Source: a virus. Taken from it: a stretch of 42,647 nt of DNA. The stretch covers positions 1 through 42,647 of the IMG/VR virus record IMGVR_UViG_3300025732_000085; one strand, written 5' to 3'. The notes under the pieces are model-generated. The model did no database searches, was not told the origin of the DNA, and saw only the letters and a list, made by a program, of their open reading frames with translations. The position numbers and the translations under genes are program-made. Each line of letters begins with the position of its first letter. The first letter of the stretch is position 1. This document shows positions 1 through 42,647 of the stretch, one piece after another.

Positions 1-1
1 C

Positions 2-331
2 GGCCGGTTCTTCGGCTTTGACCTGCAGACCATGGAACAAGGCCTTCAGTTCACCCGCTACGAAGCACCAGGCGAACATTACGAATGGCACATTGACCGA
101 GGCATGAACACCGGCACCCGCAAACTGTCGCTGTCCCTACAACTCACCAACCCCGACGAGTATGAAGGTGGCGACCTCGAACTGTGGTTCGGAGGCGAAC
201 CCGTCAAAGCGAGCCGTGACCGAGGCATGATGACCCTGTTCCCGTCATACGCACTTCACAGGGTCACCCCAGTAACCTCCGGTGTTCGGTACAGTTTGGT
301 ATGTTGGGTGTCGGGACCACCGTTCAAATAA
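2..331 (+). CDS. 2OG-Fe(II) oxygenase, PKHD/prolyl-hydroxylase type (5' truncated)
   Basis: C-terminal 109 residues of a 2-oxoglutarate- and iron-dependent dioxygenase, cut by the window edge. Visible are the iron-binding H-x-D in EWHIDRG, the distal His in ALHRV and the Arg in GVRYSL expected to hold 2-oxoglutarate. The family hydroxylates protein side chains or small substrates; the substrate here is unknown. It differs at only 5 of 109 residues from the complete gene at 40659-41297, so on a circular genome the two are one gene seen in two variants. The next gene starts 16 bases downstream with a strong ribosome site. Confidence 0.8.
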   Translation, partial: GRFFGFDLQTMEQGLQFTRYEAPGEHYEWHIDRGMNTGTRKLSLSLQLTNPDEYEGGDLELWFGGEPVKASRDRGMMTLFPSYALHRVTPVTSGVRYSLVCWVSGPPFK

Positions 332-347
332 CCTGACAGGAGGGGAC

Positions 348-596
348 ATGCCTGCCAAGCAGAACCTGTTCGACCACATCGTTGCGGTCAACACCACCAA
401 AAAAGGTCCGTCTTGCACCATGCAGACGATCATGGCCGCCCTCAGCCCGGAAGACCTGGACGGCCTGAACAGAGCCTTGGCCAACCCGGACATCCGAGGC
501 ACAGCGATCCGCAAGGCGTTGGGCGACCGAGGCTTGAAGGTCAGCGACACGACGCTCGGCCGCCATCGACGGGGGGAGTGCCTCTGTGGCTCTTGA
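348..596 (+). CDS. small HTH-like DNA-binding protein, paired with phosphoesterase
   Basis: 82 residues, starting at ATG 348 behind a strong AGGAGGGG site seven bases or fewer upstream. An in-frame upstream start at 282 would read through the previous gene and is rejected. The C-terminal half (ANPDIRGTAIRKAL, then VSDTTLGRHRRGEC) has the look of a helix-turn-helix followed by a basic recognition segment and a Cys-x-Cys tail. Small proteins of this kind often precede metallophosphoesterases in actinophages; that is recall, not tested. The gene overlaps the phosphoesterase start by 11 bases, so the pair is translationally coupled. The second copy at 41316-41564 differs at 5 of 82 residues. Confidence 0.75.
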   Translation: MPAKQNLFDHIVAVNTTKKGPSCTMQTIMAALSPEDLDGLNRALANPDIRGTAIRKALGDRGLKVSDTTLGRHRRGECLCGS

Positions 597-1656
597 CGAC
601 GACATTCAGGAATACAACGACGACAGCGACAAACTGAGGGCGCTCCTGCTCCAAGCCCGCCGGGCCCGCCAGTCGGCAGATCAGATGAACGCCGGCCTGA
701 TCGAGCGGATCACCGAGCTGGAGAAGGCGCTCGAGATCGTGGACGCCACCACCACCCTCAGCCTTGACCCGCCGAAATGGCTGGTCGCAGCCCCATCCAG
801 CCGCAAGAAGCACGCCACCCTGACCTTGATCCTGTCCGACACCCACTTCGATGAGGTTGTCCTACCGGAAGAAGTCGGCGGTCTGAACGCCTACAACCGG
901 GCCATAGCCGAAATCCGGTTGCGCTTATGGGCCGAGAACGCCATCAAGATCGCCAGGCATTACCTGTCCGGCGTCACCTACGACGGGGTCGTCGTCATGC
1001 TCGGAGGCGACATCTTCTCCGGCGACATCCACGACGAACTAGCCCAAACCAACGAGGACACCATCCTCGGCTCCCTGCTCCATTGGGCTGAACAGATCGG
1101 CGCCGCCCTATCCCTGCTCGCAGACGAATTCGGCAAAGTCCACGTCGCCTGCGTCATCGGCAACCACGGTCGCATGAGCCGGAAACCTCGAGCCAAACTC
1201 CGAGCCAAAACCAACTTTGACTGGCTGCTCGGCAAGATGATTGAACGGCACTTCAACAAAGACAAACGGTTCACCTTCCAAATCTCCGAGAACGCCGACG
1301 TGATCGTCCCCATCTACGGTTGGGGCCACCTCCTGACCCACGGCGACCAAGTCCACGGCGGAGGCGGAATCGGCGGCATTTGGCCCCCCATCATGCGGAT
1401 GCGAGCAAGAAAAGCCCAGCGTGCGATGGACATCGGCCACCCTTTCCACACCCTGTGGATGGGGCATTGGCACCAGCTGATCCAAACCCCAGGGATGATC
1501 GTCAACGGCTCCACCAAGGGTACCGACGAATACGCCTGGATCTCCAACTTTGGACACGAGCCACCGCAACAGGCGCTTGCTATCGTGACCCCCGAGCACA
1601 ACATCACGCTCCAAGCGCCGGTGTTCTGCCACGACCGCAAGAGGGAGAAATGGTGA
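586..1656 (+). CDS. calcineurin-like metallophosphoesterase
   Basis: 356 residues with the full metallophosphoesterase signature: SDTH (D85, H87), GGD (D142), GNH (N193, H194), a His near THGD (H252) and GHWH (H294, H296). These residues would form a two-metal phosphodiesterase or phosphatase site. Residues 1-75 form a separate helical, charged N-terminal extension. GTG 586 is chosen because it gives the same N-terminus in both copies and overlaps the HTH gene. The substrate is unknown: RNA, DNA or nucleotide phosphates are all possible. The conserved pairing with a small DNA-binding protein suggests a nucleic-acid or regulatory role. The copy at 41554-42624 differs at about 22 of 356 residues, none in the metal motifs. 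Confidence 0.9.
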   Translation: MALDDDIQEYNDDSDKLRALLLQARRARQSADQMNAGLIERITELEKALEIVDATTTLSLDPPKWLVAAPSSRKKHATLTLILSDTHFDEVVLPEEVGGLNAYNRAIAEIRLRLWAENAIKIARHYLSGVTYDGVVVMLGGDIFSGDIHDELAQTNEDTILGSLLHWAEQIGAALSLLADEFGKVHVACVIGNHGRMSRKPRAKLRAKTNFDWLLGKMIERHFNKDKRFTFQISENADVIVPIYGWGHLLTHGDQVHGGGGIGGIWPPIMRMRARKAQRAMDIGHPFHTLWMGHWHQLIQTPGMIVNGSTKGTDEYAWISNFGHEPPQQALAIVTPEHNITLQAPVFCHDRKREKW

Positions 1657-1952
1657 GTATCGACCGGCATGCCGTCTCGGCACAAGAGTGCGTCCCGCCC
1701 GTGGTACAGAACTTTTGGCCGGACGTTATTCCGGTCCACGCCATCTCCATTGTGGACGTTATTGGCCTCGAAGGAAAGCGAGAAATCATCGTGCTAACCG
1801 ACTCAGATCAGCCGCCGTGGGTCACCTCCGGCCTTCTCACCCTCGTCAAATCGGACGTCGAAACCGACTGGTCATCGCACTACCCGTATGAGGACGACGA
1901 CGACTACGAGGACGACGAGGACGAGGACGACGATGAGTATGACGACGAGTAA
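1650..1952 (+). CDS. unknown protein with polyacidic C-terminal tail
   Basis: 100 residues, ATG 1650, preceded by GAGGGAG and overlapping the phosphoesterase stop by 7 bases. Residues 1-75 form a small folded-looking domain with no family I recognise. The last ~20 residues are almost only Asp, Glu and Tyr, encoded by a GAC/GAG tract at 1890-1950. Acidic tails of this type can mimic nucleic acid or bind basic proteins, but nothing here proves that. The next gene starts inside the acidic tract. A second copy begins at 42618 and runs off the right edge. Confidence 0.65.
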   Translation: MVSIDRHAVSAQECVPPVVQNFWPDVIPVHAISIVDVIGLEGKREIIVLTDSDQPPWVTSGLLTLVKSDVETDWSSHYPYEDDDDYEDDEDEDDDEYDDE

Positions 1953-2106
1953 GCCAGCAGTTCGCACCGTCCGTCTCGCTGCCCTCCGACAGACCGTCGC
2001 CTGGCTCGAGCGCGCCATGCCCAAAGGTCAGCAGGAACAGGATGAGGTGTATCGGCTGATCTTGGAACTCAGGCGCGCCATGAACCCCCCGAAGCAGGAG
2101 AACTAG
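1933..2106 (+). CDS. small unknown helical protein
   Basis: 57 residues starting at ATG 1933 inside the 3' end of the acidic-tail gene, in another frame. An earlier in-frame ATG at 1888 would add a run of Thr and Arg that is only the shadow of the GAC/GAG repeat, so it is rejected. The body is basic and alpha-helical (LAALRQTVAWLERAMPKG then EVYRLILELRRAM). No family recognised. It is the last gene before the lysis cassette and could belong to either transcript segment. Confidence 0.5.
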   Translation: MSMTTSKPAVRTVRLAALRQTVAWLERAMPKGQQEQDEVYRLILELRRAMNPPKQEN

Positions 2107-2116
2107 ACTGTGAGGC

Positions 2117-2257
2117 ATGAGCCGACACCAAAGACTGGTCACCACAGCCGTCTTGATGTTAGCCTGCCTGACATTGAGCCAATGCTCCGACCGATACAGG
2201 AACCCAGCCGATGACCCAAGAAACCAAACCCCGCCAGCGTCGACGCCGTCTAAGTAA
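2117..2257 (+). CDS. short lipoprotein-like protein, candidate outer spanin (Rz1-like)
   Basis: 46 residues. Basic start (MSRHQRLVTT), hydrophobic stretch, then Cys within a signal-like segment: either MLAC (Cys17) or LSQC (Cys23) could be a lipobox, neither canonical. After the Cys comes a short Pro/Asn/Arg-rich tail. Its last 47 bases overlap the start of the holin candidate in another frame. Size, composition and overlap resemble Rz1-type outer spanins, but those act on Gram-negative outer membranes, and the inferred host is an actinobacterium. It may instead act on another cell-envelope layer, or be a chance frame. A GTGAG-containing site lies just upstream. Confidence 0.4.
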   Translation: MSRHQRLVTTAVLMLACLTLSQCSDRYRNPADDPRNQTPPASTPSK

Positions 2258-2501
2258 CGACGAAATCGAGTCACGCACTCGAGCCGTCCTTATTATGACC
2301 CTCGCTGGGGTATTGGGCATCTCCGTCCTCGCCCTGCTTTACAGCCTGATCTTTGTGTTCCAGCCAATGGAACAATCCCCGAATGACAAAGCGTTCCTTG
2401 ACATTCTTCAGCCGCTGATCTTCAGCATCGGTGGCGCAATGACCGGCCTTGCCGCCGGTGGAGCAATGGCGAAGCGCAAAGACGACGACAACGACGAATA
2501 A
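2211..2501 (+). CDS. holin-like membrane protein with two TM segments
   Basis: 96 residues. A highly basic N-terminus (KPRQRRRR) precedes a hydrophobic segment at about residues 26-48 and a second, Gly/Ala-rich one at about 67-85. The end is charged (KRKDDDNDE). Two TM segments, a charged C-terminus, small size and a position just before a peptidoglycan-peptidase candidate fit a class II holin, which would time lysis by opening the inner membrane. No sequence family was recognised, so the call rests on topology and context. The first 47 bases overlap the short lipoprotein gene. Confidence 0.55.
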   Translation: MTQETKPRQRRRRLSNDEIESRTRAVLIMTLAGVLGISVLALLYSLIFVFQPMEQSPNDKAFLDILQPLIFSIGGAMTGLAAGGAMAKRKDDDNDE

Positions 2502-2516
2502 GAAAGGACACCTGCC

Positions 2517-2747
2517 GTGTCAATGATTGTTCAAGCCACCATCACGTTCAGCATTCCCGTGGAGCACCTTCCGCCGGACATCCCCGGCGAGAACGAAACA
2601 CCGGAAGCCGACGCGATTCTGCCCACCAGCGGAGCCGAACAAGTCGCCTACGACCTGCTCACCAAACTCCAGCCGCTGCTGCCTGAAGGCATCTATCCGA
2701 TGTTGGTCGAAGCGATGGCGTTCAAGATGGAGCGCATCGGTTCGTAA
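2517..2747 (+). CDS. unknown small protein in lysis cassette
   Basis: 76 residues from GTG 2517, with AGAAAGGA about 9 bases upstream. Begins with a beta-like segment (MIVQATITFSIPVEHLPPD), then an acidic middle and a helical end (AYDLLTKLQPLL, then MLVEAMAFKM). No signal peptide, TM segment or motif. It sits between the holin and endolysin candidates, which hints at a lysis or regulatory role, but nothing in the sequence shows it. Confidence 0.55.
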   Translation: MSMIVQATITFSIPVEHLPPDIPGENETPEADAILPTSGAEQVAYDLLTKLQPLLPEGIYPMLVEAMAFKMERIGS

Positions 2748-2765
2748 CTGCTAGTGTGGCGGGCT

Positions 2766-3251
2766 ATGGCTCGTCCTTACACCGGTTCCAAAGACGCTGT
2801 TCATGCCGCCAAACGCGCTGGCACAATGGCCGTCTACGACAACCTCAAATTCCTATTTGGCTTGAAGCCATTAGGGGTGTTCTCGGATCGAGACGTGCGA
2901 GGCAAGCCAGGCGTCAAATCCGTCCACGCCACCTACCGGGCGATGGATCTTGGCGGCAGCCCCGACCAGCTCAAGAAAGTCATTGACTGGGTGTACGCCC
3001 ACCGGGACGCTTTGGGCATCGAAGAAATCCATGACTATGCCGGTAACTACCTACCCAACCCCAAAGGGTTCGGAGCTGGCTACCGCTGCGACCGAGACAA
3101 CGGCGGCCTCCTGTCCGGCTGGAAGGTGTACGACAAGAACACCATCGGCTCCCCCGGAGCCACCTGGACCCACCTTGAGGTCAGCCCTGCTATCGCAGAT
3201 TCCACCAAAGAACAGATTGACGCAATCTTCAAGAAGGCTTTGGAGGCATAG
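2766..3251 (+). CDS. M15-type zinc peptidase, candidate endolysin
   Basis: 161 residues from ATG 2766; GTG 2754 would add four residues and neither start has a clear ribosome site. Residues 52-61 (SVHATYRAMD) match the S-x-H-x-x-x-x-A-x-D metal motif of M15/VanY-type peptidases, although the usual Gly is Tyr. A third zinc ligand is offered by TWTHLEV (about H136). Such enzymes cut peptide cross-bridges or D-Ala ends in peptidoglycan. Between the motifs lies a ~75-residue helical insert. There is no signal peptide, so export would depend on the adjacent holin. Context and motifs together make it the best endolysin candidate in the genome. Confidence 0.6.
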   Translation: MARPYTGSKDAVHAAKRAGTMAVYDNLKFLFGLKPLGVFSDRDVRGKPGVKSVHATYRAMDLGGSPDQLKKVIDWVYAHRDALGIEEIHDYAGNYLPNPKGFGAGYRCDRDNGGLLSGWKVYDKNTIGSPGATWTHLEVSPAIADSTKEQIDAIFKKALEA

Positions 3252-3511
3252 TGGAAGCCGTTCTCGTCGCCCTGATCTCGGGAGCGTTTGCCGTCGTTGG
3301 CATCCTGGTCGAGAAAGGGAGACGGGAAAACAAACGGGACCATGCCACCGTGGTTGACCGGCTGGATCTGGTGTCATCAGAAATCCGCAAGGACATCCGC
3401 CAAGTGCGCGCCGATCTGACTAGCCACATCAACAGTTCGGCACATAGTTCCCAACCAGCACCAGCACCGGTTGCTAAAATCACCAGAGGACGCAAGCCGA
3501 AGGCCGGATAG
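3251..3511 (+). CDS. single-TM coiled-coil protein, lysis-associated
   Basis: 86 residues from GTG 3251, overlapping the last base of the peptidase gene. Residues 3-22 are a TM helix (VLVALISGAFAVVGILV). A basic hinge follows, then a heptad-like helix (about 33-62), a Pro/Ala linker and a basic tail. This TM-plus-coiled-coil layout is seen in accessory holins and inner spanins; the DUF2746 type of mycobacteriophages has a similar shape, which is recall only. Context in the lysis cassette supports a membrane lysis role. Confidence 0.5.
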   Translation: MEAVLVALISGAFAVVGILVEKGRRENKRDHATVVDRLDLVSSEIRKDIRQVRADLTSHINSSAHSSQPAPAPVAKITRGRKPKAG

Positions 3512-3531
3512 CCGTAGGTCGTAGGAGACAC

Positions 3532-4179
3532 ATGGCTGTATCAAATCTCAATCTCGGACCCGGTTTCGCTGCGGCTCTTCTCGCAAAGAAGAGGCGTGAT
3601 CTTGCCGCTGCCCAAGCAGAAGCTGCCGGTCAACTTCGCCAATCTGACATTGGTCGCCAATTTTACCAGGCTGGGCAAAACCTTGAATCGAATCTTGAGG
3701 GTCGTGGCATCCTCAAATCTGGCGAAGCGATGACCGGTCGAGTCAATCTTGGGGCCGAAGAAAAAGCTGCTCGAGCGGCAGCAACAATGCAAACCGAGAA
3801 TGCAATCAATCAAGCCAACATGGATTACGCATCTGCCCTTGCCGCAGCGCAAGCAGCAAGCAGTCAAGGGACAGCCGCACAACCGGCCGCTCCCGCACCG
3901 CGTCCCAGCCGACCCGGTGGCGGCGGTAATAGTGGCGATGACGGTTCGTCAAATGCGCCAAAAGGCCCCACCCTTCCGCCGGGCATTGACTTTGGTGCTC
4001 TTGCCAACGCAATGAACAAGCCGAAGACGGTAACTCCGACGCCAGTCAGGACTGTTGGCGGCATCACCGTGCGTCCCGGCGATACGCCATCGGAAACAAC
4101 TGGGCGCGGTACTCGCAAGCCAGTAACACGCCCATCAACGCCGACCAACCAGTTTGGCCGTATCCGAGGTGGCATGTAA
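3532..4179 (+). CDS. putative internal virion protein (Ala/Gln-rich)
   Basis: 215 residues, ATG 3532 behind AGGAGA. The first 105 residues are helical and rich in Ala, Gln and Glu. From about 115 on it becomes a disordered Pro/Gly/Ser/Thr tail (PAPRPSRPGGGGNSGDDG). The stop overlaps the next start (TAATG). As the first of four coupled genes ending in a giant protein, it occupies the place of gp14 in T7-like phages, whose small internal protein forms part of the DNA-ejection channel. No homology is claimed; the call is by position, composition and size order. Confidence 0.5.
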   Translation: MAVSNLNLGPGFAAALLAKKRRDLAAAQAEAAGQLRQSDIGRQFYQAGQNLESNLEGRGILKSGEAMTGRVNLGAEEKAARAAATMQTENAINQANMDYASALAAAQAASSQGTAAQPAAPAPRPSRPGGGGNSGDDGSSNAPKGPTLPPGIDFGALANAMNKPKTVTPTPVRTVGGITVRPGDTPSETTGRGTRKPVTRPSTPTNQFGRIRGGM

Positions 4180-4700
4180 TGGGCATCGGATTCGATACGC
4201 CACTCGGCGGACTTGCTATCGAAATGGCTATCCGCAACATGGAAGCCAAAAAGAAGGCTGGCGAACAAAACCAATACGAACAGGACTTGGTCAATAAGCG
4301 TCTCGAAATGTATGGCGGCGACATCAAGGACTACCAGAATGTCTGGGATCGTGGGTATGGCGGCACGATGCAAGCCGCGCAGTCCCAAGCACAAGCGTTG
4401 CAGGACTATTGGACTGGACTGCCCGAAATCATGGTCGCTGCCGCAAAAGAACAACAGGCCACCGGCGGAACCGGAACCTCGTCATCCATGCCCACTACGC
4501 CTGGCCTGACCGCTGCTCAGCAATACACAATCGCATCCAACGTCGCCACCCCACCGTGGACTGCCGGTAACCCAGTAACTCAAAAGCCACAGGTCGGAGC
4601 TGATGTCATTGAGCAGCGTTCCGCTATCGCTCGACGCGCTAAAGCAGCAGCACCACGGTTGAAGTCTCGTCGGGTCTACACCCCGCAGATGGGCCGGTAA
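4179..4700 (+). CDS. putative internal virion/structural protein
   Basis: 173 residues. Starts with a short glycine-containing segment, then a long helical region (MEAKKKAGEQNQYEQDLV and onward), and a Thr/Ser/Pro-rich second half ending in a basic segment (RRAKAAAPRLKSRRVYTPQMGR contains the basic end). Overlaps its neighbours on both sides by TAATG, so the four genes are translated as a chain. Family not recognised. Likely a virion protein working with the 509- and 2005-residue products. Confidence 0.5.
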   Translation: MGIGFDTPLGGLAIEMAIRNMEAKKKAGEQNQYEQDLVNKRLEMYGGDIKDYQNVWDRGYGGTMQAAQSQAQALQDYWTGLPEIMVAAAKEQQATGGTGTSSSMPTTPGLTAAQQYTIASNVATPPWTAGNPVTQKPQVGADVIEQRSAIARRAKAAAPRLKSRRVYTPQMGR

Positions 4701-6229
4701 TGGCACCCCGTACTGGGCCGCAAGGAATCACCCTGCAAGACGTCGTTCGAGTTGCAAGCGGTGGTTCTCGAGCCATGAACGCCCCCCAGCCTCCCAGCGG
4801 TGATCGTGGTGGATACACGTTCACGACACGCACGGCTGGGATGCCATCTACACCCGCAGCATTTGACGCCACCAAAATCTATGCAAGTTTGATTGGTGCA
4901 CCATCAACAGGTTACGGCAAAACTTACGGTGGATTCAAAACAGCTGGTCAGCTCCAAGATGCTGTTCTCGGACAGGCATACCAGTTGCCGCAAATCATTG
5001 CATTGGCGCAACAGCAAGCCGCCGCCGAAGAAGCCCGCCTGAACGAACTTGCAACTACTGAGTCAAGTTTGATTCGCCCTGGCACCATCGGTTTCGACGC
5101 ATACAAACAAGCCCAAGAAGACGTGCGCCGTTATGGCGGTCCTCTTGGCAACCAGCCAGAAGTCCAGGCTGCGCGTCAGGCTTTGAATGTTGTGACCGGA
5201 CAGCAGGAAGCGGCAGCCAACGCTGCGCCGACGGTTGCTCAAATGCAAAGGGACATCGGTATTTCTGGTGGATATGCACCAAGCCGCAGAGGATGGTTGA
5301 GCCCCAATGTTGCCGACCTAATTCAGCTGCGAAATCTTGGTGCGATCCCGACACAGCAAGAATCGGCCAGCCTCGCTTTAGCCCGCCAGAAAGCCGAAGA
5401 AGACCTTCGCAACGCATCGTATGCAGCGCACATGAACCGCATGAACACGATGGCTATCCCAAGTGGTCGAGAAGAAGTCAACAGTCTCGGTGAAACTCGA
5501 GCCGACGTTGAGGCCGCAGGCCGAGAATTTGTGCCCGATCCCGCAGCTTCGCTGGCTATTTCACAAATGACCCCAGAGATTCGTGGCCTTATTCAGCCGC
5601 AATACGAACGTGGCGTCGTCCCGTACCAGCAGTTGGCAACCGAATTGTCCGGCATCCCCATCTCGCAGTTGGCACAGCAGATCGCCACCGAGTCCTACGG
5701 CCAGAACCCGTTCTTGGCGCAAGGAATGTTCACATCCAAAGTTGATCTTGACTATGCAAACCGTCAGCGTCAACTTGAGCAGGAAGCGTTGCGCCAACAG
5801 GGCATTGACTTCGGTATGTCAACCGACGAAGCGATCTACCAGAAGTACGGCGCCGATGCTTATCAGCAGTATCAGGACGCCAAGACACAAGGCGCCTATG
5901 AGAAAGCATTCGGACCGGCGCAAACAGCCGAGGAAGAAGCATTTGATGCTCAGGCCATGAACACCCTCGGGGTCGTGCCTGCTGCTATCGCAGGAGACTT
6001 CCCTGCATCTAAGGCTCGAGAACTGCTGTCTGACCCAGGGTTCGTACAAATTCTTCAGGATTCGCGCACCGCAGTCCAAGACTACGAAGCGGTATCGAGC
6101 GCTGATAAGAAAGCCAAAGCAGCAGAAATTGCCGCTGAATTTGAAGCACAGAGCGGCGATCCAGTGGCAGCACAAATCCTTTACAATGCGCTACTCTCGT
6201 TTGACTACCTGTATCAAATAGGAGAATAA
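4700..6229 (+). CDS. putative internal virion protein, 509 aa
   Basis: 509 residues, mostly helical and rich in Ala, Gln and Glu with few hydrophobic runs. Residues 95-260 hold repeated AQQQAAAEEARL-like helices. Near the C-terminus a helical segment is rich in Lys, Ala and Glu (ADKKAKAAEIAAEFEAQ). No enzyme motif seen. Starts at the TAATG overlap and ends two bases before the next start. Its size and place just before the giant gene parallel gp15 of T7-like phages, which lines the ejection conduit; this is an analogy, not proven homology. Confidence 0.5.
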   Translation: MAPRTGPQGITLQDVVRVASGGSRAMNAPQPPSGDRGGYTFTTRTAGMPSTPAAFDATKIYASLIGAPSTGYGKTYGGFKTAGQLQDAVLGQAYQLPQIIALAQQQAAAEEARLNELATTESSLIRPGTIGFDAYKQAQEDVRRYGGPLGNQPEVQAARQALNVVTGQQEAAANAAPTVAQMQRDIGISGGYAPSRRGWLSPNVADLIQLRNLGAIPTQQESASLALARQKAEEDLRNASYAAHMNRMNTMAIPSGREEVNSLGETRADVEAAGREFVPDPAASLAISQMTPEIRGLIQPQYERGVVPYQQLATELSGIPISQLAQQIATESYGQNPFLAQGMFTSKVDLDYANRQRQLEQEALRQQGIDFGMSTDEAIYQKYGADAYQQYQDAKTQGAYEKAFGPAQTAEEEAFDAQAMNTLGVVPAAIAGDFPASKARELLSDPGFVQILQDSRTAVQDYEAVSSADKKAKAAEIAAEFEAQSGDPVAAQILYNALLSFDYLYQIGE

Positions 6230-6231
6230 CT

Positions 6232-9200
6232 GTGGCCGACCAGCAGGATCTGCTCGGGAAATTCGGGATCAGGCCACCCCAGCAGACCGCACCAAGAACC
6301 ATTCAGCCGACGCGTCGCACCGCCACGCCGCCAGTTGCTCGTCTCGCACCCGTTGCCGCACCCGCTGCAGGCGCAAGCAAGTTTGCCAACGTCAAGTTGA
6401 CATCGCTCGGCCAAACAAAAAAGAAACAAGAAGAAGATCGAGGTTTCTGGTCCAACCTTATTTCGATCCCAACGTCAGCAGTCAAAGCTGTCGGCTCGGG
6501 AATCATGTCTCTCCCAACCGTCGCTGGCAAAGCCGCTCAAGAAGTTTATGGTTTAGGGGAACTCACCTTTGACACCGTCCTTGACGCCATTGACGACGAC
6601 ATTTTCACTAGCCGACTAGAAACCGACTACGCCAAAGGCAAAGAACTTGGCCTCAAAGGCGACGAATTGTACGCCTACGCGATGCACCGTCAACACCCGT
6701 TCATTGGTGGCATGTTCGGCAGCATGGCAAAAACAGGTGGCCGTCTAGCCGAACTAGGTTCTTTGGGTTTCTACAACTACGGTCAAGAAGGCATTGATTA
6801 CGCCAAAGCTTTCCGTGAAGGTCAGTTCGGCGCAACGCTCGTTGAAGATGTTGGCAACATCATTCTTGCTGGTCGCATGACCGGGGCAGGGAACCTTGTC
6901 ACCAAAGCCGGTGCAGCACTAGGCGAAACAGCACCTCGACTTGGAAAAGCTGTCAGCACAACCGGACGAATCATTGAAGAACCAGTTGGTGAAGCAGTTC
7001 GAACAACAGGAAAACTTGTTTCAAAAGCTGCTCCGACGGCAGCCAAACTAACCGAGGGGATGCGGTTCGCCCCCGAGCAAGACACCATCGCTCGACTTGG
7101 TAGCCGTGGCGGAGTCATCGGAGAAGCCGAACGGCCGATCCGTGTTCTATTCCAACAAATTGGCGACTCATACCGGATGAACCAGCAACGCAAACTAGGT
7201 GTGCTGGACGAAGAATACGCTCGCCTTGCAGCCGAACGGGACGCCGCTATCGCACAAGGTGACCGGCCGTTGGCTATGCAACGCGAAGCCGAAATCAAAT
7301 TGATTGAGGATCGGCAGATGAAACGCCTTGAAGGTGGCGGCGTCATCCGGCGTGGTCGCCAAATCGGACGCAGGTTCAAACTATTGGGCGAACGTGCCAG
7401 CCAACAAGTGATCCAACAATTCAACCGGGTTCGTGACTATGGCATCGCCCCGGAACGCCCCGAGGTGTATCGCGCCAAAGCACAGAACCTTCGTGCGCAA
7501 GCAGAACAGATCGCCAAAGAAACACCTACATACCCCGAATACATAGATGTCATGGTTGGCCAACAACCACGGCAAACATCTCGAGCACAACAATTGCTTG
7601 ACGCCGCCGACGCCCTTGATGAGATGGCCAACCTCAAGGAACAATTCCCCGAAGCTATGTCGGGACCCGTGCCTGCAGCTGTGCAAGAAGCAGCCATCCA
7701 CCTTGCCACCAAAGCACAAGCACTTCTCGCTTTGGCAGACAAAGGCATGACCATTGACGACCTTGTCCGTGCTGCGACAGATCCGACAGTCAACCCAACT
7801 CTCGCACAATCGGGGATGCAGCCAACGGCCGAAGGTGTTGCCCTAGCTCTTGAGGTGCTTCGTGCGCTTCGAGGACAAGAGACAGCACTCAACCGGGCAC
7901 AAGTAATGCAAGTGACCGCCATTCTGAATTTGCTCAAAGAATGGTCGCGCACCGCCCAAGAAGCAATGATGCGTGGGGAAGGCGTCCCTGATGGGCCGGT
8001 GCCTTTCACATGGTTTGAAACGTACCCGACACCCGCATATGTTGCAGCAGAACTAGCCAAAGGTGGAACCGAAGCTGCGGCCGTTGAAGCATTCCTTGAC
8101 CGGGCAGTTGCCGACTTTGTTGGGGCGGCCGTTCAGGCCGGTGCATTGCCTCCTGAGGTTCTTCAAGAATGGCGCGTCAATGTTGAGAATCCGTCCCGCA
8201 ACTATCGTCGTTTAGCCGCCCTGGACCCCGACGACGCTGGCTACAAACTTGCGTTTGAACTTGGGCGGGTGGCATACAAACAGTTGCTGCGGACTGCACC
8301 GAACTTCATGATGAACCCGCGCATCTATCCGGCGACGATGCGCCCAACGGTCATCACCCAACGGCAGGCAGTGCGCCGAGTTACGGGATATGACGTTGAA
8401 ACAATTGCCCTCAAACTTGCCGAACTAGAAGACGAGTTTGACACGCTGATTGACGCCAACATTCTGAAAGGTATCGGCAACGACATCGTTGATGCCATGA
8501 ACCCGCAAAAGCGGATCACTCGGCAAACATGGGAACGTGTCAACGGTCGTATCCGAACAATTATTGAGCAAGCCCAAAAACGTCGGCTTGAGTTGGAGTC
8601 ACGCGTTTCAACATTGACTGCTGAGCAGAACGCCCAGTTGACAAAACTGATCGAGTTGGAACAGGCATTGTCGGCTGCTGACAACATGTTGAAACGGCAA
8701 GCCGCTGAACCGGTCGCCAAGTCACCTCGGTTGATTGCCGCAGAGTCACGCCGCACCAACCTTGACGCCGAACGTGCCCGCCTTACAGAAGAATTAGACA
8801 ATGTCAATCGGGACATCAACGACGCCGCTCAAGCGGAAGTTATTGACGCACCTCGTTTGCGTTCCATCATTGACGGCAACACCACCCGTGTTGAGGAACT
8901 ACAAGCGCGCCTTGACGAGATTGACACCGAACTCAGCCCGTTGGAACAGGAACTTGACCGACTGAGTAGCGAAGTCAACGGCATGGATCGGTTGACCGAG
9001 AACGAGCGCGAGAACCTTGCACTTGATTACGCCGACCTCATCAACGAGGGCTACACGCCTGGTGAAGCACCTATGTCCGCTCGAGCGCAACGGGAACCAA
9101 CACCAGCAGAACTAAAGAATCATAAGCAGCGAACCCTTGACGACCTGAAGCAAATCGAGGACGAAGCATCCGATGTCCTATTCAATGATCTTGCTGGCGG

Positions 9201-12200
9201 CGGTCTACCTGCTGGACGAATTACGCCACCGTGGCAGCTTGGTCAAGAAGCTGACTCAATTTATGTTGAAACAAAAAAGGTAACCATTGACGGTGCCGAA
9301 GATTGGCGTTTGCCTGTTCAACAAATTCTTGGCGACGGACAGATGTACCAAGATTTTCTTGCCGAGGCGACCGGGTGGGCTGGCCCGCAAGCCGGATCTG
9401 CTGATTACCCATCGGGTATGACCGTTGACCAATTTCCTGACGCTAAAGCTTCGTTAGGACGAGACGAAGCAGGAATTTTCAACCGACGCACAGAAGAACA
9501 AGCTCTTGTTGAATACGCTCGTAAATACAAAGAATTGTGGGAAACCCGCAAACGGCGACTAGAACTTCAAAAGAAACCAAACAAATGGTTTGCTGACGAC
9601 TGGAAGCAGACACAAGCAGAATCCGCACCCGAAATCAGCATGATGAGTTACGGGCTGTCCCGCTTATCGCCTGAAGAAATCGCCGCCTACTACAAGTATC
9701 TTGACCCCGAAACGCTCGCTAACGCCCGCCGTGAAATCAAGTACATGCAAGCCGAGGTTGACAAACTGCGCGCCGAGCGACGCAAACTAAATGACCAAGC
9801 ACAGAAACTTGACGCCGAATCTCGAGACGCGCGTGGCCGGTTGAAGCCGCCGATCCCACGGGAACTGGGTGTCAAAGCGACCCGTCTCCAAGTGGAGTTG
9901 CGCCGTCTTTCACGGCAACAGACGCAAACACCTCGAGTGCTCAAAGCAGCTCGCAAAGCCGAACCGACCGAAGCGTTGCGCGCCGAACAGGCTGCGCTTC
10001 GTGGCACCGCCGGGGAAGTACGACGCCCTGCCCCCGGTGCGGAAGGCCCAGCGTTGGGTCGTGTTCGACGCCCCCGACGTCTCGTCGCAGAAAAAGAACA
10101 GGCACGACTCAACCGTGAGGACAGCCGCCGAACAACGGTGCTACGCCGCCTTCGCAACGAAGCCGAACAACAGAGTGCGGTCGAGGTTGCCGCTCTTGAA
10201 GCGCAAGCCACCCCGCTTCAGCGCCCCGAGTTCACTCCCGAAGGTATGCCGTTCGGACCGGAGTTGTTCCAGCAAGGAGAAGCCCCGATCTATTTGCCCG
10301 CTGGTCCTGCTGGCGGAATGTTGCCGGAACGTGACTTGCAAGCTGTTATGCGAGGCGAAGGAGCTGGTGCGCAAACACGGCTACAAGCGACCCGTGAACG
10401 GTATTCGGGTTCGTTCGTATTGAGTTTGGCGTCAATGGCACAACGAATCAAAGAAGTCACCGATCAGCAGTATCGCAACCTCGCCGTTGAACAAATTATT
10501 TCTGATCCCGAGATGGCTTCTACGGTAGAAAAATTGTTGCCTGAGCAAGAACTGGCACAAATGCAGATGGACGCCGAACAGTCCGTGGCTGCACAAAACA
10601 TTGATCGAACAAGTCCCGAGTTCGAACGTGAAGTTGGTGCGCAACTAGGTGTCCTTATTGCGGACGCCCTTGACAAGCGTGGTTATGAAGTTGTCGCCCC
10701 CCAGAAATTTGATCCAGAAACCGGTGGGCATGCTCCGCTAGGCACATTGAGCCAATCTGTACGGCCAGATCAAATTGCGTTCAATTCGCCTGTTATGCGC
10801 AAGGGAGTTGCGGCACGTTTGTTCACGCAGTTTGAACCAGCTGGAACACGCAATGTGCCCGTCATGATTCAACGCGCTCTTGACACTATTGGGTCCGTTA
10901 CCAACAAATGGAAATCGGTGGTCTTGCCGTTGTCACTTCGCTGGCAAATTGGTGACGCCATCGGCATTGTGATGTTTGCATGGTCACGAGGTGACATCAA
11001 TCCACTACAACTGACTAAACGCATCCGAGAAGTCATTGGTCGCATGACCGACCCCAACGATCCACGTCTGGGAACCATTTTGTTTGGCGACGTGTTGAGC
11101 GCCGGAGGTTTCACCGATCCCGTCCTTGCTGCAGGTTTCGGAGCTGCGCTCGCCGGTCGAGGCCTTCGACTTGAAGACCTGTCGTTCACAATGGAAGACG
11201 GCCGTCGTGTTCTGGCCGACCCGAACTATCGTCCGTCAAACAAAGCCGCCAATGTATTCAACTCGTATCGCACCAGGGCGTTCCGTTTCAACGAAGCAAT
11301 CAACAGCATCGGTCGTAGCGCCGTATTCATTGACAAATTAGACGGACTGCTGAAAGAAAAAGGCCGTTCGCTTGACGAAATCAACGGCGTCAATTCGCTT
11401 GGTGATGCAGAACTAAAGCAAGCCATCTCTGAGGCTGTTGACGCAACAAACGAAACACTTGGTGCGTTCTCCGATTTGTCGCCGTGGGAAAAGCAGGTGT
11501 TCCGCCAAATCTTCCCGTTCTGGTCGTGGATCAAGTTCATCAACAAAGCAGCATTCGAACTAGCGGCCGACAGCCCAGAGCGCGTTTTGTTATTTGCAAA
11601 CCTCGGCTCCATGATGACTGAAGGCGACGACACCGGACTAGCCGACTGGCTTCGAGGCAAAACCCCGGTCATGGGCTACTTCGTTGACTTGAACTTCTTG
11701 AACCCATACAGCGACGCCGCATTGTTCACCCGCAACCCATTCACCGATGTTCTTGAGACAGGAAGTTCGGTCAGCCCGGCAATCACATTCCCGTTGACAG
11801 TTGCCAACGAACTGTATTACGGGCAAACGGGGCGCAACCTCCCACTCGCCCCGCAACTATCACGCCCCGGATACCTTGAAGGACGACCCGAGGCAACAAC
11901 CAGAGGATTCGGAGATGTTCTCGGCGGCATCGGATACAAGGGTCTGACCACTTTCGGTGGCCCGTTCCGCAACATCCTTGACGTTCTACCAACCGGCACT
12001 ATCCCCGGCACCGACATTGCGACCGGACCGGCACCACGATTCGGGCAAGGTTCCCTACGCACCACCGGCGCATACGCTGAACCACGCCTCGGCCCCGTCG
12101 CCGGTCGGATCAGCCCCCTGCTTCGGACATTCGGTGTTCCGGCACCGCTGATTGATGTCAAACAGGCCAGAGAACAAGCCAGAAAACAAACACAACGAGA

Positions 12201-12249
12201 CAGGGCTGCTCGCCTCCGCCGTATCAAAGAAAGAAAAGCTGCACAATGA
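6232..12249 (+). CDS. giant 2005-aa putative DNA-ejection (internal virion) protein
   Basis: 2005 residues, GTG 6232 with AGGAGA nearby; 14% of the genome. The N-terminal 120 residues are basic and Pro/Thr-rich, then a weakly hydrophobic Gly-rich part (about 60-110). Long coiled-coil stretches lie at about 725-925 and 1160-1300, with strong heptad character and many Arg/Glu. The C-terminal third is better ordered and contains NKWKSVVLPLSLRWQIGDA (about 1557) and the aromatic segment RQIFPFWSWIKFINK (about 1756). It ends in a very basic tail. It is longer than gp16-type ejection proteins (about 1300 aa). No transglycosylase or protease motif was found. A role in crossing the cell envelope with DNA is inferred from size and neighbours. 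Confidence 0.6.
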   Translation: MADQQDLLGKFGIRPPQQTAPRTIQPTRRTATPPVARLAPVAAPAAGASKFANVKLTSLGQTKKKQEEDRGFWSNLISIPTSAVKAVGSGIMSLPTVAGKAAQEVYGLGELTFDTVLDAIDDDIFTSRLETDYAKGKELGLKGDELYAYAMHRQHPFIGGMFGSMAKTGGRLAELGSLGFYNYGQEGIDYAKAFREGQFGATLVEDVGNIILAGRMTGAGNLVTKAGAALGETAPRLGKAVSTTGRIIEEPVGEAVRTTGKLVSKAAPTAAKLTEGMRFAPEQDTIARLGSRGGVIGEAERPIRVLFQQIGDSYRMNQQRKLGVLDEEYARLAAERDAAIAQGDRPLAMQREAEIKLIEDRQMKRLEGGGVIRRGRQIGRRFKLLGERASQQVIQQFNRVRDYGIAPERPEVYRAKAQNLRAQAEQIAKETPTYPEYIDVMVGQQPRQTSRAQQLLDAADALDEMANLKEQFPEAMSGPVPAAVQEAAIHLATKAQALLALADKGMTIDDLVRAATDPTVNPTLAQSGMQPTAEGVALALEVLRALRGQETALNRAQVMQVTAILNLLKEWSRTAQEAMMRGEGVPDGPVPFTWFETYPTPAYVAAELAKGGTEAAAVEAFLDRAVADFVGAAVQAGALPPEVLQEWRVNVENPSRNYRRLAALDPDDAGYKLAFELGRVAYKQLLRTAPNFMMNPRIYPATMRPTVITQRQAVRRVTGYDVETIALKLAELEDEFDTLIDANILKGIGNDIVDAMNPQKRITRQTWERVNGRIRTIIEQAQKRRLELESRVSTLTAEQNAQLTKLIELEQALSAADNMLKRQAAEPVAKSPRLIAAESRRTNLDAERARLTEELDNVNRDINDAAQAEVIDAPRLRSIIDGNTTRVEELQARLDEIDTELSPLEQELDRLSSEVNGMDRLTENERENLALDYADLINEGYTPGEAPMSARAQREPTPAELKNHKQRTLDDLKQIEDEASDVLFNDLAGGGLPAGRITPPWQLGQEADSIYVETKKVTIDGAEDWRLPVQQILGDGQMYQDFLAEATGWAGPQAGSADYPSGMTVDQFPDAKASLGRDEAGIFNRRTEEQALVEYARKYKELWETRKRRLELQKKPNKWFADDWKQTQAESAPEISMMSYGLSRLSPEEIAAYYKYLDPETLANARREIKYMQAEVDKLRAERRKLNDQAQKLDAESRDARGRLKPPIPRELGVKATRLQVELRRLSRQQTQTPRVLKAARKAEPTEALRAEQAALRGTAGEVRRPAPGAEGPALGRVRRPRRLVAEKEQARLNREDSRRTTVLRRLRNEAEQQSAVEVAALEAQATPLQRPEFTPEGMPFGPELFQQGEAPIYLPAGPAGGMLPERDLQAVMRGEGAGAQTRLQATRERYSGSFVLSLASMAQRIKEVTDQQYRNLAVEQIISDPEMASTVEKLLPEQELAQMQMDAEQSVAAQNIDRTSPEFEREVGAQLGVLIADALDKRGYEVVAPQKFDPETGGHAPLGTLSQSVRPDQIAFNSPVMRKGVAARLFTQFEPAGTRNVPVMIQRALDTIGSVTNKWKSVVLPLSLRWQIGDAIGIVMFAWSRGDINPLQLTKRIREVIGRMTDPNDPRLGTILFGDVLSAGGFTDPVLAAGFGAALAGRGLRLEDLSFTMEDGRRVLADPNYRPSNKAANVFNSYRTRAFRFNEAINSIGRSAVFIDKLDGLLKEKGRSLDEINGVNSLGDAELKQAISEAVDATNETLGAFSDLSPWEKQVFRQIFPFWSWIKFINKAAFELAADSPERVLLFANLGSMMTEGDDTGLADWLRGKTPVMGYFVDLNFLNPYSDAALFTRNPFTDVLETGSSVSPAITFPLTVANELYYGQTGRNLPLAPQLSRPGYLEGRPEATTRGFGDVLGGIGYKGLTTFGGPFRNILDVLPTGTIPGTDIATGPAPRFGQGSLRTTGAYAEPRLGPVAGRISPLLRTFGVPAPLIDVKQAREQARKQTQRDRAARLRRIKERKAAQ

Positions 12250-12620
12250 AAGACACCTGGTATCTCGAGATTCACGGGCGCCGTCCGACGACCCTAAATC
12301 AAGAACGCAAAACAAACAATTGGGGGCGGCGAGCAACCGATACCCGCTGGTGGCGTGAACAGTTCCGTGTTGCGGCAGAACACGCCGAGATCCCGCAATA
12401 CGAACGCATCCACATTTCCGTCGTCCCCCTTCACAAAAACGGCCGATCCCCGCAGGACACCGCCGCCTGCTTCCCCGCCGCCAAAGCCGCCATTGACGGG
12501 CTGGTCGACGCTGGAGTGGTTGAAGACGACACCCCCGACAAGGTTGTCAGAGTAGACTTTTATGCACCATTGGTCGACGGCAACGACGGCCTACGGATCG
12601 TTGTCAGGAGCGCAGAATGA
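12246..12620 (+). CDS. RusA-like candidate (Holliday junction resolvase fold)
   Basis: 124 residues starting at ATG 12246, overlapping the giant gene's stop. The core HISVVPLHKNGRSPQDTAAC, followed by AAKAAIDGLVDAGVVEDD, resembles RusA proteins, where a strand is followed by D-x-D-N, a helix and a D-D pair that bind magnesium. Here the first acidic motif is reduced to a single Asp before the Cys, while the EDD pair remains. It could therefore be an active variant or a repurposed fold. RusA would resolve branched DNA before packaging and would fit with the RecT-like gene. Only the fold-level resemblance is visible. Confidence 0.45.
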   Translation: MKDTWYLEIHGRRPTTLNQERKTNNWGRRATDTRWWREQFRVAAEHAEIPQYERIHISVVPLHKNGRSPQDTAACFPAAKAAIDGLVDAGVVEDDTPDKVVRVDFYAPLVDGNDGLRIVVRSAE

Positions 12621-12940
12621 TGGACATGGGAATGGACGGCGGCATGGCGGACTACAGTCCGCTTTACGCTCAGGCGAAGGAGATCCTCGCTGCTGGCATG
12701 CTGGCCGAACTGAAGGAAGATGCCGAGGAAGCGATGGGCGGCGAAGGTGGCTACGAGGAAGACATGTGCCCGCATTGTGGCTCCAAGATGGGTGGCCCGA
12801 TGGGCAACCCGATGGCCACCCCCCGCCTGGCCCAGCCGATGGGACTGCCCCCCGAACTCGCCATGCGCGTGCCTGCTTCCCCGCAACCCCCAATGCCGAT
12901 GGGAGGCATGAGCCTTCCGCAGATGAACCTAGGAGCCTGA
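12617..12940 (+). CDS. Met/Gly/Pro-rich small protein with CPHCG knuckle
   Basis: 107 residues, ATGA overlap with the previous gene. The N-terminus is Met- and Gly-rich, then a helix (SPLYAQAKEILAAGMLAELKE), one CPHCG knuckle near residue 53 and a low-complexity Met/Pro/Gly tail. A single CxxC could form a zinc site only with a partner or as a dimer. Unknown function; probably a minor structural or assembly factor judging from its neighbours. Confidence 0.5.
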   Translation: MMDMGMDGGMADYSPLYAQAKEILAAGMLAELKEDAEEAMGGEGGYEEDMCPHCGSKMGGPMGNPMATPRLAQPMGLPPELAMRVPASPQPPMPMGGMSLPQMNLGA

Positions 12941-12941
12941 C

Positions 12942-13472
12942 ATGGCGGTACCGTCAATCAACCTTGCTGGTCTCAACCTTTCCGGTCTCGCCAACCTTGG
13001 CGGCCTTGGCACCAGTCGATCCGTGACGTCAAGTGCTGCTTCACAGCGGGCAAGCAACGCCCGAGCAGCCTCGTCGTCACGTCCGTCTGTTTCTGCTAGG
13101 CCAACTACTAGTGCATCCCGCACAGGTGGCGTAACCGCAGGCCGTCCGACGGCTGGCACACGACCTGTTGCTGGTGGTGTTGGCACCGTGCGTCCTGCTG
13201 GGCGTATCGGCCTCTACAGCCGTGAGGATTTGCCGCCGGATACCGGCCCGATGCCCGGTCGTGTCGGCCCTCCGGCACCCGTGATGACACCTGGCGAAGA
13301 AGCACAGCAACAGCAGCAGCGCGGTGGTTATGAGCGTGGCGCCGGTCTTGTCGGCCGGTTCTCGGCAATGGGTACGCGTGACGGCCGTTTCAAGGCTCCT
13401 GCGTCCGACCTTGCTCAGCAGTTGGCGAAGCGCAAGTTGCGTCAGCCGACGTTCGCTATCGAAACAATGTGA
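12942..13472 (+). CDS. unknown low-complexity protein
   Basis: 176 residues, AGGAG 8 bases upstream of ATG 12942. Begins with short repeats of Asn-Leu-Gly type (INLAGLNLSGLANLGGLG), then a Ser/Arg/Thr-rich disordered middle, a Pro/Gly segment, a Gln run near residue 122 and a basic helical end. No family recognised. Disorder and position suggest a virion-associated or packaging protein. Confidence 0.5.
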   Translation: MAVPSINLAGLNLSGLANLGGLGTSRSVTSSAASQRASNARAASSSRPSVSARPTTSASRTGGVTAGRPTAGTRPVAGGVGTVRPAGRIGLYSREDLPPDTGPMPGRVGPPAPVMTPGEEAQQQQQRGGYERGAGLVGRFSAMGTRDGRFKAPASDLAQQLAKRKLRQPTFAIETM

Positions 13473-13473
13473 C

Positions 13474-13800
13474 ATGGCTAGTCCGGCTTGGCAACGTGCC
13501 GAGGGCAAGAACCCGCAAGGCGGATTGAACGCTAAGGGTCGAGCCTCGTACAAGGCGCAGACTGGTGGCACGCTCAAAGCGCCAGTCAAGAGTCGCCCGT
13601 CAGGTCCGGAAGAAATGCGTCGCAAAGGATCGTTCCTATCGCGCATGGGCAACATGGCTGGGCCGGAACGGAAACCGAACGGTGAACCAACCCGCCTCCT
13701 GTTGTCGTTGAAGGCGTGGGGTGCCGACAGCAAAGCCGAAGCAAAGTCAATGGGCAAGCGTCTGCTTGAGCAGTACGCCGCACGAAAGGCAAAGGACTGA
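13474..13800 (+). CDS. conserved small basic phage protein
   Basis: 108 residues from ATG 13474; a longer upstream frame from 13324 lies inside the previous gene and is rejected. The text SPAWQRAEGKNPQGGLNAKG and FLSRMGNMAGPE, followed by TRLLLSLKAWG, looks like a small conserved protein family that I recall from marine and freshwater phages next to structural genes. Function not known to me. Strongly basic, no TM or Cys. Its stop overlaps the next start. Confidence 0.65.
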   Translation: MASPAWQRAEGKNPQGGLNAKGRASYKAQTGGTLKAPVKSRPSGPEEMRRKGSFLSRMGNMAGPERKPNGEPTRLLLSLKAWGADSKAEAKSMGKRLLEQYAARKAKD

Positions 13801-13955
13801 TGGCAAAGGCATTTTGGGATAAGCCGAACCCGAACAAGAAGTCAACGAAACTGGACGAGAACGGTAAGCAGTTGGCCCGCGAGATGGCTCGCAAGGCTGG
13901 TCGTCCGTATCCGAACCTTGTTGACAATGCTGCTGCTGCACGGAGGACGCGATGA
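13800..13955 (+). CDS. tiny conserved basic phage protein
   Basis: 51 residues, too short for many gene callers. Starts at the A of the previous TGA. Sequence: a short AFWDKPNPNKK start, a Lys/Arg helix, then AGRPYPNLVDNAAAARR. The GRPYPNLVDN motif recurs, as I recall, in small proteins of aquatic phages. It is coupled to neighbours on both sides (ATGA-type overlaps), which supports its being real. Function unknown. Confidence 0.6.
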   Translation: MAKAFWDKPNPNKKSTKLDENGKQLAREMARKAGRPYPNLVDNAAAARRTR

Positions 13956-14110
13956 AACCCGAACGCAAAGTTGCCAAGGTGATGCGCGAGTTCAAGGCTG
14001 GTGGTCTGCACTCCGGTAAAGGTGGCAAGGTTGTTACCGATCCGAAGCAGGCTCTCGCTATCGCACTCTCGGAAGCGAAGATTGCTCGGAAGAATAACGG
14101 CAGGTCATAG
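13952..14110 (+). CDS. DUF6496-like small basic protein
   Basis: 52 residues, ATG 13952 overlapping the previous stop. The layout KVMREFKAGGLHSGKGGKVV followed by TDPKQALAIALSEAK matches, from memory, the DUF6496 pattern of a short helix, a Gly/Ser/Lys turn and a helix ending in IALSEA. Members occur in phages and bacteria without assigned function. Strongly basic, so nucleic-acid contact is possible. Last gene of the long plus-strand series that starts at 3532; a promoter follows. Confidence 0.6.
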   Translation: MKPERKVAKVMREFKAGGLHSGKGGKVVTDPKQALAIALSEAKIARKNNGRS

Positions 14111-14130
14111 CGTTATTTGGGCGTCCCGCC

Positions 14131-14158
14131 TTGACCTTTAGCGTCAACCTCATACAAT
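14131..14158 (+). promoter_or_regulatory. sigma70-type promoter for the early/regulatory block
   Basis: TTGACC at 14131-14136, 16-base spacer and TACAAT at 14153-14158. Predicted start near 14165, giving a leader of about 58 bases to the ATG at 14223, which has GGAGGT in place. It sits in the only gap between the structural block and the lysozyme-like gene. Confidence 0.65.
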
Positions 14159-14222
14159 CGGTGGAGCCACACAAACGGCAACTTGACGGCTACGGCCTCG
14201 TTGCCCTTCACCGGAGGTATCC

Positions 14223-14780
14223 ATGCGGCGCATTACCCAAGCAGTTCTTGTCATTGTGTTATCGGCATGCGGGGTCGCTCTCGCCCAGCCATCGGGCGCT
14301 CCAGCCCCAGCACCCACAACCACAACCGTCGTCCCCGTCACGACGACCCAAGCCCCGACGACGACCATCCCGGCCACGACGACCACTACCACCATCCCCT
14401 TCGGCTTCACACCGTTGTGCCCGGTGGCTATGGAGATCGCCCGCAAGGTCGGTTGGCCCGAGTCCGAACTCGAGCATCTCGATTACCTGGCTCATCGTGA
14501 GAGCCGGTGCGACATCACGGCTGACGGTCAGCCCCGCCACGCCTGGAATCAAGACGACCCAGGGTCAGGGTCAAGGGGCTTGGTCCAAATCAACTCGGCC
14601 TGGTGCGCCAAGAATCGCTGGAATCCGCATCCTGCGGGCTTCCTAGGGGCGCTAGGCATCCTTGACGACTGTGACGACCTGTTTGACTGGGGAACGAACC
14701 TGAGGGCCGCTAAAGCCATTTGGGACTATGACATTCAGGTACACGGTTGGGACGGCCGTTGGTACGCCTGGAGATTATGA
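14223..14780 (+). CDS. secreted lysozyme/transglycosylase-like protein
   Basis: 185 residues. The N-terminus is a signal sequence; it ends either at a lipobox (LSAC, Cys16) or at a signal-peptidase site after ALA21. A Thr/Pro/Ala linker (about 25-58) follows, typical of actinobacterial secreted proteins. The domain at 64-185 contains HRESRCD (candidate catalytic Glu93) and GSRGLVQIN, the pattern of lytic transglycosylase/lysozyme folds, plus paired Cys residues. It would cut glycan strands outside the membrane. Coming early with its own promoter and export signal, it may serve entry exclusion, wall remodelling or lysis; the sequence does not decide. Confidence 0.75.
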   Translation: MRRITQAVLVIVLSACGVALAQPSGAPAPAPTTTTVVPVTTTQAPTTTIPATTTTTTIPFGFTPLCPVAMEIARKVGWPESELEHLDYLAHRESRCDITADGQPRHAWNQDDPGSGSRGLVQINSAWCAKNRWNPHPAGFLGALGILDDCDDLFDWGTNLRAAKAIWDYDIQVHGWDGRWYAWRL

Positions 14781-14781
14781 C

Positions 14782-14810
14782 TTGACAGTCCGGTAACCAG
14801 TCCATAGAGT
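14782..14810 (+). promoter_or_regulatory. strong sigma70-type promoter, probably giving a leaderless mRNA
   Basis: TTGACA (14782-14787), 17-base spacer, TAGAGT (14805-14810). The ATG at 14818 lies 7 bases after the -10 box, exactly where transcription should begin, so the mRNA would have little or no leader. No Shine-Dalgarno sequence precedes that ATG. Leaderless mRNAs are common in Actinobacteria. Confidence 0.7.
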
Positions 14811-14817
14811 CCGAACC

Positions 14818-15339
14818 ATGACACCTGCCAAAGAGATAGTGCCCGTCGGGGACAGCGTCGTTGCTCTCGACACCACCGCCAGCCTTCAGGCTGACCTGTT
14901 GCGCGCCGACGACCGTCGCCGTGAACTCGTCGCAGCCGGAGACTGGCAAACCCTGACCTACGGACTGGTCGAACTCCGCAAGATCAAGAACGACCTCGAC
15001 GCCCTAGTGCGCGAGGTGGAGGAAAACATTGCTTCGCTCCTGCCGGAGAAGAAGGTCGTCCTCGAGAACCTGGGAGTGATCGAGCGCCGTACCGCCAGCA
15101 GCCGCAAGTGGGACTCCGAGGGACTGTTGAAAGACCTCGTCCGCACCACGCTGGACCCGGAAGGCACCGGCGAAGTCCATGTTCAAAATGTCCTGAACCT
15201 GATCGAGTTGCTCAAGAAGGTTCTGCCGCTGACCGGCTCGCTCGGTTGGAGAGTTACACCCCTGCGCGAACATGGCGTAGCGGTGGACGACTACAGCGAA
15301 ACCACCTACGGTCGTTCGACCGTCCAAATCACCAACTGA
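14818..15339 (+). CDS. conserved actinophage protein preceding RecT
   Basis: 173 residues, probably translated from a leaderless transcript. Residues 20-75 are helical and charged (LADDRRRELVAAGDW-like, then LVELRKIKNDLDALVREVEE). Residues 80-110 carry a short beta region (VVLENLGVIERRT), and the C-terminus contains LGWRVTPLREHGV and TTYGRSTVQI. From memory, proteins with this layout precede RecT-like genes in actinophages, which suggests a recombination or nuclease partner. No nuclease motif was identified. Confidence 0.6.
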   Translation: MTPAKEIVPVGDSVVALDTTASLQADLLRADDRRRELVAAGDWQTLTYGLVELRKIKNDLDALVREVEENIASLLPEKKVVLENLGVIERRTASSRKWDSEGLLKDLVRTTLDPEGTGEVHVQNVLNLIELLKKVLPLTGSLGWRVTPLREHGVAVDDYSETTYGRSTVQITN

Positions 15340-15350
15340 AGGGGATAACC

Positions 15351-16271
15351 ATGACAGACACACAAGCCATCGAAGTGGCCCGGCCACTCTCACCCGCCGA
15401 AATCTCATGGAAGGTGGCGCAAAAGATCGCCAACACGCCTTTCGTGCCGACAGCCTTCCGAGGCAAACCGGAATCGGTGTACGCCGCTGTCCTGTACGGC
15501 GAGGAACTCGGCCTCGGGCCGATGCAGTCCCTGACCCAAATCCACGTCATCGAAGGTAAGCCGTCTCTCGCCCCCGAAGGCATGCGTGGACTGGTCCTGA
15601 AGGCTGGTCACCGGATCGACGTGAAGATTGCCAGCAACGACAAGGTCGTTTTGTACGGCAAGCGTGCCGACTCCGGTTCCGAAGCCACCGTTGAATGGAC
15701 GATGAAGGACGCACAACTCGCTGGGCTTGCTGGGCGTGGCGCATGGAAAACCTATCCTCGGGCGATGCTCATGGCTCGAGCCACTTCCGAACTGTGTCGC
15801 ATGCTGTTCGCTGACATCATTGCCGGACTGTCCTACACGCCGGAGGAAGCAGCCAGCATCGCCGGTGTCGAATGGTCCGAGACACCAGCGCCGACACCGA
15901 CACCAGCATTGGCAACCTTTGAGCCTGCCCCGGTGGCCGACATCGTGGACACCATTGACGAAGCCCTCGCCTACGAACCGGAGGTTCCGATGGTGAAGGA
16001 AGCACCGATGACGGTGGCCGAGGTGCAAGAAATCTTTGATGCCGAAATCGTTGACAACGAATTCCAGGTGCGGCCCGAAGACGCCGCTACCGGCAAGCAG
16101 ATCAACATGATCCGGGCTATCGGCAAAGGTGTCGGACTCGGCCATGACGACCTGAAAGGTGTGGCCTCCGGTCTGCTCGGACGAGAAATCAACGTGCTCG
16201 CCGGGATCACCAAGCGCGAAGCGTCGCAGATCATCGACCATCTGAAGGCCATGCCGGTGGTGGCATCATGA
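15351..16271 (+). CDS. RecT-like single-strand annealing protein
   Basis: 306 residues from ATG 15351, with AAGGGG upstream; the longer upstream frame is antisense to nothing real but overlaps the previous gene and is rejected. The N-terminal 170 residues match actinophage RecT-type proteins: GKPESVYAAVLYGEELGLGP, MQSLTQIHVIEGKPSL, then WKTYPRAMLMARATSELCR. RecT proteins anneal complementary single strands during recombination-dependent replication. A linker rich in Pro/Ala/Glu (about 180-245) leads to a C-terminal helical domain (KQINMIRAIGKGVGLG, then REASQIIDHL). No exonuclease partner was recognised nearby. Confidence 0.75.
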   Translation: MTDTQAIEVARPLSPAEISWKVAQKIANTPFVPTAFRGKPESVYAAVLYGEELGLGPMQSLTQIHVIEGKPSLAPEGMRGLVLKAGHRIDVKIASNDKVVLYGKRADSGSEATVEWTMKDAQLAGLAGRGAWKTYPRAMLMARATSELCRMLFADIIAGLSYTPEEAASIAGVEWSETPAPTPTPALATFEPAPVADIVDTIDEALAYEPEVPMVKEAPMTVAEVQEIFDAEIVDNEFQVRPEDAATGKQINMIRAIGKGVGLGHDDLKGVASGLLGREINVLAGITKREASQIIDHLKAMPVVAS

Positions 16272-16507
16272 GATTGTTCCGCCGGTTCGCTGACCGCAAA
16301 CACACCATCGCTTTCATGAGCCGCCACTTGCTCGAATGTGCCGAAGTGATTGAAGCCCTACGCCTCGAGAACGAACAGTTACTGTTCCGAGGCAACCGGC
16401 TCGCTGAAGCCATCGACAACAACGACGGCACGATCAACGCCGCCTGGAAACTCGGTGACGCCATGAGCGCATGGATGGAATACTCGGAGCGCGTCAATGT
16501 CGAATGA
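16268..16507 (+). CDS. small helical unknown protein
   Basis: 79 residues, ATGA overlap with the RecT-like gene and an 11-base overlap with WhiB. Basic start (MRLFRRFADRKH) then continuous helix, with a Leu/Glu-rich segment (ECAEVIEALRLENEQLL) that could dimerise. No motif recognised. Coupled translation suggests an accessory to recombination or regulation. Confidence 0.55.
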   Translation: MRLFRRFADRKHTIAFMSRHLLECAEVIEALRLENEQLLFRGNRLAEAIDNNDGTINAAWKLGDAMSAWMEYSERVNVE

Positions 16508-17009
16508 CATCATCTTCAGTTGGCAAGCATCTGTCTCGGACGACTTCAAAAAGGACGCGGCATGTCGGGGAATGGACCCCGAGTTCTTCATGCCGTCCGT
16601 CGGTAAGCACGGCAGGGAGGCCAAAGAGGTGTGCAACGGGCGCACGGCAACGCGCTCCACACCCGGCCTTCCGCCGTGCCCCGTCAAAGACAAATGTCTC
16701 GAATACTGCCTGTCCCTCCCTGGGCCGGTCGTCGGTATTTGGGGTGGATTGACCGAACGGGAACGCCGACTCCTACGACGCGAAGAACAACCCGTCCGAG
16801 TCCGATTCCATCACGGCACCGCCCACGGCTACCGGCTCCACACGCTGAACAAGACCACACCGTGCGACGCATGCCGCCGAGCACACACCGCAGCCAACCA
16901 GGCGTGGCGAGACAAGAACCGAGACAAAACCACCATGCGAGCATTGAAAGACCTGCTTGACACCGTCGCTGAAGTGCATCGAGATGCCACACCACGACCT
17001 GCCGAGTGA
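16497..17009 (+). CDS. WhiB-family Fe-S transcription factor with expanded Cys loop
   Basis: 170 residues. WhiB hallmarks: AACRG (Cys23), a second Cys in AKEVCNG (Cys46), then CPVKDKC (Cys61, Cys67) and the turn GIWGG (80-84). The family binds a 4Fe-4S cluster, docks on the principal sigma factor and occurs only in Actinobacteria and their phages, so it anchors the host call. Unusually, the C-x2-C of standard WhiB is opened to C-x14-C by an insert. Cys71 is an extra. Residues 98-150 form an added domain (HHGTAHGYRLHTLNK, CDACRRAH) with a CxxC. It probably reprograms host or phage promoters. Confidence 0.88.
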   Translation: MSNDIIFSWQASVSDDFKKDAACRGMDPEFFMPSVGKHGREAKEVCNGRTATRSTPGLPPCPVKDKCLEYCLSLPGPVVGIWGGLTERERRLLRREEQPVRVRFHHGTAHGYRLHTLNKTTPCDACRRAHTAANQAWRDKNRDKTTMRALKDLLDTVAEVHRDATPRPAE

Positions 17010-17148
17010 AGCCGACTGCGACCTTTGCGGTCAACCAGTCAGCCCCGTCACCCGACACAACTTCCACCCACAAACCGGCCAGGTGACGTGCGATGCCTGC
17101 CACGACCATGAACACTCATACACCCGATACAGAAAGGACTACGAATGA
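16984..17148 (+). CDS. small zinc-ribbon protein
   Basis: 54 residues from ATG 16984, overlapping the WhiB 3' end by 26 bases; an upstream in-frame start at 16957 is less likely. Two CxxC knuckles (CDLCGQPV and CDACHDHEH) 20-odd residues apart should bind one zinc. His-rich end. Such mini zinc ribbons in phage early regions are usually regulators or protein-protein adaptors. Ends in an ATGA overlap with the next gene. Confidence 0.6.
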   Translation: MPHHDLPSEADCDLCGQPVSPVTRHNFHPQTGQVTCDACHDHEHSYTRYRKDYE

Positions 17149-17480
17149 ACGTCATCCAACTCCCGCTGGACTTCCGAGCCACCGACCCGGAAACCAGCAA
17201 GCAAGGCCCGAGAGGATTCCGCCGCACTAGCGCCATCTTCAAAATGCTCGAGGTCTACTGCCTGAACGACGTCACCGACGAAGAAGCCGTCGAACTGCTC
17301 GTCGGTCACCCGATCACCATCAACGAAGAAGGACTCCGCCGTCGCTGCTCCGACCTGCGGGCGCTCGGCTGGATCGCCCCCACCGGAGATGTCCGATACA
17401 GCGGCCGAGGCCGTTCGCGCATCGTATGCGCTATCACAGACGCCGGGCGTGACGCCTGGATGGAACTTCAAAACAACTAA
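17145..17480 (+). CDS. winged-helix-like DNA-binding protein
   Basis: 111 residues. Opens with RATDPETSKQ, a segment common in actinophage HTH proteins. It is followed by helices (TSAIFKMLEVYCLN, DEEAVELLV), a recognition-like helix (EGLRRRCSDLRALGWI) and a beta wing rich in Arg (RYSGRGRSRIVCAIT). Architecture resembles MarR/ArsR-type winged helices. Probably a phage regulator; target unknown. Translationally coupled to the zinc-ribbon gene by ATGA. Confidence 0.6.
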   Translation: MNVIQLPLDFRATDPETSKQGPRGFRRTSAIFKMLEVYCLNDVTDEEAVELLVGHPITINEEGLRRRCSDLRALGWIAPTGDVRYSGRGRSRIVCAITDAGRDAWMELQNN

Positions 17481-17490
17481 GGAGAAACCA

Positions 17491-17901
17491 ATGAAACCTG
17501 CCATCATCATCACCGGCCTGCTCGGCCTCGTCGCCTGCTCCAGCAGCACGACAACCAGCACGACCCAAGCCCCGGCTCCGGTCGTCACCGAAGCACCAAT
17601 CACGTTGCCACCGGCAACCAGCCCCATTGTGCCCGACTTCGTCAACAGCGAACAGTTCCTGGTGGAATTCGTATCGGAGCAATACCCATACACGCTGTAC
17701 GTCACCGATCAGCAGATCATTGACACCGGCTGGGCGACATGCAACGCGCTCGACGCAGGCATGGACCCGACTGCGATTGTCGCAGAACTCTTGATCGCCG
17801 CCGAAGGTGACGAGAAGATCGCCCTGCTTCTGACCATCGTCACCGGCGGAGCGACCGGCATCCTCTGCCCCGAGTACGTCAACGTGTGGGACCGTGGCTG
17901 A
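17491..17901 (+). CDS. DUF732-like lipoprotein
   Basis: 136 residues from ATG 17491, with AAGGAGA 8 bases upstream. Signal segment ending in lipobox LVAC (Cys16), then a Ser/Thr run and Pro-rich linker. The domain at about 52-136 (EQFLVEFVSEQYPYTL, WATCNALDAGMD, ILCPEYV) has the two Cys and spacing of DUF732, a family of small secreted proteins best known in mycobacteria. The product would sit on the outer face of the membrane. In a phage this points to superinfection exclusion or envelope change, both inference. Confidence 0.65.
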   Translation: MKPAIIITGLLGLVACSSSTTTSTTQAPAPVVTEAPITLPPATSPIVPDFVNSEQFLVEFVSEQYPYTLYVTDQQIIDTGWATCNALDAGMDPTAIVAELLIAAEGDEKIALLLTIVTGGATGILCPEYVNVWDRG

Positions 17902-18136
17902 CCTCGTGACTGACGACATTGTGACCCGACTGGAACAAATGGCAAGTAACTTCAAGACAAGCGAATGGGAGTTTGTGTATGCCGATTATGAAACGGTGTG
18001 TGAAGCAAGTCAAGAAATTGAACGACTGCGCAAAGCCATCGTGGACTATGTGATGACAATCAGCGACTGCTACGCCACCACCGCAACAGACAGCGATGCG
18101 CTGGAACTATTGAAACAGGCGGTGCGTGGTGAGTGA
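17894..18136 (+). CDS. small helical protein with DDIVTxL start (a)
   Basis: 80 residues from GTG 17894, overlapping the lipoprotein stop by 8 bases. Contains DDIVTRLEQMA near the N-terminus and EIERLRKAIVDYV in the middle. The same DDIVT...EIERLR frame is found in the next gene, so the two are probable diverged paralogues. Helical, acidic, no other motif. Function unknown. Confidence 0.55.
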   Translation: MADLVTDDIVTRLEQMASNFKTSEWEFVYADYETVCEASQEIERLRKAIVDYVMTISDCYATTATDSDALELLKQAVRGE

Positions 18137-18308
18137 CGACATTGTGACCCTGCTCCGTGAACTCATGTACTACGGGACATTCCCCGATGAGTCGGTGTAC
18201 GGGCGAGCAGTACTTGCCGCCGCCGACGAGATCGAACGGCTACGGGCAGCCCTCGAGGAAACACGCAAAGAACGTGACTTGTGGGAGCGTGAAGCCCGCC
18301 GTGACTAA
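18126..18308 (+). CDS. small helical protein with DDIVTxL start (b)
   Basis: 60 residues; GTG at 18126 or 18129. SDDIVTLLRELMYYG at the start and ADEIERLRAALEETRKERDL as a coiled-coil end, matching the layout of the previous gene. Short leucine-rich coils of this type are frequent in actinophage accessory regions. Function unknown; likely to form a dimer or pair with its neighbour. Confidence 0.55.
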   Translation: MVSDDIVTLLRELMYYGTFPDESVYGRAVLAAADEIERLRAALEETRKERDLWEREARRD

Positions 18309-18444
18309 AGAACCAATCAACGACCGATGGAGATGCCCAAAATGCCGCAGAAGTATTACGACCCACGTGCCGCTCTCAACGGCACCGCATTGCATACGCC
18401 ATACCGGCAAACCCGTGGAGATGAAGCCGTGGCCGCTGCGATAG
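18301..18444 (+). CDS. mini zinc-ribbon protein
   Basis: 47 residues from GTG 18301, overlapping the previous stop by 8 bases. RWRCPKCRRSITTHVPLS followed by a Cys/His pair (HCIRHTG) gives CxxC plus Cys and His, enough for one zinc. Similar short ribbons are common in actinophages, from memory. Too short for standard length cut-offs; chosen over a rival frame beginning at 18327 because it has a recognisable fold. Confidence 0.5.
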   Translation: MTKEPINDRWRCPKCRRSITTHVPLSTAPHCIRHTGKPVEMKPWPLR

Positions 18445-18536
18445 GGCAACAGATTATCTTCTACACCTGGATGGCGGGCTTCACCGCCACCTGTCTCGCC
18501 ATTACTTACGCCATCATCAAACGGATTCTGAAGTGA
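18429..18536 (+). CDS. tiny single-TM protein
   Basis: 35 residues from GTG 18429, overlapping the zinc-ribbon stop by 16 bases. Almost entirely one TM helix (IIFYTWMAGFTATCLAITYA) with a basic end (IIKRILK). An in-frame ATG at 18327 would give 69 residues, but its first half is the out-of-frame reading of the zinc-ribbon gene. Ends in a GTGA overlap with the next gene. Function unknown. Confidence 0.45.
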   Translation: MAAAIGQQIIFYTWMAGFTATCLAITYAIIKRILK

Positions 18537-18778
18537 CCCGCAACCGAATCAACATTGACGTCGACCCGCACCTGCTGAAATGGATTGACCTTACGGCAAC
18601 CATTGTCGGAGCGAACCGAACCGAAACCGCTAGGGCGCTACTCAAAATGATGTCCGAGAGCAACCCTCGCTACGACACGCTCAAGACACGGATCGCAGAG
18701 CGACGGGCAGAGATGAATCAGTCTCGCTCCCAGCACCAAAGCGCCCGCCATCGTCCTCGACAGCAATCGCCGCAATAA
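18533..18778 (+). CDS. ribbon-helix-helix DNA-binding protein
   Basis: 81 residues from GTG 18533. TRNRINIDVDPHLLKWIDL then GANRTETARALLKMM is the strand-helix-turn-helix plan of CopG/Arc-type repressors. The C-terminal 30 residues are basic and Gln/Ser-rich. That tail is encoded in a 98-base convergent overlap with the recombinase-like gene on the other strand, so each gene constrains the other. A likely local repressor; targets could include the palindromic sites near 19.75 or 23.4 kb. Confidence 0.6.
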   Translation: MTRNRINIDVDPHLLKWIDLTATIVGANRTETARALLKMMSESNPRYDTLKTRIAERRAEMNQSRSQHQSARHRPRQQSPQ

Positions 18779-19601
18779 CCTCCGCCTGGCTCACCTGACG
18801 CAACCGGGACGGCAAACACAAGACACGCCGAACCCAGCGTTCGTTCGTATGGCCAAGCCACTTCGAAATAATCAGCGGATCAACCCCACGCTGATACTGC
18901 CGGTACACCGACGCCCGACGAAGCTCCTGAGCAGTCAACGGACGACCAATCGCCGCCTCCACAAACCGTTTCACCCGCACCGACGCCCGATCAGCTGTCA
19001 AACCACCAGCCAACGGCGACGACGGAGCGAACACCGCCGCCAACCCCAACGACAACACCTCAAGACGTCCTGACACCGCGACATCACGCGGTCGTTCCGC
19101 ACGACCCCGCACCCGCACCAACGTCTGCCCGTCAACCGTCCGAACATCCATCCCCCGCACCCGCAACGCCTCAGACGGCTCGAGAGCACAGTATGCGACC
19201 ATCCCCACCAGCCACTCCCAACGAGGACCAGCCTTCCCCGCAGCATCCATAATCGCCCGAAGCTCATCCTCAGACGGCACATACGGCGTCACAACCTTCC
19301 GAAACGGCTTCGGCACCCACGCATCACGCCACCCGTGACCATGCACCACACCGGCCTTCATCAACGCATCAAACCACGACGTCAACCCCGACACTCGAGA
19401 TTGAACCGACGACGGCGTGTAATTCGACCGCAAAAAGTCAATAAACGCTTGACAATGCTTCCAATTCGCATCCAGCGCATGAACACCATTCTCTTTGCAC
19501 CAACGCTGCCAAAGAACAATGTCCTTCTTGTACCGATCCCGAGTCTCGAGCGACTTCTTCGACGCCAAAAACTGGGCGGTTACCGACCGAACCGTAGACA
19601 T
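18681..19601 (-). CDS. tyrosine-recombinase-like protein, apparently catalytically degenerate
   Basis: 306 residues, start at 19601 behind AAGGTGAG. Residues 1-95 form a core-binding (SAM-like) domain (KSLETRDRYKKDIVLWQRWC). Residues 110-275 follow the tyrosine recombinase catalytic fold: YCALEPSEALRVRGMDV stands where GLRxSEL is expected, QELRRASVYRQYQRG where HxLR is expected, then WLGH. The first catalytic Arg appears to be Glu, box-II His is Gln, and no Tyr follows LGH (ERWVRRVL instead). It probably binds DNA without strand cleavage, or is decaying. It lies just downstream of the CTCGAG-rich operon and may once have moved that module. Confidence 0.7.
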   Translation of the reverse strand: MSTVRSVTAQFLASKKSLETRDRYKKDIVLWQRWCKENGVHALDANWKHCQAFIDFLRSNYTPSSVQSRVSGLTSWFDALMKAGVVHGHGWRDAWVPKPFRKVVTPYVPSEDELRAIMDAAGKAGPRWEWLVGMVAYCALEPSEALRVRGMDVRTVDGQTLVRVRGRAERPRDVAVSGRLEVLSLGLAAVFAPSSPLAGGLTADRASVRVKRFVEAAIGRPLTAQELRRASVYRQYQRGVDPLIISKWLGHTNERWVRRVLCLPSRLRQVSQAEVIAAIAVEDDGGRFGAGSETDSSLPVALRSVS

Positions 19602-19624
19602 ACACTCACCTTACGCGAAACAAC

Positions 19625-19662
19625 GTCGGGACGCATTGAAATTTTTGAGTCGGGACGCATTG
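19625..19662. repeat. tandem direct repeat upstream of the recombinase-like gene
   Basis: GTCGGGACGCATTG occurs at 19625-19638 and again at 19649-19662, 24 bases apart (about two helical turns), separated by an A/T-rich stretch. It lies 24-61 bases upstream of the recombinase-like start. Spacing and position suggest a two-site operator or an accessory arm-type binding site. A 6-bp hairpin (CACCCA/TGGGTG) lies just beyond at 19675-19692. Confidence 0.6.
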
Positions 19663-19741
19663 CAAATTGTCCCACACCCAGAGCTTTGGGTGGCCCGCCC
19701 GCCTTGCCGTCGGCCAGCTCGCTTCGAATCGAGGCCAGCCG

Positions 19742-19762
19742 ATACTTGTAGAGTGCAAGTAT
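19742..19762. promoter_or_regulatory. inverted repeat containing TTGTA-N3-TGCAA site (copy 1)
   Basis: ATACTTG (19742-19748) and CAAGTAT (19756-19762) form perfect 7-bp arms around TAGAGTG. Inside is TTGTAGAGTGCAA (19746-19758), which recurs twice at 23395-23423 on the far side of the operon. It lies between the operon's terminator and the recombinase-like gene. Most likely a binding site for a module-specific regulator. Confidence 0.6.
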
Positions 19763-19781
19763 TCCGACCCGAGACGCGAAA

Positions 19782-19813
19782 CGGCCCCGACCCGCCGAAA
19801 CAGATCGGGGCCG
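19782..19813 (-). terminator. hairpin terminator of the minus-strand operon
   Basis: Perfect 9-bp stem CGGCCCCGA/TCGGGGCCG with a 14-base loop, followed on the minus strand by TTT. It lies 22 bases past the stop of the last operon gene. Confidence 0.6.
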
Positions 19814-19834
19814 AGTAACTCGACGTGCTCGAGA

Positions 19835-20128
19835 TCAGGGTAAGCCGTCGAGCCGATACCGCGCGCCGACCGTGAACGCCTCGACAACGCCAGCGAGCGC
19901 GCCGACCGTGGCCGCCGGTGGAAGCCCGAGCACATGCCACCGAGCCCCACCGCCACCGACGCGCTCGAGCCACAACGCCCACCCGCCAGGTACCGAGCCG
20001 TAACCCCACCGCCAACCGTCCGGGGCCGCAGGCAGCGCCCGAACGAGCAGCGGTAGGCACCCGGGGCCATGTCGATGCTCGACCGACCCGCTCGAGCACA
20101 GCGCACCGCGTCGAGGGTCACCGAGCAC
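19835..20128 (-). CDS. unknown Gly/Trp-rich protein, last gene of minus operon
   Basis: 97 residues from GTG 20128, overlapping the preceding small TM gene by 11 bases. The middle (DGWRWGYGSVPGGWALWLER) and end (GARWHVLGLPPAATVG, EAFTVGARYRLDGLP) look like a compact beta-rich domain. No family recognised. Many internal GTG codons make the start uncertain. The terminator lies just past its stop. Confidence 0.5.
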   Translation of the reverse strand: MLGDPRRGALCSSGSVEHRHGPGCLPLLVRALPAAPDGWRWGYGSVPGGWALWLERVGGGGARWHVLGLPPAATVGALAGVVEAFTVGARYRLDGLP

Positions 20129-20246
20129 GACGCACCGCCCACCACACGAGCACCACGCCGGCCCCGAGCAGCCACCACGAGCCGCCCGACGTCGAGCACG
20201 TCACGCCTGGCAGGTCGCAGGCCATGTCGACCGCGGCGGCGCTCAC
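20118..20246 (-). CDS. small single-TM protein of minus operon
   Basis: 42 residues from GTG 20246, GTGA overlap with the GP88-like gene. Two Cys (ACDLPGVTCST) precede a TM helix (WWLLGAGVVLVWWAV) with a basic stop-transfer end (RRAR). The N-terminus would lie outside, so the Cys pair could form a disulfide. Too short for length-limited gene finding; the overlaps on both sides argue that it is real. Function unknown. Confidence 0.5.
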   Translation of the reverse strand: MSAAAVDMACDLPGVTCSTSGGSWWLLGAGVVLVWWAVRRAR

Positions 20247-21226
20247 GAGGCCACCTCGACACGCTCACGCAACCGCACCGCAACAGCAGCACCGAGCCGC
20301 CCACTCGAGCCGCCTCGAGCTCGACCGCCGTGCACCGTGAACAGTACCGACGCCTCGAGGCCACCCGGTAGGCATAACCCGCAGGCCACGCAGGCCCCGA
20401 CCGCCGGGCCGCCCTCGATGAGACTCGACCGCCGACCGTCGGGCCCGACGACGTGCGCAGGGAACCCGCTACCGTCGACGTAGGCGGCCGTGACAGGGCA
20501 CCGCCGCATCGAGGCCACACCGGGCCACCGCTCGAGCACTCGAGCCCACAAAGCCGCAGCGTCGACGTCATCGACCGCGAGCAGTGCCACCGGTAACCGG
20601 TACCGTCGAGCTACGTCGACCGCCCGACCGAGGTTATGCCTGTCGACCGAAACGTAGATTCGAGCGTTAGGCGCGTCCGTGACGACGTGCCGCACGAGGC
20701 CAGTCGAGCGCGTGTAAAGCCAATGATCGACGCTAGGTGTCGCCTCGATGACGTGCCGCACCGCTCGAGCGAACCAGGGCGCGAATAGGTCACCGTCTGA
20801 CATCCATCGAAACGTGGCCGACCGCACACCCTCGAGACGTTGGTCGACTGCCGACCGCTCGACGAGCTCGAGTAGAGCAGACTCGACCGCTCGACGTCCG
20901 CCGCACCGGTACAGATGCTCGAGCGTCTCGAGGTTCCTCGAGGCCATCCGACCGAATGGTCGAGCCCATGCCTCGAGGCCCGCTGCATAGCAGTCTGCAC
21001 ACGATGGAGTCACACCCGGACAGCTGCCGCCGTCCTCGAGCGGGCCCGCCGGTAATGGGAAAGCGTTACCTATCGAGGCCTTAGCTACTCGACCATCGAG
21101 CCGCACTCGAGGCGACGTCTTAGAGTCGAGATGCAACGAGAACCGCAGCAGCTCACCGCATCGACACTCGAACTCGAGCCGACCCCTCGACAGACTCGAC
21201 ACCCGGGCAAACCGATCCCGTCTCAT
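20243..21226 (-). CDS. GP88/DUF5131-like Cys-cluster protein
   Basis: 327 residues from ATG 21226, in ATGA overlap with the gene before. A longer in-frame start at 21412 would run through that gene and is rejected. Residues 69-81 (CPGVTPSCADCYA) give C-x6-C-x2-C-Y-A. This is followed by MASRNLETLEHL, FRWMSDGDLFAPWFARA and DHWLYTRSTGLVRH. This series matches the GP88 family of phages and mobile elements, related in appearance to DUF5131, where the Cys triad suggests an Fe-S cluster on a TIM-barrel-like fold. A second cluster CVACGLC lies near the end. Its activity is unknown; it is the most enzyme-like product of the CTCGAG-rich operon. Confidence 0.7.
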   Translation of the reverse strand: MRRDRFARVSSLSRGRLEFECRCGELLRFSLHLDSKTSPRVRLDGRVAKASIGNAFPLPAGPLEDGGSCPGVTPSCADCYAAGLEAWARPFGRMASRNLETLEHLYRCGGRRAVESALLELVERSAVDQRLEGVRSATFRWMSDGDLFAPWFARAVRHVIEATPSVDHWLYTRSTGLVRHVVTDAPNARIYVSVDRHNLGRAVDVARRYRLPVALLAVDDVDAAALWARVLERWPGVASMRRCPVTAAYVDGSGFPAHVVGPDGRRSSLIEGGPAVGACVACGLCLPGGLEASVLFTVHGGRARGGSSGRLGAAVAVRLRERVEVAS

Positions 21227-21549
21227 GATGCACCCGCCTCGATGACGTAATACGTTTCCTCGAGGGTTCGAGCCTGCTCGATACAACTCGAGCACACCGG
21301 CACAACGTCGAAACCAGGCTCGAACACGAGCAGCCACGACGTACGGTATGGGTCGAGCATCGACACTCGACAACCCTCGACCCCACACTCGAGCAGGCCA
21401 GTTAGAGCCCACTTGCGCGCCGCAATGTCGATTCCCTCGAGAACATGCCTCGAGGCCGCCGCCACCATGCCTACGCCTCGAGGCCCGCGCCGATTACCGG
21501 CCCAGGCCTCGACGACGTCGACAATGTCAGTCGATGAGATAACACTCAT
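21223..21549 (-). CDS. unknown protein with Cys pairs
   Basis: 108 residues; ATGA overlaps at both ends. Helical N-terminus (DIVDVVEAWAGNRRGPRG), then LLECGVEGCRVSML and VVPVCSSCIEQARTLEE. C-x4-C and C-x2-C together could bind zinc or a cluster. The DIVDVV opening recalls the small plus-strand DDIV proteins, possibly by chance. Function unknown; it directly precedes the GP88-like gene. Confidence 0.6.
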   Translation of the reverse strand: MSVISSTDIVDVVEAWAGNRRGPRGVGMVAAASRHVLEGIDIAARKWALTGLLECGVEGCRVSMLDPYRTSWLLVFEPGFDVVPVCSSCIEQARTLEETYYVIEAGAS

Positions 21550-21833
21550 GCCGCACCGTCACTCTCGAGCAGGCGCTTAGGCAACCGCGGCAGGTTTCGA
21601 ATACTCGACAACCCATCGACAAACTCGGTCGGAATCTCGACGCCTGTCACTCGATGCGCCCGCAGCCATACACCCGCGTCACAGTCCTCCTCGAGATACA
21701 GCCACCCGGCCCGCGGGTCGACATACGAATACGTCGAGAACCGCAGCCCCTCGCCCGAGACAACCGGTACCCGCAGCCACGCGTGACCCGCATCGACATG
21801 CCACCGCACACCCTCGAGGACGGCCGCCATCAT
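21546..21833 (-). CDS. DUF7007-like protein
   Basis: 95 residues. AGHAWLRVPVVSGEG, FSTYSYVDPRAGWLYLEEDC and WLRAHRVTGVEIP resemble, from memory, DUF7007: a small beta domain with HxWLRV and YLEED signatures found in phages and plasmids. Function of the family unknown. ATGA overlaps on both sides. Its presence beside a GP88-like gene suggests the module comes from a plasmid or other mobile element. Confidence 0.55.
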   Translation of the reverse strand: MMAAVLEGVRWHVDAGHAWLRVPVVSGEGLRFSTYSYVDPRAGWLYLEEDCDAGVWLRAHRVTGVEIPTEFVDGLSSIRNLPRLPKRLLESDGAA

Positions 21834-22498
21834 GACACACCGCCTCGAGCGTCGCGCTCGAGTTCGTACTCGACTCGAGCCTCGACGGCCGCCTCGAGCA
21901 TGGCCTCGATGTCGACCTCGTCGCCATACTCATCGAACCACAACCCACCATAACCGCGCCTCGAGTATCCCGAGTCGAGAGCCCACGCCTCGATTGATTC
22001 GTAACCGTCGAGCACGTCAGCTCGAACACTTTCGAACCGGTCGAGTCGATCAACACAACGAGCCAACGCCTCGAGCAGCCGCACCGACCGCACCGACTCG
22101 AACAGTCGAGCAGCCTTACTCGAGTCGAGCTGCTCGACACCGCCGAGAACATGCACCGAGAGACGCAACATATCGACTGCAGCTAACCGCACCGCCTCGA
22201 GCACTCGAGTCTCGAGGGCACCGCGTCGAATAACTCGAGCAGCCTGCTCGAGCGCCGTCGAGTCGATCCACAACCCCGAAAGACTCGAATACGCCTCGAG
22301 CACCGGCTCGAGCTCGACACCACGAGCGCGCACAATGTCGGCCGCGTGATGAGAGATACACCCGATGAAATCTGAATCCTCGAGAGCGTTCGCCTCGGCC
22401 GCTTCGAGACACTCGACGTCGAGCACGTAACTCGACGCGTCGACCGGCTCGATGGTCTCAGACTCGAGACCCATAAAGACCCACCGACCCGCGCTCAT
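21830..22498 (-). CDS. unknown helical, Leu-Glu-rich protein
   Basis: 222 residues, ATGA overlaps on both sides. All helical, with eleven or so Leu-Glu pairs, most encoded by CTCGAG (VELEPVLEAYSSL, RGALETRVLEAVRL). The C-terminus carries GYSRRGYGGLWFDEYGDEVD and an acidic-basic helix. No family recognised. The repeated CTCGAG codons make it the clearest case where the DNA motif shapes the protein. Confidence 0.6.
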   Translation of the reverse strand: MSAGRWVFMGLESETIEPVDASSYVLDVECLEAAEANALEDSDFIGCISHHAADIVRARGVELEPVLEAYSSLSGLWIDSTALEQAARVIRRGALETRVLEAVRLAAVDMLRLSVHVLGGVEQLDSSKAARLFESVRSVRLLEALARCVDRLDRFESVRADVLDGYESIEAWALDSGYSRRGYGGLWFDEYGDEVDIEAMLEAAVEARVEYELERDARGGVS

Positions 22499-22830
22499 TG
22501 CTCGAGCTCCGAACCCTCGACCGTCGACTCGACGATAGGCAGACTCACAACCTCGAACGAATGCACCGACCGCGCCAACTCGACATAATCAGAATGCTCG
22601 AGCTCGTAGCGAGCATCCCGACGCCAGTCACCACCTCGAGGCCGGCCCTCGATGTCGACCCCACCGACGCCTGGCTCATCGAGCGCACACTCGGCCGCAT
22701 CCTGAGCACCGTCATACGTCGAGAACACACTCGACCCCACTCGACGCACACCGTCTCGATAGCAACGCACTAGACGCCACTCGACCGACTCCCCCCTCGA
22801 GGGAGGATGAAACGAAACTTGCAAGCGCAT
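22495..22830 (-). CDS. unknown first gene of minus operon
   Basis: 111 residues from ATG 22830, with AGGAAAGGGGG upstream and its own promoter. N-terminal beta strand (MRLQVSFHPP), then RLVRCYRDGVRRVGSSVFST, an acidic helix and an acidic end. Resembles small plasmid or phage proteins of mixed alpha-beta type, but no family recognised. It overlaps the next gene by ATGA. Confidence 0.6.
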   Translation of the reverse strand: MRLQVSFHPPSRGESVEWRLVRCYRDGVRRVGSSVFSTYDGAQDAAECALDEPGVGGVDIEGRPRGGDWRRDARYELEHSDYVELARSVHSFEVVSLPIVESTVEGSELEQ

Positions 22831-22855
22831 GACGCGCCCCCTTTCCTGGCCGCCC

Positions 22856-23107
22856 CTATGGCAACCTCGAGCACGAGCCTACGCCACCGCTATTACCCTG
22901 ACAAGCACCGACCCCACCCTCGAGCACCACCCTCGACGAACTATTCGAGCTCGAGCACGCTCGAGGCCGGACGCCGTCGGGAAGCATGGCCGGGGCCTCG
23001 AGGTAGCTGCTCGAATAACTCGACTCGACGAATCCCGAGAGCCCTAGAGCCCTGTAAGCGTCTCGAGCGGTAGGGGATGGGTGGTAGTGGCCCTCGAATA
23101 ACGTCAT
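22856..23107 (-). CDS. doubtful small protein upstream of the minus operon
   Basis: 83 codons from ATG 23107. The first half (GHYHPSPTARDAYRALGL) reads like a protein, the second half is Ser/Gly-rich low complexity. No ribosome site precedes the ATG, and the operon promoter at 22876-22904 lies inside it. It competes with another open frame (22941-23387, 148 codons) on the same strand. Either, or neither, may be translated; the CTCGAG repeats keep several frames open by removing stops. Confidence 0.25.
   Translation of the reverse strand: MTLFEGHYHPSPTARDAYRALGLSGFVESSYSSSYLEAPAMLPDGVRPRACSSSNSSSRVVLEGGVGACQGNSGGVGSCSRLP
22876..22904 (-). promoter_or_regulatory. promoter of the minus-strand operon
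   Basis: On the minus strand TTGTCA (22904-22899), a 17-base spacer and TAGGCT (22881-22876). Start expected near 22869, giving a ~39-base leader with a strong ribosome site before ATG 22830. Confidence 0.5.
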
Positions 23108-23393
23108 GACGAAATAGGTCGGGGCTCGAGTGTCGAGGTTCGGTCCTCGAGGCCGGCCGACTCGACTCGAGGATCGAGGCCGCAGGCCGATGGTCGACCG
23201 CTCGAGGCTGCTGCTCGAGTAGCACCGGGTTTCGAGAGCGGCTGCACCGGTGCTCGAGGCCGGCCCGCGCAGCGTCGAGGATCATCGAGGCCGGACTACT
23301 CGAGTCTCGAGCTCGAGCTCGAGGATGGCCGCCGGTGATCCCGACCGGCTCGACCGGTGACCGAGTGCCCTGCCCCGAGTGACCCACCCGTTA

Positions 23394-23423
23394 CTTGTAT
23401 GGTGCAATAGTTGTACTGTGCAA
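23394..23423 (-). promoter_or_regulatory. paired TTGTA-N3-TGCAA sites (copies 2 and 3) overlapping a minus-strand promoter
   Basis: TTGTATGGTGCAA at 23395-23407 and TTGTACTGTGCAA at 23411-23423, 16 bases apart, matching the site at 19746-19758. Read on the minus strand the pair also offers TTGCAC, 18 bases, TACAAG: a promoter directed into the CTCGAG tract, with GTG 23387 near its start point. A protein bound to the two sites would block that promoter. Confidence 0.6.
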
Positions 23424-23626
23424 GTGTCCCCCCGACATGCCGGGTGGGGTCTGACCGACCCCTGCCCCCCGCCCAGCCCCCAAGGGGGGTCCCCGGCCTA
23501 TCACTATCACTACGTATTCCCGTATTTTTTGACCTTCGTGGGCGGCGGGGTGGGACTCGAAGTGGGGTGTGGTGACCGTAGGTTGTGGTTACTGCTAGTA
23601 AGTTTTCGTCGGGGTAATAATTTGAC
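23424..23626. other. non-coding gap, G/C runs and short repeats
   Basis: No convincing gene. Contains C- and G-runs around 23460-23500 (CCCCCAAGGGGGG) able to fold back on themselves. It also has a doubled TATCAC, a T6 run near 23525, and TTACT/AGTAA arms near 23590. TAATAA at 23615-23620 could be a -10 box for the structured RNA that follows, though no good -35 box is placed. Confidence 0.4.
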
Positions 23627-24130
23627 GCTCACTAATACCACTCGGAGTGACTAATCCGACCACTCAGGGTGGTTTCTCGAGCCGCAGGTCTTCGCTCCCG
23701 ACGGAGTCGGGTAGACGGGATGACCGCTGTGAAGCGGTTGGGACGCTCCCGCCTCGCTGCGCTCGTTGGGCTGACGCCCTCACTTCGTTCGGTTGTCCTC
23801 GAGCAACCTTTGACCACGCTGCCGGGGCTGTCGCCCAGGCTGGTGGACTGAGGTTGTTGCTACGCGCTGGTTGGTGGCCGTTCCGGTCGGGTGGTCTAGT
23901 GCGCGTTCCCCCCGTCGGGTGCCCTCGCTGGCCGACTGCCGGACCTTGACGATGTCCACTCGTTGTTTGTGTTACTGCTTCTACCTGACGTCTTACCCAA
24001 GACAACGGGTCCTACTGATCGCTTGCAATGGCGCGTCAGGTCGGTCCCCGTTTCCGGCCACGAAAACCCTACGCGCCTGACAGAACAGGACTGCTGCGGG
24101 TTGCGCCACGCTCGTGAGCCTCCCGGCTGA
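23627..24130 (+). ncRNA. candidate large structured RNA
   Basis: About 500 bases without a convincing protein but dense in hairpins. ACCGCT-GTGA-AGCGGT (23723-23738) is a 6-bp stem closed by a GNRA loop. CCCGAC-GGA-GTCGGG spans 23697-23711, GGGC-TGAC-GCCC 23768-23779, and GTCTT-ACCC-AAGAC 23990-24003. GTCAGG (24035-24040) pairs with CCTGAC (24076-24081). A long nested arm at 23804-23856 pairs CAACCT with AGGTTG, CCAC with GTGG, GCC with GGC and GGGC with GCCC around small internal loops. Strand is assumed plus because a GNRA loop appears there. Length and phage setting recall GOLLD/ROOL-type RNAs; class not established. Confidence 0.5.
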
Positions 24131-24157
24131 CGGCGATGTCTTCAGATCACTATGCCC

Positions 24158-24191
24158 CTACCATACACCTCTTTATGGTAGGTTGAGGTGT
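24158..24191 (+). promoter_or_regulatory. pseudoknot-forming leader of the RHH/terminase operon
   Basis: Two interleaved stems: CTACCATA (24158-24165) with TATGGTAG (24174-24181), and ACACCTC (24165-24171) with GAGGTGT (24185-24191). The order A-B-A'-B' is that of an H-type pseudoknot. It ends 26 bases before ATG 24218, whose AAAGGGGA ribosome site lies just downstream of the knot. Possible translational control or 3' end of the structured RNA. Confidence 0.5.
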
Positions 24192-24217
24192 GGAGAAGTC
24201 CGAAAGGGGAAAAAAGT

Positions 24218-24502
24218 ATGACCCGAGTTGAAGAACTCATGGAATCCGTCAGTCGACTCGGTAACGACATGCTTGTCGCCCAGGCTCGGGCCGCTCTCGA
24301 GATCGACGGCCACGACCCCACCCCCGAGTTCTGTAAGGCGGCGTTCATCGGTTCCGCCCATGTTGAGGAACTTGCCCGCCGTGCACACGACGCCGGAACC
24401 CTCACCGCACAAGAATCCATAGCCACCCAGTCAGTAGCGGCGCTCTCCATGCAAATTTGGGCGACCCTACATGACATCCTCACCGGAAAGATCGAACTAT
24501 GA
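24218..24502 (+). CDS. small helical protein, first gene of packaging operon
   Basis: 94 residues from ATG 24218 with AAAGGGGA upstream. An earlier GTG at 24188 lies inside the pseudoknot and is rejected. Helical throughout (RVEELMESVSRLGNDMLVAQ, then SAHVEELARRAHDAG). No motif recognised. Overlaps the next gene by ATGA, so it is coupled to a ribbon-helix-helix protein, which is often seen with a small acidic partner. That relation is only suggested. Confidence 0.55.
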   Translation: MTRVEELMESVSRLGNDMLVAQARAALEIDGHDPTPEFCKAAFIGSAHVEELARRAHDAGTLTAQESIATQSVAALSMQIWATLHDILTGKIEL

Positions 24503-24663
24503 CCGCAGCAGAACTTGAGAAACCCGTCCTCATCAACCTGCGAGTAACAGTCGCCTGGCGGGACTTCGCCCACGATCAAGCCCGAAAGCACGGGATGACC
24601 CTCACCGCGTACATCAAGACGCTGATCGAACTCGCCGCAAAGACCGACACACCCAATGGCTGA
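24499..24663 (+). CDS. ribbon-helix-helix DNA-binding protein
   Basis: 54 residues, ATG 24499. KPVLINLRVTVAWRDFAHDQ then KHGMTLTAYIKTLIELA is the Arc/CopG plan of one strand and two helices. Would bind DNA as a dimer. It sits directly before the terminase genes and may regulate late transcription or help recognise the packaging site. Overlaps the next start by 8 bases. Confidence 0.6.
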   Translation: MTAAELEKPVLINLRVTVAWRDFAHDQARKHGMTLTAYIKTLIELAAKTDTPNG

Positions 24664-25210
24664 ACGGAAAGTGTGGAAAGACGCCGCAGAAATCGCTGAC
24701 GGCATCGAAGGACGCAAACCTTCCGCCCCACGCCCACCCAAACTTGTCGTCGACAGCATCGCAGACCTCCCGGTTATCAGCAAAGCCGAAAAACAGCAGG
24801 TTGCTAAAGCGAAACGGGCCGCCGACATCGAAGAAGCCAGGGTTCGTAAGTCGCTCAATAAGGAAGAACAACGCAAACGAGCCGACCAACTCAAGGTATT
24901 GGGCGAAGAATTGCTCGCTCGAGGGGTGGCAAGCCGAGAAATCCTGCCCAAATTGGCGCAATCCATCATCGTCGACCTCGGACTACGGCTCGTATCAGGC
25001 GAATGGGAGATCAAATCGGCTGAAGAAGCCACCAAAGTGTCCAAAATTTGGTATGACATCCTCCGTTTGGAGATGGGACAAGCCACAACGATCAACGAAC
25101 AACGTGTCGGCAGCCCCGAAGACCGCATGATGCGTCTCGAAGAACTCAAATTGGAAGCAAAACGGCGTGTCGAAGCCGGATTACGGGCAATCGGAGACGG
25201 AAACTCGTGA
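24656..25210 (+). CDS. putative terminase small subunit
   Basis: 184 residues. Lys/Glu/Arg-rich helices dominate (KAEKQQVAKAKRAADIEEAR, NKEEQRKRADQLKVL). A middle segment RGVASREILPKLAQSIIVDL may be the DNA-binding helix pair, and the C-terminus is a charged helix (RLEELKLEAKRRVEAG). No sequence family recognised; the call rests on size, charge and a 4-base overlap with terL, the usual arrangement. Small subunits recognise the packaging site and regulate the large subunit. Confidence 0.5.
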   Translation: MAERKVWKDAAEIADGIEGRKPSAPRPPKLVVDSIADLPVISKAEKQQVAKAKRAADIEEARVRKSLNKEEQRKRADQLKVLGEELLARGVASREILPKLAQSIIVDLGLRLVSGEWEIKSAEEATKVSKIWYDILRLEMGQATTINEQRVGSPEDRMMRLEELKLEAKRRVEAGLRAIGDGNS

Positions 25211-26778
25211 ACCTGCTCTCCGACGACGAATTCGTCCAACTCACCGCCCAAGAACAAGACGAATACCTCAAACTTCTTGAGGCCGACCTCACCGCCTGGC
25301 GGTTGACCGGCAACGAACGCCAAGAACGAGCCAACATCCTCGTAAAGAAAACCGATTGGCTCCTCTACGGAGGAGCGGCCGGTGGCGGAAAGAGCGAACT
25401 GCTTGCCTATCACGCACACGAACTATCCACCAAATACCCCGGACATCGCACACTTCTCGTCCGTACCGCCCTGCCGGAACTACGACGCTCACTCATCATC
25501 CGCAGCCAAGTCCGATACGCCCAACTGAACGTCCCCGCCCAGTTGCGATCCATCGACAACGTCAAAGCCTGGTGGTACGACAACGGTTCCATCATCGAAT
25601 ACGGCTATTGCGCTCGAGACGAAGACGTCGGCCAGTTCATGTCAGCCGAATACGACTTCATCGGATTCGACGAAGCAACACAGTTCACCCCCTACCAAAT
25701 GCTCATGATGTCCGGCCGTCTACGCACCAGCCGCAAAATGACCCAAATGGGCGTCCGAACCCACGTCATGTTCGCCACCAACCCAGGCGACAAAGGCCAT
25801 ACGTTCCTCTACAAAATGCTGGTCCAACCCACCAACAACGGCCAATACGCCGTCGTCTACGACGTCCGAGAAGGATTCGAAAACCCCGACATTGTGAGAC
25901 GGGTAGAACTACCGCTCGACAACACGGAACTGGCGAGTACCATCATCCCGCACGACCCCAACGATCATCTTGTGGTCGCCTTTGTCCCATCGACGGTAGA
26001 CGACAACCCACACATCGACCCGTCGTACCGCAAACACCTGTCGATGCTTCCCGAAACGGAACGCAAACAGAAACTTCTCGGTGACTGGGACACCTTCACC
26101 GGGCAGTATTTCACCGAGTTTCGACGCGACCTGCATGTTGTACCTCCGTTCGAAATACCGCCTGAATGGCCCCGTTATCGCGGCATCGACTTTGGTACAG
26201 CCAACCCCTATTGTTGCCTATGGGGAGCATGGGACCCCGCCACCGGCACTTGCTACGTCTACCGGGAGGCATACCAAAAGAACTTGACTGCTGCTCAGCA
26301 AGCCTTGCAAATCAAAGAGATGAGCAAAAACGACAGCAAACCCGAACACATTACGATGAGCGCAATCGACCCGTCCACCTTCTCCAATGTGTCCGGTATG
26401 GGAACCACCGTCGCTTCGGTCTACAACAGTCTCGGGGTACCGGTCGTCAAAGCCAAAAACGCCCGTATTGCCGGATGGCAGAACGTCCGCCGCTACCTCC
26501 AACCAGGAGAACAGTCAAAGGAACCGAAACTGAAAGTGTTCTCCACCTGCGAACACCTACTTCGCACGCTGCCAGCCATGCGCCACGACCGCGTCCAAGT
26601 TGAAGACATCGACACCGACGACGAAGATCATGCGGTGGACGCACTCCGCTACCTGTTAGCGTGTAGACCGTACAATGAAATCACCCGCCGTAAGACCAAG
26701 AGTCCGGCGGATGCTGAAGGGAGAGTGCAAAAGTTCATGGAGAAACTTGACCGTTCCGCAAAGAAAAGGCGCTGGTAA
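25207..26778 (+). CDS. terL: terminase large subunit
   Basis: 523 residues from GTG 25207. ATPase: Walker A GGAAGGGKS (55-63), Walker B FIGFDE (151-156) with the catalytic Glu, and a coupling motif in MFATNPGDKGH (188-198). RNase-H-like nuclease: YRGIDFG (D328), MSAIDPS (D388) and DEDHAVDALRYLL (D474/D478) as the acidic triad. The protein packages DNA into the prohead and cuts it. All motifs are intact. The coding region runs straight into the next gene through TAATG. Confidence 0.93.
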   Translation: MNLLSDDEFVQLTAQEQDEYLKLLEADLTAWRLTGNERQERANILVKKTDWLLYGGAAGGGKSELLAYHAHELSTKYPGHRTLLVRTALPELRRSLIIRSQVRYAQLNVPAQLRSIDNVKAWWYDNGSIIEYGYCARDEDVGQFMSAEYDFIGFDEATQFTPYQMLMMSGRLRTSRKMTQMGVRTHVMFATNPGDKGHTFLYKMLVQPTNNGQYAVVYDVREGFENPDIVRRVELPLDNTELASTIIPHDPNDHLVVAFVPSTVDDNPHIDPSYRKHLSMLPETERKQKLLGDWDTFTGQYFTEFRRDLHVVPPFEIPPEWPRYRGIDFGTANPYCCLWGAWDPATGTCYVYREAYQKNLTAAQQALQIKEMSKNDSKPEHITMSAIDPSTFSNVSGMGTTVASVYNSLGVPVVKAKNARIAGWQNVRRYLQPGEQSKEPKLKVFSTCEHLLRTLPAMRHDRVQVEDIDTDDEDHAVDALRYLLACRPYNEITRRKTKSPADAEGRVQKFMEKLDRSAKKRRW

Positions 26779-27272
26779 TGAGACTCGTTGATAACTACAA
26801 CTATCTGCCTGGTTGCTGCTGGCTATGCCGAGGTGTCGCCAAACCAATCATCGACACCGAACTTGACTTGGATGGCATCAACAGCCCCGACGACGACAAC
26901 CCGTCCGCCATCAACCGTTTCTACATCTGCGCTGACTGCGGAATCGAAATCGGCCGTATGGTCGCCCCGTCACGCAGTCTCGAGATCAGTCGCCTCGGAG
27001 AACTTCACTTGGCACGCAACCTCGCTGAAGAACAATCCGAACGAGCCGAAATTGCAGAACAACGTCTCGCCGCTATCGCCGGAGCGGTCGCTGGTGTAAC
27101 CTTGCGCCCGGCAGAGACGGCAGGCTCTGTCGACGTTCCCGGTGGGGACGACCAGCAAACGGACATCTCCCATCCTGACGCTCCCCCCCTTCGGCGTCGC
27201 GGTCGCCCCCGCCGGGAACAACCCATTCCCGAGGAAGAAACGATCAACACCGACTTCGTAGGTGACCTGTGA
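26778..27272 (+). CDS. zinc-finger protein between terminase and portal
   Basis: 164 residues. CCWLCRG (about 13-18) and CADCGIE (about 54-59) give two CxxC knuckles for one zinc site. A helix (ARNLAEEQSERAEIAEQRL) follows, then a Pro/Arg-rich tail with RRRGRPRREQ, AT-hook-like. Zinc and basic tail suggest DNA or RNA contact, perhaps in packaging. Function unknown. Coupled to its neighbours on both sides. Confidence 0.6.
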   Translation: MRLVDNYNYLPGCCWLCRGVAKPIIDTELDLDGINSPDDDNPSAINRFYICADCGIEIGRMVAPSRSLEISRLGELHLARNLAEEQSERAEIAEQRLAAIAGAVAGVTLRPAETAGSVDVPGGDDQQTDISHPDAPPLRRRGRPRREQPIPEEETINTDFVGDL

Positions 27273-27472
27273 TCGCAGTCATCGCCATCTTGATCTTGGG
27301 TGCGGTATGCGCGCTTCTCCTACGCGAGAACCGTCGTTTGACTAACCTTGTGGTCGCCAAGAATCCCGATGTGGTATTAGCCGCTGAAAGGAATCAGAAG
27401 CCACGCAAGAAAGATAAAGACGACAAGCCTCGCGCAGCGTGGCTCAACCCAAGTGAGGCAGTTGGACCGTGA
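27269..27472 (+). CDS. small single-TM protein
   Basis: 67 residues from GTG 27269. TM helix at 2-19 (IAVIAILILGAVCALLL), then a charged helix and a Lys-rich end (QKPRKKDKDDKPR). Lies between the zinc-finger and portal genes with 4-base overlaps. The role is unclear; membrane proteins at this place are unusual in a head operon and may be a moron-like addition or a lysis accessory. Confidence 0.55.
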   Translation: MIAVIAILILGAVCALLLRENRRLTNLVVAKNPDVVLAAERNQKPRKKDKDDKPRAAWLNPSEAVGP

Positions 27473-29418
27473 ACGAATGGGAACCCCCGAAGCCGGACAA
27501 GGTCATCGAACTTTGGAATAAGGCCGACACCTATCTTCTCAAAGAACGCCGTGACTATTGGATGAACGCCAGTTACTTCGCTGGCCTTCAATGGATTTGG
27601 TGGGATTACACCCGCAACATCGTTCAAGAACTGGACTACGCCACCGACGCCGAACGGTACACCCGTATCACCGTCGACAAGTTCGGACCTCGAGTCACCA
27701 ACCTGATCGCCCGCATGACCCGCAGCCCGCTCGTATGGGAAATCGAACCGACCGGCATTGACGACTCCAACCTGCGTCGCCAGCGACTCCAAGAACAAAT
27801 GCTTCTATCCGAGGCATACCAAGGTGACTGGGCTGACATTCGTGAAGAAGCCCTGCTACAAACCCTCTTTGGTGGTGTGAGCGCCATTTCGGTTGACTGG
27901 GACCCCGATCTAGGCGAAGTTGTTGCCATTGATCCCGTCAGCGCCACACCAATCCCCGCCGGTGGAGTACGGCTCACACCACTATGCATTTCCGAGTTCA
28001 CCCTCGAACCCGGCAGCCCCGATGTCGACTCAAGCCGCTATTGGATTCGTTGCGTTGCTTTGCCGCCGGAACAAGTAAAAGAACGCTACAAGCTTGATTG
28101 GATGCCGTCACCTGACGCCGAGGCTGCCCTTTCGAGCCGCCACCGCACCCTTCTATCTCGCCGTCCGCAAGGCCAGCCACCCCGGTTGACACTCGTCTAC
28201 TGCTACTACGAACGGCCCACCGACTCCACACCCGGTTGTGTGGTGCATGTCGTCAACGGCAAAGAGGTGTACGCCTACGGTGACGGTGAAGGCGGATGGC
28301 CGTTCCCGTTCAAACATCTCAACATTGCGCTTGGCACACAGCGTCGCATCCCACGCACATGGGTCGGCCACACTTTGCTGTCGCCCGCTCGAGACATCCA
28401 GTACGCCTACAACCGTGCCCGCTCCACCATCCTTGAGCACATGCGCAAAGCAGCCAACGCCCGCCTCATGGTGCCCGTCGGCTCCATCGAAGATTCCGAC
28501 ACCGTCACCACCGACCCCGCTGACATTCTTGAATACAACAGCGAAATCGGTGAACCGCATTGGCAAACCGCACCTGATGTGCCCCGTTGGATCAGCAACG
28601 AAGCCGCACAGCTCGAAATGGAAATGGACGACATTTTCTTCACCCACTCGGTATCTCGAGGCCAAGCACCTGGCGACCGCAACTCCGGCCTCGCCTTGTC
28701 GGTGCTAGCCGAAAAGGACGACACCCCGCTGGGGCCGATGGCGCGCAACCAATCGCAACTTTGGGCCAAGATCGGCCAGATGACCCTCCAGCTGTATCGC
28801 GCCTACGCCGAAAAGTCAGGCATGATCCGCTCGCAGACATTGACCTTGCCGACCGGCAACACCGTGCAGTTCTCGTGGAGCGGCAACGACATTGACGAGT
28901 TCCCACTTGTCAAAGTCCCGTTGGACGCCACCGCCCCCCGATCCAAGATCGCCACCCAGTCAATCATCACGAATCTGGTGGATCGTTTCCCGCAAGCATT
29001 CCAAAGCATGGACCCCATCGCTTTGGCACGAATGCTGGATCTACCCGACCCGAAGGGCTATCTGGCAACCACCGACCCCGACGCCGCAAAAGCCGAATGG
29101 GAAAACGGTCTGCTCATGCAGGCCGTACCGGTCATGCCCGCCCTATTCGACGATCATGCGAAACACATCGCCCAACACAACAAAGAACGCAAAACGCCTG
29201 CATACGAACTTGCAACCGCCGAACAGCGCCAGTCAATTGACGTTCACATTCAGGCACACGAAACACTCGCAGCCGAGGAAGCCCAACAGCAAATGGCCCT
29301 CATGCAACAGATGCCAGGGGCACAAGCCCTGCCGCAAGCCAACGAACCAGCCGGTTCGATGGTCCCTGAACCCCAAACCGGCGCAACCGGTGGACCAATG
29401 GAGATGATGAGCCAATGA
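27469..29418 (+). CDS. portal protein
   Basis: 649 residues from GTG 27469. Follows the terminase and precedes scaffold and capsid, the standard place. Features seen in podovirus-type portals: N-terminal aromatic helix (YWMNASYFAGLQWIWWDY), a central beta region (EVVAIDPVSATPIPAGG), a long helical stem region (ARDIQYAYNRARSTILEHM) and a Gln/Met-rich C-terminal tail (QQQMALMQQMPGAQ). As a dodecamer it would form the DNA gate and connector. Identity rests on context, size and layout. Confidence 0.8.
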   Translation: MNEWEPPKPDKVIELWNKADTYLLKERRDYWMNASYFAGLQWIWWDYTRNIVQELDYATDAERYTRITVDKFGPRVTNLIARMTRSPLVWEIEPTGIDDSNLRRQRLQEQMLLSEAYQGDWADIREEALLQTLFGGVSAISVDWDPDLGEVVAIDPVSATPIPAGGVRLTPLCISEFTLEPGSPDVDSSRYWIRCVALPPEQVKERYKLDWMPSPDAEAALSSRHRTLLSRRPQGQPPRLTLVYCYYERPTDSTPGCVVHVVNGKEVYAYGDGEGGWPFPFKHLNIALGTQRRIPRTWVGHTLLSPARDIQYAYNRARSTILEHMRKAANARLMVPVGSIEDSDTVTTDPADILEYNSEIGEPHWQTAPDVPRWISNEAAQLEMEMDDIFFTHSVSRGQAPGDRNSGLALSVLAEKDDTPLGPMARNQSQLWAKIGQMTLQLYRAYAEKSGMIRSQTLTLPTGNTVQFSWSGNDIDEFPLVKVPLDATAPRSKIATQSIITNLVDRFPQAFQSMDPIALARMLDLPDPKGYLATTDPDAAKAEWENGLLMQAVPVMPALFDDHAKHIAQHNKERKTPAYELATAEQRQSIDVHIQAHETLAAEEAQQQMALMQQMPGAQALPQANEPAGSMVPEPQTGATGGPMEMMSQ

Positions 29419-30140
29419 GTGATACCGCCCCCAATGTGCCGGTGGATACCGGCACGACCGGTGAGGCAGCACCTGCCGAAACCAATGTTGACTGGGAGTC
29501 AAAGTATCGGTCCGAAGTGCAGGACCGCATCAAGGAACGCGAACGCTACAAGCCGATTGCGCAAGCATTCGGAAACCTCCACCCCGACGACGCCAACGCC
29601 ATCCAAGATTTTGTGCGCGCTTACGCGTCAGGAGACACCGAAACCGCTGTCCGCTGGATGGTTGACAACGGCCGTGCCCTCGCCGGAGACAGGTTTGACA
29701 GTTATGTCAGCCCCGCCCAGCAGGCCGCCGTCACCCAGCAAGCACAAACCGAGGGGTATCAGGCCGGACTGACCGGCGAACAGGTCGCCCAGCTGGTTGA
29801 GCAGCGCCTACAGGAATACCAGTTTGCGCAAACCCAACAGCATTACGAAGCCCAGATCGAGCAGACGCTGGTCGAATACGGTTATCAGCCTGACTCGGCT
29901 TTGGCTACCGCCGCCATCGTCGCCGCTTCCAAGCGCCCCGACCTGGATCTTGGTGCCGCCATCCAGGAAGTTGAAAACGACATTCTGGCTCGAGCAGCAG
30001 CCATCGCCACCCGCCGAGCCGAAGCCGCCCAGTCAATGGGCGCCCCGGTTATCAACGGAGTAGCGGCCGTCAACCAGAACGGCCAAGCCATGTCGCCACG
30101 CGAACGGGCACTCGCCCGCCTCGAGGCCAACGGCATCTGA
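29415..30140 (+). CDS. capsid scaffolding protein
   Basis: 241 residues, ATGA overlap with the portal gene. Disordered acidic N-terminus, long helical Gln/Ala/Glu-rich middle (LTGEQVAQLVEQRLQEYQFA) and a basic C-terminal helix (SPRERALARLEAN) that would hold the capsid protein. No protease motif. Composition, size and place directly before the major capsid gene are typical of scaffolds. Confidence 0.75.
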   Translation: MSDTAPNVPVDTGTTGEAAPAETNVDWESKYRSEVQDRIKERERYKPIAQAFGNLHPDDANAIQDFVRAYASGDTETAVRWMVDNGRALAGDRFDSYVSPAQQAAVTQQAQTEGYQAGLTGEQVAQLVEQRLQEYQFAQTQQHYEAQIEQTLVEYGYQPDSALATAAIVAASKRPDLDLGAAIQEVENDILARAAAIATRRAEAAQSMGAPVINGVAAVNQNGQAMSPRERALARLEANGI

Positions 30141-30194
30141 CGTAACGGCAACACAACGGTGCCAAACCTTCCTTTCAGGGTTAGGCGTTGCTGT

Positions 30195-30228
30195 CCCCTT
30201 CCGCGTGTGTCGTGGCATGCGGAAGGGG
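30195..30228 (+). terminator. strong hairpin between scaffold and capsid genes
   Basis: Perfect 10-bp stem CCCCTTCCGC/GCGGAAGGGG with a 14-base loop. No U-run follows, so it is an I-shaped terminator or an RNA-processing/stability hairpin. It separates the packaging operon from the capsid promoter just downstream. Confidence 0.5.
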
Positions 30229-30241
30229 AGAAACCAAATCG

Positions 30242-30272
30242 TTGACGGCGCATACAACATGTTGTGTATGCT
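30242..30272 (+). promoter_or_regulatory. capsid promoter with palindromic operator in its spacer
   Basis: TTGACG (30242-30247) and TGTATG or TATGCT (30265-30272) as -10 choices with 17 or 19 bases between. Inside the spacer lies the perfect 12-bp palindrome ACAACATGTTGT (30254-30265). Downstream, the leader to ATG 30409 holds paired arms TGTGC/GCACA and TCGCT/AGCGA (30274-30308). The palindrome would let a dimeric regulator control capsid output. The 268-base gap holds no gene. Confidence 0.5.
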
Positions 30273-30408
30273 TTCGCTGTGCTTTGGATGAGGCACAACA
30301 CATAGCGACCGTTAGCCCACGGATGTGGTCTGCGAATAACCGGCAGGAGCCGACTCGCACAGGTAGCGATTCAATCATTCACTCGCAACCCCACACAGGA
30401 GCAATCAC

Positions 30409-31677
30409 ATGGCTGCATCACTCTCAACAGTCGATGCCATCCTCAAGGATGACTACAAGGAATACCTCGACAACCTGAATGAAGCAAACTTCATTCTGTC
30501 GCAGGTCGAAACCCGCAAGGACACCGTTCAGGGCCGAATCGCCCGTCACGCCGTCCACCTCGGACGTTCGTCCGGCGTCGGCGCTCGTTCCGAGAACGGC
30601 ACCCTCCCGACCGCAGGCAACCAGGCTTACGCCACCGTCCCGGTGCCCGTTCGCTACGTCTACGGCCGAATCCAGCTTTCCGGTCCGACGATCCGTCAGG
30701 CCGTAACCGACCGAGGCGCATTCATCGACGCCCTCGATGCCGAAATGGAAGGCATCAAGAAGGACGCGATGAAGGACGTCAACCGCCAGCTGTGGGGCAC
30801 CTCCAACGGTGTCATCGCCCAGTGCGGAACGACCTCGTCGTCGACCACCGTTGTCCTCGCCTCGAGCACCGGCTCGACCGCCCTCCGCCAGTTGTTCTTC
30901 GACGGCGGCATGGTTGTCGACATCGGAACCGTGGCCAGCCCGTCGACCGTCGCCTCGGCCCGTACCGTCACCTCGGTCGACGAGACGAACAAGACCATCG
31001 CCATCTCCGGCGCAGCCGTGACCACCTCGTCCAGCCACTACGTCTTCCGTTCGGGAGCCGGTGGAGCGTCGAGCAACACGGGTCAGCCCGGTGACGGACA
31101 GGTCGAACTGACCGGTCTTCAGACCATTGTCGACGACACCGCCGTCCTCCACACGATCAACCCCTCAAGCCAGCCGAAGTGGAAGTCCTATGTGAACTCC
31201 AACGGTGGCACGAACCGCTCGGTCACCGAGTCGCTCATCACGGGTTCGATCATGAAGGTCCTCACCAACTCGGGCAAGAAGCCCCGCCTGTTGGTGTCGG
31301 CCGAAGGCGTGAACCTGGCCATCAGCAACCTCCTCCTGTCGCTGAAGCGCAACATGGAGCAGACCCAGTTGAAGGGTGGCTACGCAGGCATCCAGTTCTA
31401 CAGCCCGTCGGTTTCCGGCAAGGGCGATGAGGCACCGACGGCGCTCTACGCCGACTTCGACTGCCCGAACAACCGCCTGTACGGCATCAACCCCGAAGTG
31501 CTGGTGTTCCACCAGGTCGGTGACGGGTTCCAGTTCATGGACCTCGACGGAGCGGTGATGAACCGTAAGCCCGACCTCGACGCCTACGAGGCCACGCTCT
31601 ACATGTACGGCGAACTCGCCTGCAAGCAGCGCAACGCCCACTTCGTCATCAAGGATCTCACCGAGGTGACGATCTGA
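30409..31677 (+). CDS. major capsid protein, HK97 fold
   Basis: 422 residues, AGGAG upstream of ATG 30409. The order of segments fits HK97-fold coat proteins: helical N-arm (LKDDYKEYLDNLNEANFILS), E-loop region (RYVYGRIQLSGPTIRQAVTD), a spine helix (ALDAEMEGIKKDAMKDVNRQ), a Ser/Thr/Ala-rich inserted beta domain (about 137-230) and a C-terminal A-domain (YADFDCPNNRLYGINPEVL). Its own promoter, the cleanest codon usage in the window and position after the scaffold agree. Confidence 0.85.
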   Translation: MAASLSTVDAILKDDYKEYLDNLNEANFILSQVETRKDTVQGRIARHAVHLGRSSGVGARSENGTLPTAGNQAYATVPVPVRYVYGRIQLSGPTIRQAVTDRGAFIDALDAEMEGIKKDAMKDVNRQLWGTSNGVIAQCGTTSSSTTVVLASSTGSTALRQLFFDGGMVVDIGTVASPSTVASARTVTSVDETNKTIAISGAAVTTSSSHYVFRSGAGGASSNTGQPGDGQVELTGLQTIVDDTAVLHTINPSSQPKWKSYVNSNGGTNRSVTESLITGSIMKVLTNSGKKPRLLVSAEGVNLAISNLLLSLKRNMEQTQLKGGYAGIQFYSPSVSGKGDEAPTALYADFDCPNNRLYGINPEVLVFHQVGDGFQFMDLDGAVMNRKPDLDAYEATLYMYGELACKQRNAHFVIKDLTEVTI

Positions 31678-31678
31678 G

Positions 31679-31999
31679 ATGGCGGCTTCCGTAGCAGTCA
31701 CTTGGGGACCCGAAGTCCCCGGGAACCGCAAGCAGGTCATTGGCACGGTCACCTTCGACTCGTCGTACGCGACGGGCGGAGAGGCTGTGTCGCTGGCCGA
31801 CCTTGGCCTCAACCGCTTGGACTGGCTGTCGGTGAGCACCACCGACGGCTACGTCCCAGCATGGGATGGTTCCACCTCGGCACCCAAGATCAAGTTGTAT
31901 TGGGTCGACACCACCACCGACGGCGCTGCACTCGCTCAGGTTCCTTCCACCACCGATGTTTCGTCGGTTGTGGTTCGGTTCCTTGCACTCGGCGCCTGA
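31679..31999 (+). CDS. putative capsid decoration/head protein
   Basis: 106 residues, starting one base after the capsid stop. All-beta, compact, without Cys (TFDSSYATGGEAVSLADLGL, LDWLSVSTTDGYVPAWDG). The same place behind the capsid gene holds similar small beta proteins in many aquatic phages, from memory. A decoration or capsid-stabilising role is inferred. Confidence 0.6.
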   Translation: MAASVAVTWGPEVPGNRKQVIGTVTFDSSYATGGEAVSLADLGLNRLDWLSVSTTDGYVPAWDGSTSAPKIKLYWVDTTTDGAALAQVPSTTDVSSVVVRFLALGA

Positions 32000-32024
32000 C
32001 CAACAACATCCCTTCAATCGACGG

Positions 32025-32050
32025 GGCCGGTTACCAAACGGTGACCGGCC
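32025..32050 (+). terminator. hairpin after the head-protein gene
   Basis: GGCCGGTTACC (32025-32035) pairs with GGTGACCGGCC (32040-32050), 11 bp with one G-U, loop of 4. No U-run. Directly after it, TAGGAT (32059-32064) could be a -10 box, with no clear -35. Confidence 0.5.
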
Positions 32051-32119
32051 TCGTCGTCTAGGATGACCCCCATGAATCGCGCAATAGACCTTATGGGCAA
32101 CGTGGAGGGCGGGTCTGAA

Positions 32120-32527
32120 ATGGCTGAGGTGTCGTGGGATGTCTACGACATTGCAACCAGGATTCAGCGTGGAGACGAGTCAGGCTGGCGGGGCGATCCG
32201 TCGGCTTCTCTCATGTTCAACCCTCTTGCCAACCGTTTCGAAGTGTGGATGGTGGACGCCACCAACACGCCGTATGTCGCCTGCTCCCACGACCGCTGCG
32301 ACCACACCCTCATCACCAAACTGATCGAAGGTGACTGGCAGAAAGGCAAACAACTGGCCGAAGACATCATGAAGCGTAACCGTCAGATCAAAGACGCTCA
32401 TGAGCAGGCCGAGAAAGATAAGCGTCAGGAACTGGCCGACAAACTTCATTGGGCGCTCGTCCGTGACCTCGGCCATCTCGAGGGCAGTAACCGTCGTATC
32501 CACTCCATGAACAGCAAAGGCAAGTAA
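32120..32527 (+). CDS. unknown head-tail region protein
   Basis: 135 residues from ATG 32120, which has GGAGGG ten bases upstream. In-frame ATGs at 32063, 32072 and 32090 are possible; 32072 lies 7 bases after a TAGGAT box and could be leaderless. The domain reads WDVYDIATRIQRGDESGWRG, FNPLANRFEVWMVDATNTPY, CSHDRCDHTLITKLIEGDW, then a charged helix (KDAHEQAEKDKRQELADKL). The C-x4-C with His pairs may hold a metal. Such proteins occur in phages between capsid and connector genes; role unknown. Confidence 0.55.
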   Translation: MAEVSWDVYDIATRIQRGDESGWRGDPSASLMFNPLANRFEVWMVDATNTPYVACSHDRCDHTLITKLIEGDWQKGKQLAEDIMKRNRQIKDAHEQAEKDKRQELADKLHWALVRDLGHLEGSNRRIHSMNSKGK

Positions 32528-32826
32528 TGGCCGCCTACACCGTCAACACAGCCAAGCACGCCGTGCTGACCCCGTCGACGGTGGACACGGTCACATTCAA
32601 CAACCCGTGCTCGTTCCTAATCCTGACCAACCGCACCACGAACGGCGACCCGATCTTCTTCACTTTCGGTGACCCCACCAAAGGCATCCCCGATCCGACC
32701 GTCAACGGAGACGACTGCTACGTCGTCGCTATCGGCATGACCCTGTCCATCCCCGGTGATGGCACCGCACCAATCCTGAAACTCATCTCCAATGGGGCGC
32801 AGAACTACAGCGCAATGGTGATCTAA
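32527..32826 (+). CDS. small beta-rich structural protein
   Basis: 99 residues, TAATG overlap with the previous gene and with the connector gene after it. Beta strands dominate (TFNNPCSFLILTNRTTNGDP, VVAIGMTLSIPGDG). Resembles small head or neck proteins of aquatic phages. Family not recognised. Confidence 0.55.
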   Translation: MAAYTVNTAKHAVLTPSTVDTVTFNNPCSFLILTNRTTNGDPIFFTFGDPTKGIPDPTVNGDDCYVVAIGMTLSIPGDGTAPILKLISNGAQNYSAMVI

Positions 32827-33446
32827 TGAACCGTTCCGAACTACGCACAGCCGTCAAAGACCGCCTCGCCATCCCCTCTGCTGGTGATGCCCTCATCACC
32901 GACACGTTTGTCAATACCAGCCTGAACGACGCCTTGAACCGCATCTCAGCCGAACGTGACTGGTGGTGGCTCGCATCGACCGCCACGCTGACCTTTGACA
33001 CCGTGAACGGCGCAGCAACTCTCCCGTCGGACTTCATGCGCGCCAACAAACTTGTCATCAACGGCAATGTTGCCGAACCCGTCACCTTTGAGGATTACCT
33101 TGACGCCTCCGGCACCGAATCATCCTACGGGTGGATTGTCTACGGTTCACAAGTCAAAATCACCCCCGTGCCGTCATCATCGCTGACCGGCACCTTCTAC
33201 TACTTCCGCAACGAACCAGCACTCTCGAGCGACGGCGCAAGCCCACTTCTGCCGGTCGCCTACCACTATGCGATCATCGCCTACGCAGCGTTCCTCTGCT
33301 GTGCTCGACGCCAAGACGAACAGCGTGCCAGCCTCTACATGCAGGAATACGGCAACTGGCTCCGCACTTTGAACGACGACAACCGGTCAACGATCAACAA
33401 GCGCATCAAGTTCAACCGGGCTAACGACTACGCCTCCTGGGAATAG
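32826..33446 (+). CDS. head-tail adaptor (gp11/HK97 gp6-like)
   Basis: 206 residues. NRSELRTAVKDRLAIPSAGD, then NTSLNDALNRISAERDWWWL and, near the end, YHYAIIAYAAFLCCARRQDE are the helices of the adaptor fold, which docks below the portal ring. A beta insert (TATLTFDTVNGAATLPSDF) lies between. Position directly before the nozzle gene fits tail tubular protein A of T7-like phages. Domain call is by pattern. Confidence 0.7.
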   Translation: MNRSELRTAVKDRLAIPSAGDALITDTFVNTSLNDALNRISAERDWWWLASTATLTFDTVNGAATLPSDFMRANKLVINGNVAEPVTFEDYLDASGTESSYGWIVYGSQVKITPVPSSSLTGTFYYFRNEPALSSDGASPLLPVAYHYAIIAYAAFLCCARRQDEQRASLYMQEYGNWLRTLNDDNRSTINKRIKFNRANDYASWE

Positions 33447-33449
33447 CCG

Positions 33450-34994
33450 ATGGGCACATTCCAACTCACCTACGATGACTTCACCGGCGGTTACTACATG
33501 GGTGACCGCATCCAAGCACAACCTCAGAACGCATGGATTGGCGAAAACGTCATTCAAAACCCTCGAGGTGAACTAATCCCAGTTGCTACCACGCTGGCCT
33601 CAACAACCACCAAACCAGCCGGAACCTATACCGATCTTCGCATCTATGACCATTGGATCGTGGGCGAAAACTCGTATTCGTTTGCCCGATGGACGGGAAC
33701 TAGCGACGCTTCCCAAATGATTGTCGACAAACTGGACTACATTTCCGGTGGCTCCAGCACCTACACATTGACCGGCAAACTCGTTGGCGAAGTCGCCTAC
33801 GACGCAGAAAACGCTGTGTTCTTCTATCTAACTGACCAAAGCGTCGTTCGCAAAGTCACCACCGCCGGATCAGACACCTCCGTATCAACGGTGTTCTCCA
33901 CGACCGCTGCGCTAACAAACGTCGTACTGTCCGGCTACCGACTGTTGCTGTGGGGTCCCACCAAAAAACTTCTCTACTACTCCAACACAACCCGAACCAC
34001 ATTCGCCACCACCGACTACTACGAATTTGAAGCCAACATCATTGGCGTCTACCCACGCCCGAACGACATCCTTGTCATCACCGAAGAAGGCGCCTACTCG
34101 ATGGTGGGTGTCCTCGGATCGTCCATCACCATTCAGCGCATCCTCGCCATCGCTGACGTCATGGACGGCATGCGAGACGGAGCCATCTCCGGTCGAAGCC
34201 TGATCTTCCCCGACTCATCCAAAATCGGCTTGATTGACAACCGGCTCTACGAACTAGGTGGATCATCAGTATCCCCTATTGCCACATTCAACACCAACAC
34301 CTTCCTCGCCAACCTTGTTGACGCCGAACAAGTCGTACGCGTCCAATCGGTGAACGACGGCCGTATTTGTGCCGCTTGGGCTAACGGCGAGGTCTACACC
34401 GCCGACAAAAACGGCGTATGGTGCTTCCTCAAATCATCCTCCGGATCAACCACCGCAGGCGCCAACCGCCATTGCATCTCCCGGTTCGCCGTCAACTCAC
34501 ACAACGAATACTTCGCTATCGCCTGGGTAGACATGAGCAACCTGAGCGTCAAACTCGTCAGATACGTTCATAACTTCCCTGTTCCCTGCAAAGAAGGGTA
34601 TTCGTTCAACTACGCCAACAATGTGACATCAAGCAGCGGAGCGACCGGCACAGCCACCCTGGCCGAGTATTGGCACAACAAACCAATGCGGGTCGTGGAC
34701 ATCATGGCCGAAATTGTCCTAGACGACAAAGACAAAATTGCTGTTTCCGGCAACGTCGGCATCGGCTGCACCGTCACCCCGCTCGGCGTCGTGGACACCG
34801 CTCCCGCCGACGTGCCGTCGCTGACAACCTCCACACAGACCTACACCGTTTCCAACTCCAGTCTGACCGGCTGGCCCATCCGAGCCATCTACCGTTTCCG
34901 AGCCGACTCGGCAGCCAGGGGATACGGCGTCAACATCCAAATGTCCATCAACTCGGTTCGCTTGCGTCGAGTTGTCGTCACCTGCGAGGACTAA
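33450..34994 (+). CDS. tail nozzle / tail tubular protein B-like
   Basis: 514 residues. N-terminal FQLTYDDFTGGYYMGDRIQA, then many short beta repeats (KVTTAGSDTSVSTVFSTTAA, YPRPNDILVITEEGAYSMVG) as in a beta-propeller, and a C-terminal beta sandwich. Size, order and beta character match the nozzle proteins of podoviruses, which close the tail and hold fibres. It ends in a TAATG overlap with the collar-domain gene. Confidence 0.65.
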   Translation: MGTFQLTYDDFTGGYYMGDRIQAQPQNAWIGENVIQNPRGELIPVATTLASTTTKPAGTYTDLRIYDHWIVGENSYSFARWTGTSDASQMIVDKLDYISGGSSTYTLTGKLVGEVAYDAENAVFFYLTDQSVVRKVTTAGSDTSVSTVFSTTAALTNVVLSGYRLLLWGPTKKLLYYSNTTRTTFATTDYYEFEANIIGVYPRPNDILVITEEGAYSMVGVLGSSITIQRILAIADVMDGMRDGAISGRSLIFPDSSKIGLIDNRLYELGGSSVSPIATFNTNTFLANLVDAEQVVRVQSVNDGRICAAWANGEVYTADKNGVWCFLKSSSGSTTAGANRHCISRFAVNSHNEYFAIAWVDMSNLSVKLVRYVHNFPVPCKEGYSFNYANNVTSSSGATGTATLAEYWHNKPMRVVDIMAEIVLDDKDKIAVSGNVGIGCTVTPLGVVDTAPADVPSLTTSTQTYTVSNSSLTGWPIRAIYRFRADSAARGYGVNIQMSINSVRLRRVVVTCED

Positions 34995-35296
34995 TGCCCG
35001 AGTTCTCCTTCGTGGTTCGAGGCGCCGAAATCAGCAGTCTCGAGAAACCCGACAAAGACAAAATGGAAGTCCGAGATCAGGACCTTGAACGAGAACTAAA
35101 GATCGTTATGCCCATCGGTGGCATCATCCGCTGGCATACCTCAATCGCCATCCCCATCGGCTGGCTTGATTGCAACGGTGCATCGCTGGACAAGGTTGAG
35201 TATTCAGCCCTGTTTGGCGTCATTGGGTACACTTACGGAGGTTCCGGATCGAACTTCACCCTGCCAACTATCAGCGGTTACATCATTAGATACTAA
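34994..35296 (+). CDS. phage tail collar domain protein
   Basis: 100 residues from ATG 34994; a longer frame from 34670 lies inside the nozzle gene. Residues 40-98 match the tail collar family: MPIGGIIRWHT, IGWLDCNGASLDKVEYSALF, GVIGYTYGGSGSNFTLPTIS. This domain attaches fibres or forms their tip. The N-terminal 38 residues are a beta segment plus a charged helix, probably the trimer stem. Confidence 0.8.
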   Translation: MPEFSFVVRGAEISSLEKPDKDKMEVRDQDLERELKIVMPIGGIIRWHTSIAIPIGWLDCNGASLDKVEYSALFGVIGYTYGGSGSNFTLPTISGYIIRY

Positions 35297-35307
35297 AGGA
35301 GGCAGGC

Positions 35308-37221
35308 ATGACGATTCCCCCGGCCCTAGCCCAGCCTTCCGTATCCCAGGCTCCCATCGAGACGACCGACCCGAACGCCGTCTCTAAAACCATCCTTGAC
35401 GCCAAAGGCGATCTGATTGTCGCCACAGCCGCCGACACGCCCTCCCGGCTTCCTGTTGGCACCAACGGCTATGTTCTCCTAGCCGACTCGACACAGACCA
35501 CCGGCATCAAATGGGCACCCGATCCGACCTCGTCCTCGTTTGACGCCAAAGGCGACCTGCTGGTCGGTACAGCCGACAACGCCTACACCGCCCTCCCTGT
35601 CGGCTCCAACGGGCAGGTTCTTGTCGCAGACTCCACCCAGGCGTCCGGCATCAAATGGTCATCCGAAACCGACCCGAACTCCATCAACAAATCCATCATC
35701 GACGCCAAGGGAGACTTGGTTGCCGGGCAGGCTGACGACACCCCAGCGCGCCTACCCATCGGCACCAACGGCCAATACCTGATCGCAGACTCCGCTCAGA
35801 CCCTCGGCATGAAATGGGCTGATCCGAGCATCGCCCTTGGGACGCAAACCACCGGTGACTATGTCGCCGGAGTCAGCGGAGGTACAGGCGTTTCGGTGAC
35901 CGGCTCCGGCGGAGAAGGCTCCACCCCGAGCATCGCTATCGGTCAGTCCGTCGGCACCGGCGACACCGTCGCGTTCGGCGGCCTGAACGTCGACTCCGGC
36001 ACCCTCTACGTCGACGCCACCAACAATCGGGTCGGAATCAACGACACCACCCCGTCCTACAGCCTCGACGTCACCGGCGACGGACACTTCACCACCGACC
36101 TCACCGTCGACGGCACGGTCTACGCCCCACACATCCACGGCGACCTTGCTGGGCTCGTCTACTTCCACGTCAAAAACACGACGGCATCGCTCATCCCGAA
36201 CGGCACCCCCGTCTACATCACCGGCACCGTCGGCTCAACACAAGTCTGCGAAATCGCCCCCGCAGATGCCTCCAACCCAGCCAAAATGCCTGCTATCGGC
36301 ATCACCGACGGCGACATTGGTGTCAATGCGAACGGTCATGCCGTCATCGTGGGCGACCTTGACTCGCAGAACACCGCTATCTACAGCATCAACCAGCCCC
36401 TGTACGTTGCCTCCGGCGGCGGCATCACCGGAACACGCCCAACCAATGCCTCCGACGTCATCCAAATCGTTGGCCATGTCAGCCGAGTCAACACCAACAC
36501 CGGAGGCATCGTTGTTGCCTGCGGCCCATCGGCCACAACACCAAACACGATTAGCATCACCGGCAACATCACGACCACCACAGGCCAGTTCAACGGCTCC
36601 GGCGCCGGTCTGACCAGCATCCCCGCAGGACAGCTCACCGGCACCGTCCCGAGCGCACAGATCGGCAACGACAGCGTCGCCCTCGGCACCAAAACCACCG
36701 GCGACTACGTCCAAACCCTGACCGCCGGAACAGGCGTCACCGTCACCGGAGGCACCGGGGAAGGCTCCACGCCGACGGTCGCCATCGGCCAAGCGGTAGC
36801 GATCACCGACAGCCCCCAGTTCGTCGGCCTGACCACGACCGGCACCGCCACCCTGAACGCCGCCAGCGTCACCAACAGCCTCTCAGCCAACAGCATCTCG
36901 TCCACCACCTCGCTGACCAGCGCCACCCTGATCGTGGACGGCATCGAGATCGACACAACCGGCGCCACCACCAACCAGGTGCTCGCCTACAACGGCACCA
37001 AGTTCGTGCCCACAACCGGTGGCGGAGGTGGGGGAGCAAGCGTCACCGTCTCAGCCACCCCACCGTCCAGCCCAACAACCGGCGACCTGTGGTACGACTC
37101 AGACACCGCAGCGACCTACATCTATTACGACAGCGTATGGTCGGAAATTGGCGGCTCGACAGGTTCTAACACCCCATCGGACAACGTGTCAGTTATTCTT
37201 GGCGCAAGCGTTTTCAGGTAG
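35308..37221 (+). CDS. tail fibre with DAKGDL repeats
   Basis: 637 residues, AGGAGGCAGG upstream. Three tandem repeats of about 48-53 residues begin DAKGDL at residues 31, 79 and 132 and end in GIKW or GMKW. Two more copies of a GTxTTGDYV...GSTPxxAIGQ module follow (about 178-215 and 455-490), with a segment resembling adhesin heads (NNRVGINDTTPSYSLDVTGD). The C-terminus ends in a short beta domain (TGDLWYDSDTAATYIYYDSV). A fibrous, receptor-facing protein. The DAKGDL repeat recurs in the gene at 38344. Confidence 0.8.
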   Translation: MTIPPALAQPSVSQAPIETTDPNAVSKTILDAKGDLIVATAADTPSRLPVGTNGYVLLADSTQTTGIKWAPDPTSSSFDAKGDLLVGTADNAYTALPVGSNGQVLVADSTQASGIKWSSETDPNSINKSIIDAKGDLVAGQADDTPARLPIGTNGQYLIADSAQTLGMKWADPSIALGTQTTGDYVAGVSGGTGVSVTGSGGEGSTPSIAIGQSVGTGDTVAFGGLNVDSGTLYVDATNNRVGINDTTPSYSLDVTGDGHFTTDLTVDGTVYAPHIHGDLAGLVYFHVKNTTASLIPNGTPVYITGTVGSTQVCEIAPADASNPAKMPAIGITDGDIGVNANGHAVIVGDLDSQNTAIYSINQPLYVASGGGITGTRPTNASDVIQIVGHVSRVNTNTGGIVVACGPSATTPNTISITGNITTTTGQFNGSGAGLTSIPAGQLTGTVPSAQIGNDSVALGTKTTGDYVQTLTAGTGVTVTGGTGEGSTPTVAIGQAVAITDSPQFVGLTTTGTATLNAASVTNSLSANSISSTTSLTSATLIVDGIEIDTTGATTNQVLAYNGTKFVPTTGGGGGGASVTVSATPPSSPTTGDLWYDSDTAATYIYYDSVWSEIGGSTGSNTPSDNVSVILGASVFR

Positions 37222-37226
37222 GGGTT

Positions 37227-38072
37227 ATGAGCGGACGATACGGCGAAAAAACACGGACAACCGAAGCGGCATCAAAACTAGGGAGAGCCGCAACGACCGA
37301 AATAATTGTAACAGCCTCTCCTGCTCCGGCAGCAAGTTCTTCGCCGGTAACAATCGCTGGCACCGAATACATTATTTGGACTGTTACTGCCAATACCACT
37401 TTGACATTTGCGGGATGTCCATCAACAGCCAAAGCAGAATTATTGCTGGTTGGTGGCGGCGGGAATGGTGGAATTGATCCAGCAGCAAATGGTTCTAGCG
37501 GTGGCGGCGGCGCAGGTGGTCTTATTTTGAAAACTGTTGCGGTTAGCAGCGGGGATTATCCGATTGTAATTGGTGCTGGTGGAGGAAATAGCAGCACAGG
37601 TTTTTCCGAAACCGCTCCCGGGGGAACTGCAGGAGGGCCGGGCAAAACGGGTGGTGCGTCAGGCGGCCCCGAACCATACCCCGCTGGAACCAATGCCCCA
37701 CTAGGAGGGTCAGGTGGTGGTGGGGCAAGTATGCGAGGAACTGGCGGGCTTGCTCCCTTCGGCCCCGGTGGTACTGGCCCGCATCGAGGCGGTTATGGTG
37801 GGGCAGGAACACGCGTTTATTTCCCCGGAACAGCCCCCTATGGAATGATTGGTGGCGGCGGTGGCGGTGGGGCTAATGGCCCCAGCGGTACGGGCGGTGT
37901 TGGTGGCACCGGCGGTGGCGGCGCAGGTGGGCCAAACGGCAGTCTGGGCACTAACGGAACAGCGAATACTGGTGGCGGCGGTGGTGGTGCTGGTGCTTAT
38001 CCCACCACACAAACCGCCAGTACGGGTGGTTCCGGCGTGTTGTACGTCCGTTACGAAAGGTATCAAGCATAA
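37227..38072 (+). CDS. glycine-rich tail adhesin (copy A)
   Basis: 281 residues. Opens MSGRYGEKTRT, a beta region follows (TASPAPAASSSPVTIAG, TLTFAGCPSTAKAELLLVGG). From about residue 75 nearly half the residues are Gly, with runs spaced by short loops, ending GSGVLYVRYERYQA. Such Gly-rich sections can form a polyglycine-II sheet-helix lattice as in gp38-type adhesins of T-even-like phages, where surface loops decide host range. A paralogue stands at 39023. The coding region is richer in A/T than its neighbours, a sign of exchange. Confidence 0.7.
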   Translation: MSGRYGEKTRTTEAASKLGRAATTEIIVTASPAPAASSSPVTIAGTEYIIWTVTANTTLTFAGCPSTAKAELLLVGGGGNGGIDPAANGSSGGGGAGGLILKTVAVSSGDYPIVIGAGGGNSSTGFSETAPGGTAGGPGKTGGASGGPEPYPAGTNAPLGGSGGGGASMRGTGGLAPFGPGGTGPHRGGYGGAGTRVYFPGTAPYGMIGGGGGGGANGPSGTGGVGGTGGGGAGGPNGSLGTNGTANTGGGGGGAGAYPTTQTASTGGSGVLYVRYERYQA

Positions 38073-38344
38073 TGGCACACTTTGCAGAATTAGACGACAA
38101 CAACATTGTTCTTCGAGTCGTCGTGGTATCCAATGCCGACCTTCTAGATGACAACGGCGTTGAGCAAGAGGCTCTTGGCATCGCCGTATGTCAACAGCAA
38201 CTTGGTGGACGATGGGTACAAACGTCCTACAACAGCAACTTTCGAGGCCAATACGCAGGAATTGGCATGCGATACGATGACGTCCTAGACGAATTTGTCA
38301 CCGTTGAACAGCCGACCGAGGAACAGCCGACCGAGGAACAGTAA
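38072..38344 (+). CDS. conserved tail-associated small protein
   Basis: 90 residues, starting four bases after the adhesin's last sense codon (ATAATGG). MAHFAELDDNNIVLRVVVVS, WVQTSYNSNFRGQYAGIGMR: a pattern known to me from many cyanophages and other aquatic phages, beside fibre genes. Function not established. The end carries EQPTEEQPTEEQ, a short tandem repeat at DNA level near 38310-38342, probably expanded by slippage. Confidence 0.7.
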   Translation: MAHFAELDDNNIVLRVVVVSNADLLDDNGVEQEALGIAVCQQQLGGRWVQTSYNSNFRGQYAGIGMRYDDVLDEFVTVEQPTEEQPTEEQ

Positions 38345-38646
38345 TGGCCATTGACTTTCCCAACTCCCCAACCGTCGGAGAGAACTACACCGTCGGCAAC
38401 CGCACCTGGCAATGGGACGGCACCTCATGGAACCTACAAACCACATTCCTTGACCCGATCCCCAAAACCGTCGTCGACGCCAAGGGCGACCTTGTAATCG
38501 GTACCGCTTCGGACACCGTCGGACGCCTCGGCGCCGCTACTAACGGCCAGTTGCTAGTTACCGACTCGGGCACTTCAGAAGGCGTAAAGTGGTCGCAGGC
38601 GTGGCAAGATAGCAACTTCGTGATGACCGTCGGCGTATTCGCATAG
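38344..38646 (+). CDS. short tail-fibre protein with one DAKGDL repeat
   Basis: 100 residues, TAATG overlap with the previous gene. Residues 1-35 (FPNSPTVGENYTVGNRTWQW) form a small beta unit common at fibre ends. Residues 45-86 are one DAKGDL repeat ending GVKW, matching those in the long fibre. The end is short (SNFVMTVGVFA). May bind the main fibre or exchange with it. Confidence 0.65.
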   Translation: MAIDFPNSPTVGENYTVGNRTWQWDGTSWNLQTTFLDPIPKTVVDAKGDLVIGTASDTVGRLGAATNGQLLVTDSGTSEGVKWSQAWQDSNFVMTVGVFA

Positions 38647-38655
38647 GAGACACAA

Positions 38656-39018
38656 ATGGCAACCTTCAGTAAAGAACTCTTGTCGGGTTCAACCCGAGGC
38701 AAGATGATTGCCGTCGCCGCCACCGCAACCCCCGGCACCACCATTCATGCGACCGGCACCTCGGCCACGATTGAGGACGAAATTTGGTTGTATGCCGTCA
38801 ACAGCGACACCACAGCCCGCAAACTGACTGTCGAGTTCGGTGGCACCACGACCGCCGACCTGATCGAGTTCACCGTCCCCGCCGAATCCGGCCTCTACCT
38901 GATCGTGCCTGGACTTGTGTTGACCGGCACCGGATCAGCAGCCACGACGATCACGGCTTTCGCCGCCACGGCCAGCGTCATCAACATCGCCGGATACGTC
39001 AACCGAATCACCCCGTAA
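38656..39018 (+). CDS. small beta-rich tail/structural protein
   Basis: 120 residues, AGGAGA upstream. Beta sandwich-like: SGSTRGKMIAVAATATPGTT, RKLTVEFGGTTTADLIEFTV, LIVPGLVLTGTGSA. Resembles small phage structural proteins with no named family known to me. Lies between fibre and adhesin genes, so probably a tail or base component. Confidence 0.6.
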   Translation: MATFSKELLSGSTRGKMIAVAATATPGTTIHATGTSATIEDEIWLYAVNSDTTARKLTVEFGGTTTADLIEFTVPAESGLYLIVPGLVLTGTGSAATTITAFAATASVINIAGYVNRITP

Positions 39019-39022
39019 CGCC

Positions 39023-40036
39023 ATGTCACTCAGGTATGGGGACAAAACTCGAGTCGGGCTAGCAACGCCAGTTGCCGGACGCAATGATCCCGTTGGAGCA
39101 TCGCCCGTGACAGTTACTGCATCTCCGGCCCCAGCAATGACATCTACAGCCGTCACCATTGCCGGTCAAAGTTACACCGTATTGACAATTACTGCTTCAA
39201 CGACACTCACTTTCAGCGGTACACCATCGTCAGCGCAGGCAGAAGTGATTATGGTTGCCGGTGGTGGTGGCGGTGGTGACGGTGGTGGAGGCACACCCAT
39301 CCTGCCACCCAGCCCTCCTACTCGGATGGGTGGTGGTGGTGGTGCCGGTGGGTTCATTTATGAGATTGTGCCGATTGGAACTTCGCCGTATCCGGTGGTC
39401 GTTGGTGGTGGCGGAGCGGCACGGGCGAACGGTAGCAACACGACCGGTTTCAGTTTGACAGCAACGGGCGGCGGTTGTGGTGGTGGTTTCAACCCAGCAG
39501 TACCAACCACAGGGGTACTACCAGCCGGTAATGGTGGCTCGGGTGGGGGAACTTATGGCATCCCGGGAACTGCGGCTACATCGGGTGGTACGGGCACATC
39601 ATTCCAAGGTTTCGCTGGTGCTGGAACTCCGAGTTTCAACAGCATTTATCACGGTGGCGGTGGCGCGGGGTCAACAGGTTATTACAATTCTTTTACTGCT
39701 TCACCGTCCCCCGTTCCCGACGGTTATGCCTATGGTGGACAGGGACGCTATGTGTTCTTCCCCGGGAGCGCACCAACGTACACTTGGGTTGCTGGTGGAG
39801 GAGGGGGAGCCGTTTCACAAAACCCACCATTTTCTACCGGCGGTCAAGGTGGCGGTGGTTCCGGGGTAATCATTGGAGGGTCTGCGCCCACAACCACAGG
39901 TGCTACAGCCGGAACAGCAAACACCGGTGGCGGTGGCGGTGGCGGTGCAGGCAGTCTTCTTGTGCCAGCACCATTACAACCCGGAAAGTCGGGTGGTTCC
40001 GGTGTTATTTATGTTCGATTCAAGAGTTCACAATAA
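39023..40036 (+). CDS. glycine-rich tail adhesin (copy B)
   Basis: 337 residues. Same plan as the gene at 37227: MSLRYGDKTR start, TVTASPAPAMTSTAVTIAG, TLTFSGTPSSAQAEVIMV, then a Gly-rich body with longer loops and the end GGSGVIYVRFKSSQ. The conserved ends with a variable Gly-rich middle suggest that the loops evolve for receptor choice. The two genes may be produced together for double specificity or serve as recombination partners. Proline-rich insert near residue 90 is unique to this copy. Confidence 0.7.
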   Translation: MSLRYGDKTRVGLATPVAGRNDPVGASPVTVTASPAPAMTSTAVTIAGQSYTVLTITASTTLTFSGTPSSAQAEVIMVAGGGGGGDGGGGTPILPPSPPTRMGGGGGAGGFIYEIVPIGTSPYPVVVGGGGAARANGSNTTGFSLTATGGGCGGGFNPAVPTTGVLPAGNGGSGGGTYGIPGTAATSGGTGTSFQGFAGAGTPSFNSIYHGGGGAGSTGYYNSFTASPSPVPDGYAYGGQGRYVFFPGSAPTYTWVAGGGGGAVSQNPPFSTGGQGGGGSGVIIGGSAPTTTGATAGTANTGGGGGGGAGSLLVPAPLQPGKSGGSGVIYVRFKSSQ

Positions 40037-40057
40037 CAATTACGAAGGGGAAATTAC

Positions 40058-40675
40058 ATGGGATTCAATTCCGACACAGGAATAACTAGCGGACCGCTCG
40101 TCGTCCGACAATTGTTTGACCCAATCACCCACGAAGCAATCAAACAGTTCCTAGACGACCGCGTCCCCATGATGAGCGTCGGCGTCGACGAAACCGACTT
40201 TGTCCGCACCTACGCCCACAACGTCCCCTATTTCGTGGGCATCCACAGACAGTTAGCGGAATACGCCAGCGAAGTGTTCGGTGAGAAAGTGAAACCGTCC
40301 TACTCGTTCCTGTCCATGTATCAGGACAACGGCATCTGTCCTTTGCACATTGACCGACCGCAATGCCGATACACGATTGACTACCTGATCCGCCAAGACC
40401 AGCCGGACCCGTGGCCTATTCTCATCGGTGACCACATGACCGACGAACAGCGTCAAACATTGGACGAATCCGGCGACGGACACCCCGAAGACGACGACGC
40501 CATTCAGGCTCGTATTGACGCCGAAAACTGGCATGAAGTGCTTCTTAGCCCCAACGACGCTGCCTGTTACTCGGGCACCCACTCATGGCATTACCGGCCC
40601 AAACGGCTTGCCGGAACCGCCGATCTAGTGTTCTTCCACTTCGTACCGGAGGCGTTCGATGGTCCGCTCAACTGA
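40058..40675 (+). CDS. 2OG-Fe(II) dioxygenase-like protein
   Basis: 205 residues, GAAGGGGAAAT upstream of ATG 40058. SMYQDNGICPLHIDRPQC gives H97-x-D99 as metal ligands; distal His178 and Arg180 in SWHYRP. Differs from the next gene in sequence and in an inserted acidic loop (about 125-160, DEQRQTLDESGDGHPEDDD), so they are different families of the same fold. Likely to hydroxylate a protein or a small molecule; substrate unknown. Overlaps the next gene by 17 bases. Confidence 0.7.
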   Translation: MGFNSDTGITSGPLVVRQLFDPITHEAIKQFLDDRVPMMSVGVDETDFVRTYAHNVPYFVGIHRQLAEYASEVFGEKVKPSYSFLSMYQDNGICPLHIDRPQCRYTIDYLIRQDQPDPWPILIGDHMTDEQRQTLDESGDGHPEDDDAIQARIDAENWHEVLLSPNDAACYSGTHSWHYRPKRLAGTADLVFFHFVPEAFDGPLN

Positions 40676-41297
40676 TCCCGTCAACCTGACCGTAGACCTA
40701 CCCAAACTGCGTCCAGCAAGCGCAGCCGGAGGCGGATGGCCCCTACGCCAAGACCCCGTCGAAAACTTTGCTTGGTCCAAAAACGCCTTCACATCCGCCG
40801 AACTGGATGCCATCATCAACATCGGACAAAGCATCGAGATCGAGCGGGCCTCCACCTACGGAGGAAGCGACCCCAAAATCCGAGACTCCTACGTCAATTT
40901 CCTGTTCCCGAACGAGGTCACCGGCTGGGTATTCGAACGGATCGCTGCAGTCATCAACGAAATGAACGGCCGGTTCTTCGGTTTCGATCTACAGACGATG
41001 GAGCAAGGACTCCAGTTCACCCGCTATCAGGCGCCAGGCGAACACTACGAATGGCACATTGACCGAGGGATGAACACCGGCACCCGCAAACTGTCCTTGT
41101 CCGTCCAACTGACCGACCCCGACGAATACGAAGGTGGCGACCTCGAGTTGTGGTTCGGTGGGGAGCCAGTCAAAGCATCTCGAGAACGAGGCATGATTAC
41201 CTTGTTCCCGTCCTACGCGCTTCATAGGGTCACCCCAGTTACCTCGGGAGTTCGTTACAGTTTGGTATGTTGGGTGTCGGGACCACCTTTCAAATAG
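40659..41297 (+). CDS. 2OG-Fe(II) oxygenase, PKHD/prolyl-hydroxylase type (complete)
   Basis: 212 residues. Leader with Pro/Ala-rich start, helical part (SAELDAIINIGQSIEIE), then the double-stranded beta-helix: WHIDRG (H133, D135), GGDLELWFGG, FPSYALHR (H189) and GVRYSLVCW (R199). All iron and 2-oxoglutarate residues are present. The related prolyl hydroxylases act on proteins; here a virion or host target can only be guessed. The C-terminal half is repeated at the left window edge. Confidence 0.85.
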   Translation: MVRSTDPVNLTVDLPKLRPASAAGGGWPLRQDPVENFAWSKNAFTSAELDAIINIGQSIEIERASTYGGSDPKIRDSYVNFLFPNEVTGWVFERIAAVINEMNGRFFGFDLQTMEQGLQFTRYQAPGEHYEWHIDRGMNTGTRKLSLSVQLTDPDEYEGGDLELWFGGEPVKASRERGMITLFPSYALHRVTPVTSGVRYSLVCWVSGPPFK

Positions 41298-41315
41298 CCA
41301 ACAACAGGAGGGGAA

Positions 41316-41564
41316 ATGCCTGCCAAGCAGAACCTGTTCGACCAAATCGTCGCCGTCAACACCACCAAGAAGGGGCCGTCCTGCACGATGCAGATGGTCA
41401 TGGCCGCCCTCAGCCCGGACGACCTGGACGGTCTGAACCGGGCGTTAGCCAACCCGGACATCCGAGGCACAGCGATCCGCAAGGCGCTAGCCGACCGAGG
41501 CTTGAAAGTGAGCGACACAACGCTTGGCCGTCACCGGCGAGGGGAGTGCCTCTGTGGCTCTTGA
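41316..41564 (+). CDS. small HTH-like DNA-binding protein (second copy)
   Basis: 82 residues from ATG 41316 behind AGGAGGGGAA. Differs from the copy at 348-596 by His to Gln at 10, Thr-Ile to Met-Val at 27-28, Glu to Asp at 35 and Gly to Ala at 59. The HTH-like part and Cys tail are the same. Overlaps the phosphoesterase start by 11 bases as in the left copy. Confidence 0.75.
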   Translation: MPAKQNLFDQIVAVNTTKKGPSCTMQMVMAALSPDDLDGLNRALANPDIRGTAIRKALADRGLKVSDTTLGRHRRGECLCGS

Positions 41565-42624
41565 CGACGACATCCAGGGATACAACGACGACAGCGACAA
41601 ACTGAGGGCGCTCCTGCTCCAAGCCCGCCGGGCACGCCAGTCGGCCGATCAGATGAACGCCAACCTGATCGAACGGGTTACCGAACTCGAGAAGGCGCTT
41701 GACATCGTGGACGCCACCACGACCCTCAGCCTTGACCCGCCGAAATGGCTGGTGGCTAAACCGTCTAGCCGCAAGAAGCATGCCACCCTGACTCTGATCC
41801 TGTCCGACACCCACTTTGACGAGGTGGTACTGCCCGAGGAAGTCGGCGGCCTCAACGCCTACAACCGGCACATAGCCGAAATCCGGCTTCAAACCTGGGC
41901 GCAGAACGCCGTCAAAATCGCCCGCAACTATCTCTCAGGGGTCACCTACGATGGGGTCGTCGTCATGCTCGGAGGCGACATCTTCTCCGGCGACATCCAC
42001 GAAGAACTCGCCCAAACCAACGAGGACACCATCCTTGGCTCCCTTCTCCATTGGGCCGAGCAGATCGGCTCAGCCCTAACCATGTTGGCCGACGAATTTG
42101 GCAAAGTCCATGTTGCCTGCGTCATCGGCAACCACGGCCGGATGAGCCGGAAACCTCGAGCCAAACTCCGAGCCAAAACCAACTTTGACTGGCTGCTCGG
42201 CAAGATGATTGAACGGCATTTCACCGGCGACCGGCGGTTCACCTTCCAAATCTCCGAGAACGCCGACGTGATCGTCCCCATCTACGGCTGGGGTCACCTC
42301 CTCACCCACGGCGACCAAGCCCACGGTGGAGGCGGAATCGGCGGTATTTGGCCCCCGATCATGCGGATGCGAGCCAAGAAAGCCCAGCGTGCGATGGACA
42401 TCGGGCATCCTTTCCACACCCTGTGGATGGGGCATTGGCACCAGTTGATCCAAACCCCCGGCCTGATCGTCAACGGCTCCACCAAAGGCACCGACGAATA
42501 CGCCTGGGTCTCCAACTTTGGGCATGAGCCACCGCAGCAGGCGCTTGCTATCGTGACCCCCGAGCACAACATCACGCTCCAAGCGCCGGTGTTCTGCCAC
42601 GACCGCAAGAGGGAGAAATGGTGA
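41554..42624 (+). CDS. calcineurin-like metallophosphoesterase (second copy)
   Basis: 356 residues from GTG 41554; an earlier in-frame TTG at 41524 would lie within the HTH gene. Metal motifs SDTH, GGD, GNH, THGD and GHWH are all intact. About 22 substitutions against 586-1656, clustered at 107-125 and 224-227 (NKDK to TGDR) and absent from the active site, show purifying selection. A variant of the same locus rather than a specialised paralogue is the simpler reading. Confidence 0.9.
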   Translation: MALDDDIQGYNDDSDKLRALLLQARRARQSADQMNANLIERVTELEKALDIVDATTTLSLDPPKWLVAKPSSRKKHATLTLILSDTHFDEVVLPEEVGGLNAYNRHIAEIRLQTWAQNAVKIARNYLSGVTYDGVVVMLGGDIFSGDIHEELAQTNEDTILGSLLHWAEQIGSALTMLADEFGKVHVACVIGNHGRMSRKPRAKLRAKTNFDWLLGKMIERHFTGDRRFTFQISENADVIVPIYGWGHLLTHGDQAHGGGGIGGIWPPIMRMRAKKAQRAMDIGHPFHTLWMGHWHQLIQTPGLIVNGSTKGTDEYAWVSNFGHEPPQQALAIVTPEHNITLQAPVFCHDRKREKW

Positions 42625-42647
42625 GTATTGACCGGCATGCCGTCTCG
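42618..42647 (+). CDS. acidic-tail protein, start only (3' truncated)
   Basis: First ten codons (MVSIDRHAVS) of the gene found complete at 1650-1952, cut by the right window edge. One synonymous change (ATC to ATT) distinguishes it. Overlaps the phosphoesterase stop in the same way. Confidence 0.75.
   Translation, partial: MVSIDRHAVS

Follow-up and report, generated by a model that had tools for sequence, protein, structure and literature searches.

An imperfect 1.68-kb end overlap in a viral contig is probably the wrap-around of a ~40.97-kb phage genome assembled from two strains

Phages that package by the headful mechanism (T4 type) form terminal redundancy heterozygotes, in which the two ends of one linear molecule carry different alleles. 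Assembly of circular templates yields end repeats of k-mer length (CheckV, PMC8116208), and contigs with such repeats are the ‘DTR contigs’ of CheckV and the ‘self_circular’ contigs of COBRA; assemblers also leave maxK-length end sequences at contig breaks, and where the break is due to within-population variation, the graph divides between strain variants and the circle stays unclosed (COBRA, PMC10914622). The window, that is, the whole 42,647-nucleotide stretch of viral DNA analysed here, resembles each of these: like the DTR contigs, it would be a circular-map contig that overlaps itself; like the variation breaks, it would be a circle left unclosed by strain variants; and like the T4-type heterozygotes, it has different alleles of one region at its two ends. 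It also differs from each, as exact DTR versions of 117–127 bp are found in relatives of the window phage whereas its own overlap is 1.68 kb long and only 89% identical, so that an exact-repeat test would miss it; neither window end has the usual maxK identical stretch of the COBRA-type breaks; and the T4-type heterozygote is a physical molecule, whereas the window is an assembly. The overlap is a known kind of assembly result, an ordinary by-product of mixed populations, and the record very probably represents a complete phage genome of ~40.97 kb.

Self-blastn returned a single long self-match, between positions 1–1679 and 40967–42647, with 89.36% identity over 1683 columns (1504/1683 identical), in line with the earlier note's observation that the left 1,679 bases match the right end; in a global alignment, 179 of the 1683 columns differ, 6 of them being gap columns. 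In both comparisons the alignment runs from base 1 to base 42647, exactly the two contig ends, and so forms a dovetail. A segment duplicated inside a genome normally has its flanks visible on at least one side, and a dovetail of exactly this kind results when a contig runs on past its own beginning. The overlap implies a unit length of 40,966–40,968 bp, of which ~1.68 kb is 4.1%. The two ends are homologous and not exact: the first 15 and the last 18 aligned bases are identical, after which the versions differ, and the window accordingly lacks a DTR in the CheckV sense, for which the ends must repeat exactly over 20 bp or more. A 126–127-base identical run was looked for at the window's own ends and was absent, and the two ends have no word in common that exceeds 91 bases. 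The overlap comprises the following features:

1–1679, + strand: left member of the overlap, allele A, with the C-terminal half of an oxygenase, an HTH-like gene, a phosphoesterase and the start of the next gene (89.4% identical to 40967–42647)
2–331, + strand: 2OG-Fe(II) oxygenase, allele A, 5′ half removed by the contig start (5′-open ORF, aligning with 40968 onward)
348–596, + strand: small HTH-like protein, allele A (read as HTH in the earlier note)
586–1656, + strand: metallophosphoesterase/exonuclease, allele A (phrog_284 exonuclease, E 8.8e-46)
1570–1660, + strand: identical run of 91 bases, the longest word common to both members (from the alignment)
1650–1952, + strand: acidic next gene of 100 aa, complete at the left end only (follows a single phosphoesterase in 24 relative loci)
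40659–41297, + strand: 2OG-Fe(II) oxygenase, complete copy at the right end (PF13640, E 2.8e-16; phrog_61, E 7.7e-33)
40967–42647, + strand: right member of the overlap, allele B, with the same gene content (self-alignment)
41316–41564, + strand: small HTH-like protein, allele B (ORF; frame comparison with allele A)
41524–42624, + strand: metallophosphoesterase/exonuclease, allele B (phrog_284, E 2.6e-46)
42618–42647, + strand: acidic next gene, first 10 codons, truncated by the contig end (ORF)

Beyond the HTH/phosphoesterase pair to which the earlier note had drawn attention, the repeat therefore also includes the C-terminal half of the oxygenase and the first bases of the acidic gene. The phosphoesterase half of that pair was upheld by its phrog_284 match, while the HTH identity found no family match, allele B giving none in either Pfam or PHROG; a phmmer search of the phosphoesterase against solved structures likewise gave no match. 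When the overlap is folded, a circle of ~40.97 kb results in which all junction genes are whole, both the oxygenase gene, complete on the right only, and the acidic gene, complete on the left only. Next to the oxygenase gene lies a gene for a 205-aa protein (40058–40675) matching PHROG families annotated as ferrochelatase.

Comparison of the two alleles agreed with the statement that frames are conserved with many synonymous changes. Alleles A and B differ by 5 nonsynonymous and 20 synonymous codons in the HTH-like gene (dN 0.028, dS 0.50) and by 22 and 63, respectively, in the phosphoesterase (dN 0.041, dS 0.36); the oxygenase pieces gave a dN of ~0.02 and a dS of 0.4–0.95, and the three compared genes all keep their frames, with zero internal stops. 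The differences are unevenly spread, as had also been remarked together with an identical stretch of ~90 bases: the longest identical run measures 91 bases at 1570–1660 (P 0.006 under uniform placement of differences), and five identical runs are at least 50 bases long where 0.6 would be expected, a number reached in none of 20,000 shuffles. A merely conserved motif was considered for the 91-base run and rejected, as every relative compared differs within it, by 6 (L004) to 37 of the 91 bases; an exact 36-mer from the run matched no other contig in a scan of viral contigs that may omit very near records. Among the relatives, L003 and L004 (93% at the amino-acid level) are the closest, and across the phosphoesterase region the left copy, the right copy and L004 differ pairwise by 10–15%. 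The alleles of L004 are mainly right-copy-like at ~786–984, mainly left-copy-like at 1068–1260 and a mixture of both elsewhere (permutation P 0.002 over 98 informative sites, indicative only because neighbouring sites are non-independent). On these sequence comparisons, the mosaic sharing of alleles among left copy, right copy and L004 suggests recombination between strains.

We put at about 95% the probability that the window is the wrap-around overlap of a circular-map phage genome of ~40.97 kb with the alleles of two strains at its ends. The genome would be that of a tailed phage, circular or else circularly permuted with terminal redundancy, and the contig would make one full turn of it and continue for 1.68 kb past its own starting point; the population would contain at least two strains, the contig starting within the oxygenase/HTH/phosphoesterase region of one and ending within that of another. 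An assembler using words longer than 91 bases would not recognise the overlap and would leave the circle unclosed, because the longest identical word common to the two versions is 91 bases; we infer such a word length for this record, and likewise that the switch of strain within the contig arose in assembly and not in a real recombinant molecule. The scarcity of long common words accounts for the unclosed overlap, not for where the contig stops. Because there is no 126–127-base identical run at the window's ends, these ends are not simple forks between the two alleles, and the positions at which they stop may reflect a third strain, a gap in coverage or the use of a different assembler.

End overlaps were surveyed in 37 near-complete related records. 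Eight had exact end repeats (117–127 bp), one had an overlap of 127 bp that was exact but displaced by 32 bases, eight had imperfect dovetails (G007, G011, G015, G016, G022, G066, G068 and G069) and 20 had none. The imperfect overlaps include 441 bp at 97.3% in G011, overlaps with indels at 92–94.5% identity in G066 and G068, and 778 bp at 87.6% in G016, a less clean case because it sits within a collagen-like repeat gene (GPQGPQG repeats). Six of the eight imperfect-dovetail records carry 126–127 identical bases at one contig end. A break at a k-mer graph fork between two strains would leave k or k−1 identical bases there, and the lengths seen suggest that these records were assembled with k=127; the lack of this fork mark at the window's ends is the one test that the two-strain circular reading does not fit, and it fits every other test run. 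The diverged overlaps (87.6–94.5%) of G016 (L107, L108), G066 (L229, L230) and G068 (L233, L234) probably mark these records as unrecognised complete genomes. With imperfect end overlaps as common as exact ones in this phage group (8 and 8 of 37 records), a mismatch-tolerant dovetail test could recover complete genomes and avoid false counts of duplicated genes.

Terminal redundancy in headful phages such as P22 spans a range that includes ~4.1% of the unit, and the overlap would fit a real headful-packaged molecule, cut from a concatemer of recombining strains, whose ends carry different alleles. The P22/SU10-type portal match, the large terminase, the encoded RecT-like annealing protein and the apparently mosaic alleles all agree with such a heterozygous redundancy. 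This account is nevertheless very improbable: it needs a record derived from a single molecule, but the related records bear short-read k-mer marks, and such ends vary among virions, so that assembly would not normally retain one pair. Searches of the literature collection used here turned up nothing on heterozygous terminal redundancy.

The copy number and gene order of the relatives bear on a further alternative, raised in the earlier note, namely a real tandem duplication in which one genome holds two working oxygenase-end/HTH/phosphoesterase segments and the contig is cut exactly at their junction. When viral contigs were scanned for the phosphoesterase, 80 loci emerged, each with one phosphoesterase place; the HTH-like gene adjoins it in 43 of the 80, and a relative of the acidic gene follows in 24, at 40 bases or less in 22 of these. 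No second phosphoesterase copy was present in any of the 60 distinct related records searched whole. In L003 and L004, the content of window 31.6–37.0 kb and 41.5–42.6 kb leads through one copy into that of 1.65–3.6 kb and beyond. Comparison with related circular genomes, a check that the earlier note had proposed, gave the same picture: G006, a closed contig of 40,434 bp whose ends repeat each other exactly over 127 bp and whose cut lies near window 23–24 kb, carries in one continuous, single-copy row the ferrochelatase-like, oxygenase, HTH and phosphoesterase genes, g2754 and g3251. A duplication would suit the intact frames of both copies and the low dN relative to dS, but it found no support in these relatives; it would also have to include only half of the oxygenase gene and no more than the first 10 codons of the acidic gene, and it needs a contig that ends at the junction to within a few bases (odds of ~1 in 1,400, or 31/42,647, if the cut were random), where no long common word occurs to cause a break. 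We consider it exceedingly improbable. The ~40.97-kb circular genome from co-existing strains, by comparison, is supported by the dovetail, the single copy, the gene order across the junction and the recurrence of such overlaps in relatives.

So far as is known, replication keeps physical terminal repeats identical. Diverged fixed direct repeats of the T7 type, which would place a repeat at both ends as found, are exceedingly unlikely and were rejected, as the relatives are cut at differing places on the window map, with the cassette internal and in one copy; cut points so dispersed indicate that the ends are not fixed physical ends.

The window encodes a P22/SU10-type portal, a large terminase and a major head protein, and no tRNA genes were found in it. 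The overlap region gave no blastn match to cultured phages, and the terminase matched annotated phage records only below 60% identity (~34% among the matches listed); by these comparisons, the phage is without a close relative among annotated phage records. An integrase family match (18681–19601, minus strand) and the RecT-like annealing protein (15108–16271) suggest, from gene content, a temperate, recombination-prone phage. A 2005-aa protein is encoded at 6232–12249, with a weak, below-threshold TelA match at 712–891. Finally, a 637-aa gene (35308–37221) with matches to PHROGs tail-fibre families contains a direct repeat, 35396–35529 and 35540–35674, at 77% identity.
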